In this document: one piece after another, positions 1 through 64,000 of the stretch
How the letters are laid out: every line of letters starts with the position of its first letter
How positions within the stretch are numbered: the stretch's first letter is position 1
Assembly: GCA_902576905.1 (NCBI GenBank)
Contig: CACGWW010000001.1
Location: 247,001-311,000, forward strand
Direction of reading: 5' to 3'
From: an uncultured Alphaproteobacteria bacterium
GTDB taxonomy: Bacteria > Pseudomonadota > Alphaproteobacteria > Rhodobacterales > Rhodobacteraceae
Length of the DNA stretch: 64,000 nucleotides
Notes under the pieces: model-generated
What the model saw: only the letters and a program-made list of their open reading frames with translations
What the model was told of the DNA's origin: nothing
Databases searched by the model: none
Program-made: the position numbers and the translations under genes

Positions 1-794
1 TTATCTGCACTCCCACTGATACACATGTCGATCTTATAAAAAGATTTCTTTATACTAAAAAAGCTGTGTTCTGCGAAAAACCTCTTGATCTAAATTTAAG
101 AAAAGTTAAGAAACTCGTTCAATTAGTTAGCGAATCCAAATCTCAAGTAATGCTCGGGTTTAATAGAAGATTTGACCCTCATTTCGCAAAATTGAAAGCA
201 CATTTAACCAAAAAAGAGATTGGGGTTATTGAGCAAATCACCATAACATCAAGAGACCCAAATCCGCCAACAATTGAATATATTAAACAATCTGGTGGTA
301 TATTTAAAGATATGGCTATCCATGATCTCGATATGGCTGTCTTCTTAGCTGATGAGAAAATACATTCTATCACCGCTTTAGGATCCAATTTTGTAAGCAA
401 AAAAATTGAGCAAGCCGGTGATTACGATACTGCCACTATTTTAATGAGAACCATTTCTGGAAAGCAGATTTCAATAATTAACTCACGAAGGGCGACATAT
501 GGTTATGATCAAAGAGTCGAGGTTCATGGGTCGAAAGGAAGTTTAAAAGTTAACAATCCCACTCTCTCGGAGATAGAACTAGCAAAGGAAGCTGGAACAA
601 CTAAAGATAGGTTGCACCACTTTTTTATGACAAGGTACATAGACGCTTACAAAAATCAAATCGACTACTTTGTTGACTGTATAAAAAAACGGTCAATGCC
701 TAAACCTGACAGTTATGATGGTTATTACGCACTGTACTTAGCCGAAAATGCTCTTAAATCTGCTAAAACAGGTAGAACAGTTTATTTGAGCTGA
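1..794 (+). CDS. iolG: Inositol 2-dehydrogenase, Gfo/Idh/MocA family (5' end outside window)
   Basis: This protein probably oxidises myo-inositol to 2-keto-myo-inositol (scyllo-inosose) with NAD, the first step of inositol breakdown. The ORF track starts at a GTG at 66, but the same frame is open from base 3 and reads ICTPTDTHVDLIKRF ahead of the family motif EKPLD, so the gene simply enters from the left and its Rossmann GxGxxG start is missing. The C-terminal alpha/beta domain shows GFNRRFDPHF, SRDPNPP, HDLDMA and RRATYGYDQRVEVHGSKG, which match inositol 2-dehydrogenases closely. It ends six bases before a convergent second dehydrogenase of the same superfamily and lies beside the inositol operon. 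The family is certain; the inositol assignment is an inference from motifs plus context. Confidence 0.87.
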   Translation, partial: ICTPTDTHVDLIKRFLYTKKAVFCEKPLDLNLRKVKKLVQLVSESKSQVMLGFNRRFDPHFAKLKAHLTKKEIGVIEQITITSRDPNPPTIEYIKQSGGIFKDMAIHDLDMAVFLADEKIHSITALGSNFVSKKIEQAGDYDTATILMRTISGKQISIINSRRATYGYDQRVEVHGSKGSLKVNNPTLSEIELAKEAGTTKDRLHHFFMTRYIDAYKNQIDYFVDCIKKRSMPKPDSYDGYYALYLAENALKSAKTGRTVYLS

Positions 795-800
795 TGTTAA

Positions 801-1925
801 CTAAATCTTAATCCACTTTCCACTAAGTGCTGATCTATCTACAGCGTCCATTACTTTTTCTATTTCATATCCTGATTCAAAATTGGGCCAAGTCTCAGTA
901 TCGTGCTCTATTGCGAACAGGAGCATCTGTAGTTCACACATCTTGACATCCATAAATCCTAAACTGTGACCTCCATTAGGCAGAAAGGATTTATAAAAAG
1001 GATGATCAGGACCCGTTAAAATTGTTCTAAAGCCATCGGTGCTTTTCTTTTTTTGTCGTGTAAATAGTTTGATCTCGTTTAGTCTTTCCTGATCAAATAT
1101 TATGGTGCCCTCGGTTCCATGTACCTCCCATGTAAGTCCACATTTTTTACCCCAAGTAACGCGACTGGCTCCGATATGCCCATGTACCCCATTTTGGAAA
1201 TGAATAAGAGCAGAGATCATGTCATCGTTATCAACGGTCTTAGTTTGTTTTCTATTAGTTGGATCCTTTCTTTTTAGGTGTACAATATTTATATCCCCTA
1301 CTACTTTAGATATTGTCGATCCAACTAAAAAGTGCGCCACGCTTATAACGTGACTCAATATATCTCCATTTGCACCAGTACCAGACGCTTTTCTCGACAT
1401 ACGCCACGACCATGGTCTTTTTTTATCGGCCTCATTATCAACATCATAACGACAGAAAAAACCGGCAACGTCGCCAATGACACCAGTTTCTATTAACTCT
1501 CGTGCATGTAATACTGCTGGATTTTTTGTATAGTTGTAACCAATAATTGTTTTGCCTTTGCTCTTCTTAGATGCTGCAAACATTTTCTTGCTATCGGGGA
1601 GATTACTAGACATAGGTTTTTCACACCACACACTTTTTCCCAACTTTAAAGCTGCAATCGCAATCTCGGCATGCGTGTCGTTCGGTGTGCAAACAGAAAC
1701 TAGTTTTACTTCTGGATCGTTAACGACGTCTTGCCAGCTACTTGTATACCGTGAAAAGCCAAGGTCTGTTGCTCTTTGGCTGGCTCTCTTGGGGCTCAAG
1801 TCACAAACTATCTCTAGTCTTGGCCTCAATCCTGTTCCAAAAACTGAAGCAGATCCACTGTAGGCAACTGAATGGGCTTTCCCCATAAAGCCCGTACCGA
1901 TAACTCCTACACCAATACCTTTCAT
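801..1925 (-). CDS. Gfo/Idh/MocA family oxidoreductase, likely an inositol-isomer or sugar dehydrogenase
   Basis: This is a complete 374-residue NAD(P)-dependent oxidoreductase. The N-terminal Rossmann fold has GVIGTGFMGKAH, followed by VCTPNDTH and the family motif CEKPMSSN. The C-terminal half contains the (G)GDILSHVISVAHFLVG helix with the usual catalytic histidine. It is on the opposite strand to the inositol transporter operon and starts about 200 bases from it, so the two share a divergent control region. It differs clearly from the iolG-type gene to its left, which suggests another isomer (scyllo- or chiro-inositol) or a keto-inositol as substrate. The exact substrate cannot be read from sequence. 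The ATG start is preceded by AGGAGAG on the minus strand. Confidence 0.83.
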   Translation of the reverse strand: MKGIGVGVIGTGFMGKAHSVAYSGSASVFGTGLRPRLEIVCDLSPKRASQRATDLGFSRYTSSWQDVVNDPEVKLVSVCTPNDTHAEIAIAALKLGKSVWCEKPMSSNLPDSKKMFAASKKSKGKTIIGYNYTKNPAVLHARELIETGVIGDVAGFFCRYDVDNEADKKRPWSWRMSRKASGTGANGDILSHVISVAHFLVGSTISKVVGDINIVHLKRKDPTNRKQTKTVDNDDMISALIHFQNGVHGHIGASRVTWGKKCGLTWEVHGTEGTIIFDQERLNEIKLFTRQKKKSTDGFRTILTGPDHPFYKSFLPNGGHSLGFMDVKMCELQMLLFAIEHDTETWPNFESGYEIEKVMDAVDRSALSGKWIKI

Positions 1926-2132
1926 ATGACTCTCCTAAGCAAATGACTAATAATTATTTTTTAGTGCGCTCCAAAAACATTTGTTTCCAATCTTGTGTCA
2001 AAATTTTATTACATTTCTTTTATAAGCACCACTTTTGATATTGATTTTGCGTTAATTTAATATTTAACTGTTCAAGGGACTGGATTCTCCAAGATTCTTG
2101 TCTTGTTAAATATAAATGGAGGAAAATTATTC

Positions 2133-3059
2133 ATGAAAAAATTATTAGTTACATTGATAGCGCTAGTTCTATCAACTGGTGTTTCTTTTGGTGCAGATCA
2201 TAAAGCAAACATAATCGTGGTAACTCACGGATCTGATACAGACGCCTTTTGGGGAGTTGTTAGAAATGGAGTTGAGGCTGCAAAAGCAGACACCGGTGCT
2301 GATGTTCAATACAGAAACCCACCAACTGGAGACTTAAACGAAATGGCATCTTTGATTGAAGCTGCTATTGCTCAGAAGCCAGATGGTATTGTCGTGTCAA
2401 TACCTGCACCAGATATTTTAGGTGGACCAATTAAGGCAGCTGTTGCAGCAGGAATTCCAGTTATATCAATGAATTCTGGAGCCGGCGTTTCAAAAAGCTT
2501 AGGTGCTGTAATGCACGTTGGACAACCTGAATATGAAGCTGGTCTAGGTGGCGGCGAAAAAAGCAAAGGGTTGGGTGGAAAGAACTCAGTTTGCTTTAAC
2601 CACGAGCCAATGAATACAGCTCTTAAAGATAGATGCCAAGGTTTTGCTGACGGTATGGGTGAGAAGCTAAATATGGTTGAGGTTTCATCAGATTTCGATG
2701 ATATCAAAAACACCGTTATCGCACATATGTCTTCCAATCCAGATACAGGAGCTATAATGGCCGTTGGTCCTACTGGTTGTGATCCAACTATAGCTGCTCT
2801 TAAGGAAATGGGTAAAGCTGGAAAAGTCGTTTTAGGTTGTTTTGACCTCGGTCCAGCAATTGTGGATGGAATAATTGACGGTACAGTTAACTACGCCATC
2901 GACCAGCAGCAATTTTTGCAAGGCTATGTACCAGTGGTAGTACTACATCTAAATCATAGAAATGGTACTCTTCCAGGTAATTCAATTAACTCAGGTCCAG
3001 GTTTTGTGACAAAGGGAAATGTTGAATTAGTGAAGAAACTAGCAGGAAAAGAAAGATAA
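2133..3059 (+). CDS. Sugar (probably inositol) ABC transporter periplasmic substrate-binding protein
   Basis: The protein binds a sugar or cyclitol in the periplasm and delivers it to the permease encoded next. The tracked ORF begins at TTG 2103, but ATG 2133 is the likely start: it follows the ribosome site GGAGGAAAA and begins a classical signal peptide (MKKLLVTLIALVLSTGVSFGA). The mature part is a type I periplasmic binding protein of the ribose/inositol class (Peripla_BP_4), with NPPTGDLNEMASLIEAAI near the N-terminus and DQQQFLQGY near the C-terminus. It heads a transporter-plus-iol operon, which supports inositol as ligand. A 12-bp perfect hairpin follows the stop codon and may keep this message more abundant than the downstream genes. 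Confidence 0.87.
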   Translation: MKKLLVTLIALVLSTGVSFGADHKANIIVVTHGSDTDAFWGVVRNGVEAAKADTGADVQYRNPPTGDLNEMASLIEAAIAQKPDGIVVSIPAPDILGGPIKAAVAAGIPVISMNSGAGVSKSLGAVMHVGQPEYEAGLGGGEKSKGLGGKNSVCFNHEPMNTALKDRCQGFADGMGEKLNMVEVSSDFDDIKNTVIAHMSSNPDTGAIMAVGPTGCDPTIAALKEMGKAGKVVLGCFDLGPAIVDGIIDGTVNYAIDQQQFLQGYVPVVVLHLNHRNGTLPGNSINSGPGFVTKGNVELVKKLAGKER

Positions 3060-3087
3060 GAAGTATACCTCTTTCTTATTTATAACG

Positions 3088-3116
3088 GTCTGGCAAATCA
3101 TAGCGATTTGCCAGAC
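3088..3116 (+). terminator. 12-bp perfect hairpin between binding-protein and permease genes
   Basis: GTCTGGCAAATC and GATTTGCCAGAC are exact reverse complements separated by five bases, followed by TTATTTTA. It lies in the gap between the substrate-binding protein and the permease of one operon. Such hairpins usually act as partial terminators or 3' stabilisers that raise the amount of binding protein relative to membrane parts. The role is inferred; the structure is seen directly. Confidence 0.7.
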
Positions 3117-3133
3117 TTATTTTAGGGGGACAA

Positions 3134-4192
3134 ATGGCATCTGATGAACGCATACGAGATATCGGATTAATCAGAAGATCTATATCTAGACCAGAGTTAG
3201 GGTCTGTTTTTGGTTTAATAATAATTGTCATTACTTTTATGACGCTTACCTCAATCAGTGGCACCTTTGGAGCAATGTGGCTAAATCCAATTGGAATCCA
3301 GGCATGGGTTGAGCTAGCAGCGTTTGTGGGCATCTTAGCTATCGGTGCCTCTCTTTTGATGATAGCAGGAGAGTTTGATCTCAGCATGGGAGCAAATATT
3401 GCTTTAGCTGGACATAGCTTTGCCATTTTTCTTTTATTTGGAGTGCCTATTGAGTTGGCGATCATTTTAACCTTTATAGAGCTGGCTTTTTTAGGATTTA
3501 TCATTGGAGTAATTGTTGTTAGAACGGGACTTCCCAGCTTTATCGTAACTCTGGCATTTTGGTTTGCTAGTAGAGGGTTCGCAGTTTTTCTTAGCCAAAC
3601 GTTTTTCAATCAATCTAGATTATCTGTGAAGGCAAATCTAAAACCACCTCCAGGAGGTGGAGAGGATCCTACACTGATTGATAACATTTTCGCATTCGAC
3701 AAGGCTTTTGGGGTTCCCTTCGATGCCGAAGTTTATTACTTTATCATTCTTGTATTCATAGTTGCTTTCATTACCAATCGAACACCATATGGAAATTGGA
3801 TCTATGCGTCTGGAGGTGACCCAGTGGCTGCAAGAGCTGTTGGTGTTCCAGTAGCAAGGGTGAAAATTAGCTTATTTATGATCTCGACCTCTCTTGCCTG
3901 TCTCTTAGGTATTTTAACCGTAATGACATCTGGTGCATCAGATCCCAAAGCAGGAGATTTTCGTGAACTACATGCAATTGCAGCGGCGGTTATTGGCGGC
4001 TGTGCATTAACCGGCGGTTACGGCTCTGTCGTTGGAGCAGTTCTTGGGGCATTAATTTTTGCAATCGCAAGCCGAGGAATAAACTTTGTACCTTTTATCG
4101 ACAATAACCTTTTTAGGGTGATGCTAGGAATGCTAATTTTAGGATCTGCTCTTTTAAACCAATTTTTGAGAGACAGGATAGTGAAAGGCTAA
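3134..4192 (+). CDS. Sugar (probably inositol) ABC transporter permease
   Basis: This 352-residue inner-membrane protein is a BPD_transp_2 (RbsC/FrcB-like) permease. It has about eight to ten hydrophobic segments and the typical motifs GEFDLSMGAN, RTGLPSFIVTLAFW and GGDPVAARAVGV, with GGCALTGGYGSVVGA near the end. It would form the channel for the substrate delivered by the preceding binding protein. The start has AGGGGGAC just upstream. A short insertion rich in proline and glycine (KPPPGGGED) sits in a loop in the middle, as is common in this family. The gene is followed after seven bases by its ATPase. Confidence 0.88.
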   Translation: MASDERIRDIGLIRRSISRPELGSVFGLIIIVITFMTLTSISGTFGAMWLNPIGIQAWVELAAFVGILAIGASLLMIAGEFDLSMGANIALAGHSFAIFLLFGVPIELAIILTFIELAFLGFIIGVIVVRTGLPSFIVTLAFWFASRGFAVFLSQTFFNQSRLSVKANLKPPPGGGEDPTLIDNIFAFDKAFGVPFDAEVYYFIILVFIVAFITNRTPYGNWIYASGGDPVAARAVGVPVARVKISLFMISTSLACLLGILTVMTSGASDPKAGDFRELHAIAAAVIGGCALTGGYGSVVGAVLGALIFAIASRGINFVPFIDNNLFRVMLGMLILGSALLNQFLRDRIVKG

Positions 4193-4199
4193 AGAGACT

Positions 4200-4964
4200 A
4201 TGATCCCATCAATTGAATTTAGGGGTGTATCGAAGTTTTTTGGTAACATAATAGCGCTGAAGGATATATCATTTAAGGTTTTTAAGGGTGAGATAACGGC
4301 TTTATTGGGTGATAATGGTGCAGGTAAATCAACACTAATAAAACTGTTATCTGGGGTCCACATGCCTAGTGAGGGCGAAATACTGCTGAGCGGTGAGCCA
4401 GTGAATTTTAAGTCACCAAGACAGGCTGTGTCTGCTGGTATCGGTACGGTGTATCAGGACTTGGCGTTACAACCTTTGATGAGTGTGACTAGAAATTTCT
4501 TTCTAGGTAGAGAGATTACCAAAGGCTTATTTTTAAATATGCCTCTGATGAATACCATCACAAAAAAGGAAATGGCGAAACTGGGTATTGATGTAGCGGA
4601 CCCAACACAACCGATAGGAACTATGTCAGGTGGTCAAAGACAGACACTAGCGATCGCTAGAGCTATTTATTTTGGAGCCAATGTTCTTATTCTGGATGAG
4701 CCAACTTCGGCCCTCGGACAAAAACAGCAGTTAGAAGTTTTAAGAACTATAAAAAAAGTAAAAGAGTTAGGTGACATAGCGATAATATTCATAACCCATA
4801 ATGATATGCATGCTAAGCTTTTGGGAGATCGTTTTGCTTTTCTGAACAGAGGAAAAGTTTTGGCCGAGGGATCAAGAGACGAAATTGATATGAATAACCT
4901 TAGACCCTTGATGGCAGGTGGTGCAGAGTTAGAGAAACTTGAAACAGAATTCTCTGGAAGATAG
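4200..4964 (+). CDS. Sugar (probably inositol) ABC transporter ATP-binding protein
   Basis: This is a cytoplasmic ATPase of 254 residues that powers the inositol-type transporter. It contains Walker A GDNGAGKST, signature SGGQRQTLAIARA and Walker B VLILDEPTSALG, in the usual order. It is a single-domain protein, like FrcA, whereas RbsA-type sugar ATPases are usually about 500 residues with two domains, so it must act as a homodimer. It lies seven bases after the permease and 51 bases before iolC, clearly in the same transcription unit. No strong ribosome site is visible, which suggests coupling to the permease. Confidence 0.88.
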   Translation: MIPSIEFRGVSKFFGNIIALKDISFKVFKGEITALLGDNGAGKSTLIKLLSGVHMPSEGEILLSGEPVNFKSPRQAVSAGIGTVYQDLALQPLMSVTRNFFLGREITKGLFLNMPLMNTITKKEMAKLGIDVADPTQPIGTMSGGQRQTLAIARAIYFGANVLILDEPTSALGQKQQLEVLRTIKKVKELGDIAIIFITHNDMHAKLLGDRFAFLNRGKVLAEGSRDEIDMNNLRPLMAGGAELEKLETEFSGR

Positions 4965-5015
4965 CAGTGATTTAAAAGGGGAAAACATCAGCTTTTTGAA
5001 AGGCTTAAAAGTAAA

Positions 5016-6923
5016 ATGGTTAATCAAAAAAATGATCTTGATGTAATAACAATTGGACGATCTTCAGTAGATTTATATGGAGGGCAAGTTGGAGGACGAC
5101 TGGAAGACATGACGTCGTTCCAAAAATACATTGGGGGTAGTCCTACTAACATTAGCATCGGAGCATCAAGATTAGGTTTGAGATCTGCAGTCATTACAAG
5201 AGTAGGTGATGAGCATTTCGGGCGATTTATTACTGAGCAATTAACTAGAGAGGGTGTAAACACAGAGGGAATTATTATTGATAAGGAACGTTTGTCCGCT
5301 CTCGCTATTTTAGGAATTCGCGATAAGGAACAATTCCCTCTATTATTTTACCGTGAGAATTGTGCTGATATGGGCCTCACAAAGAATGAAATTGATCCAG
5401 ATTTTATTAAACGCTCAAAATGTGTTGTTGTAACCGGTACCCACTTTAGCTCGAAGCAAGTATCAGAAGCTTCGTTCCAAGCAATTAACTATGCAAAAAG
5501 TAATAATGTGCTTGTTGGGTTTGATATTGATTATCGTCCAAACCTCTGGTCCTTAGGCGGTCATGGTGATGGTGAGAGCAGGTTCGAAGAAAGTAAGGTC
5601 GTAACAAGTCATGTTCAAAAAATCATAAGCCACTGTGATCTTATTGTAGGAACGGAAGAAGAATGGCATATAGCAGGAGGAACTCAAGACACATTAAAAG
5701 CGCTTCGAATCTGTCGTGAACTAACACAAGCTATAATAGTCTGTAAAAGGGGCGCCATGGGGTGCACCGTTTTCCCCGATGCTATAATTAACTGGGATTC
5801 AGGTATTTCTGTAAAAGTTAATAAAATTGAGATATTTAATGTCCTGGGTGCTGGTGATGGCTTTATGGCAGGTTTTTTATATGGTTGGTTAAATGACCAG
5901 TCGTTGGAATTATGTGCGAAGTATGCCAATGCATGTGGTGCTTTAGCAGTCTCTAGACATGGATGTGCACCAGCTTATCCATCTAAAATAGAGTTAGAAC
6001 ACTACCTCAAAAATGGTAGCCAGTACTTTTCTTTAAGACAAGATACATTTCTTGAACAACTGCATTGGAGTACAAATCGAAGAAAGAGTTTTGATAACCT
6101 TTTTACTTTGGCAATAGATCACAGAGTGCAATTTAAAAAGCTGGCAGAGGAAAATGAAAAACAAAAAGAGGATATCGCTGTTTTCAAATCAATGGCATTA
6201 GAGGCCTGTTTGGAGGCGCAAAAAACTGAGCGAGAAAATGTAGGTATCCTTTTAGATGAAGAATATGCAGAAAGCTCTTTGCATGCCGCGTCTGATCATG
6301 ACATATGGATTGGTAGACCAATTGAAAAGGCAGGTGTATTTCCTTTAGAATTAACTGAGGAGCCTGATATAGGATCACGACTGGCAAACTGGCCAGTTAA
6401 TCATTGTGTGAAAGTCTTGGCACCCTTAAGAAATGATGATCCAAAAGACATCTATGAACATCAAGTAAAACTTTTAAGTCGATTAGCGCAAGCGTGTAGG
6501 CTTACTAACCATGAACTATTATTGGAGATTATTACAAAAAGAAATGACAAAGCTAGCTCTCCTGAGCAGATCCTATCTCTTATGCAGGAGTTGTATGAAG
6601 AGAATATTTATCCCGATTGGTGGAAACTAGAGCCTATTGAAAATGTCGAGTTTTGGTCAAAAGCCAATGATATCGTACAGCAGTTTGATCCATATGCCCA
6701 AGGAATAATCGTTTTGGGCATGGATGCGCCCTCAGATAAATTGGCCTCAGTTTTTGATCTATGTAAAAATTATAAACACGTAAAGGGGTTTGCAGTGGGA
6801 CGGTCGATATTTTTTGATACAGCCAGAAAGTGGTTTGGAAATAAAATAACTAATCAACAAGCAAAGGATGAGATGTTTAAAAAATTTACTACGCTTATAA
6901 AGTTATGGAAGAGGAAAAATTAA
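5016..6923 (+). CDS. iolC: Bifunctional 5-dehydro-2-deoxygluconokinase / DUF2090 protein
   Basis: The first about 325 residues are a PfkB-family kinase that phosphorylates 5-dehydro-2-deoxy-D-gluconate: GGSPTNISIGASRLG is the substrate-side motif and LGAGDGFMAGFLYG the catalytic GAGD motif. The remaining about 300 residues are a DUF2090 domain, a TIM-barrel related to class I aldolases that is commonly fused to IolC in alphaproteobacteria and is thought to act in or after the kinase step. The 635-residue length matches such fusions. The gene is followed after two bases by iolD. A second stand-alone PfkB kinase and a class II aldolase lie further down the same operon, so both of these activities may be duplicated. 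Confidence 0.9.
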   Translation: MVNQKNDLDVITIGRSSVDLYGGQVGGRLEDMTSFQKYIGGSPTNISIGASRLGLRSAVITRVGDEHFGRFITEQLTREGVNTEGIIIDKERLSALAILGIRDKEQFPLLFYRENCADMGLTKNEIDPDFIKRSKCVVVTGTHFSSKQVSEASFQAINYAKSNNVLVGFDIDYRPNLWSLGGHGDGESRFEESKVVTSHVQKIISHCDLIVGTEEEWHIAGGTQDTLKALRICRELTQAIIVCKRGAMGCTVFPDAIINWDSGISVKVNKIEIFNVLGAGDGFMAGFLYGWLNDQSLELCAKYANACGALAVSRHGCAPAYPSKIELEHYLKNGSQYFSLRQDTFLEQLHWSTNRRKSFDNLFTLAIDHRVQFKKLAEENEKQKEDIAVFKSMALEACLEAQKTERENVGILLDEEYAESSLHAASDHDIWIGRPIEKAGVFPLELTEEPDIGSRLANWPVNHCVKVLAPLRNDDPKDIYEHQVKLLSRLAQACRLTNHELLLEIITKRNDKASSPEQILSLMQELYEENIYPDWWKLEPIENVEFWSKANDIVQQFDPYAQGIIVLGMDAPSDKLASVFDLCKNYKHVKGFAVGRSIFFDTARKWFGNKITNQQAKDEMFKKFTTLIKLWKRKN

Positions 6924-6925
6924 AA

Positions 6926-8773
6926 ATGAAAACAGTTAAATTAACTGCAGCGCAGGCTCTGGTAAAGTGGATGATTGCCCAGAAGATTGAACAATTTGAT
7001 GGATCGTTTGAAATGGCTTTCAAAGGTGTGTGGGGAATATTTGGTCACGGTAACGTTGCTGGCATAGGTGAGGCTTTAGAAAAGCATAAATCCGAACTTC
7101 CGACTTATAGAGGGCATAACGAGCAAGGCATGGCCCATGCGGCATTAGCATATACAAAAGAGATGCGAAGGAGAAGGTTTATGGCCGTCACATCATCTAT
7201 TGGTCCTGGAGCAACCAACCTAGTAACAGCAGCGGCATTAGCTCACGTTAATAGGCTACCAATTCTTTTACTACCAGGTGATATCTTTGCTGACAGACGC
7301 CCTGACCCAGTACTTCAACAGGTTGAAGATTTTGAGGACGGAACTGTATCTGCTAATGATTGCTTCAGACCGGTCAGCAGATATTTTGATCGAATAACTA
7401 GGCCCGAACAATTACTCAATGCGTTACCAAAAGCCATGTCTATTCTTACTGACCCAGCTATGGCTGGCCCTGTAACTCTTGCGTTTTGTCAAGATGTCCA
7501 AGCCGAAGCCTATAATTATCCAGAATCTTTTTTTGAAATTGTTCACTGGAATGTCAGAAGAATTCAACCAGACCGAAGAGAGATAGAGAGGTTGGCTAAC
7601 TCACTAAAAAAGTCAAAAAAACCTGTAGTAATCGCTGGTGGAGGAGTAAAATATAGCGATGCGCAAAACGAACTAAAGAAATTTTTAGATCTAACTAAAA
7701 TACCACTAGTGGCAACACAAGCTGGAAAATCAGTCTTGGTAGAAAAAGATGAGCAGAACCTCGGATCTATCGGAGTGACAGGTTCTAGTTCAGCCAATGC
7801 AATTATATCAGGTGCAGATCTCGTTATTTCCGTAGGAAGTCGGTTGCAAGATTTTACTACAGGCTCCAACGGACTAATAAAGGCTCCGGTATATTCCATA
7901 AATGTTCAGGCACATGATCTAACTAAACACAAGTCCATACCTGTTCTGGGGGATGCTAAGGAGACACTCCAATTGCTGAGAGCGCAAAGCATAAATTATA
8001 AGGTTAGTGCAGACTATATCGCGCATTATTCTCGAGCAAAGTCGAATTGGACAAAAGACGTAGACAAAGTAACTTCTACTAGTTTAACGAACAGTCTACC
8101 TGCCGACAGTCAAGTAATCGGAGCAGTAAACCGAAGTGTGCCAGAAAACACAATCGTAATAGGCGCGGCAGGGTCAATGCCAGGAGAACTACATAAACTC
8201 TGGAGAGTTTTAGATCAAGATACGTATCATATGGAATATGGGTATTCTTGTATGGGATATGAGGTTTCAGCTGGTATTGGAGTAAATCTCGCTGCACCTA
8301 ATAGACCAAATGTAATTTTTGCAGGCGATGGCTCTTACCTAATGATGAATTCGGAACTCGCTACCGCCGCAATGATGGGCGTTTCAATGACTCTCATCCT
8401 CACAAATAATAGAGGTTATGGTTGTATTAATCGCTTACAAAAAGCTTCTGGGGGGACCGAGTTTAACAATCTGTTTTCAGACTCTAAATTCGAGAATCAG
8501 ATAGAAATTGATTACGTTTCTCATGCAAAATCTATGGGAGCTGAAGCCACTCATGTGTCCGACATAACTGAATTGGAGAGAGAGGTTAAAAGCGCAATTT
8601 CAAAAAAGGGCGTCAATGTTATAGTGATAGATACAGATCCAAATATAAGTACTGAGGAAGGAGGTGCTTGGTGGGATGTGGCCATTCCAGAAACTTTCAT
8701 AGATAATAGCAAATCAGATCTTTCAAAGAAGTATTTAGTGGCTAGAGCAATACAAGACAAAGGATCCAAATAG
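6926..8773 (+). CDS. iolD: 3D-(3,5/4)-trihydroxycyclohexane-1,2-dione hydrolase
   Basis: IolD opens the ring of the trihydroxycyclohexanedione to 5-deoxy-glucuronate using thiamine diphosphate. The protein resembles acetolactate synthases: a pyrimidine-binding domain with YRGHNEQGMAHAA, a middle domain, and a C-terminal domain with the ThDP motif GDGSYLMMN followed by NNRGYG. I start at ATG 6926 instead of tracked ATG 6905 because GAGGAA lies at the right distance and the start then falls just past the iolC stop. The predicted length is 615 residues, normal for IolD. Its stop overlaps the iolB GTG start by one base. Confidence 0.93.
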   Translation: MKTVKLTAAQALVKWMIAQKIEQFDGSFEMAFKGVWGIFGHGNVAGIGEALEKHKSELPTYRGHNEQGMAHAALAYTKEMRRRRFMAVTSSIGPGATNLVTAAALAHVNRLPILLLPGDIFADRRPDPVLQQVEDFEDGTVSANDCFRPVSRYFDRITRPEQLLNALPKAMSILTDPAMAGPVTLAFCQDVQAEAYNYPESFFEIVHWNVRRIQPDRREIERLANSLKKSKKPVVIAGGGVKYSDAQNELKKFLDLTKIPLVATQAGKSVLVEKDEQNLGSIGVTGSSSANAIISGADLVISVGSRLQDFTTGSNGLIKAPVYSINVQAHDLTKHKSIPVLGDAKETLQLLRAQSINYKVSADYIAHYSRAKSNWTKDVDKVTSTSLTNSLPADSQVIGAVNRSVPENTIVIGAAGSMPGELHKLWRVLDQDTYHMEYGYSCMGYEVSAGIGVNLAAPNRPNVIFAGDGSYLMMNSELATAAMMGVSMTLILTNNRGYGCINRLQKASGGTEFNNLFSDSKFENQIEIDYVSHAKSMGAEATHVSDITELEREVKSAISKKGVNVIVIDTDPNISTEEGGAWWDVAIPETFIDNSKSDLSKKYLVARAIQDKGSK

Positions 8774-9573
8774 TGAGCAAGCTCCTAATTAATCCAGATT
8801 TGAAATCTATGAGATTACATAACATCACTCCTTCGAGTGCTGGCTGGAAATATGTTGGATTAGAGGTTTATAAAGCTGTTAAAGGAAATAAGTTCTCTAG
8901 AAATGGTGACTCACGGGAGGTCTGCGTTGTGTTATTAAGTGGAGAAATAAACTTTTTTTTAAATGGAGAAGAAGTTGGGAACTTTAAAGGCAGAAGTTCA
9001 GTTTTTGATAACGAGGCACCTTTTGCGTTTTACTGTCCAGCCAATCATAGCTTTGAAATAAATACACTTACAGATTGTGAGTTTGCTTATTGCACCGCAC
9101 CCGGCTTAACTCAGGATCAGGAATTTCGCGTAATTATACCAGAGAAAATGGAAAAAGAAAAAAGGGGGGAAGGTTCCAACACTAGATATGTTTGCAACAT
9201 ACTTCCAGAAACTGAGCCAGCTGATAGCTTATTAGTAGTTGAGGTTATTACTCCATCAGGAAACTGGTCCTCCTATCCGCCTCACAAACATGATCAGGAC
9301 AATTTACCAACAGAGTCCTATCTTGAAGAAACGTACTATCATAGAATAGATCCTTCGCAAGGATACGTAACCCAACGCGTATACACGGACGATTTGAGTA
9401 TTAATGAATCCATGTCGCCCTCTGATAAAAGTGTCGTACTAGTTCCGGCTGGCTATCATCCAGTTGGTGTCCCACATGGGTATAAAAGTTATTATTTAAA
9501 TGTAATGGCAGGTCCCAAGAGAGTTTGGAAGTTTAAAAACGATCCAAATCATGATTGGATAGTGAATAAATAG
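8773..9573 (+). CDS. iolB: 5-deoxy-glucuronate isomerase
   Basis: IolB converts 5-deoxy-D-glucuronate to 5-dehydro-2-deoxy-D-gluconate, the substrate of IolC. The protein is a bicupin of 266 residues with PPHKHDQD followed by EETYYHR, the metal-binding histidine/glutamate pattern, and GYHPVGVPHGYKSYYLNVMAG near the end. Translation starts at a GTG sharing one base with the iolD stop, so it is probably coupled. This copy looks like a canonical IolB; a second, more divergent copy lies three genes downstream. Confidence 0.92.
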   Translation: MSKLLINPDLKSMRLHNITPSSAGWKYVGLEVYKAVKGNKFSRNGDSREVCVVLLSGEINFFLNGEEVGNFKGRSSVFDNEAPFAFYCPANHSFEINTLTDCEFAYCTAPGLTQDQEFRVIIPEKMEKEKRGEGSNTRYVCNILPETEPADSLLVVEVITPSGNWSSYPPHKHDQDNLPTESYLEETYYHRIDPSQGYVTQRVYTDDLSINESMSPSDKSVVLVPAGYHPVGVPHGYKSYYLNVMAGPKRVWKFKNDPNHDWIVNK

Positions 9574-9599
9574 ATTGTTTTAAAGAAAGTGAGTTGTAT

Positions 9600-10499
9600 A
9601 TGGAGGTAAAGCTTGGTATGTCACCAATCTCATGGACTAATGATGATTTACCTGAACTTGGAGGTGATACGAGTTTAGAAACATGCTTAAAAGAAACACG
9701 ATTGGCTGGATTTTCAGGTACTGAGCTGGGTGGAAAATTTCCAAAGACCCCTTCTAGCCTTAAAGAAGTTTTAGAAGAGCATGAATTAAAGCTTATTTCC
9801 GGTTGGTATTCTGGCACAATGCTAAATAATAATCTAAAAGACGAAAAAATTAAACTAGATGAAACTTTAAATTTATTTGCCGAAGTTGGTGCGAGCGTTT
9901 TAGTTTATGGTGAAACGTTCAATACAGTTCAAAACAAAAAGAATATACCCTTGAATTCGAGGCCGAGATTATCCGAATTTGATATTAAGCAATACGGCCA
10001 AGATTTAGGTGATCTAGCCGATTATTGCTTAGACAAAGGCGTACCATTGACCTTTCATCACCATATGGGTACAGCCGTAGAGACACAAAATGAGATCGAG
10101 CAATTAATGAATAGCACTAGAGACTCAGTTGGTCTTCTTCTAGACACAGGACATCTTCTATTTGCCGACGGTGATTATGATAAAATTATTTCTAATTATG
10201 GGGATAGAATAAATCATATTCATACAAAAGATATTAGAAAGGACGTTTTCAACAATGTGGATAAAAGTAAAGATAGCTTTTTAGACTGTGTATTGGATGG
10301 CGTGTTTACAGTGCCAGGAGATGGTTGCATTGATTATCGAAAATTTATCAAACGGCTTAAAGATATTAGATACAAAGGTTGGATAGTGATTGAAGCAGAG
10401 CAAGATCCTCTGAAAGCCAATCCATTTGAGTACGCAAAAAAGGGTTTCAATACCTTAGTTTCCTACTTAGAAGAATATGATTTTAAGATAGTTTCCTAA
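9600..10499 (+). CDS. iolE: Myo-inosose-2 dehydratase
   Basis: IolE removes water from 2-keto-myo-inositol to give the trihydroxycyclohexanedione used by IolD. The protein is a TIM barrel of the AP-endonuclease-2 / xylose isomerase-like family with N-terminal GMSPISWTNDDLPELGGD, a middle HHHMGT and LLLDTGHLLFADGD, and HIHTKDIRKDV and GDGCIDYR near the C-terminus, which carry the metal ligands. I prefer ATG 9600 to tracked TTG 9594 because AAAGTGAG sits a suitable distance upstream. Length 299 residues is normal. Confidence 0.93.
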   Translation: MEVKLGMSPISWTNDDLPELGGDTSLETCLKETRLAGFSGTELGGKFPKTPSSLKEVLEEHELKLISGWYSGTMLNNNLKDEKIKLDETLNLFAEVGASVLVYGETFNTVQNKKNIPLNSRPRLSEFDIKQYGQDLGDLADYCLDKGVPLTFHHHMGTAVETQNEIEQLMNSTRDSVGLLLDTGHLLFADGDYDKIISNYGDRINHIHTKDIRKDVFNNVDKSKDSFLDCVLDGVFTVPGDGCIDYRKFIKRLKDIRYKGWIVIEAEQDPLKANPFEYAKKGFNTLVSYLEEYDFKIVS

Positions 10500-10504
10500 G
10501 TTTA

Positions 10505-11476
10505 ATGACCATCGAATTACCCATAAAATTAAAACAACGAATGGCAAAGGGTAAATTTGTAATTGTAGGAAGAGCTGGAATGGACCTTTACCCTAAACCA
10601 GCCAATAAACAAACGAGTGAAGCTGGTACATTTATCTCTGATTTGGGGGGATCTGCTGCAAACATTGCTGTTTCTATTTCCAAACTCGGAGGTCGTTCTA
10701 AAATTATAACTGTGGTCTCAGACGATGAAATTGGTGATTTTGTTTGGAAAAAATTAGAAGAGCATAAAGTAGATACCTCACTAGTAACCAAGTCTCAAAA
10801 TAATAATGCTCGTACATCACTTGCAATAGCAGAGATAAGAGAAGAGCCAAAGGTCGTTATCTATCGTAATAATGCCGCTGATCTTTTGATAGATAAACAA
10901 AATATTGATAACTTAAATCTAGAGAATTATGCCGGTATTGTGATCACTGGAACTGCGCTTTCGGATGAACCATCGAGATCGACAATAAACCTACTTATCG
11001 AAAAATCAAAAAATGCAAAATGCCCAGTTATATTCGACGTTGATTACAGAGCAAATGCTTGGACTTCAATATCATTGGCATCCGCTGAACTTCGAGGAGT
11101 TGCAAAAATAGCTGATATGTGTGTTGGCAATAGAGAAGAGTTTGAAATAATGTTTGAACAAACGGATTTACGAAAGGTCAGTGCTAATTTTAAACCAAAC
11201 CAAATAGTGTTATTCAAAAAAGGAGCTGATGGTTGTGACATTATTTTAGATGGTGAAACGGAGTCATATACCGTGTTTAAAGTGAAAGCAAAGAAACCAT
11301 ACGGAGCTGGTGATGCGTTCTTAGGTACAATTCTTCACTCACTCTCAAATGGATTAAGTTTAGAATCAGCTATAAAAAGAGGTAACGCGTCTGCAGCTAT
11401 TGTCGTTTCGAAAGAAGGATGCGCATCGGCAATGCCCAATCTTAACCAGCTAATTGAATTTATCGAGACACATTAG
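10505..11476 (+). CDS. Second PfkB-family sugar kinase, IolC-like, without DUF2090
   Basis: This 323-residue kinase has DLGGSAANIAVSISKLGG near the N-terminus and KPYGAGDAFLGTILHSL near the C-terminus, the two PfkB signatures. It resembles the kinase half of the IolC-DUF2090 protein encoded earlier in this operon but lacks the second domain. It begins the second block of inositol-like genes (kinase, IolB-like, aldolase), all closely spaced. A reasonable inference is that it phosphorylates 5-dehydro-2-deoxygluconate or a close stereoisomer. It starts five bases after iolE. Confidence 0.85.
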   Translation: MTIELPIKLKQRMAKGKFVIVGRAGMDLYPKPANKQTSEAGTFISDLGGSAANIAVSISKLGGRSKIITVVSDDEIGDFVWKKLEEHKVDTSLVTKSQNNNARTSLAIAEIREEPKVVIYRNNAADLLIDKQNIDNLNLENYAGIVITGTALSDEPSRSTINLLIEKSKNAKCPVIFDVDYRANAWTSISLASAELRGVAKIADMCVGNREEFEIMFEQTDLRKVSANFKPNQIVLFKKGADGCDIILDGETESYTVFKVKAKKPYGAGDAFLGTILHSLSNGLSLESAIKRGNASAAIVVSKEGCASAMPNLNQLIEFIETH

Positions 11477-11485
11477 GAGTATAAA

Positions 11486-12325
11486 TTGCACATACCGCCC
11501 CATGACAATGATAATAGACCCATAATTGATATAAACGATGCAAAAGTTCCATACGCTTTTTTCAATAGGGTTACTTTAAATAGAGATGAAGAATTTGTAT
11601 ACGAATTAAAAGAGTATGAGAGCTGCATTGTCCCTGTGACAGGGAGTATTATTGTGAATGTCTATTCTTTGGACGAACGTTTAATAGGTAATCGGATGAA
11701 TAACGTTTGGGACGGAGAGCCTGAGGGGGTATATGTGCCAACGGGTTTAACCGCAAAAATAAAATGTGCCTGTGACCAAGCGGAAATTTTTATTGCGGGA
11801 GCCAAGTATTCAGAGCAATTACGGCCATTCTATATTATGGGAGAAGACGTGGATGTAGTTCAATATGGTTCTGACGACACCAAAACTCATAGAAAAATTA
11901 AACATATCTTAGGACAAAAACAAAATGGAAAAGTTGGTCGCCTATTAGTTTCTGAGCTTTTTACTGTCGGTAAAGGTGGATGGTCAGGGTTTCCACCCCA
12001 CAAACACGATACTGATAGAGATGGTGAAACACACCATGATGAAGTCTACAACTTTAGATTCGATCCTAAGGAAGGATTTGCTCTTCAATTATTGCAAGGA
12101 GAAAATAAAAAGGTTGGAGATGCGCATCATATAGTGGATGGATCAACTTTTGTAATTGATAAGGGGTATCATCCTTGTGTGGTCGCTCCAGGTTATCAGA
12201 TGTACTATTTCACAATTTTAGCCGGTAAATCTCAGAGATCTTTAGTTCAATATTTTCAACCTGAATATAGCTGGCAAGTCGAAACTATACCTGGCATTAA
12301 AGATATGATAGCCAAATTTAAATGA
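11486..12325 (+). CDS. Second IolB-family isomerase (divergent paralogue)
   Basis: This is a second bicupin related to 5-deoxy-glucuronate isomerase. It keeps PPHKHDTDRDGE, DEVYNFRFDPKEGFALQ and DKGYHPCVVAPGYQMYYFTILAG, so the metal site is intact, but it differs strongly from the first IolB elsewhere and is 279 residues long. It starts at TTG 11486 with AGGAG upstream. Its stop overlaps the start of the aldolase gene. Having two iolB-type genes in one operon is unusual and suggests a second substrate, perhaps a uronate from another inositol isomer. The family is clear; the substrate is not. Confidence 0.83.
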   Translation: MHIPPHDNDNRPIIDINDAKVPYAFFNRVTLNRDEEFVYELKEYESCIVPVTGSIIVNVYSLDERLIGNRMNNVWDGEPEGVYVPTGLTAKIKCACDQAEIFIAGAKYSEQLRPFYIMGEDVDVVQYGSDDTKTHRKIKHILGQKQNGKVGRLLVSELFTVGKGGWSGFPPHKHDTDRDGETHHDEVYNFRFDPKEGFALQLLQGENKKVGDAHHIVDGSTFVIDKGYHPCVVAPGYQMYYFTILAGKSQRSLVQYFQPEYSWQVETIPGIKDMIAKFK

Positions 12326-13155
12326 CCTTATCTACACTTAGCCAAGAGCTTCATGTTGCTAGAAGCAAGAGGTACGCACTTGCAGGTTTAGTTATACTGG
12401 GATGGGAAGATGCAAAATATTATGTAAAGGCAGCAGAAGAAATTAACTGCCCAATTATCTTGCAAGTTGGACCAAATTGCCGCGAAAACACTCCTATAGA
12501 AATAATGGGGCCGATGTTAAGAAAACTTGCAGAAGATGCATCAAATAATATCGTAACTCTATTGGACCACTCTACTAATTTAAAAGAGTGCGAAAGAGCT
12601 CTAGATAATGGCTTTTCATCAATTATGTTTGATGGGTCAAACATGGAACTTAATGAAAATATTGACATGACATGCAAAGCCGTGGAGCTTGCAAAAAATT
12701 ATGGAGCATCTGTAGAGGCAGAGCTGGGAGTTGTTGGTTACGATCAAGGGATAAAATCTAAGTTTACTGAACCGAAACTTGCACAAAAATTTTATGCAGC
12801 TACGAAGGTAGATGCTTTAGCAATTTCTGTTGGAAACACTCATCTCGAACAGGAGAAGGCAACAGAAGTCGATACCAAACTAGTCTCTCAAATTGAAAAA
12901 TTTGTAAAGTGCCCACTCGTTATTCATGGCGGGTCCGGTATAAAGACCACCCAACTTCATTGGTTAGCAAAAAATACTGCCATTTGCAAAATTAATATAG
13001 GAACACAATTAAGACAGGTTTTTGGAGAAAATCTGAGGGAATACTTATTAAATAACCCAACTATTTTTGATAGGATTGAAATTCTTTCTCACGTATATGA
13101 GAAGATAATACCTACCACAAAGAAAATAATCTTGAATCTAAGGCCAGATAAATAA
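12322..13155 (+). CDS. iolJ: Class II aldolase, probable 6-phospho-5-dehydro-2-deoxy-D-gluconate aldolase
   Basis: The protein cleaves a phosphorylated keto acid to dihydroxyacetone phosphate and an aldehyde; in inositol breakdown the other product is malonate semialdehyde. It belongs to the zinc-dependent class II fructose-bisphosphate aldolase/KbaY family: LLDHSTN is the metal/catalytic region, FDGSNMELNENI and EAELGVVG follow, then AISVGNTH and LVIHGGSGI with metal-binding histidines. Length is 277 residues. The ATG overlaps the IolB2 stop in ATGA. It ends the operon. Because IolC here already carries DUF2090, this may be a second route for the same cleavage. Confidence 0.85.
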   Translation: MTLSTLSQELHVARSKRYALAGLVILGWEDAKYYVKAAEEINCPIILQVGPNCRENTPIEIMGPMLRKLAEDASNNIVTLLDHSTNLKECERALDNGFSSIMFDGSNMELNENIDMTCKAVELAKNYGASVEAELGVVGYDQGIKSKFTEPKLAQKFYAATKVDALAISVGNTHLEQEKATEVDTKLVSQIEKFVKCPLVIHGGSGIKTTQLHWLAKNTAICKINIGTQLRQVFGENLREYLLNNPTIFDRIEILSHVYEKIIPTTKKIILNLRPDK

Positions 13156-13178
13156 CTTTACAAAATAAGGGCATTTAT

Positions 13179-14217
13179 TTAATTCAAGATCCTTTCACAG
13201 TCTGTATCTTTGAGTAAGTTAAGTACTTTTGTTTGATGTTTGTCACCAAGACTTCTGAACTCTTCACGAATCCATTTTAAACATTTTACTTGATAGGGAA
13301 ATGTTCTTTGTTCCCACTCACTACCTAAAATTTCTGTACTCCATTTTTCTTCACCACTATTAAAAGCTTCTTCGTTCTTAAGCATAGTTGGGACATATGT
13401 CTTTCCAACTTCACGGAAGATATTTTTAACAGTTTCGGGAAGCTTTGAGTCACTGATCCAATCTTCGCTATCAGGTTCTAATCCAGACAGGTCTTCAGTT
13501 TTTCCTACCCATGCCATAGTCCGCATTGAGTTTTTCTCAATTATAGAGCGAGGTGTGGGATCAAATCCTACCAGCTGGCTTAACTGTCCAAAGAAAGCAA
13601 AATCTGCAGAAGATGGACGGGATCCAAGCAAAAAGGGGAAGTTAATGAAATGGTTCTCCAATATGCTTATAATTTTTTTGAAACATTGGTCTATGAGAGG
13701 CGCTGTTTTTTTGTTCGATCCTACAACCCAAACCCTTCCAAGTTGGCGTTGTGCTATTTTTTCTTTTTTTATGACTAAGTTCCTCGTTTGTAAGTGTGGA
13801 GTTTGCATACAGAGGTAACAGCGTACCCGCATTGTCAATGTCCTTGTCATCATACCATCTGTAATGAAACATAAATTTTGTTCCCCACTCATCACCATAA
13901 TCTTCAAGTAAGTAATTTAAAAACCTCAAAACTGGGTTTGAGGGGATAGTGCTGCGGCTCATGAATTTGCTCTCTAGCTTTCTAATGATAGGGGTTGAGT
14001 CAGTAACTGCCGTAATTTTCTTTTCAGAATTTTCAAATAAGAATGTTGGGTGTAAAACTGGCTTAGGTTTTTCAATATTGTTCCGGTCTAAATATTCGTC
14101 TGGCTCTCCCCAGATAATTTTATACGGGATATGCTTATACCTTAATAAGGCAACCATCTTTCGTGTGTAGGGTGATCCGTTGTTACCAATTAATTTTATG
14201 GGTGCTTTGATGATCAT
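13179..14217 (-). pseudogene. Glutathione S-transferase-like gene split by a one-base frameshift
   Basis: Two overlapping minus-strand ORFs make one gene. The N-terminal part has a thioredoxin-like fold start (LIGNNGSPYTRKMVALLRY) and the C-terminal part is an all-helical GST domain (PFLLGSRPSSADFAFFGQL). The switch falls in the paired runs T6 (13757-13762) and T7 (13764-13770): removing one base from either gives a 345-residue protein passing through KIAQRQLGRVW. AAAGGA upstream supports the ATG at 14217. Both halves look intact, so this is either a recent mutation or an error in the sequence. Substrate unknown. Confidence 0.82.
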
Positions 14218-14255
14218 AAAATTTTTCCTTTGTGTAAAATATGTATCTTACTAAC

Positions 14256-16337
14256 CTAATTTTGGTGAAATAAATTTATGTTAGCTTTTTCAATTTTTTG
14301 ATTGAGATTAGAATACCGTAAATTTAAAAAAACTTTTTTAAGTGCTTCTCGTAATACTCTTTTGCTCCCAATTAAGCAGACATTTTGCTTCCCTCTTGTG
14401 ATTGCCGTATATATCAATTTCCTTGTAAGCATTATGCGATGATCATCCACTATTGGCATCACAACGTTTGGGTATTCAGAGCCTTGACTCTTATGAACCG
14501 TTATAGCATACGCTAAATCTAAATAATCTATTTTATTGTTATGAAAGAGTTTCATTTCTCCATCAAACTCCACTCTAATATTTTTTCCAACTTTATTTAC
14601 AACGTAACCAATATCGCCATTTCTAACATCAATATCATAATCATTTTGTGTACATATCACCTTATCCCCTGCACAAAATTGTATTTCTTTTTCACCCTCC
14701 ATTTTTGAAAAAACCTTTTCACCATTAGGGTTATATTTTTTTTGCATAATTGAATTTAAATTTATAAGACCACTAGAATAACGGCGCATTGGGGAAAGAA
14801 TTTGTGTTTTTTCAAAATCTATACTGCCGTTTTTATTCCCGGTAAAAAAATCAACTACTTCAATAATTTTTTCGACAACTTGACCCTTGTCAACTTCTAC
14901 AAATGAAAAGCCTGAGCTAGAAAAATCTGAAGAGAATTCTATTAACTCGCCTTTATTTATTGCTCTAGCTACTTTTGGGATCACGCTATCAATGCCTTGT
15001 CGAAATTGCTTTGATAATCTGCTAACAACAATTTTTTTTGATCTTATTAAATCTAAAAATGGTTGCCCTGCACCGACAGGAGGTAGTTGGTCAACGTCTC
15101 CAATTAAAATAAGTTGTGACCTTAAAGGTAGCATTTTGACCAAATCATTGAATAAATTTATATCGATCATGGAGGATTCATCCACAATCAAAGTATCAAA
15201 CTCAATTTCCTTTGCTGATGAATCTATCATCGCTTTTAGCATGTGAATTGTCGATGGTTGAAATTTTTTTAATGCTTGATTTTCTGCTATTCGTTTTGCC
15301 GCTCGTCCCGTCGGAGCACAGATACGAATTGTCTTTCTAAAGCCGTTGACTAAAACTTGAGCGAGGCCTTCTATAATTCTTGTTTTACCTGTTCCTGGGC
15401 CACCAGTAATAATCGAAACTCCTGCTTCTAATGAATTTTGGATTGCTTGCACTTGTTCTTCTGATAAAGGATTGGTGGCATTTTTGTTAGCCGAAAACTG
15501 CTTGCCCTTTATTGGTTTGAAATTATCTTTTATCAAACAGATCTGTTGAGCAATATCATTGTCTCGTTCACATGCTTCTATGGTTTCTAAAAAATTTTTA
15601 TCTTGCACTTTAAAATTATTAAATAAATGCTCATGGCTGTTAATAGCCGTTTGAATTGTTTCAATGTCATTTTTTGTTATTTCTTGAGTTCTCAGTAAAA
15701 CCCTTTCTAAAGGCCCACAGGTATTGCCACGTTCGGCTTCACTTTGCATCAGTGCATGTCTCGTAGCAGCAACTATTTTTTGATCTAAAGAAACTTCAAT
15801 TCCAAAAATGGAAATAATACTCTCTATCTTATCGAAGCTGAGTCTAGGAATTTTTTGAAGCACCATATATGGATCTTTATGTATTTCAGCAAAAAACTTA
15901 TTCCCAAACTCTTCTTTAACAAATTTCTTTTGTGTATATGAAAAGCCAATTTGTGAAAATAATATTTCAAACCCTGAGTTTTCATAATCTAGATCCCATC
16001 CTCCTAATAAAGCTTCGGAAAGTTTCTTTGACGTTTTTTCTTCAAGTATGTTTACATTGCGCTCATGTAAATACTTGATAACTGTCATCCCAATATTCTG
16101 CGCTATGGTATCAGCATTCTTTGGTCCAATACCCTGAAAGTTTTTATTAGACAAATATTTCTTTAGCCCCTCTATTGGTTCTTCTTTTAAAATTATTTGA
16201 GTTCCCAAGGGCACGTCATCTTTATTCAAAGGCACAAAATAAAAACCATCACGAGAGGTTGCAGTGTTTTCTGCTACAACGCTCTCACAATTTAAAGGCT
16301 CTGGATTACCATCAAAATAGCTTATTACAGCAATCAA
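14256..16337 (-). CDS. recD2: RecD2-like ATP-dependent DNA helicase
   Basis: The protein is a superfamily 1B 5'-3' helicase, probably in DNA repair. It is 693 residues long. An N-terminal region with helix-hairpin-helix character (NFQGIGPKNADTIAQNIG) precedes the motor core: Walker A TGGPGTGKTRI, a Walker B region VDESSMID, motif III GDVDQLPPVG, QFRQG, and a C-terminal UvrD-like part with YAITVHKSQGSEY and YTAITRGKQ. RecB and RecC are not in the window, which fits the stand-alone RecD2 class. It is encoded between a GST-like gene and a divergently transcribed cyclase. Confidence 0.9.
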   Translation of the reverse strand: MIAVISYFDGNPEPLNCESVVAENTATSRDGFYFVPLNKDDVPLGTQIILKEEPIEGLKKYLSNKNFQGIGPKNADTIAQNIGMTVIKYLHERNVNILEEKTSKKLSEALLGGWDLDYENSGFEILFSQIGFSYTQKKFVKEEFGNKFFAEIHKDPYMVLQKIPRLSFDKIESIISIFGIEVSLDQKIVAATRHALMQSEAERGNTCGPLERVLLRTQEITKNDIETIQTAINSHEHLFNNFKVQDKNFLETIEACERDNDIAQQICLIKDNFKPIKGKQFSANKNATNPLSEEQVQAIQNSLEAGVSIITGGPGTGKTRIIEGLAQVLVNGFRKTIRICAPTGRAAKRIAENQALKKFQPSTIHMLKAMIDSSAKEIEFDTLIVDESSMIDINLFNDLVKMLPLRSQLILIGDVDQLPPVGAGQPFLDLIRSKKIVVSRLSKQFRQGIDSVIPKVARAINKGELIEFSSDFSSSGFSFVEVDKGQVVEKIIEVVDFFTGNKNGSIDFEKTQILSPMRRYSSGLINLNSIMQKKYNPNGEKVFSKMEGEKEIQFCAGDKVICTQNDYDIDVRNGDIGYVVNKVGKNIRVEFDGEMKLFHNNKIDYLDLAYAITVHKSQGSEYPNVVMPIVDDHRIMLTRKLIYTAITRGKQNVCLIGSKRVLREALKKVFLNLRYSNLNQKIEKANINLFHQN

Positions 16338-16471
16338 TGCGCCTACTCCATTTTTGTTAATAATTTTGCTACTTACAACCGCTTACCAGACAAATTTACT
16401 ATACACAAATTAGCCATTTGCGATATATTTGATTAATAGTTCTTTATATAAACTTCTATGAGAGCAAAATC

Positions 16472-18337
16472 ATTAACACCATAAATAGAAAAATAGCAGT
16501 TATTTTTGCCACTGACGTCGTTGGTTATAGCAAGCATATGGAAAAAAATGAGAATGAGTCAGTAAAAACTCTTCGCGCGTGCGAAAATATTCTTAAAGAT
16601 CTGTTCAAAAAATATGAAGGGCGTCTCTTTAATTCTGGTGGCGACTCTTTCTTTGCCGAATTCCCTAGTGCCGTATCAGCTGTTGAATGCGCATCTGAAT
16701 TCCAAGGACGTCTAAGAGAATTTTACTCTCAGAATAATCTTCCAATTAAGTTGCAATTTCGAGTTGGAATACATATGGGTGACGTAATAAAAGAGAAGCG
16801 AAATCTTCTTGGAGATGGCGTTAATATTGCAGCAAGACTAGAGGCCTTGGCTCAACCTTCAGGAGTAACGATTTCCAAGTCAATATTTGATTTAGTTAAA
16901 GGAAAAGTAAATTTACCCTTCAATGATCTTGGTTTACAAAAAGTCAAAGAAAATGAATTTCACGCCTATGATATTCTTTTGAGTAAATCGCAAAAACGAA
17001 CTCTAAGAACATTTTCAAATCCGATACTACGAAATTTAGGTATTGTAGCCTCTGTATTCGCAGTAGTAGTTATTGGAATTATTTTGTATCTCCAATCAGA
17101 TACAAAACCAGTAAGCAAAATTCAAATGATGCCAACGGATAAACCCTCAGTTTTGGTCATTCCATTTGAAAATCAAACTGGGAAATCTGATAATGACTTC
17201 ATAGGATTTGGAATAACAAGTAATATTATCTCTACCTTATCAATTAATGACTCAATATTGGTATCTTCCTCTAGCACTGGTAAATATGTTCAAGAGAAAA
17301 ATTTTTCTGATAGCGAGATATTAGAAAACTATGGCATTCAATATCTTTTAAGAGGAGATGTTCAGGGTGCTGAAGGAACCTATCGCGTTTCCTTACAAAT
17401 GACTGATCTCAAAAAGAGTGAGGTTGTATGGTCAAAACTTTTTGACTTTAAGGAGTTAAAGGAACTTTTTCCTGTTCAAGAAAAGATAAGTATAGCCATT
17501 TTGGAGCAGATGAGAGTTAAGACAAGCGGATCACAGTTAACCCAGAAAAATTATTTCACTAACCCAGAGGCGTATAGACATTTTCTCAATGCATGGGCTG
17601 CTTTTGACCTTAAAACGGTGGAGGGAAGTGAAAAAGCCGAAAAGCTATGGAAAAAGGCCATAGAGCTAGATCCAAACCACCGACGATTAAATTTTATGAT
17701 GGCATGGGTTCATTGGAGAAAAGTCACTATGAGAATGTCTGATGATCCCAAAAGAGATATGGAAAAGGCCTATTCTATTGCATTAAATACAATTGATGAG
17801 TTTCCTGATTGGGCAACGCCTAAAACTTTAGCAGGCATGATCGAATTATTTTTAAAAAAGTATGACAAAGCCTGTAGTAGAATACCCACATTGATAAAGG
17901 AAGTAAAAGATCTTTCAGATTTAGCCACAGCCAATATAGTTATTCACTCCTGTGGTAATCTAGGAGAAGCAATAGAAAACTATGAAAAAATAATGTTGTC
18001 GAATCCCCACCATGCGGCATGGATATTTTATATGTACAATCACGCTTTAATTGAAAATAAACAATATGAGAAATCTGAGAGCTTCGCTCTTATGAAATTA
18101 AATGAAAAGCATAATTGGAGTGGGGTTGACCAAACATTATATTTGCAGCTTGCTTATCTGTACGAGTTGAAGGGAAGTAAGAAGAAAGCAAAAAAAATGT
18201 TCGAGCTACATAAAGCCATCGACGGAAAGGGTAAAACAGGTGAGATTATTCATAAAGAATATATTACTGCGCGTGATAAAACATATCTAAACGAGTTAAT
18301 ATCTGCCCTCAAACCTTATGGGCTAACGGAAAAATAA
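16472..18337 (+). CDS. Class III adenylate/guanylate cyclase with membrane segment and TPR region; no ordinary start codon
   Basis: The tracked ATG at 16538 would cut off the first metal-binding aspartate. Translating upstream in the same frame gives NRKIAVIFATDVVGYSKHM, the conserved cyclase start, and a second metal site follows at NSGGDSFFAEF. A transmembrane segment (NLGIVASVFAVVVIGIILYL) then links to a TolB/FlgO-like beta-rich region (KPSVLVIPFENQTG) and TPR-like helical repeats. No ATG, GTG or TTG lies in frame between the stop at 16430 and 16538. An ATT at 16472, or an ATG at 16458 reached by adding one A to the A4 at 16466-16469, would supply a start. I use 16472 provisionally. It probably makes cAMP; its signal is unknown. 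Confidence 0.75.
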   Translation: MNTINRKIAVIFATDVVGYSKHMEKNENESVKTLRACENILKDLFKKYEGRLFNSGGDSFFAEFPSAVSAVECASEFQGRLREFYSQNNLPIKLQFRVGIHMGDVIKEKRNLLGDGVNIAARLEALAQPSGVTISKSIFDLVKGKVNLPFNDLGLQKVKENEFHAYDILLSKSQKRTLRTFSNPILRNLGIVASVFAVVVIGIILYLQSDTKPVSKIQMMPTDKPSVLVIPFENQTGKSDNDFIGFGITSNIISTLSINDSILVSSSSTGKYVQEKNFSDSEILENYGIQYLLRGDVQGAEGTYRVSLQMTDLKKSEVVWSKLFDFKELKELFPVQEKISIAILEQMRVKTSGSQLTQKNYFTNPEAYRHFLNAWAAFDLKTVEGSEKAEKLWKKAIELDPNHRRLNFMMAWVHWRKVTMRMSDDPKRDMEKAYSIALNTIDEFPDWATPKTLAGMIELFLKKYDKACSRIPTLIKEVKDLSDLATANIVIHSCGNLGEAIENYEKIMLSNPHHAAWIFYMYNHALIENKQYEKSESFALMKLNEKHNWSGVDQTLYLQLAYLYELKGSKKKAKKMFELHKAIDGKGKTGEIIHKEYITARDKTYLNELISALKPYGLTEK

Positions 18338-18361
18338 AAATACACTTTTACAAGCATACAT

Positions 18362-18389
18362 CTTGTAATTTTTTTTTTAGTACCCATCT
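18362..18389 (+). promoter_or_regulatory. Sigma-32 (RpoH) type heat-shock promoter
   Basis: CTTGTAA, fourteen bases and CCCATCT match the heat-shock consensus (CTTGAAA / CCCCATnT) well. It lies about 60 bases upstream of the hsp20 start and its direction fits that gene. The match is by eye and untested. Confidence 0.7.
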
Positions 18390-18451
18390 GAAAAATGTAG
18401 ACGCCTAATGGGGTCTACTCACATAAATCTTGCTTAATAAAGGAGATAATA
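18390..18451 (+). promoter_or_regulatory. ROSE-like RNA thermometer in the hsp20 leader
   Basis: The leader can fold into two hairpins. The first pairs GTAGAC (18397-18402) with GTCTAC (18413-18418). The second pairs CTTGCTT (18429-18435) with AAGGAG (18440-18445), the ribosome-binding site, leaving one G bulged. That bulged UUGCU opposite the Shine-Dalgarno is the hallmark of ROSE elements that block translation of small heat-shock genes at low temperature. The structure is inferred from pairing only. Confidence 0.65.
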
Positions 18452-18901
18452 ATGAATAGTTTAAGCACACTAAGAAGTGCCTTACAGGCATTTGACACTA
18501 ATACATTTTCACCCTTTGCCGTTGGTTTTGATAAGACGTTTGATCGCCTTTGGGATTACGCAGCGCACCAGAGTGACACTAATGTGGGGTTTCCCCATTA
18601 TAACATCGTGCAACACGATGATTATAAGTACACAATTGAAATGGCATTAGCCGGCTACAATAAATCTGATATAGACGTTGAACTAGCGGACGGCGTTTTG
18701 ACAATCAAATCAATGAAAACAGTTGAAGAGAGCGACAAAAAAGTCTATCGAGGTATCGCTTCCAGAAATTTTACTCGTAAATTCACTTTAGCCGACGACA
18801 TAATCGTTAAAGACGGGGCTTTAAAAGACGGAATGCTCTCAATTGAATTAGAGAGAGTAGTTCCAGAAGAAAAGAAGCCGCGTCTTATAAAAATTAAATA
18901 A
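18452..18901 (+). CDS. Small heat-shock protein, Hsp20/IbpA family
   Basis: This ATP-independent chaperone holds unfolding proteins in the cytoplasm. The 149-residue protein has a short N-terminus (NTFSPFAVGFDKTFDRL), an alpha-crystallin domain with MALAGYNKSDIDVELADGVLTI, and ends LKDGMLSIELERVVPEEKKP, with an IKIK tail. Start: AAAGGAG lies seven bases upstream. The upstream RpoH-type promoter and ROSE-like leader indicate double control by heat, at transcription and translation. A GC-rich hairpin follows the stop. Confidence 0.94.
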   Translation: MNSLSTLRSALQAFDTNTFSPFAVGFDKTFDRLWDYAAHQSDTNVGFPHYNIVQHDDYKYTIEMALAGYNKSDIDVELADGVLTIKSMKTVEESDKKVYRGIASRNFTRKFTLADDIIVKDGALKDGMLSIELERVVPEEKKPRLIKIK

Positions 18902-18909
18902 AATAAACA

Positions 18910-18933
18910 GGGAGGGGGTAACAGCCCTCTCCC
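18910..18933 (+). terminator. Hairpin after hsp20
   Basis: GGGAGGGGG pairs with CCCTCTCCC around a six-base loop, allowing one G-U pair, followed by ACTTTTA. It lies just past the hsp20 stop and before the convergent hemG gene. The T-run is short, so termination may be weak. Confidence 0.6.
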
Positions 18934-18943
18934 ACTTTTAAAG

Positions 18944-19463
18944 TTATAAAACTTCCTTCGCAAAATTTGCAACTTTGTTCCAGTCAGTAAACTCATACGT
19001 CTGGCTAGTATCTGTTGGACCTTTTGTTATAAGCATAATAAATCGAATAATTAGGCGATCTAAAAACCTGTAACTAGGATAGTCAATCCTTCCTGCAAAA
19101 ACTGCTAATTTATCCGGTTGCCACCCCGATAATTCTAAGAATTTTTTCATATAAGGATTAGTATTTGGTTGGTTTTTTTCCTTTTTTCTAGCAACAACAT
19201 TTACTGTGAAAAACGCAGTGGATTTTTTTTGTAGCTCATCTCTGTTTACTTTAACAAACTCATATACTAGCGGATTATGTTTTCCATATCTAATGCTGGC
19301 TCCAATCACTATTTTTGAGTATTGAGCCAAATCAATCTCGGGAGCGTTTTCTATTCCACATAGAGTTATTTCCGATTTTCTCTTTGAGAAATCAATTATT
19401 CGGTCACAAATCCTTTTTGTTTGCCCATCCGTAGTAGAATATATAATGAGGGTTTTTTTTCAT
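18944..19463 (-). pseudogene. hemG: HemG-type protoporphyrinogen oxidase, flavodoxin family, split by a frameshift near its start
   Basis: HemG oxidises protoporphyrinogen IX to protoporphyrin IX using FMN and the quinone pool. The tracked ORF (from 19330) lacks the FMN-binding start. Reading upstream, the same frame stays open through TLIIYSTTDGQTKRICDRII, typical of flavodoxins, and the missing ATG is at 19463. It is out of frame by one base because of an A8 run (T8 at 19453-19460); with A7 the protein starts MKKTLIIYSTTDGQT and has 172 residues. The rest carries VIGASIRYG, FFTVNVVARKKEK and FTDWNKVANFA, as in E. coli HemG. One extra A is the only defect. Confidence 0.82.
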
Positions 19464-19554
19464 TTATGACAAATTTTCTATCATGTTCGAAAATATTTTA
19501 TCATTTTTTTTTTTTATGTGAAATTTTTGTCATATTTTTTTTAAAAATAATTGC

Positions 19555-19560
19555 TATAAT
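19555..19560 (+). promoter_or_regulatory. Perfect TATAAT -10 box
   Basis: TATAAT lies 34 bases upstream of the ATG at 19594, with very A/T-rich DNA above it and no clear -35 box at normal spacing. It probably drives the downstream two-domain protein of unknown function. Confidence 0.5.
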
Positions 19561-19569
19561 AGTACATTA

Positions 19570-19587
19570 TTTGAACTAAAAAAGGAG
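19570..19587 (+). repeat. 18-base leader motif, copy 1 of 2
   Basis: TTTGAACTAAAAAAGGAG occurs here, containing the ribosome-binding site of the gene at 19594, and again identically at 33651-33668 before a 13-codon ORF. Partly this reflects shared Shine-Dalgarno sequence, but the identity extends about ten bases beyond it. Confidence 0.6.
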
Positions 19588-19593
19588 GGACCA

Positions 19594-20214
19594 ATGAACA
19601 TAGTATCTATTAGAGAAGTAACACCTGACGTAGGTAAAGAAAAATTAGCTGAGCTCAGATTTAAGAGAGGAAGCGAAATACTTGCCAAGCATGGAGCAAC
19701 AACTCGCTTGTGGAAAGTGATTGTTGGGCAGGGTGTTGGTGATTTAGTCCTTATGAGTATGTATGAGTCATTTTCAAAGGGCGCGACAGCTTTCCAAAGT
19801 TTTTCTGGAGACTCTGACATGGCTGCACTCATGGATGAACGCTCAGCGAGCCCCGCAGGAGAACTAAGAGGTCCGAACCTTTTTAGGATGGCTTATGGAG
19901 CTCCTACCAATCCTCCGAGACCAATACTTGTTCAACGCATGTATCACATGCCTCGAAAAAATCTTTCGAAGGCTCTTGAACTTGCACCTGAAATGGATGC
20001 GCTTACGAAAAGTCTTGATGTTTCAATGGGAGTTGGTGTGCCTATGTTGGCCTCAGACCATGAGATGATGGGCGTGGTTTATCGATTTAACTCGCTAGAA
20101 CATTGGGGGACATCAGTAGACGCAATGTCACAAAACCCAGATTTTGCCGCTCTAGTTGAAAAAGCTAACGATTTAGGAGCGCTTAAATCTTCACGCATGT
20201 TGATGCATATTTAA
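19594..20214 (+). CDS. Protein of unknown function, likely two fused dimeric alpha/beta-barrel domains
   Basis: I do not recognise a characterised family. The 206-residue protein seems to have two similar halves. The first begins with a strand (NIVSIREVTPD), then a helix, a strand with WKVIVGQGVGDLVLMSMY and a helix. The second begins RPILVQRMYHMPRKN, then helix, strand with GVVYRF and helix, ending in LKSSRMLMHI. This layout fits the ferredoxin-like dimeric barrel fold (ABM/NIPSNAP-like). There is no signal peptide or membrane segment. It has its own TATAAT box and a strong AAAGGAGG site, so it is probably a well-expressed single gene. Confidence 0.75.
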   Translation: MNIVSIREVTPDVGKEKLAELRFKRGSEILAKHGATTRLWKVIVGQGVGDLVLMSMYESFSKGATAFQSFSGDSDMAALMDERSASPAGELRGPNLFRMAYGAPTNPPRPILVQRMYHMPRKNLSKALELAPEMDALTKSLDVSMGVGVPMLASDHEMMGVVYRFNSLEHWGTSVDAMSQNPDFAALVEKANDLGALKSSRMLMHI

Positions 20215-20224
20215 AAGCGATTTC

Positions 20225-20257
20225 GCAGACGGGTGGACTTTTTGTCTATCCGTCTGC
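20225..20257. terminator. 14-bp hairpin between convergent genes
   Basis: GCAGACGGGTGGAC pairs with GTCTATCCGTCTGC around a TTTTT loop, with two G-U pairs. It sits between the end of the gene at 20214 and the convergent quinone oxidoreductase. It lacks a clear T-run, so whether it ends transcription or only shields 3' ends is unclear. Confidence 0.55.
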
Positions 20258-20274
20258 CTATAGAACCAAATAAA

Positions 20275-21276
20275 CTATTTTAATTTTATAAGAACACTAC
20301 CCTTTCTACCAGGAGTTAATGTAGCATCATGAGATAATGCACATTCCTCAAGGTTAAAAACACCACCAACCGCCATCTTAAGAGCACCGTCTGAATGAGC
20401 ATCATGTAACGCTTGTATAGCAATATCTCGGTCTTGCTTAGGCAAAATATAAATCAGTGCAATATTAATCTTTAAAGCCTTGAAAAGGTAGGGTCCAAAA
20501 GGAAATGTAGGGTTCATATTTTTTGCACCCCCATACAGAGAAATCTCTCCATTTTGTCTGACAATCTTGTGCAAGAGATTTACATTCTCCCCAAATTCCA
20601 CTTCTATAGCTCGGTCAACTCCTGCAGGACATATGTCTAAAATCTTTTTGGATAAATTGGGATCTCTATAATCAAATACATGGTCTGCACCCGCATCTCT
20701 AATGTGCTCGAACCCGTTTTCAGATCCAGAGGCGATTACATTTGCACCAGACCACCTGGCCAATTGTATGCACGTATGTCCTACTGCCCCCGCTCCTCCA
20801 GATACAAACACTGTTTTCCCTTTAAGTGGTCCATCTCCCAGCGTGCAATACGAAGCAGTTAGTCCAGGAATTCCCAAACAAGCACCCGTTTCAAAAGACA
20901 TATCACCTGGCATTTCGACAGCTTGAGTACTTGGAACCGTAATATACTCTGCTGCAGTTCCGTTTGGTCGTTGCCATTGACCGTTCCAAATCCACACTCT
21001 TTGTCCAATTCGACTTTCTTGAACGCCCTCTCCAACAGCACTGATAACCCCAGAGCCATCGGAGTTTGGAACGATCTGCCCAAACTGTGGTTTAGTAACT
21101 CCAGGCCGATTTCCTGCTCTTGACTTTGCATCTGATGGGTTGGAACCAGAGAATTGGAGGGAAACTTGTACCTCACCTTTACCTGGTTTTGGAATCGGTA
21201 GTTCTTTTAATTTTAAAACATCAGTAGATATACCGAATTCACTATAGGTTATTGCTTTCATCATACTCGTGCCCAT
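20275..21276 (-). CDS. NADPH:quinone oxidoreductase, zinc-independent MDR family
   Basis: The 333-residue protein is a medium-chain dehydrogenase/reductase of the quinone oxidoreductase group that reduces quinones or activated alkenes with NADPH. The N-terminal GroES-like part has SNPSDAKSRAGNRPG; the central Rossmann fold has VFVSGGAGAVGHTCIQLARWSGANVIA, followed by HVFDYRD. The usual structural-zinc cysteines are absent. Upstream AGGAAT on the minus strand lies near the first ATG; a second ATG five codons in is also possible. Substrate unknown. Confidence 0.87.
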   Translation of the reverse strand: MGTSMMKAITYSEFGISTDVLKLKELPIPKPGKGEVQVSLQFSGSNPSDAKSRAGNRPGVTKPQFGQIVPNSDGSGVISAVGEGVQESRIGQRVWIWNGQWQRPNGTAAEYITVPSTQAVEMPGDMSFETGACLGIPGLTASYCTLGDGPLKGKTVFVSGGAGAVGHTCIQLARWSGANVIASGSENGFEHIRDAGADHVFDYRDPNLSKKILDICPAGVDRAIEVEFGENVNLLHKIVRQNGEISLYGGAKNMNPTFPFGPYLFKALKINIALIYILPKQDRDIAIQALHDAHSDGALKMAVGGVFNLEECALSHDATLTPGRKGSVLIKLK

Positions 21277-21388
21277 CTTTAATATTCCTATTCTTCTCTT
21301 TATGTTTAAATTAGTAGCAGAGGATTTGCCTCAGGTGATTTGAATATACTACATGATTAAGTGAATTGTAATTTGATTGTACTAAAAA

Positions 21389-22028
21389 ATGAAAAGCTGG
21401 GCATTATTAGAAACTGAAATTAATTCTCAATACTCAAAAAGGTTTGAAAAGTTTGGGCCTACAGCTAAAGGAGTTTTTTTGGGCTTCAACTGCGCGTCAA
21501 GAAAAACGATTTGATCTAATCCTCGAGGAAATTCAAAAAATTTCAAGAAACCATATTGTGTTGGAAATTGCTGATATTGGTTGTGGATACGGTTCCTTCG
21601 CTGATTATCTAAATAGAAACCATAATAGAATTAAGTTTAACTATGAGGGATTTGATATTAATTCAAAGTTTATAAAACATTGTCGTAGTAAGTTTACGGA
21701 GGCGAATCTTAGATTCATAATCGATAGCAAACCATCATCAAAAAAGGACTTTGTAACTATGTCTGGTACTTATAACCTAGCTACAACAAAAAACGTTTCA
21801 TTATGGGAACAGTATCTATTTAGTTGCCTATCTGAATGCTGGTCCTACACAAAAACTGCTATGATTTTTAACTTACAAACATCAAAAACAAGCAAAATTT
21901 CGTCACAAAATATTTATTACGCAAATGCGTCAAAAGTTATCGATTTTTGCGTATCAAAGTTAGGTCCAACTCGAGTTGTGAGAGATAGTAGTCTAGAAAA
22001 TGATACAACCTTTACGGTTGTAAGATAA
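21389..22028 (+). pseudogene. Class I SAM-dependent methyltransferase split by a frameshift
   Basis: The tracked ORF starts at 21444, but an ATG at 21389 opens a protein start MKSWALLETEINSQYSKRF that runs into the T7 at 21474-21480. Removing one T joins KGVF to WASTARQEKRFDLI of the tracked frame and gives a 212-residue protein. The SAM-binding motif IADIGCGYGSFADYL and the acidic GFDINSKFI follow. The family is a class I methyltransferase; the target is unknown. The gene ends eight bases before the convergent purF. Confidence 0.8.
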
Positions 22029-22036
22029 AAACTTTC

Positions 22037-23494
22037 TTATTCTTTTTCAGTTTCAAAAAGCAGTGATAGTTGTCTGATATTTTCTTCTCCGCTTTGATCC
22101 ATTAGGGTAGTTGGATAATCACCCGTAAAACAGTGATCCGTGTAACTTGGGCTTTGGGGATCTCTTCCATCTTTATGACCCATTGCACGGTATAGACCAT
22201 CAATGGATAAGTATGCTATACTATCAACGTCTAACATATCCCTTATTTCATCTAGTTTGTTATTTGCCGCTAGTAAATTTTCTTTTACAGGCGTGTCAAT
22301 CCCATAATAATCTGGATACTTTATAGGCGGTGCAGCTATACGCATATGTACCTCACGGGCTCCTGCATCCCGCATCATTCTAACAATTTTTATAGATGTA
22401 GTACCTCTAACTAGTGAATCATCAACTAATATTACCTTTTTCCCATCAACTAAAATCTTATTAGCGTTATGCTTGAGTTTGACAGAGAATGCTCTTATAG
22501 ACTGCTGGGGTTCGATAAATGTTCGACCAACATAGTGGTTTCTAATAATACCGGTTTCAAAAGGTATCTCGGACTGTTCTGCATAGCCTATCGCAGCCGG
22601 CACCCCACTGTCTGGGACAGGAATAACCATATCAGCCTGTATAAAAGACTCCTTGGCCAGTTCTTTACCAAAGCCTTTCCGACATTCGTATACACTTAAT
22701 CCTCCTACGATACTGTCGGGTCTTGAGAAATAAATATACTCGAAAATGCATGGCCTTGGTTTGACTTGTGGAAAGGGTTTAATACTCTCGATAGTATTGT
22801 CAGTAATTACCACAATCTCACCATTTTCCACCTCTCTAATAAACTTTGCACCAATAATGTCTAAGGCGCAGGTTTCTGAAGTCAGTATATAGTTTCCGTC
22901 TAATTGACCAAGCACCAGCGGCCTAATTCCCAACGGATCTCTTACTCCAATTAATTTTTTGTTTGTTAATGCAACTAAAGCGTAGGCACCTTCAATCTGA
23001 GAAAGTGCATCGATAAATCTTGAAATTGTATTACCTTTTTTTGATCGGGCTACCAATTGAAGGATTGTTTCCGTGTCCGATGTCGATTGAAAAATGGCAC
23101 CTTCTTTTTTCAACTCATGTCGTAACGTGAGGCCATTTGTAAGGTTTCCATTATGAGCTATTGCAAAGCCTCCAACTGTAAGATCAGCAAAGAGAGGTTG
23201 CACATTTCTAAGAACCGTACCTCCAGTAGTTGAATACCGAACATGGCCAATCGCTGTATTTCCAGAAAGCCTATCTATAACGCTTTGTTTCGTAAAATGT
23301 TCACTTACTAAGCCTATTCTTCTTTCTGCATGGAAATGGTTTTTATCAAACGTAACAATTCCCGCGGACTCCTGCCCTCTGTGCTGGAGGGCGTGTAATC
23401 CAAGCGTCGTTATTGCAGCTGCATCATCGTGCCCATATATCCCAAAGACACCACATTCGTCTTTTGGCCGATCATCGTCAAGCTGATGGTACAC
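22037..23494 (-). CDS. purF: Amidophosphoribosyltransferase
   Basis: PurF makes 5-phosphoribosylamine from PRPP and glutamine, the first step of purine synthesis. The 485-residue protein has a short propeptide, then the catalytic cysteine in DECGVFGIYGHDDAA of the Ntn glutaminase domain, HALQHRGQESAG and HNGNLTN. The phosphoribosyltransferase domain has VILVDDSLVRGTTSIKIV, the PRPP-binding loop. Gene length and order are normal for PurF. It faces the MFS gene upstream and the methyltransferase downstream; no other pur gene is near. Confidence 0.96.
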   Translation of the reverse strand: MYHQLDDDRPKDECGVFGIYGHDDAAAITTLGLHALQHRGQESAGIVTFDKNHFHAERRIGLVSEHFTKQSVIDRLSGNTAIGHVRYSTTGGTVLRNVQPLFADLTVGGFAIAHNGNLTNGLTLRHELKKEGAIFQSTSDTETILQLVARSKKGNTISRFIDALSQIEGAYALVALTNKKLIGVRDPLGIRPLVLGQLDGNYILTSETCALDIIGAKFIREVENGEIVVITDNTIESIKPFPQVKPRPCIFEYIYFSRPDSIVGGLSVYECRKGFGKELAKESFIQADMVIPVPDSGVPAAIGYAEQSEIPFETGIIRNHYVGRTFIEPQQSIRAFSVKLKHNANKILVDGKKVILVDDSLVRGTTSIKIVRMMRDAGAREVHMRIAAPPIKYPDYYGIDTPVKENLLAANNKLDEIRDMLDVDSIAYLSIDGLYRAMGHKDGRDPQSPSYTDHCFTGDYPTTLMDQSGEENIRQLSLLFETEKE

Positions 23495-23595
23495 ATATCC
23501 TCCATTTTTAGTAACTTTGTTACCTTAACACAATGAGCTTAAAGAAAAATCACTTAAATTAGAGGTATTATTAATTTTCCTTTACAACGCGTTTT

Positions 23596-23618
23596 TTTAG
23601 TTCTAATCGAGAACTTAA
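23596..23618. promoter_or_regulatory. Near-perfect inverted repeat before the MFS gene, possible operator
   Basis: TTTAGTTCT and AGAACTTAA form a 9-base inverted repeat with one mismatch and a 5-base spacer, just above the AAGGA ribosome site of the MFS gene. The size fits an operator for a dimeric repressor, but no regulator gene is adjacent. This is a pattern only. Confidence 0.45.
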
Positions 23619-23628
23619 GAAGGAATTT

Positions 23629-24859
23629 ATGATGTCGTCACCAGCTGTCTCGAAAAAACAAAAAAAAAATAAAAATTTTTTACTGATCGTTGTAGCAGCA
23701 TCCTGTCTAGTTGCAGCAATGTTTGGGAGCCGAAACTCACTCTCACTTACAATTGAGGGTATTGATCAATCTCAAACGCTAAATTATCTACAAATCAGTT
23801 TCGCATTTGCGCTTGGCCAGCTAGTGGTAGGCGCTATATCGCCATTTGCTGGAATGATAGCAGACAAATATGGGTCTGGTAAAACTTTAACTGTGGGTAT
23901 TTTACTGGGTCTTTTAGGTATTATCTTAATACCTTATTCCACTACGGCATTTACTTTATCAATTTCACTAGGTGTTATTTCTTCTATCGGATTAGGTGTT
24001 GCTGGACTTCCTGTAGTGCTTGCCTCCGTAAATAGACTTATTCCCCAAAATAAAGTTGGAATGGCATTTGGTTTGGTAAACGCTGGTCAATCGTTAGGGC
24101 AACTAATTTTAGCTCCACTCGCGGGATTTATAATTGTAAATTTTGGTTGGATTTTGTGTATTTTATTTTTATGCACAGTTTTATTATTGGTATTGCCTTT
24201 TTCTTTCACTCTTAGATCAAGGACAGATACGAAACAGCCTAGTAGTGTTCAAACAAAAAGCTTATCAGAGACACTGAGAATTGCCTTTAATACTCCAAGC
24301 TATATTTATTTGGTTGTAGGTTTCTTCGTGTGTGGATTTCATGTTGCCTTTATAGCTACCCATATGCCAGGTGTCATTCAGGTTTGTGGGTTACCACCGA
24401 CAGTCTCTGGCTGGTCGTTAGGCCTTATTGGTCTTTTCAATATTGTAGGAAGTATATTTGCTGGTTGGTATATATCAAAAAGGAGCATGCGAATTTTTCT
24501 TGCTTATACGTATTTTGCTCGATGCATAATTGTACTTTTATTTCTTGCATCACCTAAAGACCTAATATCCATTATTTTGTTTTCTGCCGCCTTAGGGCTA
24601 ACCTATTTTTCTGTTATTCCGGCAACTGCTGGGTTGGTAGGAAAAATGTTCGGTCCACAATTCATGGCAACACTTTTTGGCTTCGCTCTCTTTTCGCATC
24701 AGATTGGTGGCTTTCTTGGGGCATATCTTGGAGGATACTTTTTTCAGTGTTACAGGAGATTATACTACTGTTTGGCTTCTTGATGCAGCTCTTGCAGTTT
24801 TTGCTGCTCTTATTCACCTGCCTATAAAAGAGAAGCTAGTCTATTCGGAAGTAACTTAA
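23629..24859 (+). pseudogene. MFS transporter (monocarboxylate/oxalate-formate-like) with a frameshift near its C-terminus
   Basis: The gene encodes a 12-segment major facilitator that would move a small acid or drug across the inner membrane. The first 370 residues are intact, including GMIADKYGSGKTLTVG after segment 2 and FGLVNAGQSLGQ. The frame breaks at a T6 (24739-24744) in segment 11: removing one T joins GAYLGGYFF to SVTGDYTTVWLLDAALAVFAA in the overlapping ORF at 24677-24859, restoring segment 12 and a 409-residue protein. MFS subfamily assignment is weak. Confidence 0.82.
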
Positions 24860-24874
24860 TCTTTATATAAATTG

Positions 24875-25657
24875 TCAAGTCAAGATCCCATCGAGATAGC
24901 CTTTCATGAATTTTTGAAAATCATCTTTATTATATAAATTCATCAAGTGTTTGTGTGACTTTGGAAAATCTTTCTCAAAATTTTTTGATATAATCTCATA
25001 TCCCTGTTCGTTAATAATGGTCCGGCGGTCTCGTTCTCTCAAAAATTGTGCCACGTCACAGACAAAAGAGATATCAGCTATCGTCAAATAGGATCCAGAG
25101 ATAAACTTTCCTGTTGAAAGGGCATTTTCTATACCTCCAATATAGAATGAATAGGCTGCTTTCATCCTGTTATAGAACTGATCATTTAATGACTTTAATT
25201 CTAAAACATATACCTGAAATTCTCTTGAAAAGACGAGATTTGCATCAAGAAAACTGTCTATTCGGGATTGTAGATAGGGATCATTATCTCCATAAAGTGA
25301 TGTAACATTTGAACTACGAGCCACTGCGCGCATTATACTATTCGACTCAAAGATACCTATTGACCCATCGTTATTGAAACCGGCGGGCACCGTACCAAAG
25401 GGATGCTTTTCAAGAAAGCTATCCGTTTTGTAAAGACTACCTTTAAATCCTCTTTTACCCTGTCTTTCAAAGTGCTTTATGTCATCAAGTTCTAAATTAC
25501 TTAGCTTCTCGGCATCAAAGTCCCATAACCAATCAACTAAATTTTTTGGTTTATCACCCAAGACCTTTACTTTAACACGACCAAGTCTTCCAGTGATTAG
25601 GGACTTCCATACCCTTGGATTTGGTAGGTAAGAGAATATTCTGATTTTTTCGCTCAT
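24875..25657 (-). CDS. Glutathione S-transferase-like protein
   Basis: The 260-residue protein has a thioredoxin-like N-terminal part (IRIFSYLPNPRVWKSL, with TVPAGFNNDGSIGIFESNSIMR as the glutathione-side motif) and a C-terminal helical domain with FISGSYLTIADISFVCDV. The resemblance is to EF1B-gamma-like GSTs. The N-terminal cysteine or serine often seen at the active site is not obvious. It is complete, unlike the two GST-like genes in this window that are frameshifted. It lies next to coq9 in the same orientation. Confidence 0.75.
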   Translation of the reverse strand: MSEKIRIFSYLPNPRVWKSLITGRLGRVKVKVLGDKPKNLVDWLWDFDAEKLSNLELDDIKHFERQGKRGFKGSLYKTDSFLEKHPFGTVPAGFNNDGSIGIFESNSIMRAVARSSNVTSLYGDNDPYLQSRIDSFLDANLVFSREFQVYVLELKSLNDQFYNRMKAAYSFYIGGIENALSTGKFISGSYLTIADISFVCDVAQFLRERDRRTIINEQGYEIISKNFEKDFPKSHKHLMNLYNKDDFQKFMKGYLDGILT

Positions 25658-25706
25658 TTATTTTCTACATGACTTTAATTTTTTGGTTGAGAACTAGGTC
25701 TCATCT

Positions 25707-26345
25707 CTACTTTTTTGTAAGAATTGATCCCAGCTCACGTTTAGTTTTCTCAAATACCTCAACCGACTGTTTAGAAATTTTCCCAATATTTTTGACGTCA
25801 TCGAGCCGTCGGTCCAAAAAATACTCCGACTCTCCAATCGTTCGGTTCTCCTTTGCAAGCCAGTGCGCTAAAGTGGAAGAATATACTCCCGACAAAATAA
25901 GTCTTTTTGAGTAAAATGTTCCTCCACTTGATGTATCGCCTGCTATTTCCCAAATTTTATTAGATGTTTTCATTACTTGGGTTAATGCATCATAGGCATT
26001 TCTTGGCTGCGCCATAAAAAACAAAGACGTTTTGATGATACTTTTGTAATTTTCAGATGCTTTTAACCTTGATAAAATAAGCGTCTTTACAGTATCGGTG
26101 GTTCCCAAATCTTTATTGTTTTCGGCATTAAATATTACATACATATCCTCATCTAATTTATCATTGAATGTACTGATGATATTAGAAATTTTATTGTCAA
26201 AAAGAGTCTGTAATTCTTTTTTATTGGAATTTTTTGCTTTTTTGGCAGTTTTTGCAGCTTCATATAAAGCATTCCATGTCCACCCGAGGTTTGGAACTTG
26301 GTCGAGCATTTTCATCATTAAATTTTTTTTAAGACTAATTTCCAT
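25707..26345 (-). CDS. COQ9 family ubiquinone biosynthesis protein
   Basis: COQ9 is a lipid-binding helper for the ubiquinone hydroxylase COQ7. The 212-residue protein has the N-terminal helix VPNLGWTWNALYEAA and the conserved C-terminal part AGDTSSGGTFYSKRLILSGVYSSTLAHWL followed by FLDRRLDDV, the family signature (here quoted in two pieces). COQ9 is essentially confined to alphaproteobacteria and mitochondria, which helps classify the source. It neighbours a GST-like gene and a transporter with no clear link to quinones. Confidence 0.86.
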   Translation of the reverse strand: MEISLKKNLMMKMLDQVPNLGWTWNALYEAAKTAKKAKNSNKKELQTLFDNKISNIISTFNDKLDEDMYVIFNAENNKDLGTTDTVKTLILSRLKASENYKSIIKTSLFFMAQPRNAYDALTQVMKTSNKIWEIAGDTSSGGTFYSKRLILSGVYSSTLAHWLAKENRTIGESEYFLDRRLDDVKNIGKISKQSVEVFEKTKRELGSILTKK

Positions 26346-26423
26346 AATGTGTGCGTAAATTAGGATTCTAGTAGTTGATTACAATATAACTTAATTCTCT
26401 CTGCCTAAATTAAAAATAATTTT

Positions 26424-27311
26424 TTATCCATCTTTTTTGTGTGCAAATATCAAGAATAAAGACAGAAAACAAAGTGTTACAATAAAACCAGAGAATTCCT
26501 GTAACGACAAATACTGGCTAAGAATTAAAAGTGCTATAATCGTTGCAAAAAGAGGTTCTGTTAAAGCTAAAACAGAGGCGGTTGTTATACCGATAGCCTT
26601 CGAGCCAATAAAAAAGAGAACATAACTTAAGACATAAAATATGCCATTACCTAGTATACCTAGCCAACCATAGTTATTGGTAGGAAGCGAAAGATCCACA
26701 GGTATCAATAATATATATATTATTAACGCAACCACACTGAAAAAACTCAACTGTAAGTTTATCGTAACAGAGCCTATCTCATCCACTAACTTCCCTGTGA
26801 AGTATATAAATGCGATAAATAATAAGAGACCTATAATACTGATAAATATACCGTAGAGACTTGTCCCTGATGGTTCATCTAAAATTAGGATGCCAAGACC
26901 TAATAGAACACCTATAATACTAAACCATTGAGTGCGTGATAAATGTTCTTCTCCTTTAATTGTTGTAATAAGGGCTACCCCGATGGGAAACAGATAAATA
27001 ATCATTAAGACAAGAGCGATGCTAATGTAACCAATAGCATAGTATGTTGATGCGATTAAACAAACTGAAATAATACTGACAAATATCAATATAGGAACTT
27101 TTTTTCTATCTACAAAAATAGGTTCCCGCAGACCATATGTTAAAGGAGCTAGAATTATCAATCCTATAAGACATCTGGACATTAGCAAGACCATTAGAGA
27201 TACGCCACTATCCAAAGCAATTTTTGCCGACGTCGGAACGAAGGCAAAAAAGAATGACGACAATAATACAATTGCTATTCCATTCCATCGCTTATTTAGT
27301 AACTTAATCAT
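26424..27311 (-). CDS. EamA/DMT-family transporter
   Basis: The protein has ten predicted membrane segments arranged as two EamA repeats and probably exports a metabolite such as an amino acid. The tracked ORF starts at 27440, inside the start of the divergent lipid kinase gene; ATG 27311 (MIKLLNKRWNGIAIVLLSSF) is a better start because it begins just before the first membrane segment and leaves room for a promoter. That gives 295 residues, the normal size. Substrate unknown. Confidence 0.82.
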   Translation of the reverse strand: MIKLLNKRWNGIAIVLLSSFFFAFVPTSAKIALDSGVSLMVLLMSRCLIGLIILAPLTYGLREPIFVDRKKVPILIFVSIISVCLIASTYYAIGYISIALVLMIIYLFPIGVALITTIKGEEHLSRTQWFSIIGVLLGLGILILDEPSGTSLYGIFISIIGLLLFIAFIYFTGKLVDEIGSVTINLQLSFFSVVALIIYILLIPVDLSLPTNNYGWLGILGNGIFYVLSYVLFFIGSKAIGITTASVLALTEPLFATIIALLILSQYLSLQEFSGFIVTLCFLSLFLIFAHKKDG

Positions 27312-27438
27312 TATAATTTTAGTGGTTAGTTTAACTACTAGTAAAGTACAAAATGCGGTTTGTATAATTGTTTGTTGTTTACGTCCGCTCTGTTTAAACT
27401 CTACACTTAAACAATTATAGTGATACTTCTGAGAGCTC

Positions 27439-28323
27439 ATGAAAGAAAATATTGTTTACATAGTGAATCCGAAATCAGGAAAGCTATCTAAGACAAAAAA
27501 AATCCGCATAATTGAAAATATAGATCCTAGTACCAAACCAGAAATAGTTTTTTCACAGTCCTTAGAAGATGCTGGCAAAAAGGCTCAGGAGTTTATGTTG
27601 AAGAAATATTTAGTCGTGGCCTGTGGAGGTGATGGCTTTATTAATACAATTGCCCAAAAAGCAATAGATTACGCTTGTAATATCGCCCTTCTTCCGTTTG
27701 GAAGAGGTAACGACTTTGCTAGATCTCTTGATCTCAATACACTGGAAAAGGCTATTGATGCAATAAGGGGTCGCAACTTTAAGTCAGTTAGATATTTAAA
27801 CGTTGTCTTTTCGGATAATAACCGGATCTCGCTTACGAATGCTGGGGTTGGATTATTAAGTGAGGCTTCATTTCGTGCTTCACAGATTTCTGTTCTTAAA
27901 GGGGCACTATTATATGCATCTGCTGCATTAATAAGCTTCATTAACTTAAAAACACATAAATATGTTGTTACCACTGAGTCCCAAAAAATGGAGATGAACA
28001 ACCTTATATTAGCAGGGGCTGCGTCAGAATATACCGGCGGTGGGATGTATATTGCTCCCGATGCAAAAAAGTTCCGAGACAAATTAAACTTATTGTTTGC
28101 AAAGAAACTTAGTCGACTTCAAGCCGTAAAATTATTAATTATGGTCTTCTCTGGAAGGCATATATTCCATCATGCAGTGACAAATACTCACGTTCGGAGC
28201 GTAAAAATAGAAAGTCTCACCTCAGATAAGTGGAGCTGGATTGTCTCTGGAGATGGAGAATACTTAGGGGAATTACCTGTAACAATTCATTTAGGCAAAA
28301 AGGCACTAAAAATCGCCCGTTAA
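27439..28323 (+). CDS. Diacylglycerol kinase-like lipid kinase (DagK_cat family)
   Basis: The 294-residue cytoplasmic enzyme would phosphorylate a lipid such as diacylglycerol. It has YIVNPKSGKL at the start, the nucleotide motif VVACGGDGFINTIAQ, and LPFGRGNDFARSL, with ISGDGE-like VSGDGEYLGELP near the end. The length fits the YegS/BmrU group. It has no clear partner gene. Confidence 0.88.
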   Translation: MKENIVYIVNPKSGKLSKTKKIRIIENIDPSTKPEIVFSQSLEDAGKKAQEFMLKKYLVVACGGDGFINTIAQKAIDYACNIALLPFGRGNDFARSLDLNTLEKAIDAIRGRNFKSVRYLNVVFSDNNRISLTNAGVGLLSEASFRASQISVLKGALLYASAALISFINLKTHKYVVTTESQKMEMNNLILAGAASEYTGGGMYIAPDAKKFRDKLNLLFAKKLSRLQAVKLLIMVFSGRHIFHHAVTNTHVRSVKIESLTSDKWSWIVSGDGEYLGELPVTIHLGKKALKIAR

Positions 28324-28358
28324 TGTGAATATGTGAATAAGATAGTATTTATATTATA

Positions 28359-28760
28359 CTAAGCATCAAAATCACCATATTTTTCACTATCAATAATATC
28401 TGGATGACCATTTTTAACTTTTGGTTGAAAGATAGTTCCAGAAGCTCCATAAATGTAGACATTTCCTGCTTGCAAATTTGGCTGAACGGGTTTTCGGTTT
28501 TCATCCAAGACATCGATTACCACTTTTTTAACGATACTTTTAGCCCTGAATATCATGCAAATATACACATCTCCATCCTCTTCTACAAAAATGACATTTG
28601 AAGCACTTGCTTCTTGGGTGATTTGTTTCTCCAAAATGGTTAAAAATTTTTTTCTTTTGGCAATGGTTGTTAAATATTTTTTTGCCATAAAATACCAGTT
28701 TATTTCTACCAATCGACCAAGTAACTTTTCTCTTTCAATAAGTAATTCATTTTCTGACAT
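28359..28760 (-). CDS. Hypothetical protein, no family recognised
   Basis: The 133-residue protein is charged in its first half (about residues 1-60 helical, rich in lysine) and has a beta-rich second half (DGDVYICMIFR, NVYIYGASGTIFQ). There is no signal peptide or membrane segment. Its start overlaps the stop of the PqiA-like gene by one base, so the two are probably translated together. I cannot assign a function. Confidence 0.65.
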   Translation of the reverse strand: MSENELLIEREKLLGRLVEINWYFMAKKYLTTIAKRKKFLTILEKQITQEASASNVIFVEEDGDVYICMIFRAKSIVKKVVIDVLDENRKPVQPNLQAGNVYIYGASGTIFQPKVKNGHPDIIDSEKYGDFDA

Positions 28761-29308
28761 TATTTCATACTCTTCATAGTCCAGTGATTTACATAACTTA
28801 CAACCAGTGCTGCAAACAAAAAATAAAACCCTTTCAATAGACTGACCTCAAAGAAATAGGACAATTGAGAGGAAAAGAGAAGAAAGCTTATTAGGAATAC
28901 GTCAACCATAGCCAATTTATGTAAATTTAAATTTTTCAGTCTAGTAAATGGTACGAAATTCGTACAAAGCCTCATAAAAGGGATCAAAATACCAAAAGCT
29001 AAAATCGTTCCACCAAGCAGAAAATTTTGTTGGTCAAATAGAGCAATTATTAAGTTATAAATTGAAAACTCTTCCTTAAAAATCCAGAATTCCTGTATCC
29101 TTGCGAAAGGAGAAAATATTCCAAAAAAAAGAAGTATAGCCTCAACGGCTGAAAGGATAATTGTTATTAACAAATAGGGCCGACCCTTAAATAATTTATG
29201 ATATAGTCTTAATGAATAAATTAACTTTATTAGTAACGCAACTGCTTCGTTCGTTGTTTGGGCTGAACTTAAAATTAGGAGACACCCCATGGAGAAATCT
29301 TTCCCCAA
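28760..29308 (-). CDS. PqiA-like inner-membrane protein
   Basis: About four membrane segments are visible. The part LNLHKLAMVDVFLISFLLFSS followed by GFYFLFAALVVSYV resembles the second half of a paraquat-inducible PqiA domain. The start is unsure: the tracked ATG lies inside the first codons of the divergent GST gene at 29289, whose own start has GGAG upstream. No ATG, GTG or TTG lies in frame between the MGCLLIL methionine and the first hydrophobic segment. It is one base overlapped with a hypothetical gene downstream. Confidence 0.62.
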   Translation of the reverse strand: MGKDFSMGCLLILSSAQTTNEAVALLIKLIYSLRLYHKLFKGRPYLLITIILSAVEAILLFFGIFSPFARIQEFWIFKEEFSIYNLIIALFDQQNFLLGGTILAFGILIPFMRLCTNFVPFTRLKNLNLHKLAMVDVFLISFLLFSSQLSYFFEVSLLKGFYFLFAALVVSYVNHWTMKSMK

Positions 29309-29988
29309 ACTGGATCTCGTGTATTTTAAAATGCGCGCGTTTACAGAATCTATACAAATGCAATTATGCTACGGAAACGTTCCCTATACCTATCATATGG
29401 CGTGGGAATATTTTGAGAAATCTTGGCCGGAAATGAAAAAAGAAATTGGGTTTGGTCAGCTACCTGTTCTTATTATAGATAACCAAACCACAATTTGGCA
29501 AAGTGGCTCAATAATGCGATATACAGCTAAACTAGCGAATACCCTTCCTGCGAATGAGAAAGACCGAGCAATAGCTGACGCTATATTTGAGTCAAGCCAA
29601 GAGCTATTCCAACCCCTCAACGCGACAATAAACTTTAAGACGGGAGAGGAATATGAAGATCTCAAGAAGACAATTTTATCCGGTTTTGAGCCAAAGATAT
29701 TTTATTTCAATAAATATTTAGAAAGCGACAAAAGAGGTCCATTTTTTTCTGGGAGAGAATCCTTCATACTGTGATTTCGGGGTATACCATCAATTATCAA
29801 TGATTCGAGTTCTTGAGCCCACTATCTTCGATGATTGGCCCAAAATAGTGAGCTTTTTTAATGCAACAGAAAATCTTAGTGGCGTATCCGAATATCTAAA
29901 TAGCCGGCCCGAACTAGTTGGAATTAAAGAAGAGCCAAAGCTCATTCTTAAAGGTAAAGCTGTGCCGACAGGGATGATGCCAGATTAG
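29289..29988 (+). pseudogene. Glutathione S-transferase split by a frameshift
   Basis: The ORF at 29289 has a thioredoxin-like domain (KLDLVYFKMRAFTESIQ, QLPVLIIDNQTTIWQSGSIMRY) and stops early in the helical domain. Removing one T from T7 (29742-29748) gives GPFFLGENPSYCDFGVYHQL, the classic GST C-terminal motif, and continues through the ORF at 29800 to 29988. The joined protein has 232 residues, normal for a sigma/mu-like GST. GGAG upstream supports the start. Only this one base is out of place. Confidence 0.82.
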
Positions 29989-30016
29989 TAGTTTGGAGTT
30001 TAAAAATTTTTTAAAA

Positions 30017-31297
30017 CTAAATCTTTTCCAGTTTACACCAATCGGCTATGAATAAAGCTATTGTCTTTGTAATTTTCCTAACGGAACTCAAGCTTACTCT
30101 TTCATCGAAACCATGAATGTTTTCTGAATATGGCCCATATACTAGGCAGGGGCAATCCCCATATACCATAAACACCCTTGCATCCAGGTATGCAGGACTA
30201 ATAAAGCTCTTCATATCTCCTTCGTAAGCAAGAAAATGTGCCTCACCTAATACTTTCTCAGCATCCGTACCCTCTTCTAAAACATAGCCTTTTGCAAAAA
30301 ATCCATTCCACTCAATTTGAGGAGGATTATTTGAGAGAAAGGCATCATTCAATGAAGCTTCTCTAATGCATTTTTCTATTTCTAATGATTTCTCCTTTGG
30401 GTCCCAATCAGGAAAAATTGAAATCCGACAGTCAAACTCACACCAAGATGGGACAGAGGAGGCCCAGTCACCTCCCTTAATTTTACCAACATTAAAATTT
30501 ATAGGGTGTTCAGTATCTTCATAATATTTAAAATTTGTCTTTTCTGCATTCCACGCCTCCTCAAGTTTTCTTAATGCTTTTATTATTGGAAAGCATGCTT
30601 CAATTGCATTTTGACCAGATCCTGCTTCTCTTACATGCACAGGCAAACCTTTTACACTTACCTTAAACCATAAAACACCAACATTTCCTCTAACTAATTT
30701 ATCATCTACCGGTTCTGGAATGATTGCAGCTTCAGCATTATATCCTCTTACCAAACATGCTAGCGCACCATTTCCTGTACATTCTTCCTCTACTACCGAC
30801 TGAATATGAACACGTGCAGCCGGTTGGTAACCTAGGTTTCTTATGGCATCCATAGCAAATATGTTTGCAACGATGCCCGCTTTCATATCTGCACCTCCCC
30901 TACCGTACATCCAATCGCCTTCAATCGCTGGATCAAAGGGGTTGCGTGACCACATTTCATAAGGTCCCTCTGGAACCACATCAATATGCCCATTAAGTAT
31001 AAGAGATCTGCCGATCTCTTTTTGAGGTCTATGGGTGCCAACTATATTTATTGCATTTGAATAATCTACCTTTACTGGTGAAAATCCTGGGTGATCTTTA
31101 ATGTCTTCCACATTTACCGTCCACCTATCAAGTGCATAATCTCGCTTTGTCAATTCATCAAAGAGAAAATCTTGAGCTGTATGCTCTTGGCCACGTAAAG
31201 AAGGAAATCTAGTTAATTTTTGAGTGAACTTTATTTGATCATCAAAAAGTTTATCAACTTCATTGTTTATTCTTTCGGAAAGCTCTTTTTCAATCAT
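30017..31297 (-). CDS. M20 family peptidase/deacylase, ArgE/DapE type
   Basis: The 426-residue enzyme is a di-zinc amidohydrolase that removes acyl groups or splits small peptides. It shows LILNGHIDVVPEG, YGRGGADMKAG and SVVEEECTGNGALA, the motifs containing metal-binding His, Asp and Glu. A long N-terminal helix precedes the catalytic domain, as in ArgE/DapE-type deacylases. Neighbours do not reveal its substrate; acetylornithine, formyl-amino acids or pyrimidine products are possible. Confidence 0.85.
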   Translation of the reverse strand: MIEKELSERINNEVDKLFDDQIKFTQKLTRFPSLRGQEHTAQDFLFDELTKRDYALDRWTVNVEDIKDHPGFSPVKVDYSNAINIVGTHRPQKEIGRSLILNGHIDVVPEGPYEMWSRNPFDPAIEGDWMYGRGGADMKAGIVANIFAMDAIRNLGYQPAARVHIQSVVEEECTGNGALACLVRGYNAEAAIIPEPVDDKLVRGNVGVLWFKVSVKGLPVHVREAGSGQNAIEACFPIIKALRKLEEAWNAEKTNFKYYEDTEHPINFNVGKIKGGDWASSVPSWCEFDCRISIFPDWDPKEKSLEIEKCIREASLNDAFLSNNPPQIEWNGFFAKGYVLEEGTDAEKVLGEAHFLAYEGDMKSFISPAYLDARVFMVYGDCPCLVYGPYSENIHGFDERVSLSSVRKITKTIALFIADWCKLEKI

Positions 31298-31380
31298 TAA
31301 AATAAGGTATCCCTGTGACCTTTTTTTATACTAAACTATAACATTAATAATTGCATCTCAGTTTTAGTAAGGAACATAAA

Positions 31381-32055
31381 TTGTCTACTATCAATATTGA
31401 AGAAAGCTGGAGAAAGCGGCTGATTGATGAGTTCAAAAAACCTTACATGCGACAGTTAAGTGATTTCTTGAAGACGGAAAAAAAGGTGGGAAAGGAAATT
31501 TTTCCAATAGGATCAGAAATCTTTTCGGCGTTTAACTTTACTCCATTTGAAAAGGTAAAGGTCGTAATTTTAGGCCAAGACCCCTACCATGGGAGGGGAC
31601 AAGCGCACGGTCTAAGTTTCTCCGTAAAAGATGGTGTTCAACCGCCCCCATCTCTAGAAAATATCTTCAAAGAGTTAAAATCAGATATCGGCTTAGCCCG
31701 ACCTAAGTCAGGAAGCCTTGAAAAGTGGGCGAAAGAAGGTGTTTTGCTGTTAAATACTGTATTGACCGTTGAAAAGAGTAAACCAGCATCCCATCAGAAT
31801 AAGGGCTGGGAAATCTTTACTGACAAAGTACTTTCTTTATTAAATGAAGAAAAAACAAATTTGGTGTATATTTTATGGGGAAAAAAGGCCCAGGAAAAAG
31901 GAACCTTTTTAAACGGGGATGCAAATCTAATTATAAAAAGTGCTCACCCTTCACCATATTCAGCTGCAAATGGATTTTTTGGTTCAAAACCATTTTCAAA
32001 AACAAACGAATATTTAGATGACAATGGTCTTTCTTTTATTAATTGGGAACTGTGA
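31381..32055 (+). CDS. ung: Uracil-DNA glycosylase
   Basis: Ung excises uracil from DNA. The motif GQDPYHGRGQAHGLSFS holds the catalytic aspartate, and HPSPYSAANGFFGS is the DNA-binding loop. I start at TTG 31381, with AAGGA eight bases upstream, rather than tracked TTG 31351, because it gives the usual short N-terminus (INIEESWRKRL) and 224 residues. It is followed by a GYD-domain gene on the same strand. Confidence 0.94.
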   Translation: MSTINIEESWRKRLIDEFKKPYMRQLSDFLKTEKKVGKEIFPIGSEIFSAFNFTPFEKVKVVILGQDPYHGRGQAHGLSFSVKDGVQPPPSLENIFKELKSDIGLARPKSGSLEKWAKEGVLLLNTVLTVEKSKPASHQNKGWEIFTDKVLSLLNEEKTNLVYILWGKKAQEKGTFLNGDANLIIKSAHPSPYSAANGFFGSKPFSKTNEYLDDNGLSFINWEL

Positions 32056-32119
32056 ATAGTTATTAAGATATTAATGTATAGTTGGTATAATAGAAGTGAA
32101 AATAATTTAGGAGATAAAA

Positions 32120-32443
32120 ATGAAAGTAATAGCCTTAGCAAAATATAATGAGTCAGCATGGAAGGGTATGATTGGAAGCAGTTATGCTGAAAGAAGAAAA
32201 GTAATGGAAGCTGTTGTGACTAGCGCAGGCGCAACACTTACAGATATGATGTTCACTCGTGGTCAATACGATATCGTAGTCACCTTCGAAGTTCCATCCG
32301 AAGATGTTGCTTTAGGCGCGGCCATTGCCGTTAATGCTAGCGGTGCAATCAAAGAACTCGTAACGCTCAGCGAGATTGACATAGATAGCGCTCTCAAGAC
32401 GGCGAAGAGTGTTGCTAGTGCCTACTCTCCTCCAGGAACCTGA
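32120..32443 (+). CDS. GYD domain protein
   Basis: The 107-residue protein has the compact GYD fold: RRKVMEAVVTSAGATLTDMMFTRGQYDIVVTFEVP, with the name-giving glycine-aspartate loop at RGQYD (quoted with intervening residues). Such proteins form ferredoxin-like dimers and lack a known reaction. AGGAG is upstream. It ends nine bases before the convergent alkB gene, and the two may share a terminator region. Confidence 0.8.
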   Translation: MKVIALAKYNESAWKGMIGSSYAERRKVMEAVVTSAGATLTDMMFTRGQYDIVVTFEVPSEDVALGAAIAVNASGAIKELVTLSEIDIDSALKTAKSVASAYSPPGT

Positions 32444-32452
32444 TTACAGGCT

Positions 32453-33559
32453 CTATGACCAATCCTGTATTTCTGGATAAAACCGTTTTCTCCACTCCAA
32501 GACTTTTGGATTCATAACTTTCATCCAAAATTGTGGGATTAAACTCATAAGCACCATCAAAGGATAGCCAAAAGGTAACTGAGGCGCATCGCCTGCATCA
32601 TATGATTGGAGATGTTGATATTTCTTGTTTGGTCTCGCGTGGTGGTCAGAGTGCTTTTGAAGATTAATTAGCAAAAGATTACTCGCGAGGTCGTTAGCAT
32701 TCCAGCTATGATGCGGGCGAGTAGGCTCAAACTTTCCATTGTCTAACTTCTGTCTAACAAGACCGTAGTGCTCGATGTAATTTACGACTTCCAAATGTAG
32801 TACCGCAACTAAAGCTTGTATGAAAAAACATATAGCGCCGAGCATTCCACCGATTAGGGTAGCTAGCAATAGAAAGAAAAGCATGAGCCCAAAATAAATA
32901 AAAAAAGGATTTTGAAAATCCCAAAAAGGCAAGTTTTTTTTCTGCAATAGCTCCTTTTCTGTGTTCCAAGAAGACAACAAACATTCGGGAATAACACGGA
33001 TAAAAAATTTATAAAAGTTTTCCCCATATCTTGCAGTGACCGCATCTTTGCGTGTTCCAACGTGCCGGTGATGAACGAGAACATGTTCCGTTCTAAAGTG
33101 GCCATACAACGACATCCCCATTAAAAGATCTGATAAAAATCTCTCAATCCTTGTTTTTTGATGCATAAGCTCATGTGCGAATACAATGCCGACTGCTCCT
33201 GATATTATGCCTTGAACTATCATAAGAAAAAATGCTTCCGTACCGCTGAGATGGTCAAACATAAATATTGCCATTAAACTGCCAAAGATCAAAAAGAACT
33301 GCATGGGAACCCAACCATAAAGAATATATTTATATCGATCCTCCGATCCAGCACTATTCTCGGTGGGCTTAATTAGCTTTTTTCCTATCAAAGCATCAAA
33401 AAATGTAATCACTACGTACCCAAATATAGGCACAAGAAGTATTGTCCATCCCCCGAATATCCACGAGATTATCATTAATGGTGCAAATATATACGGGAGA
33501 CCGAACTGAAAAGCCGGCGTTATTTCGCTCGTGAAGTTTTCTGTAGCAGTGCTGTTCAT
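32453..33559 (-). CDS. alkB: Alkane 1-monooxygenase (AlkB family)
   Basis: AlkB is a membrane di-iron enzyme that hydroxylates medium-chain alkanes. The three histidine boxes are HELMHQKT, EHVLVHHRHVG and LQKHSDHHA, and NYIEHYGL is the fourth conserved region. There are about six membrane segments. The 368-residue length is typical. No rubredoxin, alkane porin or AlkS regulator lies nearby, so the electron donor must be elsewhere. The substrate (alkane, or a fatty acid/hydrocarbon) is not determined. Confidence 0.92.
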   Translation of the reverse strand: MNSTATENFTSEITPAFQFGLPYIFAPLMIISWIFGGWTILLVPIFGYVVITFFDALIGKKLIKPTENSAGSEDRYKYILYGWVPMQFFLIFGSLMAIFMFDHLSGTEAFFLMIVQGIISGAVGIVFAHELMHQKTRIERFLSDLLMGMSLYGHFRTEHVLVHHRHVGTRKDAVTARYGENFYKFFIRVIPECLLSSWNTEKELLQKKNLPFWDFQNPFFIYFGLMLFFLLLATLIGGMLGAICFFIQALVAVLHLEVVNYIEHYGLVRQKLDNGKFEPTRPHHSWNANDLASNLLLINLQKHSDHHARPNKKYQHLQSYDAGDAPQLPFGYPLMVLMSLIPQFWMKVMNPKVLEWRKRFYPEIQDWS

Positions 33560-33650
33560 CTATCCCCCTCCATAGAGATAAAAAGTATTTAGTTAATTTC
33601 AAGGATCATAGTTATACTTTAATTTGAAGATAATTTCTATTAGTTTTACA

Positions 33651-33668
33651 TTTGAACTAAAAAAGGAG
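33651..33668 (+). repeat. 18-base leader motif, copy 2 of 2
   Basis: TTTGAACTAAAAAAGGAG is identical to 19570-19587. Here it provides the ribosome site for the 13-codon ORF just before the DsbA-like gene. Confidence 0.6.
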
Positions 33669-33673
33669 CAAAG

Positions 33674-33715
33674 ATGAGCACAGTAATGAAAAAATCATTT
33701 AAGTTAAGTTGCTGA
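33674..33715 (+). CDS. 13-codon leader ORF before the DsbA-like gene
   Basis: ATG at 33674, after AAAGGAG, reads MSTVMKKSFKLSC and stops with a TGA that overlaps the ATG of the next gene (TGATG). A strong ribosome site with this overlap suggests that translation of the leader couples to the next gene. It could also be the fossil start of a lost gene. Too short for homology evidence. Confidence 0.4.
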   Translation: MSTVMKKSFKLSC

Positions 33716-34353
33716 TGTCTAATAATTCAATTGATTTTTACATCGACATAAAAAGTCCCTATGCCTACTTGGCTTTAGACCCTGCGATAAAGATATTTGG
33801 TCAACTGGGATTACAGTGGAATTTATTGCCATACACTCTGGATATTGCTGACTATTTAGGAAGCGCAACGGTCAATAACCAAGGGAAGATAATCTCTTCA
33901 AATAGAACAGCACATCAGTGGCGCAGAGTTAAATATTCCTACATGGATTGCAGAAGGATGGCTAATCTACAAGGGAAAACAATTTTAGGTACTCAAAAAA
34001 TTTGGGATAGCTCATTATTTTCTATGGCTCATTTATGGGTCAAAGAAAAATCGGAAAAAACTTTGTTGCCTTTTTTGCGCGAGTCTTTCCAATTGTTTTG
34101 GAAGAGAGAGCTAGACATAGGAAATGAAAAAGTGCTTTTAAATTTAATCGACAAATTTCAACTTGATAGCACTGATTTCATATCTTGGAAGAGCAACAAT
34201 CAAAACTGTGTGACCTCTTTAATGGATACCGCACTATCTATGGGAATATTTGGGGTGCCAACCTTTGTCTTTGAAGAAGAAATATTTTGGGGAAGCGAAA
34301 ATTTAGCTCTTATTAGTGCAAAGGTTACGGGAGATTACTCAGCTTTAACTTAA
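33715..34353 (+). CDS. DsbA-family protein, 2-hydroxychromene-2-carboxylate isomerase-like
   Basis: The protein has a thioredoxin fold with a long helical insertion. DFYIDIKSPYAYLALDP at the start replaces the CxxC of true DsbA with SPY, as in hydroxychromene-carboxylate isomerases and kappa GSTs. SMGIFGVPTFVFEEEIFWG near the end contains the conserved cis-proline. It probably acts on an aromatic or glutathione-linked substrate. The start overlaps the leader ORF stop. Length 212 residues. Confidence on function is moderate. Confidence 0.8.
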   Translation: MSNNSIDFYIDIKSPYAYLALDPAIKIFGQLGLQWNLLPYTLDIADYLGSATVNNQGKIISSNRTAHQWRRVKYSYMDCRRMANLQGKTILGTQKIWDSSLFSMAHLWVKEKSEKTLLPFLRESFQLFWKRELDIGNEKVLLNLIDKFQLDSTDFISWKSNNQNCVTSLMDTALSMGIFGVPTFVFEEEIFWGSENLALISAKVTGDYSALT

Positions 34354-34517
34354 GTTTTTTTAAATCCTTTTTTTGTGGCCTAAGTCTCTTATTGATGCGA
34401 AGAGGACGAACCAATAAAATCTAATTTTTGCGTAGATGCCTTTTCGTGATTTGAGCAAATCGTATTTTTCTAGTCCACATTTTGTTTTTATAAAATAATT
34501 CATAAAAGTTGCATTCA

Positions 34518-35122
34518 TTATTTATTTTCGTAAAGTTCACGTTCATACATTTCTATAATGTCGTTTTCTTTTTTTATTTCACAATTTAATCCTGTCTGAT
34601 CTTCAATCATTTCATAAAGCGTGGGTATGGGTCTTGTATCAGGCCAGCTTTCAGGCTTCCATAGACTTGATCGAAGTAGTGCTTTGCCGCAATGCAGAAA
34701 TATTTTTTTGGTTTAATAACTGTAACTGTCTTTGGCAAATTGGATTTTAATTTATGTTTTTCAAAAACTTTTGGCTCATTTGATACCGTAGCTTTCCCTT
34801 GAACTCTAAGTGTTTCTGCTACCTTTGGAATGAAAAATATTAGGGATACTGTTGCGTTTTTAGAAATATTTAGAAGCCCGTCAATCCTATTGTTTCGAGA
34901 TCTGTCAGCTATTTCGATGCGATCATCAGATATCACTTTAACAAAACCTTTTGGATCACCTTTGGGTGAGAGATCAATATCTTCACCGTCAAAAGTCCCC
35001 ATGACCAGAAAATTTGATGCATTTATGAAACTGACACTATGTGGATCCAAGCTTTTCATAATCTTCGCAGATGCTTTCTCAGTAGCAGGACCATAAAGAT
35101 TTCTTAATTGAATTTCATCCAT
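34518..35122 (-). pseudogene. Pyridoxamine 5'-phosphate oxidase-family flavoprotein split by a one-base deletion
   Basis: This FMN-binding family includes heme-degrading and detoxifying oxidoreductases. The tracked ORF has SFINASNFLVMGTFDGEDIDLSPKGD and RVQGKATVSNEPKVF but ends abruptly at 34607. Adding one A to the A7 (T7 at 34703-34709) restores KKIFLHCGKALLRSSLWKPE and LYEMIEDQTGLNCEI, the usual C-terminus, to the stop at 34518, for 201 residues. The tracked start (35182) is extended; ATG 35122 begins MDEIQLRNLYG as in the family. This is the only case in the window of a missing base. Confidence 0.8.
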
Positions 35123-35201
35123 CGTGCATCTTTTGTAGTTGAAACAGTTTGATAATAAACTATTTTGAAGTAAGCAATACAAAAAACAAGAGGTATGAAA
35201 A

Positions 35202-35594
35202 ATGAGCGTCGAACTTTATTATGTCTGTCTATATGGACTTCTAATCATAGCAACTACACTTGTCCAACAGCTCACCAGCTTGGCAAACGTTGGAATTATG
35301 CCCGTGTTTAGTAGTCGAGAAGGCGTAAATTTTTCAGGTATGACCGGACGATTAGAGCGTGCTATTTTAAATTGTGTGATAGCATTCGCAATGATAGGTC
35401 CAGCAATCCTCGCACTTGCAATGACCGAAACCAGCAGTGCAAATACTAAACTGGCTGTTCAAGTTTTCTTTTGGTCACGCATCGTTTATGTAATCGCATA
35501 CGGATTCAATATCATTGGATTAAGATCTGCAGGTTGGGTTGCGAGTTTATTAAGCATCCTCTATTTGTATTGGTCAGCAATGTCGATCAGCTAA
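35202..35594 (+). CDS. MAPEG family membrane protein
   Basis: The 130-residue protein has four membrane segments and a polar loop NFSGMTGRLERAILNC, typical of the MAPEG group (membrane-associated proteins in eicosanoid and glutathione metabolism). Bacterial members bind or transfer glutathione or act in lipid handling. AGGTATG-like sequence precedes the ATG. It is divergently transcribed from the PPOX gene. Confidence 0.82.
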   Translation: MSVELYYVCLYGLLIIATTLVQQLTSLANVGIMPVFSSREGVNFSGMTGRLERAILNCVIAFAMIGPAILALAMTETSSANTKLAVQVFFWSRIVYVIAYGFNIIGLRSAGWVASLLSILYLYWSAMSIS

Positions 35595-35638
35595 CTTTTG
35601 GAAATGGACAACAATCTTATTAGAAAATAGAGAGCTTT

Positions 35639-37111
35639 ATGGAAGCTATAGATCAGCTGATCAATTACAATAGAACGACTGGTTTACTCCAATCCGTAGC
35701 GGGTAGAAATGCTTGGGATCAGGAGACAATGATGCCATCTAAGAGTGGAAATTCTCGAGCGATGGAGATGGGTGCACTTGAAGAAGTTATCCACGATAGA
35801 AAAAAAAATTCAATAGTCAGAAAGTTATTGGAACAAGCCGAACCTAAAACACCTTTTCAAAAAAGAGCTTACACACTAATAAAGAGAGCCTTTGACAGAG
35901 CAGAAGCTATACCAAGCAAACTCGCATCGGATTTGGCTGCAACCACATCCTTAGCTCAAATGGCCTGGCAAAAAGCTAGACAAAATAACGATTTTTCTGA
36001 GTTTTCACCTCACTTAAAGAAGGTAATTGATTTAAAAAGAGAAGAGGCTTCCCTTCTATCTCCCAGTGGAGATTTATACGATGGGTTAATAAATGATTAC
36101 GAATTTGGAATGACAAAAAAAGAGACCTCGAGTATTTTTGAAGAAATGAAGCCAAGACTTTTAGATTTGCGGCAGAGAATAAGTGAAGCAAAACTTTTCA
36201 AACCTGTATTAGAAGGTGACTTCAATACTGAAAAACAATTAAAACTCGCCCATGAAATAGCAAAGACATTTTTCTATGACTTTGATAGAGGAAGGATTGA
36301 TATTGTAGCGCATCCTTTTTGTTCAGGTGGTGGGGATGATGTACGAATTACTACCCGAGTCGATAATAATGACCCATTTAACTGTTTATACAGTACTATT
36401 CACGAAGTGGGGCACGCTTGCTATGAACAAAACGTCTCTTCAGACTTTTTACACTCGCCTCTCGGTTCTGGCGTATCTTTAGGCATTCACGAAAGTCAGT
36501 CTAGGATATTTGAGAACCAAATAGGGAGATCTAGGCAATTTACTAGGTGGCTGTTTAAGAAAATGAAAAGCTATTTTGGAGAATTTGGCATTAGAGATGA
36601 AGAAGAATTCTACCGTTTGGTTAATAAGGTTGAAACCGGTTTTATTAGAACTGAAGCAGACGAAGTTCACTACAATCTACATATTATGCTTCGCTTTGAG
36701 CTCGAATTAGAGGTAATTGGAAAAAATTTGGAAGTTCCGGATTTGCCCGAGGCCTGGAATGCAAAATTCAAGGAATATTTTGACCGTGACGTTGAAAAAG
36801 CCTCTGATGGAATTCTCCAGGACGTGCATTGGTCAATCGGTGCATTTGGGTATTTTCCAACCTACACTTTAGGTAACTTAAATGCCGGTTGTTTATTTGA
36901 AAAGATGCAAAAAGATATTCCTGGTCTTGCAGACGGATTTGAGAAGGGTGATATGTCATTAGCAACCACTTGGTTAGCAGAGAACATACATCAGCATGGA
37001 AGCCTATACGAGCCTGCTGACCTGATCAAAAAAGCTACAGGAAAGGCTTTTACGCCTGAGCCCTTTTTGAATTATTTAGATGAAAAGTTTTCCGATATAT
37101 ACGAGGTCTAA
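35639..37111 (+). CDS. M32 family carboxypeptidase
   Basis: This zinc metallopeptidase (Taq carboxypeptidase family) removes C-terminal residues from peptides in the cytoplasm. TIHEVGHACYEQ is the zinc-binding HExxH, followed by GIHESQSRIFENQIGRS and RTEADEVHYNLHIMLRFELE, the family signatures. Length 490 residues is normal. It overlaps the convergent yajQ gene by four bases at its end. Confidence 0.92.
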   Translation: MEAIDQLINYNRTTGLLQSVAGRNAWDQETMMPSKSGNSRAMEMGALEEVIHDRKKNSIVRKLLEQAEPKTPFQKRAYTLIKRAFDRAEAIPSKLASDLAATTSLAQMAWQKARQNNDFSEFSPHLKKVIDLKREEASLLSPSGDLYDGLINDYEFGMTKKETSSIFEEMKPRLLDLRQRISEAKLFKPVLEGDFNTEKQLKLAHEIAKTFFYDFDRGRIDIVAHPFCSGGGDDVRITTRVDNNDPFNCLYSTIHEVGHACYEQNVSSDFLHSPLGSGVSLGIHESQSRIFENQIGRSRQFTRWLFKKMKSYFGEFGIRDEEEFYRLVNKVETGFIRTEADEVHYNLHIMLRFELELEVIGKNLEVPDLPEAWNAKFKEYFDRDVEKASDGILQDVHWSIGAFGYFPTYTLGNLNAGCLFEKMQKDIPGLADGFEKGDMSLATTWLAENIHQHGSLYEPADLIKKATGKAFTPEPFLNYLDEKFSDIYEV

Positions 37112-37593
37112 TCTCTAAAATTTATAAATTGTAAAGGAAGAGGTAAATCGAGCTTTTTTGCTAACGAAATAACTTCCTGAAGACTATCTTTCTTTTGCCC
37201 TGAAACCCTAAGCTCATTACCTTGTATTTTTACCTGCACTTTTAACTTACTCTGCTTGACAGAAGAAATAATTTTCTTTGATGTGTCTTGTTCAATCCCC
37301 TCAAGCAAATCATAGTTTTGCCTTACTCGATTACCTGAAGCGCTTTCCGTTGATTTAACTTTGAGAGCTTTGGGGTCTATACCTCTTTTAACAAAATGGC
37401 CTATTAAAAGTTCGTTAACTTGCTTTGCTTTCAAGTCATCTTCTGTTTCTACAGTTAACGAGTTCTCATTTCTCTCAATATCGGTCTTCGAACCTTTAAA
37501 ATCATATCGCTGGTTGATCTCTTTACTAGCATTAAAAATCGCATTCTCAACTTCCTGCATATCCAATTTACTAACAATATCAAAACTAGGCAT
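37108..37593 (-). CDS. yajQ: YajQ family nucleotide-binding protein
   Basis: The 161-residue protein begins MPSFDIVSKLDMQEVENAI and contains EINQRYDFKGSKTDIE, the YajQ signature, and ends LPLPLQFINFRD. Family members bind cyclic di-GMP or nucleic acid and influence transcription. It overlaps the peptidase gene stop and is divergent from xdhA. Confidence 0.92.
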   Translation of the reverse strand: MPSFDIVSKLDMQEVENAIFNASKEINQRYDFKGSKTDIERNENSLTVETEDDLKAKQVNELLIGHFVKRGIDPKALKVKSTESASGNRVRQNYDLLEGIEQDTSKKIISSVKQSKLKVQVKIQGNELRVSGQKKDSLQEVISLAKKLDLPLPLQFINFRD

Positions 37594-37752
37594 TTCCTCT
37601 AAACTCCCTTGACCATAAAAAATTGCTTTGTTGTCATTTTACAATAAATAAACCCTAAATTTAACTCATATTTAGATTCAGAAAAATTACAATATTTTTA
37701 AGTCTCACAATGATGTATGATAAAAACTTCGAGTAGAGCCGGATAATTTATA

Positions 37753-39171
37753 ATGGAAAAGCAAAATAAAAAATCAGAGCCTAGCTTTTATGTAAATTTT
37801 AAGAAAGTTTACGCACGTAATATAGACAGCAATATAAGCTTGCTAAATTTTTTGAGGCATAATTGTAAATTTACTGGGACAAAAGAGGGGTGCTCAGAGG
37901 GAGACTGTGGCGCATGCTCTGTGTTGATTTTTGATGAAAAAGGATCCTTAGCGCCAGTAAACGCTTGTATTTTAAAGGTGGGACAAATAATTGATAAAAA
38001 TATAGTAACAATTGAAGGTGCTAGCAAATTAAGCTCTGCTGACCCTTTAATTCAAGCACTAAACTCCGAGGCGGCGTCGCAATGTGGGTTTTGCACACCT
38101 GGCTTTGTAATGGCAGCGCTTGCATTAAAAGAAAAACATAAAAGCCCTTCTGAGAGAGTTATCCATGACTCTCTATCTGGAAACTTATGTCGCTGTACAG
38201 GGTATAGACCAATAGTGAACGGGATCCAATCTCTCAAAGAAAAAATAAAGTTTCCAATGCCCATAAATAGTAAAGGCTCAAAATTAAAGACCGCAATTTT
38301 TGGAAAGACAACTTACATCTACCCAGACTCTAAAAAAGAACTAATTGAATTCATATCAAAGGAAAAAAATTATACTGTTTTGTCTGGAGGCACAGACTGG
38401 AACCTTGAAGCGGAAGACTCCAATTTTAAAGAACAGAAAATATTATTTCTGAATAATATTAAAGAAATGTCTACAATTAAGACCAAGACTTCATCTTTTG
38501 AAATAGGCGCTTGTGTTACACTATCTAAATTCGAAGAGTTATGCCGTGAATTTTTCTCCCCCTTTCTGGATACGATTATTAGATTTGGTTCTCCACAGAT
38601 TAGAACAGCCGCAACAGTTGGAGGGAATCTTGGGACATCGAGCCCTATTGGTGACCTAGCTCCCCTATTTTTCGTATTGGAGGCTGAGTTGTCTCTACTC
38701 GGTCCAAAAGGAGAAAGAACTATTCCGATTAAAGATTTTTTTAGGGGATATAGAAAAAATGCTCTAAAACGCAATGAGCTTATATACAAGGTTAAGGTAC
38801 CAAAAACAAAAAAGGAAGATTCAATTTTTTCTTGGAAGCTATCAAAAAGGTATGATCAAGATATATCAACTTTATCGCTGGCAGCCAAATTTAAGATGGA
38901 TAAAAACCACACTATAGAAAATATTATTTTATCTGCAGGGGGCGTAGGACCCACGCCTTTATTATTAGATAAAACGAGTAAATTATTAAAGGATAGTAAT
39001 CTACGCTTTAACCAAAACTCTCTAATAACTGCTTTAAGTCATGATATTTCTCCAATAAGTGATCTTAGAGGGACAGCAAATTATCGATCGGCTGCAATGG
39101 TTGGATTGATAAAAAAAATGCAAAGATCCGTCATAAGTGGTGAGAAACAACATTCGATAATGAGTATTTGA
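37753..39171 (+). CDS. xdhA: Xanthine dehydrogenase small subunit (2Fe-2S and FAD)
   Basis: XdhA carries the iron-sulfur and FAD domains that pass electrons from the molybdenum subunit. CSEGDCGACSV and CGFCTPGFVM with NLCRCTGYRPI bind the two clusters in the first 170 residues. The FAD domain follows with SGGTDWNLEAED, TAATVGGNLGTSSPIGDLAP, then a CODH-flavoprotein C-terminal part. Size is 472 residues. It opens the purine degradation region; its stop overlaps the xdhB ATG (TGATG). No ribosome site stands out. Confidence 0.93.
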   Translation: MEKQNKKSEPSFYVNFKKVYARNIDSNISLLNFLRHNCKFTGTKEGCSEGDCGACSVLIFDEKGSLAPVNACILKVGQIIDKNIVTIEGASKLSSADPLIQALNSEAASQCGFCTPGFVMAALALKEKHKSPSERVIHDSLSGNLCRCTGYRPIVNGIQSLKEKIKFPMPINSKGSKLKTAIFGKTTYIYPDSKKELIEFISKEKNYTVLSGGTDWNLEAEDSNFKEQKILFLNNIKEMSTIKTKTSSFEIGACVTLSKFEELCREFFSPFLDTIIRFGSPQIRTAATVGGNLGTSSPIGDLAPLFFVLEAELSLLGPKGERTIPIKDFFRGYRKNALKRNELIYKVKVPKTKKEDSIFSWKLSKRYDQDISTLSLAAKFKMDKNHTIENIILSAGGVGPTPLLLDKTSKLLKDSNLRFNQNSLITALSHDISPISDLRGTANYRSAAMVGLIKKMQRSVISGEKQHSIMSI

Positions 39172-41495
39172 TGGCATTAGATAACAAAAATAATATTTCA
39201 GTTGGAAAGTCGCACTACCAAGACTCGTCTTTTAGACAACTTACGGGAAGAGCCGAGTACATAGACGATATTCCATTGTCAGAAAATACTTTGCATGGAG
39301 CTCTTATCCTCTCAGAAATACCATCTGGTATGATAACTTCTATTGAGACCGAAAAAGCAAAAAAATTTGATCCAAGCATTACAGTTATCACAGCAAAAGA
39401 CATACCTGGTAGGAATGATATAGCGCCTATTTTTACAGATGAGCCAATTTTTGCAGAAAAAGAGGTGACTTATGTAGGCCAACCCATCGGGCTCATCGTT
39501 GCTTCATCAATGGAGAGAGCAAGGGCAGCCGTAAATGAAGTGCAGATTGTCTATAAAAAAGATAAAACACCGATATTAGACTTGGATTTAGCATTCAAGA
39601 AAAAAAACTTCTTTTTAAAACCAATTCACTTTGAGAGAGGTAACGCAAACGAACAGATTAAGCAGGCACCCCATAAACTTGAGGGTTCATTTTCTATGGG
39701 AGGTCAAGATCACTTTTATTTGGAGACACATATTGCTCTTGCCATTCCGCATGAAAACTCTGAGTTCACAATCTGGTCAAGCACACAACACCCAACTGAA
39801 GTCCAGCATGGTGTATCCAACGTTTTAAATATTCCAGCGGCCAAGATCTCTAGTAAGGTCAGGAGACTTGGCGGTGGCTTTGGAGGTAAAGAAAGCCAGT
39901 CAACAATATACGCCGCCATAGCAGCTTTAGGAGCATACATTTTGGATAAGCCTGTTAAGCTTCGTCTTAATCGCAAAGATGACATGGCATCATCAGGAAA
40001 ACGTCATGACTTTGAAGTTAAATACTCCGTAGGTTTCAACAAAAAAGGAAAAATTAAGGGATTAGATATAACATTACTTAGCAATGCAGGTAATGTCTGC
40101 GATCTGTCAGCTCCTGTAATGTCGAGGGCATTGACCCATCTAGATAATTGTTACTCTTTTAAAGATTTTACCGCGCGAGGCTATATATGTAAAACAAACA
40201 CCGTTTCTAACACAGCGTTTAGAGGCTTTGGTGGCCCTCAAGGAATGCTTGCAATTGAGACTATTCTTGAAAGAGTTTCTCGATTTCTAGAAATCGATTT
40301 AGATGCACTTAGACATGAAAATTATTATTCCCTTAAAAATGGAATTAAAACACCGTATGGGCAAATAGTTAAAAATATTAAAATTGAGAAATTGATAAAT
40401 GAGATGGAAACTTTCGCAGGTCTAGAAAAAAGAAAGCTTCTTGTAGAAAAATTTAACACATCGCAAATTAATAAAAATCAACCTTACAGAAAAGGAATTG
40501 CCTTCATGCCTGCCAAGTTTGGGATATCTTTTAATAAAGTATCCTTAAATCAAGCAGGTGCTCTAGTCCATGTATACACAGATGGTTCGGTGAGACTCAA
40601 TCATGGAGGAACAGAGATGGGACAAGGCCTATTTATTAAGGTGGCTCAGGTTGTCTCAGAATGTTTCAACATTCCTATCGACTATGTACATATTTCTGGA
40701 ACAAATACGGATGAGGTCCCAAACACCTCAGCTACAGCTGCATCGTCTGGCTCCGATATTAATGGTATGGCTGCGTGGAAAGCAGCTACTGTTATTAAAC
40801 AGAGAATGCTTAAACACGCAAGCAAAGTTTTTCAAAAGCCACCCTCTTCCATTGAATTTAAGAACGGTCTGATATTAAGCGGAAATAAAAGCATGACCTT
40901 TAAGGAATTAGCGTTTTCCTGCTGGGAAAATCGCATATCTCTTTCGTCAACGGGCTTTTATAAAACACCAAAAATCTCATGGGATCAGGAAAAATTTAAG
41001 GGAAGCCCCTATTTTTATTTTACATGGGGAGCAGCAGTATCCGAAGCCATTATAGATATTGATACAGGAGAAAGTCGAATACTTAGGGCAGACATCATTC
41101 AAGACTGTGGAACCTCTCTCAACCCCCTAATTGATAGAGGGCAGATAGAAGGAGGTTTCATCCAGGGTATAGGATGGCTAACATGTGAAGAGCTATATTT
41201 TAATTCAGAAGGCAAACTTTTAACTCTTGGCCCCTCAACGTATAAAATACCTGGAAGCCGAGATGTACCACCTGAATTTAATATTAAGCTATTAGAGAAT
41301 ACTCCTAATGAAGAGAAGACAATATTTAGATCTAAAGCTGTCGGTGAGCCCCCTTTATTACTATCGATTTCTCACTTTTTGGCTTTGAAAAATGCCGTCT
41401 CAATGGCTAGCGAAACATCAAATGCAGATTTATTAAATGCTCCCGCGACACCTTCAAAAATTTTAGCTGCGGTGCATAATGATCACTCTATGTAA
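39171..41495 (+). CDS. xdhB: Xanthine dehydrogenase molybdenum-binding subunit
   Basis: XdhB binds molybdopterin and oxidises hypoxanthine and xanthine to urate. It contains LGGGFGGKESQ, AFRGFGGPQGMLAIE, GGTEMGQGLFIKV, TSATAASSGSDING and GEPPLLLSISHF, the last with the catalytic glutamate region. Length is 774 residues. I use ATG 39171 rather than tracked TTG 39168. Its end overlaps the convergent allA gene by 13 bases. The usual cofactor-insertion helper XdhC is not in the window. Confidence 0.94.
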   Translation: MALDNKNNISVGKSHYQDSSFRQLTGRAEYIDDIPLSENTLHGALILSEIPSGMITSIETEKAKKFDPSITVITAKDIPGRNDIAPIFTDEPIFAEKEVTYVGQPIGLIVASSMERARAAVNEVQIVYKKDKTPILDLDLAFKKKNFFLKPIHFERGNANEQIKQAPHKLEGSFSMGGQDHFYLETHIALAIPHENSEFTIWSSTQHPTEVQHGVSNVLNIPAAKISSKVRRLGGGFGGKESQSTIYAAIAALGAYILDKPVKLRLNRKDDMASSGKRHDFEVKYSVGFNKKGKIKGLDITLLSNAGNVCDLSAPVMSRALTHLDNCYSFKDFTARGYICKTNTVSNTAFRGFGGPQGMLAIETILERVSRFLEIDLDALRHENYYSLKNGIKTPYGQIVKNIKIEKLINEMETFAGLEKRKLLVEKFNTSQINKNQPYRKGIAFMPAKFGISFNKVSLNQAGALVHVYTDGSVRLNHGGTEMGQGLFIKVAQVVSECFNIPIDYVHISGTNTDEVPNTSATAASSGSDINGMAAWKAATVIKQRMLKHASKVFQKPPSSIEFKNGLILSGNKSMTFKELAFSCWENRISLSSTGFYKTPKISWDQEKFKGSPYFYFTWGAAVSEAIIDIDTGESRILRADIIQDCGTSLNPLIDRGQIEGGFIQGIGWLTCEELYFNSEGKLLTLGPSTYKIPGSRDVPPEFNIKLLENTPNEEKTIFRSKAVGEPPLLLSISHFLALKNAVSMASETSNADLLNAPATPSKILAAVHNDHSM

Positions 41496-41998
41496 ATCTC
41501 ATTACCATTGCGTTGAAAAAAAACCTCTCTTAAATTTTCTTTGCCTGCATCCAATGCTGATGACCTATCGATAACCAAAAAATCTTGAGCTGTATTAACG
41601 AGAAGTGGAAAATGCCAAACTTTTGGATTGTAATTTATACCTACATCACCTGGCACTTCGAAATACTTGATCGAAGAAAGATCTGGGGATCCGTCCTTAT
41701 CATTTGCCACGACTACTTGCCAATCTATTTTTTGTATTGGCATAAAAGCTTGAGACGCCAGAGGGTGCATCTCCAGATAATCAATTTTTATCGGTCTTTT
41801 TCTAGGAGTAGCAGAAAATATTGAAATGATTGGATTAGCTTTTCTGTCAAGTAATTGTACTGTCGCTACCTCATCAAACCTCTCACAATATCCCTGATTT
41901 ATCAGAAATTTATTATTTTCCATCCCTTTTGAAATTACATCACCAAAAGGTTCAAATAACTTCTGGCTTACGGTCAGCTTTTCTAAATTAAAATGCAT
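41483..41998 (-). CDS. allA: Ureidoglycolate lyase
   Basis: AllA splits ureidoglycolate to glyoxylate and urea, the last step of this purine pathway. The 171-residue cupin-like protein has LTVSQKLFEPFGDVI at the start, IDYLEMHPLASQAFMP and GINYNPKVWHFPLL, all characteristic. It starts one base after the allantoicase stop, at the end of the uraH-puuD-puuE-alc-allA unit on the minus strand. Confidence 0.93.
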   Translation of the reverse strand: MHFNLEKLTVSQKLFEPFGDVISKGMENNKFLINQGYCERFDEVATVQLLDRKANPIISIFSATPRKRPIKIDYLEMHPLASQAFMPIQKIDWQVVVANDKDGSPDLSSIKYFEVPGDVGINYNPKVWHFPLLVNTAQDFLVIDRSSALDAGKENLREVFFQRNGNEIYIE

Positions 41999-41999
41999 T

Positions 42000-42995
42000 T
42001 TAGCTTATTGGTTGACCAAAAATTCGAAATCTCGAAACTCCCCCATCAGGATAGATGTTTAACCTCACGTGGGAGACCGTTTTTTCGTGTAAGAAATCAT
42101 TTTTTCCAAAGTTATGAATAAAGTCTGGTTTGCATTTTTTCTCATCTAAAAAAAATTCCCAGTTACTAGAAGCTTCAAATGCTTTTATTTTGTCTTTTTC
42201 ATTTTTTAAATCAATTGTTTGAATTGAAGCTCTATCTGGAAAATTACCCTTGAAGTGACAGGTATCTATTTCTACATTCGAAATCAGCCCAGGTGTTCCT
42301 AATTCAATGATTATAAAATCATTTCCAGGGACACGCCTACGCCGAGTCTCCCACCCGTCACCCATTGTAGTTCCTCTACCTTCAGACAGGAGAGCGTTTA
42401 CGTTGCCATAGTGTGCGTTATTATACCCAACGATTTTGCCTCCATTTTTTAATGCAGATAATTCTAAATCTTTAGACAGATCCTGAGAAAAGGGAATAAG
42501 ATCTCCAAAAAGTCTAAGCCGCGCTACGCCTCCATCTGGGAAAATATTTAATCTTACATAGGTTACATTTTGATTTTTTAGGAGCTTAAATTCATTAATG
42601 TGATCTCCTTTCAAAATCTGTTTTTCAAGAAGTGTGTGCCAGTCTAAAGATCCTCCTTCATAACTATGGTTAGATGAGAAATCTAGCGAGGCAGCTGGCG
42701 GATAGTTCCCAGTAAAATGACTAGTATCAATTATTACATCCTCTATAGAACATCTGCCTCCTAAGCCAATTATAGCCCAGTCGTTTCCCTCTACTCTTTT
42801 TCTACGGCTTTCCCAACCATCCATCCATTTTCCATGATCATCATATTTATCGTCAATGAAAATGGGGTCAGAGTCATTTAACATTCGATCACATTTTGCA
42901 AAAAAGTCGTCAGACACATCAATGATTTTTGCCCCTGCTTTCGGTGATGCCAAATTAACCTTTTTTGACATTATTAATTTGTCTTCATTTTTCAT
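42000..42995 (-). CDS. alc: Allantoicase
   Basis: Allantoicase hydrolyses allantoate to ureidoglycolate and urea. The protein has two repeats, each with a motif like GWESRRKR / GWETRRRRVPGND and HVRLNIYPDGG or TYVRLNIFPDGG, as expected for its tandem jelly-roll fold. I choose ATG 42995 (GGAGAAAGG upstream on the minus strand) over tracked 43025; it overlaps the end of puuE slightly. The product has 331 residues. Confidence 0.93.
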   Translation of the reverse strand: MKNEDKLIMSKKVNLASPKAGAKIIDVSDDFFAKCDRMLNDSDPIFIDDKYDDHGKWMDGWESRRKRVEGNDWAIIGLGGRCSIEDVIIDTSHFTGNYPPAASLDFSSNHSYEGGSLDWHTLLEKQILKGDHINEFKLLKNQNVTYVRLNIFPDGGVARLRLFGDLIPFSQDLSKDLELSALKNGGKIVGYNNAHYGNVNALLSEGRGTTMGDGWETRRRRVPGNDFIIIELGTPGLISNVEIDTCHFKGNFPDRASIQTIDLKNEKDKIKAFEASSNWEFFLDEKKCKPDFIHNFGKNDFLHEKTVSHVRLNIYPDGGVSRFRIFGQPIS

Positions 42996-43894
42996 GTGGT
43001 AGCACCTTTCTCCAATGCCTCGCAATTCCTATTCTAGTTGTAAACCAGACATCGCTGAATGACTGAATGTAATCAACAAACTTTTTTAGTGCCGGGAACC
43101 TTCCCGGTTTTCCAATTATACGGCAATGAAGTCCAATGTTCATAATCTTAGAACCTTCATGTCTTTCTTCGTATAGACAGTCAAAACTATCCTTAAGATA
43201 ATTAAAAAAATGCTCGCCATTATGAAATCCTTGTGGAGTTAGAAATCTCATGTCATTAGTATCAAGAGTGTAAGGTATAATTAAGTGCGGTTTTTTTTGT
43301 CATTTTAGACCAAAATGGTAAGTCATCACTATAGTCATCTGAGTCATAAAGAAAGCCTCCTTCTTCACAAACCAAATCTCTTGTATTCTCTGAGGTACGA
43401 CCTGTGTACCAACCCATAGGTCTTTCTCCACAAATTCTTTTTTGAATCTCTATTGCTTTTTGCATGTGCTCTTTTTCAGTGGCTCTGGGCACATCTTTGT
43501 AATTTATCCATCTTAGTCCATGGGAACAAATCTCATGATTATCTTTTAAAATTTGATCTACAATTCTTGGATTCTCTTCCAAAGCTTGTGCTACAGCAAA
43601 AATTGTTATCGGAATTTGTCTTTCTCTGAAGAGTTTTAAAATTCGCCAAACTCCGGCTCTAGTACCATATTCATATAAACTTTCCATCGACATATGTCGT
43701 TGACCAAAAAATGGCTCGGCACCTATGATCTCTGAAAGGAAAGTCTCGGAATGCTTATCTCCATAGATGATTGAATTTTCACCACCTTCTTCTAAGTTCA
43801 AAACAAATTGAACCGCCAACTTTCTACCCCCTGGCCAGCTAAAGTGGGGAATTTCGCCATGGTAACCTTCTAGATCTCTGAGTTTTGTTTCCAT
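42985..43894 (-). pseudogene. puuE: Allantoinase, PuuE type, split by a frameshift
   Basis: PuuE opens the allantoin ring to allantoate. The first ORF (43262-43894) has HFSWPGGRKLAVQFVLNLEEG, EICSHGLRW and RPMGWYTGRTSENT, the polysaccharide-deacetylase-like fold, and stops after an A8 (T8 at 43291-43298). With A7 the frame continues KKPHLIIPYTLDTNDMRFLTPQGF into the ORF at 42985-43251, giving the normal 302 residues. Neighbours uraH, puuD and alc make the role firm. It is the only catabolic gene of this pathway that is broken, so the break may be artificial. Confidence 0.88.
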
Positions 43895-43897
43895 GTT

Positions 43898-45133
43898 TCA
43901 CTTCTCTTCTCTTAATATTTCCTCAATCTTATGAAAAAGGTTTGCGTACAATAATCGCTCTTTGTCTTCTAAAAAAGTAATGTTGCCAGGTGGCATCGCC
44001 CTTGATGCTGCAACCTGCTTATAAATAGTTTCATAGTTATTAATCAAGTGACTGAATTCGCTCAAATAAACCCCCTTAGGAGGTTTTTTCATTCCTTCCC
44101 AAGATGGCTCCATAATATGGCAAGTGGAACATTTATAAGCCGTCACTTCCATTATATTTCCTTTGAATTCTTTTGAAAACGAGCCTTCGATTAGGCTTAG
44201 TTTTTCTGGCGTTAGTTGATCCAACCTGGGTTCGTCAACTTCAGACAACATTAGAGAACCCCATGATAGGATTACAATTGGAACAGCAACCCAATATGGG
44301 GTCCTATTACCAGCGTGTCTCTCATTAAAAAAATGTCTAACAAGGCCTCCTATAATAATGGTCAATACAATTATTACCCAAGAATAGGAGGTAGCATAGG
44401 CGGTAGGATAATGATTTCCGATCATTATAAAGATTACAGGAAGGGTCAAATAGTTGTTGTGAAGAGATCTTTGTTTTGCACGGCTACCAAATTCAGGGTT
44501 GGGTGTCTTCTTGGCGATTAATTGTGCTACAACTTTTTTCTGACCTGGAATAATTACCATCAGAACATTTGCTACCATTATCGTACCAAGAGTTACTCCC
44601 ATCTGCATAAAAGCCCCTCTCGAACTTAGTAATGAATAGGATGCCCAAGACAAAAATGCAAAAAATATTAATAGTACGATTGACAATACTAAATTAGATT
44701 TGCCAACCAGCAATCTGCATATTAGATCGTATATCACCCATCCAAATATAACTCCGGCTATTGATATTAAAACAGCAGCAGTTTTGGATAATTCAATTTT
44801 TTCATAATCAATTAGATATAGTTCAGCACCAAGATAGTATACGAGTATGAATAGCGCTGCACCGGTAATCCATGTAGCATAAGCCTCCCACTTAAACCAA
44901 GTTAAGTGATCGGGTAGATGATTTGGAGCCACGAGATATTTTACCAAATTATAAAAACCACCTCCATGAACTTGCCAAGCCTCTCCATGTGCCTCTTTAG
45001 GCAATGAGGGTGATTTTCTTAGACTTAGGTCGAGCGCAATAAAATAAAAGCTAGATCCTATCCATGCAATTCCAGCAATTACGTGAAACCATCGAACCAT
45101 AAATTCTATCCACTCAAGATAATCAAAATTCAT
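43898..45133 (-). CDS. puuD: Membrane urate oxidase with cytochrome c domain
   Basis: PuuD oxidises urate to 5-hydroxyisourate and sends electrons to the respiratory chain rather than to oxygen directly. About eight membrane segments start at MNFDYLEWIEFMVRWFHVIAG, with FHVIAGIAWIGSSFYF, and a C-terminal heme-binding CSTCHIMEPSWEG. The 411-residue length fits PuuD. Gaps of two or three bases to uraH and puuE show one operon. Confidence 0.92.
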   Translation of the reverse strand: MNFDYLEWIEFMVRWFHVIAGIAWIGSSFYFIALDLSLRKSPSLPKEAHGEAWQVHGGGFYNLVKYLVAPNHLPDHLTWFKWEAYATWITGAALFILVYYLGAELYLIDYEKIELSKTAAVLISIAGVIFGWVIYDLICRLLVGKSNLVLSIVLLIFFAFLSWASYSLLSSRGAFMQMGVTLGTIMVANVLMVIIPGQKKVVAQLIAKKTPNPEFGSRAKQRSLHNNYLTLPVIFIMIGNHYPTAYATSYSWVIIVLTIIIGGLVRHFFNERHAGNRTPYWVAVPIVILSWGSLMLSEVDEPRLDQLTPEKLSLIEGSFSKEFKGNIMEVTAYKCSTCHIMEPSWEGMKKPPKGVYLSEFSHLINNYETIYKQVAASRAMPPGNITFLEDKERLLYANLFHKIEEILREEK

Positions 45134-45135
45134 GC

Positions 45136-45489
45136 TTAACTACCTCGATAGGTACTGTAGCCGAACTTAGATAGTAACAGAGGGACATGATAGTGTTGCT
45201 TTAAGTCATTAATTTGAAAGCAGATAGAAATATTATCAAAAAATAAATCCATTTCTTTGACTTTATGTTTTGCCACCAAATATTTTCCAGCATGAAATAC
45301 CATTTCATACCATCCTTCTCGAATATTAGACTTATCAAATATTGGCTTATTTAATCTTCCATCAGAATTGGTTACAAAATTAGCAATCAATTCTTTCCTG
45401 TCTGACTGCGTAGTATAAAAACTAATTTCAAGTGCATCCGCAGGTTTTCCTAGCGTCAAATCTAAAACATGTGTGGTAAGACCTGTCAT
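45136..45489 (-). CDS. uraH: 5-hydroxyisourate hydrolase
   Basis: UraH hydrolyses 5-hydroxyisourate to OHCU. The 117-residue transthyretin-like protein starts MTGLTTHVLDLTLGKPADAL and ends KFGYSTYRGS; the C-terminal YRGS is the diagnostic motif. HYHVPLLLS also matches. It is the first gene of the minus-strand operon and is divergent from uraD. Confidence 0.95.
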   Translation of the reverse strand: MTGLTTHVLDLTLGKPADALEISFYTTQSDRKELIANFVTNSDGRLNKPIFDKSNIREGWYEMVFHAGKYLVAKHKVKEMDLFFDNISICFQINDLKQHYHVPLLLSKFGYSTYRGS

Positions 45490-45566
45490 TTATTAAAAGC
45501 TTTTTTTTTGTCGTAAATACATGGTAACTATAACGAGACAAAAAACAACCAAAGAAAAGGCAAACT

Positions 45567-46049
45567 TTGGAGCAAGAAAAATTCATTAGGCATTATGGCA
45601 GTTTGTATGAAAATTCACCTCATATAGCGCTTGCAATATACGAGCACCAGCTTTTGGATAGGATGTCACCCTTGGAAATACTGAGCTTAATGAAGGATTA
45701 CGTAACCAAGATGGATCATTCATCCAAAATGAAACTAATTTTAGAACATCCGGAATTAGGTATTAAGAAGGGACAACAGAACAACCTAACAGCCCATTCA
45801 AAGAATGAACAAACCCGGGCTGGTCTAGATAATCTTTCTGGAAGTGAATATAATCTATTGAGCAGGTTAAACAAAGACTACATGAATAAATTCAAATTTC
45901 CTTTTATTATCGCTGTTTCAGGCTTAAACAAAGAAGAAGTATTTAGAAATATTCAGGCGAGGCTACAAAATACTGTTGAAACGGAGTTTGATACAGCTAT
46001 AGAGGAGATACACAAAATCGCAGAAATAAGGCTGAAAAATCAGCAGTAA
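45567..46049 (+). CDS. uraD: OHCU decarboxylase
   Basis: UraD decarboxylates OHCU to S-allantoin. The 160-residue helical protein has HYGSLYENSPHIALAIYE, with ELGIKKGQQNNLTAHSKNEQ around the middle and FPFIIAVSGLNKEEVF, family features. It starts at TTG 45567 with AAAGG upstream; no in-frame ATG follows the stop at 45531. It lies alone on the plus strand, divergent from uraH and convergent with guaD, two bases apart. Confidence 0.92.
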   Translation: MEQEKFIRHYGSLYENSPHIALAIYEHQLLDRMSPLEILSLMKDYVTKMDHSSKMKLILEHPELGIKKGQQNNLTAHSKNEQTRAGLDNLSGSEYNLLSRLNKDYMNKFKFPFIIAVSGLNKEEVFRNIQARLQNTVETEFDTAIEEIHKIAEIRLKNQQ

Positions 46050-46051
46050 GG

Positions 46052-47338
46052 TTATTTAATTTTTTTACCAGCAATAAATACCGAGTCTATCGCTCGATCA
46101 TCTCCTAAGGTCTGAAGGATGAATAGTTCTTCTCCAATTGTTGTACATTTTTCCATTCTATGTCTCATTAAAGGAGTACTTTTACTGTTTAAAACTATCA
46201 AATCAGCATAGTTTCCTGTCTTGATTGTTCCGATTTGATGCTGAAGTCCTAGACACTCTGCATTACCCATGGTTGACCAAAAGTATGAAGCTAGGGGATT
46301 TAGGCTATAGTTTCCCAATTGCTGAATTTTGTACGCTTCGTCCAGCGTTCTTAACATTGAGAAGGATGTGCCGCCTCCTACATCTGTCGCTATTGCGGTT
46401 CTTACTCCTTTTTCTTCTAACTCTCTAAATTTAAATAGCCCACTTCCAAGAAATAGGTTTGATGTTGGGCAATGGACAGCAATAGACTTTGTTTCTTTCA
46501 TTCTCTCAATCTCGTTCATTTCCAAGTGAATAGAATGAGCTAATAATGTTTTGTTCGAGAGCAACTTATATTTGTCATAGATAGATAAGTAATCTTTTTG
46601 ATCTGGAAATAGTTCCAGTGTTGTTTTTATTTCGTCGATATTTTCAGATAGATGCGTTTGCACATAACATGATTGATTTTCAGTACATAAGGTTTGAGAA
46701 ACTTCCATCAACTCAGGAGTGGAGGTTATTGCAAATCTAGGTGTTATAGCATATTTGCAACGGCTGACATTATGCCACCTACTAATTATCTCTTTGCTAC
46801 TTAAATAGCTTTTATCTGCTTTCTCTAGAACTGTATCAGGTGCATTTCTATCCATCAACACGTTACCAGCAATAACACACATGTTTCTTCTATGCGCTTC
46901 CTGAAATAGATATTCTACTGAATTAGGGTGCACTGATCCAAATGAAACGGAAGTTGTAATACCATTATGATTTAATAAATCTAAAAATATTTTTGACTCT
47001 CTTTCACAATGATTATCATCAATAAATAAGCTTTCGTTTGGGAAAGTATATTTATTCAGCCATTCAAGTAATTTTGTTCCATATGAAGCGATTACCTGTG
47101 TTTGGGGGAAATGATTGTGTAGATCTATGAACCCAGGAAAGATTATTTTAGATCCAAAATCTACTGTTTCGGTATTCTCGTATTTCTTACTAAGTTTGGA
47201 ATAATCGTCAACTTCAATGATAATTCCCTTATCATCAAATGCTACTCCTCCTTTTTCTAGATAGATGTAGCTACCAGTATCACTAATATCTTCTGGTTTC
47301 CTTAAAAACGAAAAAATTCTTCCTTTAAATATTTTCAT
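46052..47338 (-). CDS. guaD: Guanine deaminase
   Basis: GuaD converts guanine to xanthine, which xanthine dehydrogenase then oxidises. The 428-residue amidohydrolase has PGFIDLHNHFPQTQVIAS (metal HxH), VQTHLSEN, LLAHSIHL and IATDVGGGTSFSMLRT (metal-binding aspartate). It is separated from the nucleoside transporter gene upstream by a strong terminator-like hairpin, so it may be transcribed partly by readthrough or from its own promoter. Confidence 0.93.
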   Translation of the reverse strand: MKIFKGRIFSFLRKPEDISDTGSYIYLEKGGVAFDDKGIIIEVDDYSKLSKKYENTETVDFGSKIIFPGFIDLHNHFPQTQVIASYGTKLLEWLNKYTFPNESLFIDDNHCERESKIFLDLLNHNGITTSVSFGSVHPNSVEYLFQEAHRRNMCVIAGNVLMDRNAPDTVLEKADKSYLSSKEIISRWHNVSRCKYAITPRFAITSTPELMEVSQTLCTENQSCYVQTHLSENIDEIKTTLELFPDQKDYLSIYDKYKLLSNKTLLAHSIHLEMNEIERMKETKSIAVHCPTSNLFLGSGLFKFRELEEKGVRTAIATDVGGGTSFSMLRTLDEAYKIQQLGNYSLNPLASYFWSTMGNAECLGLQHQIGTIKTGNYADLIVLNSKSTPLMRHRMEKCTTIGEELFILQTLGDDRAIDSVFIAGKKIK

Positions 47339-47357
47339 TTTTTACCAAATCTCCAAA

Positions 47358-47383
47358 AAAAAGGCCCTTGAGAGGGCCTTTTT
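47358..47383 (-). terminator. Strong terminator-like hairpin between transporter and guaD
   Basis: AAAAAGGCCCT pairs with AGGGCCTTTTT around a TGAG loop. Read on the minus strand it is followed by a run of T, the standard rho-independent form. It lies between the last transporter gene and guaD, so it can end the transporter transcript and limit flow into guaD. Confidence 0.82.
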
Positions 47384-47400
47384 CCAATATCAAATTTACC

Positions 47401-48483
47401 TTATTGCGGGATGTCACCCTCAATACCTTCAACATAGAAGTTCATGCCTAGTAAAGTACCCATATCAGCTGTTTCGCCAGCTTTTAGCCATGGCGAACCA
47501 TCTTGCTTGTTGATTGGACCTGTAAAGGAATGAAGTGTTCCTGAAGCAATACCATCTCTTATTTCCATGGCCTCTTTCTTTACACTGTCTGGAATCTTAT
47601 CGGAAAGAGGTCCAATAATGACCATGCCCGCTCCAATTCCATCGAAAGTTTGCTCAGCACCCTTCCAAGTTCCGTCCATACCCTGTTTAACCTTTTTTAC
47701 ATAATATGGAGCCCATCCATTGATAATAGCCGTCAAATGAGCATTAGGACCAAAGGCACTCATATCGGATGCCTGACCAAAGGCATACACACCCGCTTCT
47801 TCAGCGACGGTCATTATAGCAGAACTATCAACGTGCTGTAATATGACGTCTGCACCCTGGGAAATTAAGGTTTTTGCGGCATCAGCCTCTTTAGCAGGGT
47901 CATACCATGTGAAAATCCAGATAACTTTGAATTCCACATTTGGATTAGCTTTCTTTGCGGCAAGATAAGCAGAATTTATTCCTCTAACAACCTCAGGAAT
48001 GGGATATGATGCGACATATCCAATTGTATTGGATTTGGTCATCTTTCCTGCAATATGTCCTGCCACTGTTCTGCCTTCATAGAATCTCGCACTATAAGTT
48101 GAGACATTATCGGCAGTCATATATCCAGTGGCATGTTCAAATTTTACATTTGGAAACTTCTTTGCAACATTTAGCACGGGTTCCATGTAACCAAAAGACG
48201 TAGCAAAAATCATATCTGCCCCAGAGAGAGCCATTTGGGTCATTACGCGTTCAGCGTCAGCACTTTCTGGAACATTTTCTTGGAAGACTGTTTCTACTTT
48301 ATCTCCGAAAGCCTCATCCACAGCTTTTCTCCCAACGTCATGTTGATAATTCCAACCGTGGTCCCCTGGAGGACCAATATATATAAAGCCTACTTTATAA
48401 TCCGCCGCAATAGCGATACTTGAAGTAATCACCATTGATATGAATAAACAAGAAGCTGAAAAATATTTCAAAAATTGTCTCAT
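47401..48483 (-). CDS. BMP-family nucleoside ABC transporter substrate-binding protein
   Basis: This protein binds nucleosides or nucleobases outside the inner membrane and passes them to the permeases next to it. It has a signal peptide (MRQFLKYFSASCLFISMVITSS) and a BMP (basic membrane protein) domain: VGFIYIGPPGDHGWNYQHD, VMTQMALSGADMIFATSFGY and AKTLISQGADVILQHVDSSA. Length is 360 residues. It is the last of four linked transporter genes. GGAGAG precedes the start on the minus strand. Confidence 0.92.
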   Translation of the reverse strand: MRQFLKYFSASCLFISMVITSSIAIAADYKVGFIYIGPPGDHGWNYQHDVGRKAVDEAFGDKVETVFQENVPESADAERVMTQMALSGADMIFATSFGYMEPVLNVAKKFPNVKFEHATGYMTADNVSTYSARFYEGRTVAGHIAGKMTKSNTIGYVASYPIPEVVRGINSAYLAAKKANPNVEFKVIWIFTWYDPAKEADAAKTLISQGADVILQHVDSSAIMTVAEEAGVYAFGQASDMSAFGPNAHLTAIINGWAPYYVKKVKQGMDGTWKGAEQTFDGIGAGMVIIGPLSDKIPDSVKKEAMEIRDGIASGTLHSFTGPINKQDGSPWLKAGETADMGTLLGMNFYVEGIEGDIPQ

Positions 48484-48507
48484 ATTCTCTCCATTTTTAA
48501 ATAAGTT

Positions 48508-49440
48508 TTATGTTATCGTCACAAACGATCTACCTAAACATCCCGGAGCTCCCCTATTCCCGCGGAATCGACTCATTGATATTACCACTAAAGCTAATAT
48601 CGTTGCAAGATATGGAGCCATAGATAATAACGCGATGTTTATATTTACCCCAATTGCTTGCAAGTTTAGCTGAAGAATTGTTATACCGCCGAAAATATAG
48701 GCTCCTATAAGTAACGGAAAGGGTCTCCATCCCGAAAATACAACGAGAGCAAGGGCAATCCAGCCTGCCCCAGCCGTCATTCCCTCTGTCCATTGTGGAA
48801 CTCTCACGAGTGATAGATATCCTCCTCCAACTCCGGCCATCGCTCCACCAAAAGTAATAGCCAAAAACCGGATAGTTACTACTCTGTAACCCAATGAATG
48901 TGCTACATCATGATCTTCCCCTACTGATCTGAGGATAAGCCCTGCTCTCATACGATTAAGAAAGTACCAAATCACTAGCACAGATATTAGCGATAGATAA
49001 ACTATCAAATCATGTTGGAAAAACATTGTTCCGAGTATTGGGATTTCACTTATAAATGGAATTGAAATGGTTGAAATTTGTGGTGATTTTATACCAGTGT
49101 AAGGGTGACCCATCAGAGCTGCTATTCCCAGCCCAAAAATAGTTAAGGCTAGGCCTGACGCCACCTGATTAGCCTGCATTATCAAAATAATAAATGCGAA
49201 TAGTAGAGAAAGAAGTGCTCCCGCCATTGCAGCCGCCATCATCCCAATATAGGCAGACCCAGTTTCTACTCCAACTATAAAACCGGTTACCGCACCTATT
49301 ATCATCATTCCTTCGACACCGAGGTTCAAGACACCTGATTTTTCAACAATCAACTCCCCAAGAGCAGCTAGAACAAGCGGTGTTGAGGCCACGATTAGGC
49401 TAGCAACCAAGACAGCGAAATTAATTTCCGAAAGATCCAT
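48508..49440 (-). CDS. Nucleoside ABC transporter permease, second subunit
   Basis: The 310-residue inner-membrane protein has eight to ten hydrophobic segments and the BPD_transp_2 motif LGELIVEKSGVLNLGVEGMMIIGA plus SLGYRVVTIRFLAITFGGAMAG, as in nucleoside BMP permeases. It begins at the base after the first permease's stop. With that subunit it would form the channel. Confidence 0.9.
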   Translation of the reverse strand: MDLSEINFAVLVASLIVASTPLVLAALGELIVEKSGVLNLGVEGMMIIGAVTGFIVGVETGSAYIGMMAAAMAGALLSLLFAFIILIMQANQVASGLALTIFGLGIAALMGHPYTGIKSPQISTISIPFISEIPILGTMFFQHDLIVYLSLISVLVIWYFLNRMRAGLILRSVGEDHDVAHSLGYRVVTIRFLAITFGGAMAGVGGGYLSLVRVPQWTEGMTAGAGWIALALVVFSGWRPFPLLIGAYIFGGITILQLNLQAIGVNINIALLSMAPYLATILALVVISMSRFRGNRGAPGCLGRSFVTIT

Positions 49441-50520
49441 TTACTTATTTCCTTTGAGTTTTATTTTGTAATGAACAAAGAGATCAAATGAGAGCAAGAA
49501 AAATAATAGCATTCCCTGGAAAACCTGGATTGCAGCAGCTGGTAAATTAAGCATGAATTGCGTAAGCTCTCCCCCAACATAAGTTAGTGCCATAACTATA
49601 CCAGCGAAAAAAATGCCAATAGGGTTTAGCCTGCCAAGAAATGCTACTATTATAGCCGTGAATCCGTAGCCGACATTAAAGTCAATGTTGATCTGTCCCG
49701 CAGGTCCAGCTACTTCCATTATTCCAGCCAAACCAGCTAAACTTCCAGACAAAGTTAAACAAAGAAAGATGAGCTTGTTAGGGTTATCGCCAGAAAAACC
49801 TGACGCTTTTGGGGAGTTTCCCAGTAGCTTTATTTTGAACCCCAGGCTGTGCCGAAATAATAGCACGTAGAAAAAAATGACCATCAATAAAGAAAGTAGC
49901 ACTCCCAGATGTATTCCAGTTCCCGCAATAATCTCAGCGTTTGAGGCTGATGTGTATTGGTTCAAATTACGAGAACCAGGAAACCCAGCACCATCCGGAT
50001 TTCTTAAAAATCCCAATGATGCAAGAGCTAGAATTTGCTCCGCTACATATACTAACATTAGAGAAACTAGTATCTCGTTGACTTGGAACTTGACTTTCAA
50101 AAAAGCTGGAATCATTGACCATAAAAATCCTCCTATGACACCGATTAGTATCATTGCAGGAAAAATAACAATACTTTCCAACGGATAAAAAGAAAGTGCA
50201 AATGATGCACCAAATATGGCTCCCATAATGTACTGACCCTCTGCTCCTATATTCCAGACATTTGCTTTGAAGCCAACAGAGAGACCAAGCGCGATCAAAA
50301 TCAAAGGAGCCCCTTTTATAAAAATTTGTGGAATAGAGTATGTTGAAAATGTTTCGCTCATTAAAGGATCCCAAAATATCATTTTTATAGCGGCAAAGGG
50401 ATCTACTCCTAAAAAATAAAATAGTATTCCTCCAACTATCATCGTAAGCCCAACGGAAAATAATGGGCCTAGCAAAGAAAGAACCGGAGAAACATTTTCT
50501 CTCGGAATTAGCTTAAACAT
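49441..50520 (-). CDS. Nucleoside ABC transporter permease, first subunit
   Basis: The 359-residue protein is the first BPD_transp_2-type permease of this transporter. It shows APLILIALGLSVGFKANVWNIGAEGQYIMGA, typical of BMP nucleoside permeases, and GYGFTAIIVAFLGRLNPIGI. Several membrane segments are predicted. It lies 11 bases downstream of the ATPase gene. Confidence 0.9.
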   Translation of the reverse strand: MFKLIPRENVSPVLSLLGPLFSVGLTMIVGGILFYFLGVDPFAAIKMIFWDPLMSETFSTYSIPQIFIKGAPLILIALGLSVGFKANVWNIGAEGQYIMGAIFGASFALSFYPLESIVIFPAMILIGVIGGFLWSMIPAFLKVKFQVNEILVSLMLVYVAEQILALASLGFLRNPDGAGFPGSRNLNQYTSASNAEIIAGTGIHLGVLLSLLMVIFFYVLLFRHSLGFKIKLLGNSPKASGFSGDNPNKLIFLCLTLSGSLAGLAGIMEVAGPAGQINIDFNVGYGFTAIIVAFLGRLNPIGIFFAGIVMALTYVGGELTQFMLNLPAAAIQVFQGMLLFFLLSFDLFVHYKIKLKGNK

Positions 50521-50531
50521 AAAGCATACCT

Positions 50532-52046
50532 CTAATCACTTATACCACCCATTATTGCACCGATTTCATCTGTTTTTATATCCATAGTGTTGGTCGGTAT
50601 TGAAAGATTCCCATTTGTCAAAAAAGCAACCTTATTTGATATTTCAAGGATCTCATCCAAGTCTTGGCTTATTAAAATAATAGCAGCACCTGTATTTGCT
50701 ATATCAACAATTGCCTGTCTTATATTTGCCGCTGAGAGAGCATCTACACCCCATGTAGGTTGGTTTACTATGAATAAGGAAGGTTTTTGCCCAATCTCTC
50801 TTCCAACAACAAACTTCTGGAGATTACCACCAGACAGTGAAGAAGCAAGCGCACTTACACCAGTGGTCTTTACGTTAAATTTCTCAATTATTTCATTCGT
50901 ATATGCATTTAATTCACCAAAATCGATAAAACCCATTTTCTTTTGAAAGCGTTTTTTTGGGTCTGTTATAAGGCTATTATCCAATAAATTGAGATTTCCA
51001 ACGGCCGCATGTCCAAGTCTTTCTTCGGGAGCAAAAGCCAACCCAATTTCTCGCCTTTCTCGAGGATTGAGCATTTCAATATCATTATCCATATATTTGA
51101 TCGAAACATTCCGATCTTTTTTCTCTCCCGTGAGAATTTGCATTAGCTCTTCTTGTCCATTACCCGCAACTCCTCCAATGCCTAGAATTTCAGACTGATT
51201 AACTGCAAGATCAATATTTTTTAATGTCACTCCAAACTGTGTATCAGGTTTAACTTCATTTATTTTTACCGAAAGAACTTTGTTACTTTTATTTGTTGCC
51301 ACTGGACGTTTAGGTTCGAATAATGATTGGCCAACCATTATCTCTCCGAGCTCTCTTGGTGTCATTTTTTTTGGATCATACTCGCCAACTATTGCGCCTT
51401 TTCTAAGAACAGATGCTGTGTCACATAAATCGGCAATTTCCTTTAACTTGTGTGATATGTAAAGAATAGAAGTACCTTCACTAGCCAATTTTTTCAAAGT
51501 CTTAAATAAGCTCTCACATTCAAATGGTGTGAGAACCGATGTTGGTTCGTCCATGATCAACAGCTTGGGCTTTTGTATCAAAGCACGGATAATTTCAACT
51601 CTTTGCCGTTCTCCAGCTGATAAATCTCCTATGAAAGAGGATAAATTTACTTCTAGGCCATAACTTTCAGATAACGTTATTACACTCGCATGGAGTTCCT
51701 TTTCTCCAAGCTCCTTATCTAATCCCACTACTATATTTTCAAAGGCCGTCAGAGGTTCAAATAACGAAAAGTGTTGAAATACCATACCAACGCCTAAGGC
51801 TCTTGCATCCTTTGGACTCTTTGGGGAATATTCCTTATCTGAAAACGTCATACTACCGGTATCTGGCTGAAGTAACCCATAGATGATTTTTACAAGCGTA
51901 GATTTTCCAGCTCCGTTTTCGCCTAATAATGCATGGATTTGGGAAGTTCTTACATTTATAGAAATGTCGTTATTTGCCCTAACGTTTCCAAATTCCTTAT
52001 TTATTGCTCTGCACTGGAATAAAGTATTTTCAATTTTATTATTCAA
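50532..52046 (-). CDS. Nucleoside ABC transporter ATP-binding protein (two ATPase domains)
   Basis: The 504-residue protein has two nucleotide-binding domains, the second degenerate in its Walker A. The first has LLGENGAGKSTLVK, LSAGERQRVEIIRAL and LIMDEPTSVL. The second retains SGGNLQKFVVGREI and FIVNQPTWGVDA, where the usual DEP is replaced by NQP, as is common for this family. It heads the transporter operon. The intergenic space to the divergent permease gene holds its promoter. Confidence 0.92.
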   Translation of the reverse strand: MNNKIENTLFQCRAINKEFGNVRANNDISINVRTSQIHALLGENGAGKSTLVKIIYGLLQPDTGSMTFSDKEYSPKSPKDARALGVGMVFQHFSLFEPLTAFENIVVGLDKELGEKELHASVITLSESYGLEVNLSSFIGDLSAGERQRVEIIRALIQKPKLLIMDEPTSVLTPFECESLFKTLKKLASEGTSILYISHKLKEIADLCDTASVLRKGAIVGEYDPKKMTPRELGEIMVGQSLFEPKRPVATNKSNKVLSVKINEVKPDTQFGVTLKNIDLAVNQSEILGIGGVAGNGQEELMQILTGEKKDRNVSIKYMDNDIEMLNPRERREIGLAFAPEERLGHAAVGNLNLLDNSLITDPKKRFQKKMGFIDFGELNAYTNEIIEKFNVKTTGVSALASSLSGGNLQKFVVGREIGQKPSLFIVNQPTWGVDALSAANIRQAIVDIANTGAAIILISQDLDEILEISNKVAFLTNGNLSIPTNTMDIKTDEIGAIMGGISD

Positions 52047-52118
52047 CTTGCGTGTCTTTTAATTAGTTGGATTTAAGTAGTGTAGGAACTTTGTCACAGT
52101 TTAACCACTGAAAAACTA

Positions 52119-52143
52119 CCGAGGCGTTAATATATTGCCTTGG
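52119..52143 (+). promoter_or_regulatory. 7-bp hairpin in leader of xanthine/urate permease
   Basis: CCGAGGC pairs with GCCTTGG (one G-U pair) around an 11-base A/T-rich loop. It lies in the 157-base gap between the divergent transporter operon and permease gene. It may be part of a purine-sensing leader or an operator. I could not match it to a riboswitch consensus. Confidence 0.35.
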
Positions 52144-52203
52144 ATACTTAATTAGCATATCTTGTGTCTAGTACTCTATCAACAACAATATAAGGAGAAA
52201 TTG

Positions 52204-53526
52204 ATGAGTAATTCAAATATAAATAGTCAATACGCAGATCCAAATATGACACCACCATTAGGAGAAGCTAGCGCCTTGGGACTTCAACACGTCCTTGCTA
52301 TGTTTGCTTCTAATGTTACTCCATCGGTAATAGTGGCTGGTGCTGCAGGATTGGCATTTGGAGGAGCAGAGCAGATCTATTTAATTCAAATGGCTATGCT
52401 TTTTGCCGGTATAGCAACACTATTTCAAACAGTCGGTTTTGGACCAGTGGGTGCAAGGCTACCTATCATGCAAGGAACTAGCTTTGCTTTTGTGGGCGTA
52501 TTAGCAGGTATTGCCGCAACCCAAGGTCTATCCGTTGCATTAACATCCTGTATAATAGGAGGTGTAATTCACTTTCTACTTGGTGCTGTAATTAAAGACA
52601 TCAGGTGGCTATTTCCACCACTAGTTACGGGGCTAGTTATCCTAGCAATTGGCCTTTATTTAATTCCAGTTGCAATCAAGTATGCCGCTGGAGGCGCCGC
52701 AAAATTCCAAATGGAAGCGGAAAGCTTTGGCTCTCTAATGCATTGGAGTGTAGCAGGTGCTGTTGTAATTGTCGCATTGATATGTAAGTTTTTTGGGAAA
52801 GGCTTAATATCGAATGCGGCTGTATTAATTGGTATAATAGCTGGTTACATCCTTGCCTTTGCGCAAGGAATGGTCAACTTTGCACCCGTAGCTAAAGCGA
52901 GTTGGTTTTCCGGCCTCACACCATTACCTTATGGCTTTGAATTCAGTCTCGGTGCTGTAATCGCAGTTACATTGGTTTGTATCGTTTCTGCGATAGAGAC
53001 AGTCGGAGACACATCAGCAACTACAAAGGCTGGGGCAGGTAGAGAAGCAACCGATAAAGAAATTTCAGGTGCAACATATGCCGATGGACTGGGTAGCGCT
53101 GTAGCGGGAGTTTTTGGAGGGTTACCAAATACCTCATTTAGCCAAAACGTCGGTATAGTAGGTATGACAGGGGTTATGTCTCGTCATGTAGTGACAATTG
53201 GAGCAATAGTTTTGGTTGTCTGTGGCCTGATTCCAAAAATAGGTGCAATTATAGCCTCTATGCCACTTCCAGTATTAGGCGGCGGTGTTATAGTTATGTT
53301 CGGAATGGTGGCAGCAGCCGGCCTAAATGTATTAAGTGAAGTTAAACTTAATAGAAGAAATATGGTTATAATCGCTGTTTCATTGGCTGTAGGGTTAGGC
53401 TTGAATTTAGTACCTTCCGCGGTTCAATATCTTCCAGGTGTAGTAAAAGTGTTAGCTACTTCAGCTGTCGCACCAACAGCTATAGTCGCAGTCATACTTA
53501 ATTTAGTTTTACCAGAGGAAGACTAA
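52204..53526 (+). CDS. NCS2 family nucleobase permease, xanthine/urate type
   Basis: This inner-membrane symporter would import xanthine, urate or uracil. The tracked TTG 52162 is extended; ATG 52204 follows AAGGAG and starts MSNSNINSQYAD, giving 440 residues. It has about 12 to 14 membrane segments with QTVGFGPVGARLPIMQGTSF in segment 3 and SAIETVGDTSATTKAG plus GLPNTSFSQNVG, the NCS2 signatures. Its divergent position to the nucleoside ABC system and linkage to puuD and xdhAB favour a purine substrate. Confidence 0.9.
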   Translation: MSNSNINSQYADPNMTPPLGEASALGLQHVLAMFASNVTPSVIVAGAAGLAFGGAEQIYLIQMAMLFAGIATLFQTVGFGPVGARLPIMQGTSFAFVGVLAGIAATQGLSVALTSCIIGGVIHFLLGAVIKDIRWLFPPLVTGLVILAIGLYLIPVAIKYAAGGAAKFQMEAESFGSLMHWSVAGAVVIVALICKFFGKGLISNAAVLIGIIAGYILAFAQGMVNFAPVAKASWFSGLTPLPYGFEFSLGAVIAVTLVCIVSAIETVGDTSATTKAGAGREATDKEISGATYADGLGSAVAGVFGGLPNTSFSQNVGIVGMTGVMSRHVVTIGAIVLVVCGLIPKIGAIIASMPLPVLGGGVIVMFGMVAAAGLNVLSEVKLNRRNMVIIAVSLAVGLGLNLVPSAVQYLPGVVKVLATSAVAPTAIVAVILNLVLPEED

Positions 53527-53534
53527 AATCGAAA

Positions 53535-53565
53535 AATAAGGGCAGTAGTAAATACTGCCCTTATT
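53535..53565. terminator. 13-bp perfect hairpin, terminator
   Basis: AATAAGGGCAGTA and TACTGCCCTTATT are perfect reverse complements with a five-base loop. On the minus strand the stem is followed by TTTTTCG, so it fits a rho-independent terminator for the gamma-glutamylcyclotransferase-like gene; it may also shield the end of the permease transcript. Confidence 0.82.
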
Positions 53566-53595
53566 ACTTAAAAAAATGGCTTAGATACTAGCTGA

Positions 53596-54057
53596 TCATT
53601 GCTTCCATCGAGCACTTTCATATCCTTTACCACTGTTAGCTATAATAGAATTTTCATGGGCCTCCAGTAAAAAATCTAAGTTTAAATCGCAGTTTTTGTA
53701 GCCTTCGCTAATCACATTGAAATACTTTCTAGATGGTGGAGCAATGCCATATTTTCCAACCATAATATAGGTCATTGCTGTCACCTGAGTGGCATCTAAT
53801 ATGACATTTAATTCCTTCTTATCGTATAACTGTGGATAGTCTTCATAAATATCCAGAGCTTTTTCACACTCCTCAGTGATTTGAAAAACTCCTACAGGTA
53901 CATGTTTACCTAAATCTTTTTCAATAGTAGCGACCGACTTAAATATTAGTCTCCAGTCTTTCAGCATTGTATTTCCCAGATATCTTGCATCGGGGCACCT
54001 GTCCGCCATTTGTCGATGGTTTAAATTCGATCCGTATGCCAAATATATTTTTGTCAA
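53596..54057 (-). CDS. Gamma-glutamylcyclotransferase-like protein (GGCT/AIG2 fold)
   Basis: The 153-residue protein starts MTKIYLAYGSNLNHRQMADRC, with YGSN forming the glycine loop at the active site, and has GVFQITEECEKALDIYEDYP. Enzymes of this fold convert gamma-glutamyl peptides to 5-oxoproline, or cleave related bonds. The catalytic glutamate of the family seems to lie in the middle region (KALDIYEDYP), but I cannot prove it. It is convergent to the permease gene. Confidence 0.78.
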   Translation of the reverse strand: MTKIYLAYGSNLNHRQMADRCPDARYLGNTMLKDWRLIFKSVATIEKDLGKHVPVGVFQITEECEKALDIYEDYPQLYDKKELNVILDATQVTAMTYIMVGKYGIAPPSRKYFNVISEGYKNCDLNLDFLLEAHENSIIANSGKGYESARWKQ

Positions 54058-54161
54058 CTATTTCTCCTAATGAAGACATTTATTGGTCTATCATGAATAG
54101 GAAATTACGAGTAGTATTATTACCAACTAATAGTATTTATTGTTATAAAGGGAGTTCTCTA

Positions 54162-54395
54162 ATGGTTGACCAGATGTGGGGTTTATTCCTATATTCTGTA
54201 GTAAGTGGCATTGGGTTCGATGTATCGCATTCTATTAGTGATCTGAATCGATCCTATCTAACAAAAAATGCATGTGTTGAAGCTGCAAAATCACTGAATA
54301 AAAAACCGAATCGTGATAAACAAATTGGGCTTGATAACGGTGTTAGCCTCCGTTACGTCTGTCTACTAAAGCCTAGCAAGGATCCTACTACTTAG
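54162..54395 (+). CDS. Small protein of unknown function (77 residues)
   Basis: The tracked ORF from 53967 mixes antisense of the upstream gene; ATG 54162 has AGGGAG upstream and begins MVDQMWGLFLYSVVSGIG, a short hydrophobic N-terminus that might be a signal-like segment. NACVEAAKSLN and a single later cysteine (RYVCLLKP) suggest a small exported protein with one disulfide. I cannot name a family. It ends before an empty stretch. Confidence 0.55.
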   Translation: MVDQMWGLFLYSVVSGIGFDVSHSISDLNRSYLTKNACVEAAKSLNKKPNRDKQIGLDNGVSLRYVCLLKPSKDPTT

Positions 54396-54677
54396 AAAAT
54401 TTACTGTAAGAAAAAAAGCAATTTTTTAGATTTTTCAATGAGATAGTGCCTGTGGATAAAATTGTTGATAAAAAAGCTATTGACTTGACCAGTTAAATTA
54501 AAGCCTTTTTTTGAGTTTGACTGAGAATCAGTAGCAAATTTCTAAGTTATTGATTTAAAGCACTTTTTTTATCTTTTATGTCTTTTTGTGAGGATTATTT
54601 TTTAAAAATATCTTTTTGAGCACGATTCTAAACCGTCGTGGACAAAACGAATCAAACATAAAAGTTTTCTTTTATTA
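54396..54677. other. Intergenic stretch without recognised feature
   Basis: About 280 A/T-rich bases lie between the small protein and the convergent cysK gene. I see no coding frame with a good start and no GC-rich hairpin. It is one of the largest gaps in the window and could hold a small RNA, but nothing shows that. Confidence 0.5.
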
Positions 54678-55745
54678 TTATAGTTGATAATTCGGTGTTG
54701 ACAGTGATATTTTTTTCTCGTCATCAGTCATTTCTTCAGGAATTTCTTCAAAAAGGGGTGAAGACAGATACCTTTCTCCAGTATCAGGCAACATACACAA
54801 AATACTTGAGTCAGGTGGGGCATCTTTTGCAACTTCCATAGCAATTGCAAATGTTGAACCTCCCGATATTCCTGTAATAATTCCTTCCGCTCGCGCTAAT
54901 CTTTTTGCCCATGTAATTCCTTGCTCACCGGAAACGGGAAGCAACTTGTCAAAATAGTTATTATCTATGGCCTCCTGCAGAACAAATGGTATAAAATCTG
55001 GTGTCCACCCCTGGATCAAATGGGGATTCCAAGAAGAGTGACTTGTAGCTGGTGTATTGTCGGAATGTCTATCTTGCTTCAATTCACTCCCAATCAAAGC
55101 TGCGTTTTCCGGCTCGGTTAAAATTATTTTGGTTCCAGGACTTTTTTCTCTTAATACCCGTCCCACACCGGAAACAGTTCCTCCAGTACCATACCCACTA
55201 ACCCAATAATCCAATCCAACATCCGAGAAGTCGTTCAAAATCTCTTGTGCTGTGGTATTTTGATGTATTTCTGCATTTGCTTCTGTTTCAAATTGTTGTG
55301 CAAAAAACCATCCATTTTTTTCGGCCAGCTCTTTTGCCTTATTATACATTCCAAAACCCTTTTCGGCTCTGGGCGTCAAAACAACTTTGGCACCCAAATA
55401 TCTCATAATTTTCCTTCGCTCTATCGAAAAACTGTCTGCCATAGTCACGACAAGCGGATAGCCCCTAGCCGCACACACCATTGCTAATCCGATACCCGTG
55501 TTGCCACTTGTTGCTTCGACTACTGTTTGGCCTGGCTTGAGCAAGCCTTTTTGCTCAGCATTTTCTATAATACTTATTGCTAGACGGTCCTTGACTGAAC
55601 TGGCGGGATTAAAAAACTCAGCTTTGACATACATATTTACATGCTTGGGTGCTAGAGTATTTATTCTTATGCAAGGCGTATCCCCTATAGTTTCTGTTAC
55701 GCTCTCATAAAGCTTGCTTTTTCCTTTAGTTGTTCGCTTTTCCAA
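54678..55745 (-). CDS. cysK: Cysteine synthase A family protein
   Basis: This PLP enzyme makes cysteine from O-acetylserine and sulfide. NPASSVKDRLAISI carries the PLP lysine, TSGNTGIGLAM binds the substrate carboxylate and GYGTGGTVSGVGRVL binds the PLP phosphate. At 355 residues it has an extra C-terminal tail (EEIPEEMTDDEKKISL) beyond the usual length. It is 18 bases downstream of paaK in the same direction, probably co-transcribed, though a link between the two roles is not obvious. Confidence 0.9.
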   Translation of the reverse strand: MEKRTTKGKSKLYESVTETIGDTPCIRINTLAPKHVNMYVKAEFFNPASSVKDRLAISIIENAEQKGLLKPGQTVVEATSGNTGIGLAMVCAARGYPLVVTMADSFSIERRKIMRYLGAKVVLTPRAEKGFGMYNKAKELAEKNGWFFAQQFETEANAEIHQNTTAQEILNDFSDVGLDYWVSGYGTGGTVSGVGRVLREKSPGTKIILTEPENAALIGSELKQDRHSDNTPATSHSSWNPHLIQGWTPDFIPFVLQEAIDNNYFDKLLPVSGEQGITWAKRLARAEGIITGISGGSTFAIAMEVAKDAPPDSSILCMLPDTGERYLSSPLFEEIPEEMTDDEKKISLSTPNYQL

Positions 55746-55763
55746 TTTTTCCTCCGTTTGATA

Positions 55764-57068
55764 TTATCTTTCGTCAATTACTCTTACAGCCTTTCCTTCC
55801 GACCTTGGCACCGAGCCTTTTTTTCCAACATTTACCTCAATGCTTAACCCCATGATGTCCTTTACACGTTTTTTCAGGTTAGCAGACAAATTTTCCACAT
55901 AGGATTGTTCCACATCTTCTGACTTGTAGTGCTCAGTATACACTATCATCTTGTCCATCCTTCCATCCTTAATCAGTTTAATTTGAAAATGAGGGGATAA
56001 ACTATCTATTTTTAATAATTGTTCCTCAATTTGCGTGGGGAAAATATTTACTCCTCTAATTATCATCATATCATCGCTACGGCCGGTTATTTTTTCCATC
56101 CTGCGCATAGACCGCGCGGTACCCTTCATCAATTTTGTTAAATCCTTGGTCCTGTATCTAATTATAGGAAAGGCCTCTTTACACAAAGATGTAAAAACCA
56201 ACTCACCTTTCTCCCCATCCTCTAAAACATTTTCAGTTTCCACATTGATTATCTCTGGATAAAAATAATCTTCCCAAACGTGTAAACCGTCTTTTGACTC
56301 AACACACTCATTAGCCACTCCCGGTCCAAGTACCTCTGATAGTCCATAAATATCGACTGCATGCATATCAAATTGCGACTCAATCTCGCGACGCATAGAG
56401 TTTGTCCAAGGCTCAGCTCCGAAAATACCAACTTCCAATGAAGATTTCTTAGGGTCTAAACCCTGTGCTTTGAATTCATCTAAAATAGATAGAATGTAAG
56501 AGGGTGTAACGGTTATAGCTTTAGGCATAAAATCGTTGATCAGCTGTACTTGTCTTGCTGTCATACCACCAGAAACTGGGATAACCGTTAATCCCATTTT
56601 TTCAGCCCCTCCATGCAAGCCCAGGCCACCAGTAAACAGCCCATAACCATATGCATTATGAAGCATATCTCCCTTTTTCATGCCCGAGGCACGTAGACAT
56701 CGCTCAATTAAGTGCTCCCACATTTCCAAATCATTTTTCGTGTAAGCAACAACTGTCGGTTTTCCTGTGGTGCCGGATGAAGCATGTATTCTAGCAATAT
56801 CCTTTAATTTGTGTGCAAACATATTAAATGGATAGTTCTTTCTAAGATCTTCTTTTGTTGTAAATGGGAATAGCTTTATATCCTCCAAATATTTCAAATC
56901 ACTAGGATGAATTCCGATTTCATCGTATTTTTTTTTGTAAAATGCAACGTTCTTATAGGCGTGATAGACAGACCACTTTAATCTAACAAGTTGTAGGGCT
57001 TTTATTTCGTCAATAGATGCAATCTCGATTGGTTCCAATTCGTGTTTTTTTGGAGTTAAATCCCTCAT
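55764..57068 (-). CDS. paaK: Phenylacetate-CoA ligase
   Basis: PaaK activates phenylacetate to phenylacetyl-CoA with ATP. The 434-residue protein has HASSGTTGKPTVVAYT (ATP-binding), GLFTGGLGLHGGAEKMG and DIYGLSEVLGPGVANEC, then a C-terminal domain with GRSDDMMIIRGVNIFPTQ, all as in PaaK. It lies between paaI and cysK on the minus strand, divergent from paaABCDE. Confidence 0.94.
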   Translation of the reverse strand: MRDLTPKKHELEPIEIASIDEIKALQLVRLKWSVYHAYKNVAFYKKKYDEIGIHPSDLKYLEDIKLFPFTTKEDLRKNYPFNMFAHKLKDIARIHASSGTTGKPTVVAYTKNDLEMWEHLIERCLRASGMKKGDMLHNAYGYGLFTGGLGLHGGAEKMGLTVIPVSGGMTARQVQLINDFMPKAITVTPSYILSILDEFKAQGLDPKKSSLEVGIFGAEPWTNSMRREIESQFDMHAVDIYGLSEVLGPGVANECVESKDGLHVWEDYFYPEIINVETENVLEDGEKGELVFTSLCKEAFPIIRYRTKDLTKLMKGTARSMRRMEKITGRSDDMMIIRGVNIFPTQIEEQLLKIDSLSPHFQIKLIKDGRMDKMIVYTEHYKSEDVEQSYVENLSANLKKRVKDIMGLSIEVNVGKKGSVPRSEGKAVRVIDER

Positions 57069-57072
57069 TCAT

Positions 57073-57498
57073 TTATTCCTTAAAGTTTTGCCCACCGATC
57101 GTTCTTGAAAGTCCTCTGAACTCGGCTATTTTCTGTTTCTTGTTATTAAAAACGGAAACATCATAAATCCCTGATCGGCCAGTTCGACTAACCTCTCTAG
57201 CCTTTGCTATCAGCTTTTCACCTTTTTGCGCGGGCGCTATAAAAGTAATCATATTATTTTGGGCAACTGCCGCTTGATTATAGCTGTTACAGGCAAACGC
57301 AAAAGCACTGTCTGCAAGGGTAAAAATAAATCCTCCGTGGCAAATGTCGTGCCCATTGAGGTGTTTCTGCTTTACAATTAAACTTAAATCAGCTTTTCCA
57401 GGGGCTATGCTTTCTATTTTTATTCCAATTCCCTTAGAAGCTTTATCTTTCTTCCACATTGTCTCTGCAGATTTTTTTGCTCGTTCTAAAGGCGTCAT
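57073..57498 (-). CDS. paaI: PaaI thioesterase
   Basis: PaaI hydrolyses hydroxyphenylacetyl-CoA-type dead-end products and frees CoA. The hot-dog fold motif is HLNGHDICHGGFIFTLADSAFAFACN, with the catalytic aspartate, followed by GRSGIYDVSVFN. I start at the ATG reading MTPLERAKKSAETMW, giving 141 residues, the usual length; the tracked ATG 57618 would add 40 unlike residues. The stop is four bases before paaK. The start codon's ribosome site is weak, so the boundary is not certain. Confidence 0.88.
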   Translation of the reverse strand: MTPLERAKKSAETMWKKDKASKGIGIKIESIAPGKADLSLIVKQKHLNGHDICHGGFIFTLADSAFAFACNSYNQAAVAQNNMITFIAPAQKGEKLIAKAREVSRTGRSGIYDVSVFNNKKQKIAEFRGLSRTIGGQNFKE

Positions 57499-57663
57499 AC
57501 CACCATTCCATTGTATCGAAAATTGGACTTGCGTTAGATTAACATTAGATAAAATGTTAACACAATTTTTTTTGGTATTATTTTCTGGTTGGTATTGAAG
57601 AGCACCCTTTTTTAACATATAAAATATTTATAATTAACTATATGTAAATGATAGGCAGATATT

Positions 57664-58635
57664 ATGGCTAAAGAACATAACGAAAAAATAGCTTCTTTAA
57701 AAGAATTTCAGGAAAAAATCGATCGAGATGAAAAAATAGAGCCAAAAGACATTATGCCTGAAGCCTACAGAAAAACATTGATCAGACAAATAGGACAACA
57801 CGCGCATTCAGAGGTTGTGGGTATGCTTCCAGAGGGAAACTGGATCACTCGAGCCCCTACACTTAGAAGAAAGTTATCGCTTTTAGCGAAAGTGCAAGAC
57901 GAAGCAGGTCATGGACTATACCTTTATTGCGCTGCCGAGACTCTTGGAAAATCAAGAATGGAAATGACCCAAGAGCTTTTATCCGGAAAAGCAAAATACT
58001 CATCAATCTTTAATTACCCTACTCCTACATGGGCTGATATTGGTGCCATTGGGTGGCTTGTCGACGGTGCAGCAATAATGAACCAAATTCCCCTTTGCCG
58101 ATGTTCATATGGTCCGTACGCGCGAGCAATGATAAGGATATGCAAGGAAGAAAGTTTCCACCAACGGCAAGGATATGAAATAATGCTTACCCTAGCTAAA
58201 GGAACGAAAGCACAGAAAGAAATGGCACAGAGAGCCTTGAACAGATGGTGGTGGCCAAGTGTTATGATGTTTGGGCCCAGCGATGCTGATAGTCCTAACA
58301 CTGAAAATTCTGTAAAATGGAAAATAAAGAGATACACAAACGATGAGCTACGGCAGAAATTCGTGGATGCTATCGTTCCTCAGGCCGAAAAAATCGGCCT
58401 TACCGTTCCCGATAAAGATTTGAAGTGGGATAAAAAAAGAAATAATGGCCAAGGTGGCTATGCATATGGAGAAATAAATTGGGACGAGTTTTGGAGAGTA
58501 GTAAGAGGGGATGGTCCGATGAACAATGAAAGGATATCTGCCAAACAAAAAGCTTGGAACGAAGGTAGCTGGGTAAGAGCTGCAGCACATGCACATGCTT
58601 TAAAGAAACAAGTTGCCTTACAGGCTGCTGAATAA
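57664..58635 (+). CDS. paaA: Phenylacetyl-CoA epoxidase catalytic subunit PaaA
   Basis: PaaA is the di-iron subunit that epoxidises the ring of phenylacetyl-CoA. [19 protein letters not shown] and [15 protein letters not shown] carry the iron-binding Glu/His. Length 323 residues is normal. ATG 57664 opens the paaABCDE operon, divergent from paaI; its product works with PaaC, PaaB and the reductase PaaE. Confidence 0.96.
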
Positions 58636-58636
58636 A

Positions 58637-58927
58637 TTGGTTAGTGAGGAAAAAGAAACTATCCTCTGGGAGGTATTTATCCAGCCAAAAAATGGCCTGT
58701 CACATCGTCACTGTGGATCAATTCATGCTCCAGACCGCGAAATGGCAATATTATCTGCGAGGAACGTATACAGTCGTAGGGGAGAGGGACAGTCAATTTG
58801 GGTGGTAAGATCTATTGACATAGTATCTTCTGATCCTGATGAGAAAGAGGAAACTTTTAGTTCTGACGATAAAATTTATCGCCATCCCACTTTTTATGAT
58901 GTTCCAGATGATGTAGGTCACATGTAA
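58637..58927 (+). CDS. paaB: Phenylacetyl-CoA epoxidase subunit PaaB
   Basis: PaaB is a small bridging subunit of the epoxidase complex. ILWEVFIQPKNGLSHRHCGS and DREMAILSARNVYSRRGEG are its conserved regions. I start at TTG 58637, two bases past the paaA stop, rather than tracked TTG 58613, because it gives the usual short N-terminus (VSEEKETILWEVF) and 96 residues. Its last base overlaps the paaC start (TAATG). Confidence 0.9.
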   Translation: MVSEEKETILWEVFIQPKNGLSHRHCGSIHAPDREMAILSARNVYSRRGEGQSIWVVRSIDIVSSDPDEKEETFSSDDKIYRHPTFYDVPDDVGHM

Positions 58928-59694
58928 TGAAAAGTAATATGGCCGATATGGTTTTTGAAGGTCTACTGAGAATAGCTGATGACAATCTAATATTAGGCCA
59001 TAGAACATCAGAATGGTGTGGACATGCCCCCACGCTCGAAGAAGATCTTGCACTGCCAAATATCGCTCTGGACTTAATTGGACACGCGCAAACATTGTAC
59101 TGCTTGGCGTGTGAAATAAATTCAAGATATAAAAATGAGGATCAATTAGCGTTCCTGCGACTCGAGCATGAATATAAAAATTTATTGCTTGTTGAGCAGG
59201 AAAACGGCGATTTTGGAAATACTGTCTTACGCCTTTTCTATTTTTCTACCTTTATGAAATATTTTTGGGAGAAAGTGAAAATTGAATGTTGCTATACAAA
59301 GCTAAAGGAATTCTCGGAGAAGGCATTTTTGGAAACTTCCTATCATTCAAAATACGCGTCTCAATGGGTTGTCACGCTGGGCGATGGCACAGATGAAAGC
59401 AATTTAAAAATGTCTAACGCTATTGCAAACTTAGAACCTTTCTTAGGAGAACTTTTTAATAATGACGATTTTACTGAAATGTGCTCGCAAAATGATTTCC
59501 TTCCCGAACCAACATCAATATTTGACAGTTGGAAAAATGAAGTTAAGGGTATTCTACAAAAAGGGAATTTAAATTTTCCAGACATTATTTTAAAAAAAAG
59601 AGGTGGACGGAAAGGTGAACATAGTGAGGCATTTGGTTACTTACTTTCAGACCTACAATATATGCAAAGAGCGTATCCAAACTCAAGTTGGTGA
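58927..59694 (+). CDS. paaC: Phenylacetyl-CoA epoxidase structural subunit PaaC
   Basis: PaaC resembles PaaA but does not hold iron and supports the active subunit. GHRTSEWCGHAPTLEEDLAL, NIALDLIGHAQTLY and SYHSKYASQWVVTLGDGTDES are typical. Length is 255 residues. The start ATG overlaps the paaB stop. The C-terminal GRKGEHSEAFGYLLSDLQYMQRAYP is the family end. Confidence 0.93.
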   Translation: MKSNMADMVFEGLLRIADDNLILGHRTSEWCGHAPTLEEDLALPNIALDLIGHAQTLYCLACEINSRYKNEDQLAFLRLEHEYKNLLLVEQENGDFGNTVLRLFYFSTFMKYFWEKVKIECCYTKLKEFSEKAFLETSYHSKYASQWVVTLGDGTDESNLKMSNAIANLEPFLGELFNNDDFTEMCSQNDFLPEPTSIFDSWKNEVKGILQKGNLNFPDIILKKRGGRKGEHSEAFGYLLSDLQYMQRAYPNSSW

Positions 59695-59696
59695 AT

Positions 59697-60179
59697 ATGG
59701 AAAAAGGCACTGAAAAAGCATGGGATGTCTTAAAAGACTTGACCGATCCTGAATTACCCTTCCTAACATTAGACGATTTGGGAGTAATCAGAGAAATTAA
59801 GCGCAACGACAAAAACCATGTGGTTACTATTGCTCCAACCTATATTGGATGCCCAGCTATTTCAGTCATTGAGGAAAAGATTGCCAGTGAATTAAAAAAG
59901 ATAGGTATATCAGCCATAATTGAAAAGTCATTTTCGCCACCATGGAGCTCAGATTGGATTTCTGAAAATGGGAGGAAAAAAATGGAGAAGTTTGGAATCT
60001 CACCCCCACACCCTAGGAAGGCAGATACTGTTGGTGAACCCTTATTAAAAGATGTCAAGTGTCCACAATGTACATCTTATAGAACCGAAAAGGTATCTGA
60101 ATTTGGCTCAACAGCATGCAAGTCACTATATAGATGCTTGGATTGCAAAGAACCCTTTGATCATTTTAAGTGTGTTTAA
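59697..60179 (+). CDS. paaD: Phenylacetate pathway iron-sulfur assembly protein PaaD
   Basis: PaaD is a MIP18/DUF59 protein that helps mature the Fe-S cluster of the epoxidase reductase. DLTDPELPFLTLDDLGVI and APTYIGCPAISVIEEKI are the core; the C-terminus adds a zinc-ribbon (CPQC and CLDC). I start at ATG 59697, two bases past the paaC stop, rather than tracked TTG 59688. Length 160 residues. Confidence 0.92.
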   Translation: MEKGTEKAWDVLKDLTDPELPFLTLDDLGVIREIKRNDKNHVVTIAPTYIGCPAISVIEEKIASELKKIGISAIIEKSFSPPWSSDWISENGRKKMEKFGISPPHPRKADTVGEPLLKDVKCPQCTSYRTEKVSEFGSTACKSLYRCLDCKEPFDHFKCV

Positions 60180-61244
60180 ATGGTCAAACAAACATTTTAC
60201 GATCTTAAAATAAACTCAATCAAGAGAGAGACAGCGGGCAGCAGTAGAATAAAATTTAGTCTACCCAACTCTCTGCATGAGAAATTTGATCATAAACCTG
60301 GTCAATATATCAGTGTCAGATTCAATATGAAAAAAGACGACCACACTAGAACCTATTCCATCAGTTCTGAACCCAATAAAAACTTTATTGAGATAGGCGT
60401 CAAACATATAAAAAATGGTATGTTTTCAGAATTTCTTAAAACAAAAAAAATAGAGGATGTAGTCCAAATATCTAACCCAGATGGTAGTTTTGTTGTTAAT
60501 AGCGAAAACGCAAATCATCTCCTACTCATAGCGGCTGGATCAGGGATTACTCCAATTATGTCTATCTTAAAGTCTACACTAAGAAGAAATAACAAATCGA
60601 GAATAACACTTTTATACTCAAATAAAACGTACGCCGATATGATGTACAAAACAGAAATACAGGATATAAAAGATAAGTATCTTGATAGGTTTTTAATTTT
60701 TAACTTTTTTTCAAGAGAGATCCAGAGCACAGAATTTCTGAATGGACGAATAACACAAGATAAAATAGCTTATTTGAGCGAAGCAAATCTTATTGATCTG
60801 GAAGATTTAGATCAATGTTTTATTTGTGGACCATTAGATATGACTGAACGCTTGCAATCATATTTAAAAGACAAGGGAGTGGCAGAAAAAAAAATTACGA
60901 CTGAATTATTTTTTGTGGCTAAGGATAAAAATATAGAAGATATTTCCCAAAATTTAGATACTGGGGAGAGTAAAATAGAGCTCCTAATAGACGGAAGTAA
61001 AAAATCTTTTCTTATGAGTAAGAATGACGATTTTATAGATAAAGCTAACCAAAATGGAATTAATGTGCCTTATTCTTGTAAAAACGGCATGTGCGCAACT
61101 TGTAGATGCAAAGTAAGTTCTGGTGAAGCAAGAATGAAAAAGAACTACTCTTTGGAAGAATGGGAAATAAAAAAAGGATTTGTGTTGTCGTGCCAATTAG
61201 AACCAATAGACAAAGAAATATCTCTTGATTTTGACATCATATAA
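60180..61244 (+). CDS. paaE: Phenylacetyl-CoA epoxidase reductase PaaE
   Basis: PaaE passes electrons from NADPH to the di-iron site. The FAD domain has DHTRTYSISSEP, the NAD domain IAAGSGITPIMSILKS and CFICGPLDM, and the C-terminal 2Fe-2S ferredoxin has CKNGMCATCRCKVSSGEA. Length 354 residues matches. It starts immediately after the paaD stop and ends the operon. No paaG, paaH, paaJ or paaZ follows in the window. Confidence 0.95.
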   Translation: MVKQTFYDLKINSIKRETAGSSRIKFSLPNSLHEKFDHKPGQYISVRFNMKKDDHTRTYSISSEPNKNFIEIGVKHIKNGMFSEFLKTKKIEDVVQISNPDGSFVVNSENANHLLLIAAGSGITPIMSILKSTLRRNNKSRITLLYSNKTYADMMYKTEIQDIKDKYLDRFLIFNFFSREIQSTEFLNGRITQDKIAYLSEANLIDLEDLDQCFICGPLDMTERLQSYLKDKGVAEKKITTELFFVAKDKNIEDISQNLDTGESKIELLIDGSKKSFLMSKNDDFIDKANQNGINVPYSCKNGMCATCRCKVSSGEARMKKNYSLEEWEIKKGFVLSCQLEPIDKEISLDFDII

Positions 61245-61342
61245 ATGACAAATTAAACCCTCTAATCATTACTTAAATTTATTTTCTCAATTACTTGCGT
61301 TTTATAAGATATCACTGTTAATATTCTATTTATCAGGGGGAT

Positions 61343-63796
61343 ATGATGAGCGAATTACCTTCACAAGCAAGAGTGGTTATAATAGGTGGTGGCGTTGTAG
61401 GGGTATCTTGTGCCTATCATTTAGCAAAAGCTGGTTGGACCGATTGTGTTTTGCTTGAGAAAAATGAGCTTACAGCTGGCTCAACATGGCATGCAGCCGG
61501 CAATGTTCCCACATTTTCCACCAGCTGGTCCATTATGAATATGCAACGATATTCTACAGAATTATACAGTAACCTTGGTGACGAAGTTGATTATCCAATG
61601 AATTATAATGTCACAGGGTCGATAAGATTAGGGCATAGTAAAGAGAGAATACAGGAATTTCAAAGAGCCAAAGGAATGGGGCTCTATCAAGGAATGAACA
61701 TAGAGATTTTGGATAATAACGAAATCAAGAAGTTGTATCCTTTTATAGAAACACATGAAATACAAGGCGCTCTATATGATCCTGCAGATGGCGATATTGA
61801 TCCTGCCCAGTTGACGCAAGCCTTAGCAAAAGGAGCAAGACAGCTTGGTGTTAAAATTGTTCGGTTTTGCTCAGCTGAAGGTATTAACAAAGAAAATGAT
61901 ATGTGGGAATTAATCACTGAGAAAGGCTCCATCTCAGCAGAAATAATAGTTAACGCTGCTGGATATTATGCCCAGAGAGTTAGTGAATGGTTCATCCCTT
62001 TCGGTGGCCGAAGAATTCCCATGGTTTCGATGAGTCACCAATATGTAATTTCTGAACAAGTAGAAGAACTCGAGAAATGGACGGCAAATACTGGTCACAA
62101 ACTGCCTTTATTACGAGACGTAGATTCCTCTTACTATTTAAGACAAGAAAAAAATGGTTTTAATCTTGGACCTTATGAAAAAAATTGTCGAGCTCATTGG
62201 TGTACAAAAGATGATCCCCTTCCCGAAGACTTCAGCTTTCAGCTATACCCAGATGACCTTGAGAGATTGGAATGGTACGTGGAAGACGCGATGAAAAGAG
62301 TCCCTCTTCTTGCTAAAGCGGGGGTATCAAAAGTAATAAACGGACCAATTCCGTATACTCCGGATGGGAATCCACTTATAGGCCCTATGCCAGGCGTGAG
62401 AAATGCATTCGAAGCCTGTGTGTTTACTTTTGGCATTGCCCAAGGTGGAGGAGCGGGCAAGGTCTTGGCAGAATGGATTACAGAGGGAACAACTGAATGG
62501 GATATGTGGTCCTGTGACCCCAGACGTTTTACCGATTTTACTGACCAAGAATATTGTATTGAAAAAGGCAAGGAAATTTATGGTCATGAGTATGGGATGC
62601 ATTTTCCTCATATGCGATGGCCCGCAGCTCCTGATAGACGTTTGTCTCCAATTCATGCAAAAATTCTGGGCTTAGGCGGTCAGATGGGTTGCTATAATGG
62701 ATGGGAAAGAGCCAATTGGTTCGCAAAAGAAGGTGATGATATTTCTATAGCATCGGCTCAAACATGGGAAAGAAATGGCCCATGGGAAAAAAGGGTGAAA
62801 GAAGAATGCGAAGCGGTAAGAGATGGCGTAGGGGTTTTAGATCTACCTGGGTTTTCTCGCTTTGAATTAAAAGGAAAAAATTGTCAAGATTTTCTAAGTA
62901 GGCTGATTGTAGGCAATCTACCATCCACAGGCAGGATTAGCCTTTCCTACTTTAGCGATCACAGAGGAAGAATACTCACGGAAATGTCTATCATGAAACA
63001 TTCTAATGAGCATTTTACTTTAATAACTGCTGCAGCTGCGCAATGGCATGACTATGAATTATTATTGAGGTCGATAGACCCAAATAGTGACATTACCCTT
63101 GAAGATAAAAGCCAGGAAGTTGGAACTCTAATTGTGACAGGACCCAAAAGTCGAGATTTATTTAATAAGATTGTAGATGCTGATCTTTATCTTCCCTGGT
63201 TGTCACACCAAAAAGCTTTCATAAATAAAATGCCGGTAGTTATGGCTAGGGTATCATTCGCTGGGGAACTAGGGTGGGAAGTTCACGTTCAGAACAAGTA
63301 TCTAAATCCTATTTATGATCAAATACTGTCTCTAGGCGCTAAGCCTTTTGGGATGTTTGCATTGAATTCACTTAGAATAGAAAAGGGGTATAGAGCTTGG
63401 AAGGGAGACCTATCCAGTGATTACTCAATCCTTGAAGGAGGACTAGAAAGATTTGTAAAGTTTGACAAAGATATTGATTTTATTGGCAAGCCAGCACTGC
63501 TTAAGGAAAAGCAAGAAGGTAGCAAAAAAAGCTTTGTAACTTTAAAGGTAAAAGCGAACGGTTTTGATGCTCCTTACATGTCCACCCTTTGGCATGACGA
63601 CAAAATTGTTGGAGAAACCACTTCCGGCGCATGGGGATACAGAGTAAACCATTCTATAGCCTTAGGTATGCTTCGCACAGATCTTTGTGATCCAGGAACT
63701 CAGATTGAAGTGGAGATCTATGGGGAAAGATTTGATGCAACCGTTCAAGACAACAAACCTCTCTGGGATCCTGATAATAAAAGACTTAGACAATGA
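61343..63796 (+). CDS. Dimethylglycine/sarcosine dehydrogenase-type FAD protein with C-terminal aminomethyltransferase domain
   Basis: The 817-residue protein is a fusion of a D-amino acid oxidase-like FAD domain (VVIIGGGVVGVSCAYHLAKAGW, TAGSTWHAAGNVPTF; about residues 1-370) and a GcvT-like folate-binding domain in the second half (FELKGKNCQDFLSRL, SFAGELGWEVH, SLRIEKGYRAWKGDLSSDYSILEGGLE in pieces). It oxidises an N-methylated glycine and transfers the one-carbon unit to tetrahydrofolate. AGGGGG precedes the ATG. Which methylglycine is used is not known. Confidence 0.9.
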   Translation: MMSELPSQARVVIIGGGVVGVSCAYHLAKAGWTDCVLLEKNELTAGSTWHAAGNVPTFSTSWSIMNMQRYSTELYSNLGDEVDYPMNYNVTGSIRLGHSKERIQEFQRAKGMGLYQGMNIEILDNNEIKKLYPFIETHEIQGALYDPADGDIDPAQLTQALAKGARQLGVKIVRFCSAEGINKENDMWELITEKGSISAEIIVNAAGYYAQRVSEWFIPFGGRRIPMVSMSHQYVISEQVEELEKWTANTGHKLPLLRDVDSSYYLRQEKNGFNLGPYEKNCRAHWCTKDDPLPEDFSFQLYPDDLERLEWYVEDAMKRVPLLAKAGVSKVINGPIPYTPDGNPLIGPMPGVRNAFEACVFTFGIAQGGGAGKVLAEWITEGTTEWDMWSCDPRRFTDFTDQEYCIEKGKEIYGHEYGMHFPHMRWPAAPDRRLSPIHAKILGLGGQMGCYNGWERANWFAKEGDDISIASAQTWERNGPWEKRVKEECEAVRDGVGVLDLPGFSRFELKGKNCQDFLSRLIVGNLPSTGRISLSYFSDHRGRILTEMSIMKHSNEHFTLITAAAAQWHDYELLLRSIDPNSDITLEDKSQEVGTLIVTGPKSRDLFNKIVDADLYLPWLSHQKAFINKMPVVMARVSFAGELGWEVHVQNKYLNPIYDQILSLGAKPFGMFALNSLRIEKGYRAWKGDLSSDYSILEGGLERFVKFDKDIDFIGKPALLKEKQEGSKKSFVTLKVKANGFDAPYMSTLWHDDKIVGETTSGAWGYRVNHSIALGMLRTDLCDPGTQIEVEIYGERFDATVQDNKPLWDPDNKRLRQ

Positions 63797-64000
63797 CCAT
63801 ACCAGCAGAGGCAAGAATTGTCATTATTGGTGGCGGTATATCAGGGTGCTCACTTGCCTATCACCTTGCAAAAATAGGTTGGAAAGACATCATTCTTTTG
63901 GAAAGAAAAAAACTGACCTCGGGAACCACATGGCATGCAGCAGGGCTTATAGGCCAACTAAGACCAAACTTAAATATGACACGTTTGGCAAAATATTCCG
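63793..64000 (+). CDS. Second dimethylglycine dehydrogenase-type gene (3' end outside window)
   Basis: An ATG at 63793 overlaps the preceding stop in ATGA and starts MTIPAEARIVIIGGGISGCS, then YHLAKIGWKDIILLERKKL and SGTTWHAAGLIGQLRPN, close to the start of the gene before it. It is absent from the ORF track because it runs off the window. It is the FAD-binding end of a paralogue translated together with its neighbour. Confidence 0.88.
   Translation, partial: MTIPAEARIVIIGGGISGCSLAYHLAKIGWKDIILLERKKLTSGTTWHAAGLIGQLRPNLNMTRLAKYS

Follow-up and report, generated by a model that had tools for sequence, protein, structure and literature searches.

Within the 64,000-nucleotide stretch of DNA analysed here (the window), one operon carries two sets of genes for the last three steps of inositol catabolism, and the second set, a trio of a free kinase (IolC2), a bicupin (IolB2) and a class II aldolase, is probably the roseobacter route to the same products as the first. 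In the proposed scheme, the ABC transporter, IolG, IolE and IolD would lead from inositol to 5-deoxy-glucuronate. From there, one version would use IolB together with IolC-DUF2090, a kinase fused to a metal-free class I-type aldolase, while the other would use IolC2-IolB2-IolJ with a free, metal-dependent class II aldolase, the set of Phaeobacter inhibens and other roseobacters. Both versions would lead through 2-deoxy-5-keto-gluconate and its phosphorylated form to DHAP and malonate semialdehyde, the products of cleavage. A methylmalonate/malonate-semialdehyde dehydrogenase scoring over its cut-off is encoded elsewhere in the same genome, so that the pathway could be completed. A doubling confined to the last three steps is unusual, and it is kept in streamlined genomes with a single clear IolD.

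The seven closely spaced genes described by the first-pass annotation are all present on the plus strand, head to tail between 5016 and 13155, with intergenic distances from about -19 to +20 bp in the list of open reading frames (ORFs). Their order is iolC-DUF2090, iolD, iolB, iolE, the PfkB kinase gene iolC2, the bicupin gene iolB2 and the class II aldolase gene. The upstream ABC transporter (2103-4964) is counted within the operon, too. It consists of a sugar-binding protein (2103..3059, +; PF13407; NF052284 at 297 bits, cut-off 420) with 47% identity to its homologue in the trio operon of genome G399, which is discussed below, and of a permease (3134..4192, +) and an ATPase (4200..4964, +), both taken from the ORF list and 42% and 53% identical, respectively, to their G399 homologues. 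Between the binding-protein and permease genes lies a terminator-like hairpin of 13 pairs (3087-3117); hairpins at such sites are frequent where expression of the binding protein is the stronger. The operon is flanked by iolG for inositol 2-dehydrogenase (3..794, +; TIGR04380 at 323.5 bits for a partial protein, since its 5' end lies beyond the window) and by a Gfo/Idh/MocA oxidoreductase gene on the minus strand (801..1925) with a weak likeness to levoglucosan dehydrogenase (NF052479 at 330 bits, cut-off 650). Relatives of this oxidoreductase gene adjoin the trio in about 49 loci.

Annotation was based on Pfam and NCBIfam profiles, and paired figures give bits/curated cut-off. The first set begins with iolC-DUF2090 (5016..6923, +), whose product reaches 666 bits against NF047869 (cut-off 600). 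It is followed by the sole iolD of the operon (6905..8773, +; TIGR04377 839/715), a canonical iolB (8773..9573, +; TIGR04378 324/205), which clusters with Salmonella IolB (2QJV) in the tree, and iolE (9594..10499, +; TIGR04379 395/290). In the DUF2090 domain the catalytic Lys466 and Glu504 are both present, and their spacing matches the published pair (PMC9007349). Thus, the window protein passes the curated cut-off for the bifunctional IolC-DUF2090 enzyme (NF047869; Price et al., 2022) and keeps its catalytic Lys and Glu. Such an enzyme usually substitutes for a separate aldolase, whereas the window's operon has a free class II aldolase as well. A degenerate DUF2090 domain rescued by the trio could be ruled out from the presence of this Lys/Glu pair and the low dN/dS.

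The kinase of the second set, IolC2 (10505..11476, +; PF00294), is of the IolC type. TIGR04382 (IolC) is its top NCBIfam match, although the score of 287.9 misses the cut-off of 300, which the relative in Ruegeria sp. TM1040 passes (310.5). The nearest solved structure in the PDB is 2QCV, a putative 5-dehydro-2-deoxygluconokinase (E 2e-45), and the IolC motifs GRxGxDLY, YRNNAAD, DYR...W and GAGD are retained. IolB2 (11486..12325, +) is a KduI/IolB bicupin with 244 bits against PF04962 (cut-off 23.9). IolB (TIGR04378) is its only NCBIfam match, at 171 bits below the cut-off of 205, and the TM1040 IolB2 scores 154. The cluster of HKHD, Glu and GYHP is retained, and His172, His174, Glu186 and His229 are common to the IolB2 and canonical IolB clades; we take these four residues to be candidate metal ligands, by analogy with cupins generally. 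The IolJ-type class II aldolase (12322..13155, +; PF01116 at 225 bits) overlaps iolB2 by 4 bases. Its catalytic Asp82 and the metal-site residues His83, Glu134, His174 and His202 are kept in the 21 trio aldolases compared. A role of the trio in sulfoquinovose breakdown (sulfo-EMP or sulfo-EMP2) was ruled out, as its isomerase is a PF04962 bicupin and differs from the FucI-type SqvD (PF02952) and from YihS (PF07221).

The coexistence of a fused and a free version of the kinase and aldolase, as originally noticed, is therefore real in the sense that two intact, parallel kinase/isomerase/aldolase sets exist under purifying selection. Between sibling genomes, dN/dS is about 0.07-0.31 for both sets, and the values for the trio (about 0.09-0.29) resemble those of the rest of the operon. 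The same gene order occurs in 11 other single-cell or MAG loci at about 90-100% identity, which, together with the low dN/dS in both sets, argues that the operon is no assembly accident. In the sibling locus L041, dS amounts to 0.24-0.30 in the trio (window 10505-13155) and to only 0.04-0.08 from iolC-DUF2090 to iolE, i.e. the synonymous divergence of the trio is about 4-5 times that of the upstream iol genes. This jump suggests recombination between iolE and iolC2 in which the whole trio was swapped as one block.

In phylogenetic trees, a very long branch with full support divides IolB2 from the canonical IolB proteins (including Salmonella 2QJV), each forming a clade of its own, and the IolC2 clade lies apart from the DUF2090-fused kinases as well. 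The clade comparison proposed by the first-pass annotation hence places both IolB2 and the second PfkB kinase outside the canonical groups, in keeping with the distinctness claimed for them. IolB2 seems to be an IolB that was recruited independently or else diverged long ago. The nearest relatives of the window's IolB2 and IolC2 are found in SAR116.

What such a set does can be approached through P. inhibens. Price et al. (2022; PMC9007349) report no characterised IolJ-type enzymes beyond those from Bacillus subtilis and P. inhibens (PGA1_c07220); the latter, an IolJ-like aldolase, is tied to myo-inositol by mutant fitness data, and fitness data also indicate that IolC-fused DUF2090 replaces IolJ in nine other bacteria. 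For this one reaction, DUF2090 and the free IolJ-type aldolase are known alternatives. The published fitness evidence considered here concerns the aldolase PGA1_c07220, not IolB2 or IolC2. Genome G399 shares 98% identity over 1,545 bases with the P. inhibens plasmid pPGA1_262, compared with 73-90% for other genomes of its genus, and from this one 1.5-kb plasmid stretch we identify it as putative P. inhibens. G399 encodes one IolB homologue, which is of the IolB2 type, no DUF2090, and one class II aldolase, which adjoins IolB2 in an operon of the TM1040 layout; IolC2 and the aldolase of the window are 39% and 45% identical to their G399 counterparts. If G399 is P. inhibens, then PGA1_c07220 must be the trio aldolase, because the genome has no second class II aldolase, and by the same tight argument from gene content IolB2 alone would be left as a candidate for the isomerisation in myo-inositol breakdown by this species. 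Activity of the window's aldolase on 2-deoxy-5-keto-gluconate 6-phosphate is predicted from the phenotype of PGA1_c07220 (PMC9007349) and from the sole class II aldolase of G399. Most likely the trio represents a roseobacter-type IolC/IolB/IolJ, and we infer that the window's copy retains the P. inhibens function and that the two sets overlap in substrate. We found no paper on PGA1 locus tags other than c07220 and nothing relevant on roseobacters or SAR116 with two inositol routes; a SAR116 study mentions inositol only among osmolytes.

A scan of public genomes for close relatives of IolB2 gave 80 loci, and 79 sequences (78 loci and the window) were analysed. IolB2 is present in 78 of them, IolC2 in 76 and the aldolase in 74, nearly always adjacent. 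The trio occurs in marine Rhodobacteraceae, SAR116, Kiloniellaceae and Granulosicoccus, with the usual order iolD-iolC2-iolB2-aldolase; in most loci it lies directly 3' of an IolD homologue and often 5' of iolG. In the commonest setting of the Roseobacter group, for example in Ruegeria TM1040, a transporter and a LacI regulator are followed by a pair of Gfo/Idh genes and a TIM barrel resembling IolE on one strand, and by iolD-iolC2-iolB2-aldolase-iolG on the other. At the TM1040 locus IolD (802/715), IolC (310/300) and IolG (431/355) all score over their cut-offs, and the TIM barrel (174/290) is a divergent IolE. The TM1040-type operon is thus an entire pathway for inositol, with an IolB type of its own.

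This roseobacter-type iol operon (the PGA1_c07220 region of P. inhibens and the megaplasmid of Ruegeria sp. TM1040) is the known system closest to the window, with the same contiguous iolC2-iolB2-class II aldolase genes, a related ABC transporter, IolD and IolG, and an IolB2 that is 62-63% identical to that of the window. It differs in that its trio follows its own iolD, accompanied by a divergent IolE-like gene and two divergently oriented Gfo/Idh genes, whereas the window's trio stands 3' of a complete iolC-DUF2090-iolD-iolB-iolE set and G399 lacks DUF2090. The trio is predicted to carry out the same three reactions as the IolB/IolC/IolJ system of B. subtilis, and both have a free kinase and a class II aldolase, but IolB2 falls outside the canonical IolB clade, in an alignment that represented canonical IolB by sequences other than those of B. 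subtilis.

Besides the window clade, two other lineages (L043 and L057) were found to combine iolC-DUF2090, iolD, iolB, iolE and the trio in a single operon. Doubling of the last three steps is nevertheless common, usually in separate loci. Among 150 genomes sampled from the family, with essentially a single one for each genus, IolB2 occurs in 49; of these, 14 lack both canonical IolB and DUF2090, and 22 have all three. With kinship between genera ignored, genomes with IolB2 carry canonical IolB (odds ratio 5.9, p 1.5e-6) and DUF2090 (odds ratio 2.4, p 0.017) more often than the others do. DUF2090 was also present in 8/8 trio genomes reached via SAR116, Granulosicoccus and other loci, seven of which have a single IolD over the cut-off. 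The positive co-occurrence rules out that the two sets are mutually exclusive alternatives. It also counts against our preferred explanation, because loss of one set would be expected in streamlined genomes if the sets were interchangeable.

The same association is among the points for a different reading, which we regard as unlikely, namely that the trio serves another stereoisomer or derivative, with tolerant IolG, IolE and IolD shared between the routes and yielding an epimeric 5-deoxy-hexuronate for IolB2, IolC2 and the class II aldolase. Only three steps would need doubling, because cleavage removes the stereocentres, and it is exactly these stereospecific last steps that are doubled; moreover, all eight further genomes tested combine DUF2090 with the trio, seven with a single IolD over the cut-off, and IolB2 and IolB co-occur above chance. 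The best hint of another cyclitol comes from PhyH proteins, which adjoin the trio in 16/86 loci, as if a substituted inositol were trimmed first; the window's operon, however, contains no PhyH. The active-site motifs are common to the trio and the canonical enzymes, and the trio is the sole set in G399, identified as P. inhibens, whose aldolase is a myo-inositol gene (PMC9007349). This last point also speaks against the undescribed pathway or other substrate that the first-pass annotation had suspected. A narrower form, confined to lineages with both sets (the window clade, SAR116 and some Granulosicoccus), would make the trio a dedicated tail for a second cyclitol, sharing IolG, IolE and IolD with the myo-inositol route; we rate it as slightly less probable still. 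Examples of such a second cyclitol would be a further stereoisomer of inositol or an O-methyl inositol that a neighbouring PhyH opens.

Two further explanations appear very improbable. The trio could be a hexuronate pathway of isomerase, kinase and aldolase that is unrelated to inositol and stands in the operon by chance, as the nearest outgroup of IolB2 consists of rhizobial proteins outside inositol operons, one of which adjoins mannonate dehydratase in Phyllobacterium. Yet the trio mostly follows an IolD homologue directly, often before iolG, and its kinase is of the IolC type rather than a KDG kinase. Equally improbable is a leftover of lateral transfer without a lasting role, for which the SAR116 affinity of IolB2 and IolC2 and the absence of DUF2090 and the trio aldolase from G173, of the same genus as the window genome, could be cited; here the purifying selection on the trio, like that on the rest of the operon, and the arrangement kept in three lineages point the other way. 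Overlap of the two sets, i.e. a joining of the IolB/IolC-DUF2090 route with the roseobacter route, both of them known, is the simplest explanation of the doubling.

IolB2 forms a large separate IolB clade that is missed by the curated model and is apparently the sole IolB of a P. inhibens-type genome, which affects the annotation of inositol use in marine bacteria. Furthermore, the three-step doubling in streamlined genomes raises the testable question of whether it reflects cyclitol diversity in seawater or the use of metal-free versus metal-dependent aldolases.

Several smaller observations can be added. The PhyH proteins beside the trio belong to at least three subfamilies of phytanoyl-CoA dioxygenase-like Fe/2OG oxygenases (PF05721), occupy varied positions (e.g. 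L049:7187-8014 in SAR116, L102:8175-9011 in Yoonia, L054:4284-5195 and L117:13676-14863), and are possibly demethylases or hydroxylases of substituted cyclitols. The genes of the rhizobial sister group of IolB2 (L115:3510-5325, L114:11947-12780) have a mannonate dehydratase gene as neighbour or belong to an ABC operon of the oligopeptide type that includes a glycosyl hydrolase; the group may represent a uronate isomerase not yet recognised within the KduI/IolB family. In G173 the sole class II aldolase matches the second one of the window genome (contig 2), not that of the trio, so that presence of the operon varies within the genus. Finally, the minus strand at 13179-14217 shows two overlapping ORFs in different frames where siblings have a single ORF of 345 aa (e.g. 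L035:11694-12731), which indicates that this gene is frameshifted or misassembled in the window.
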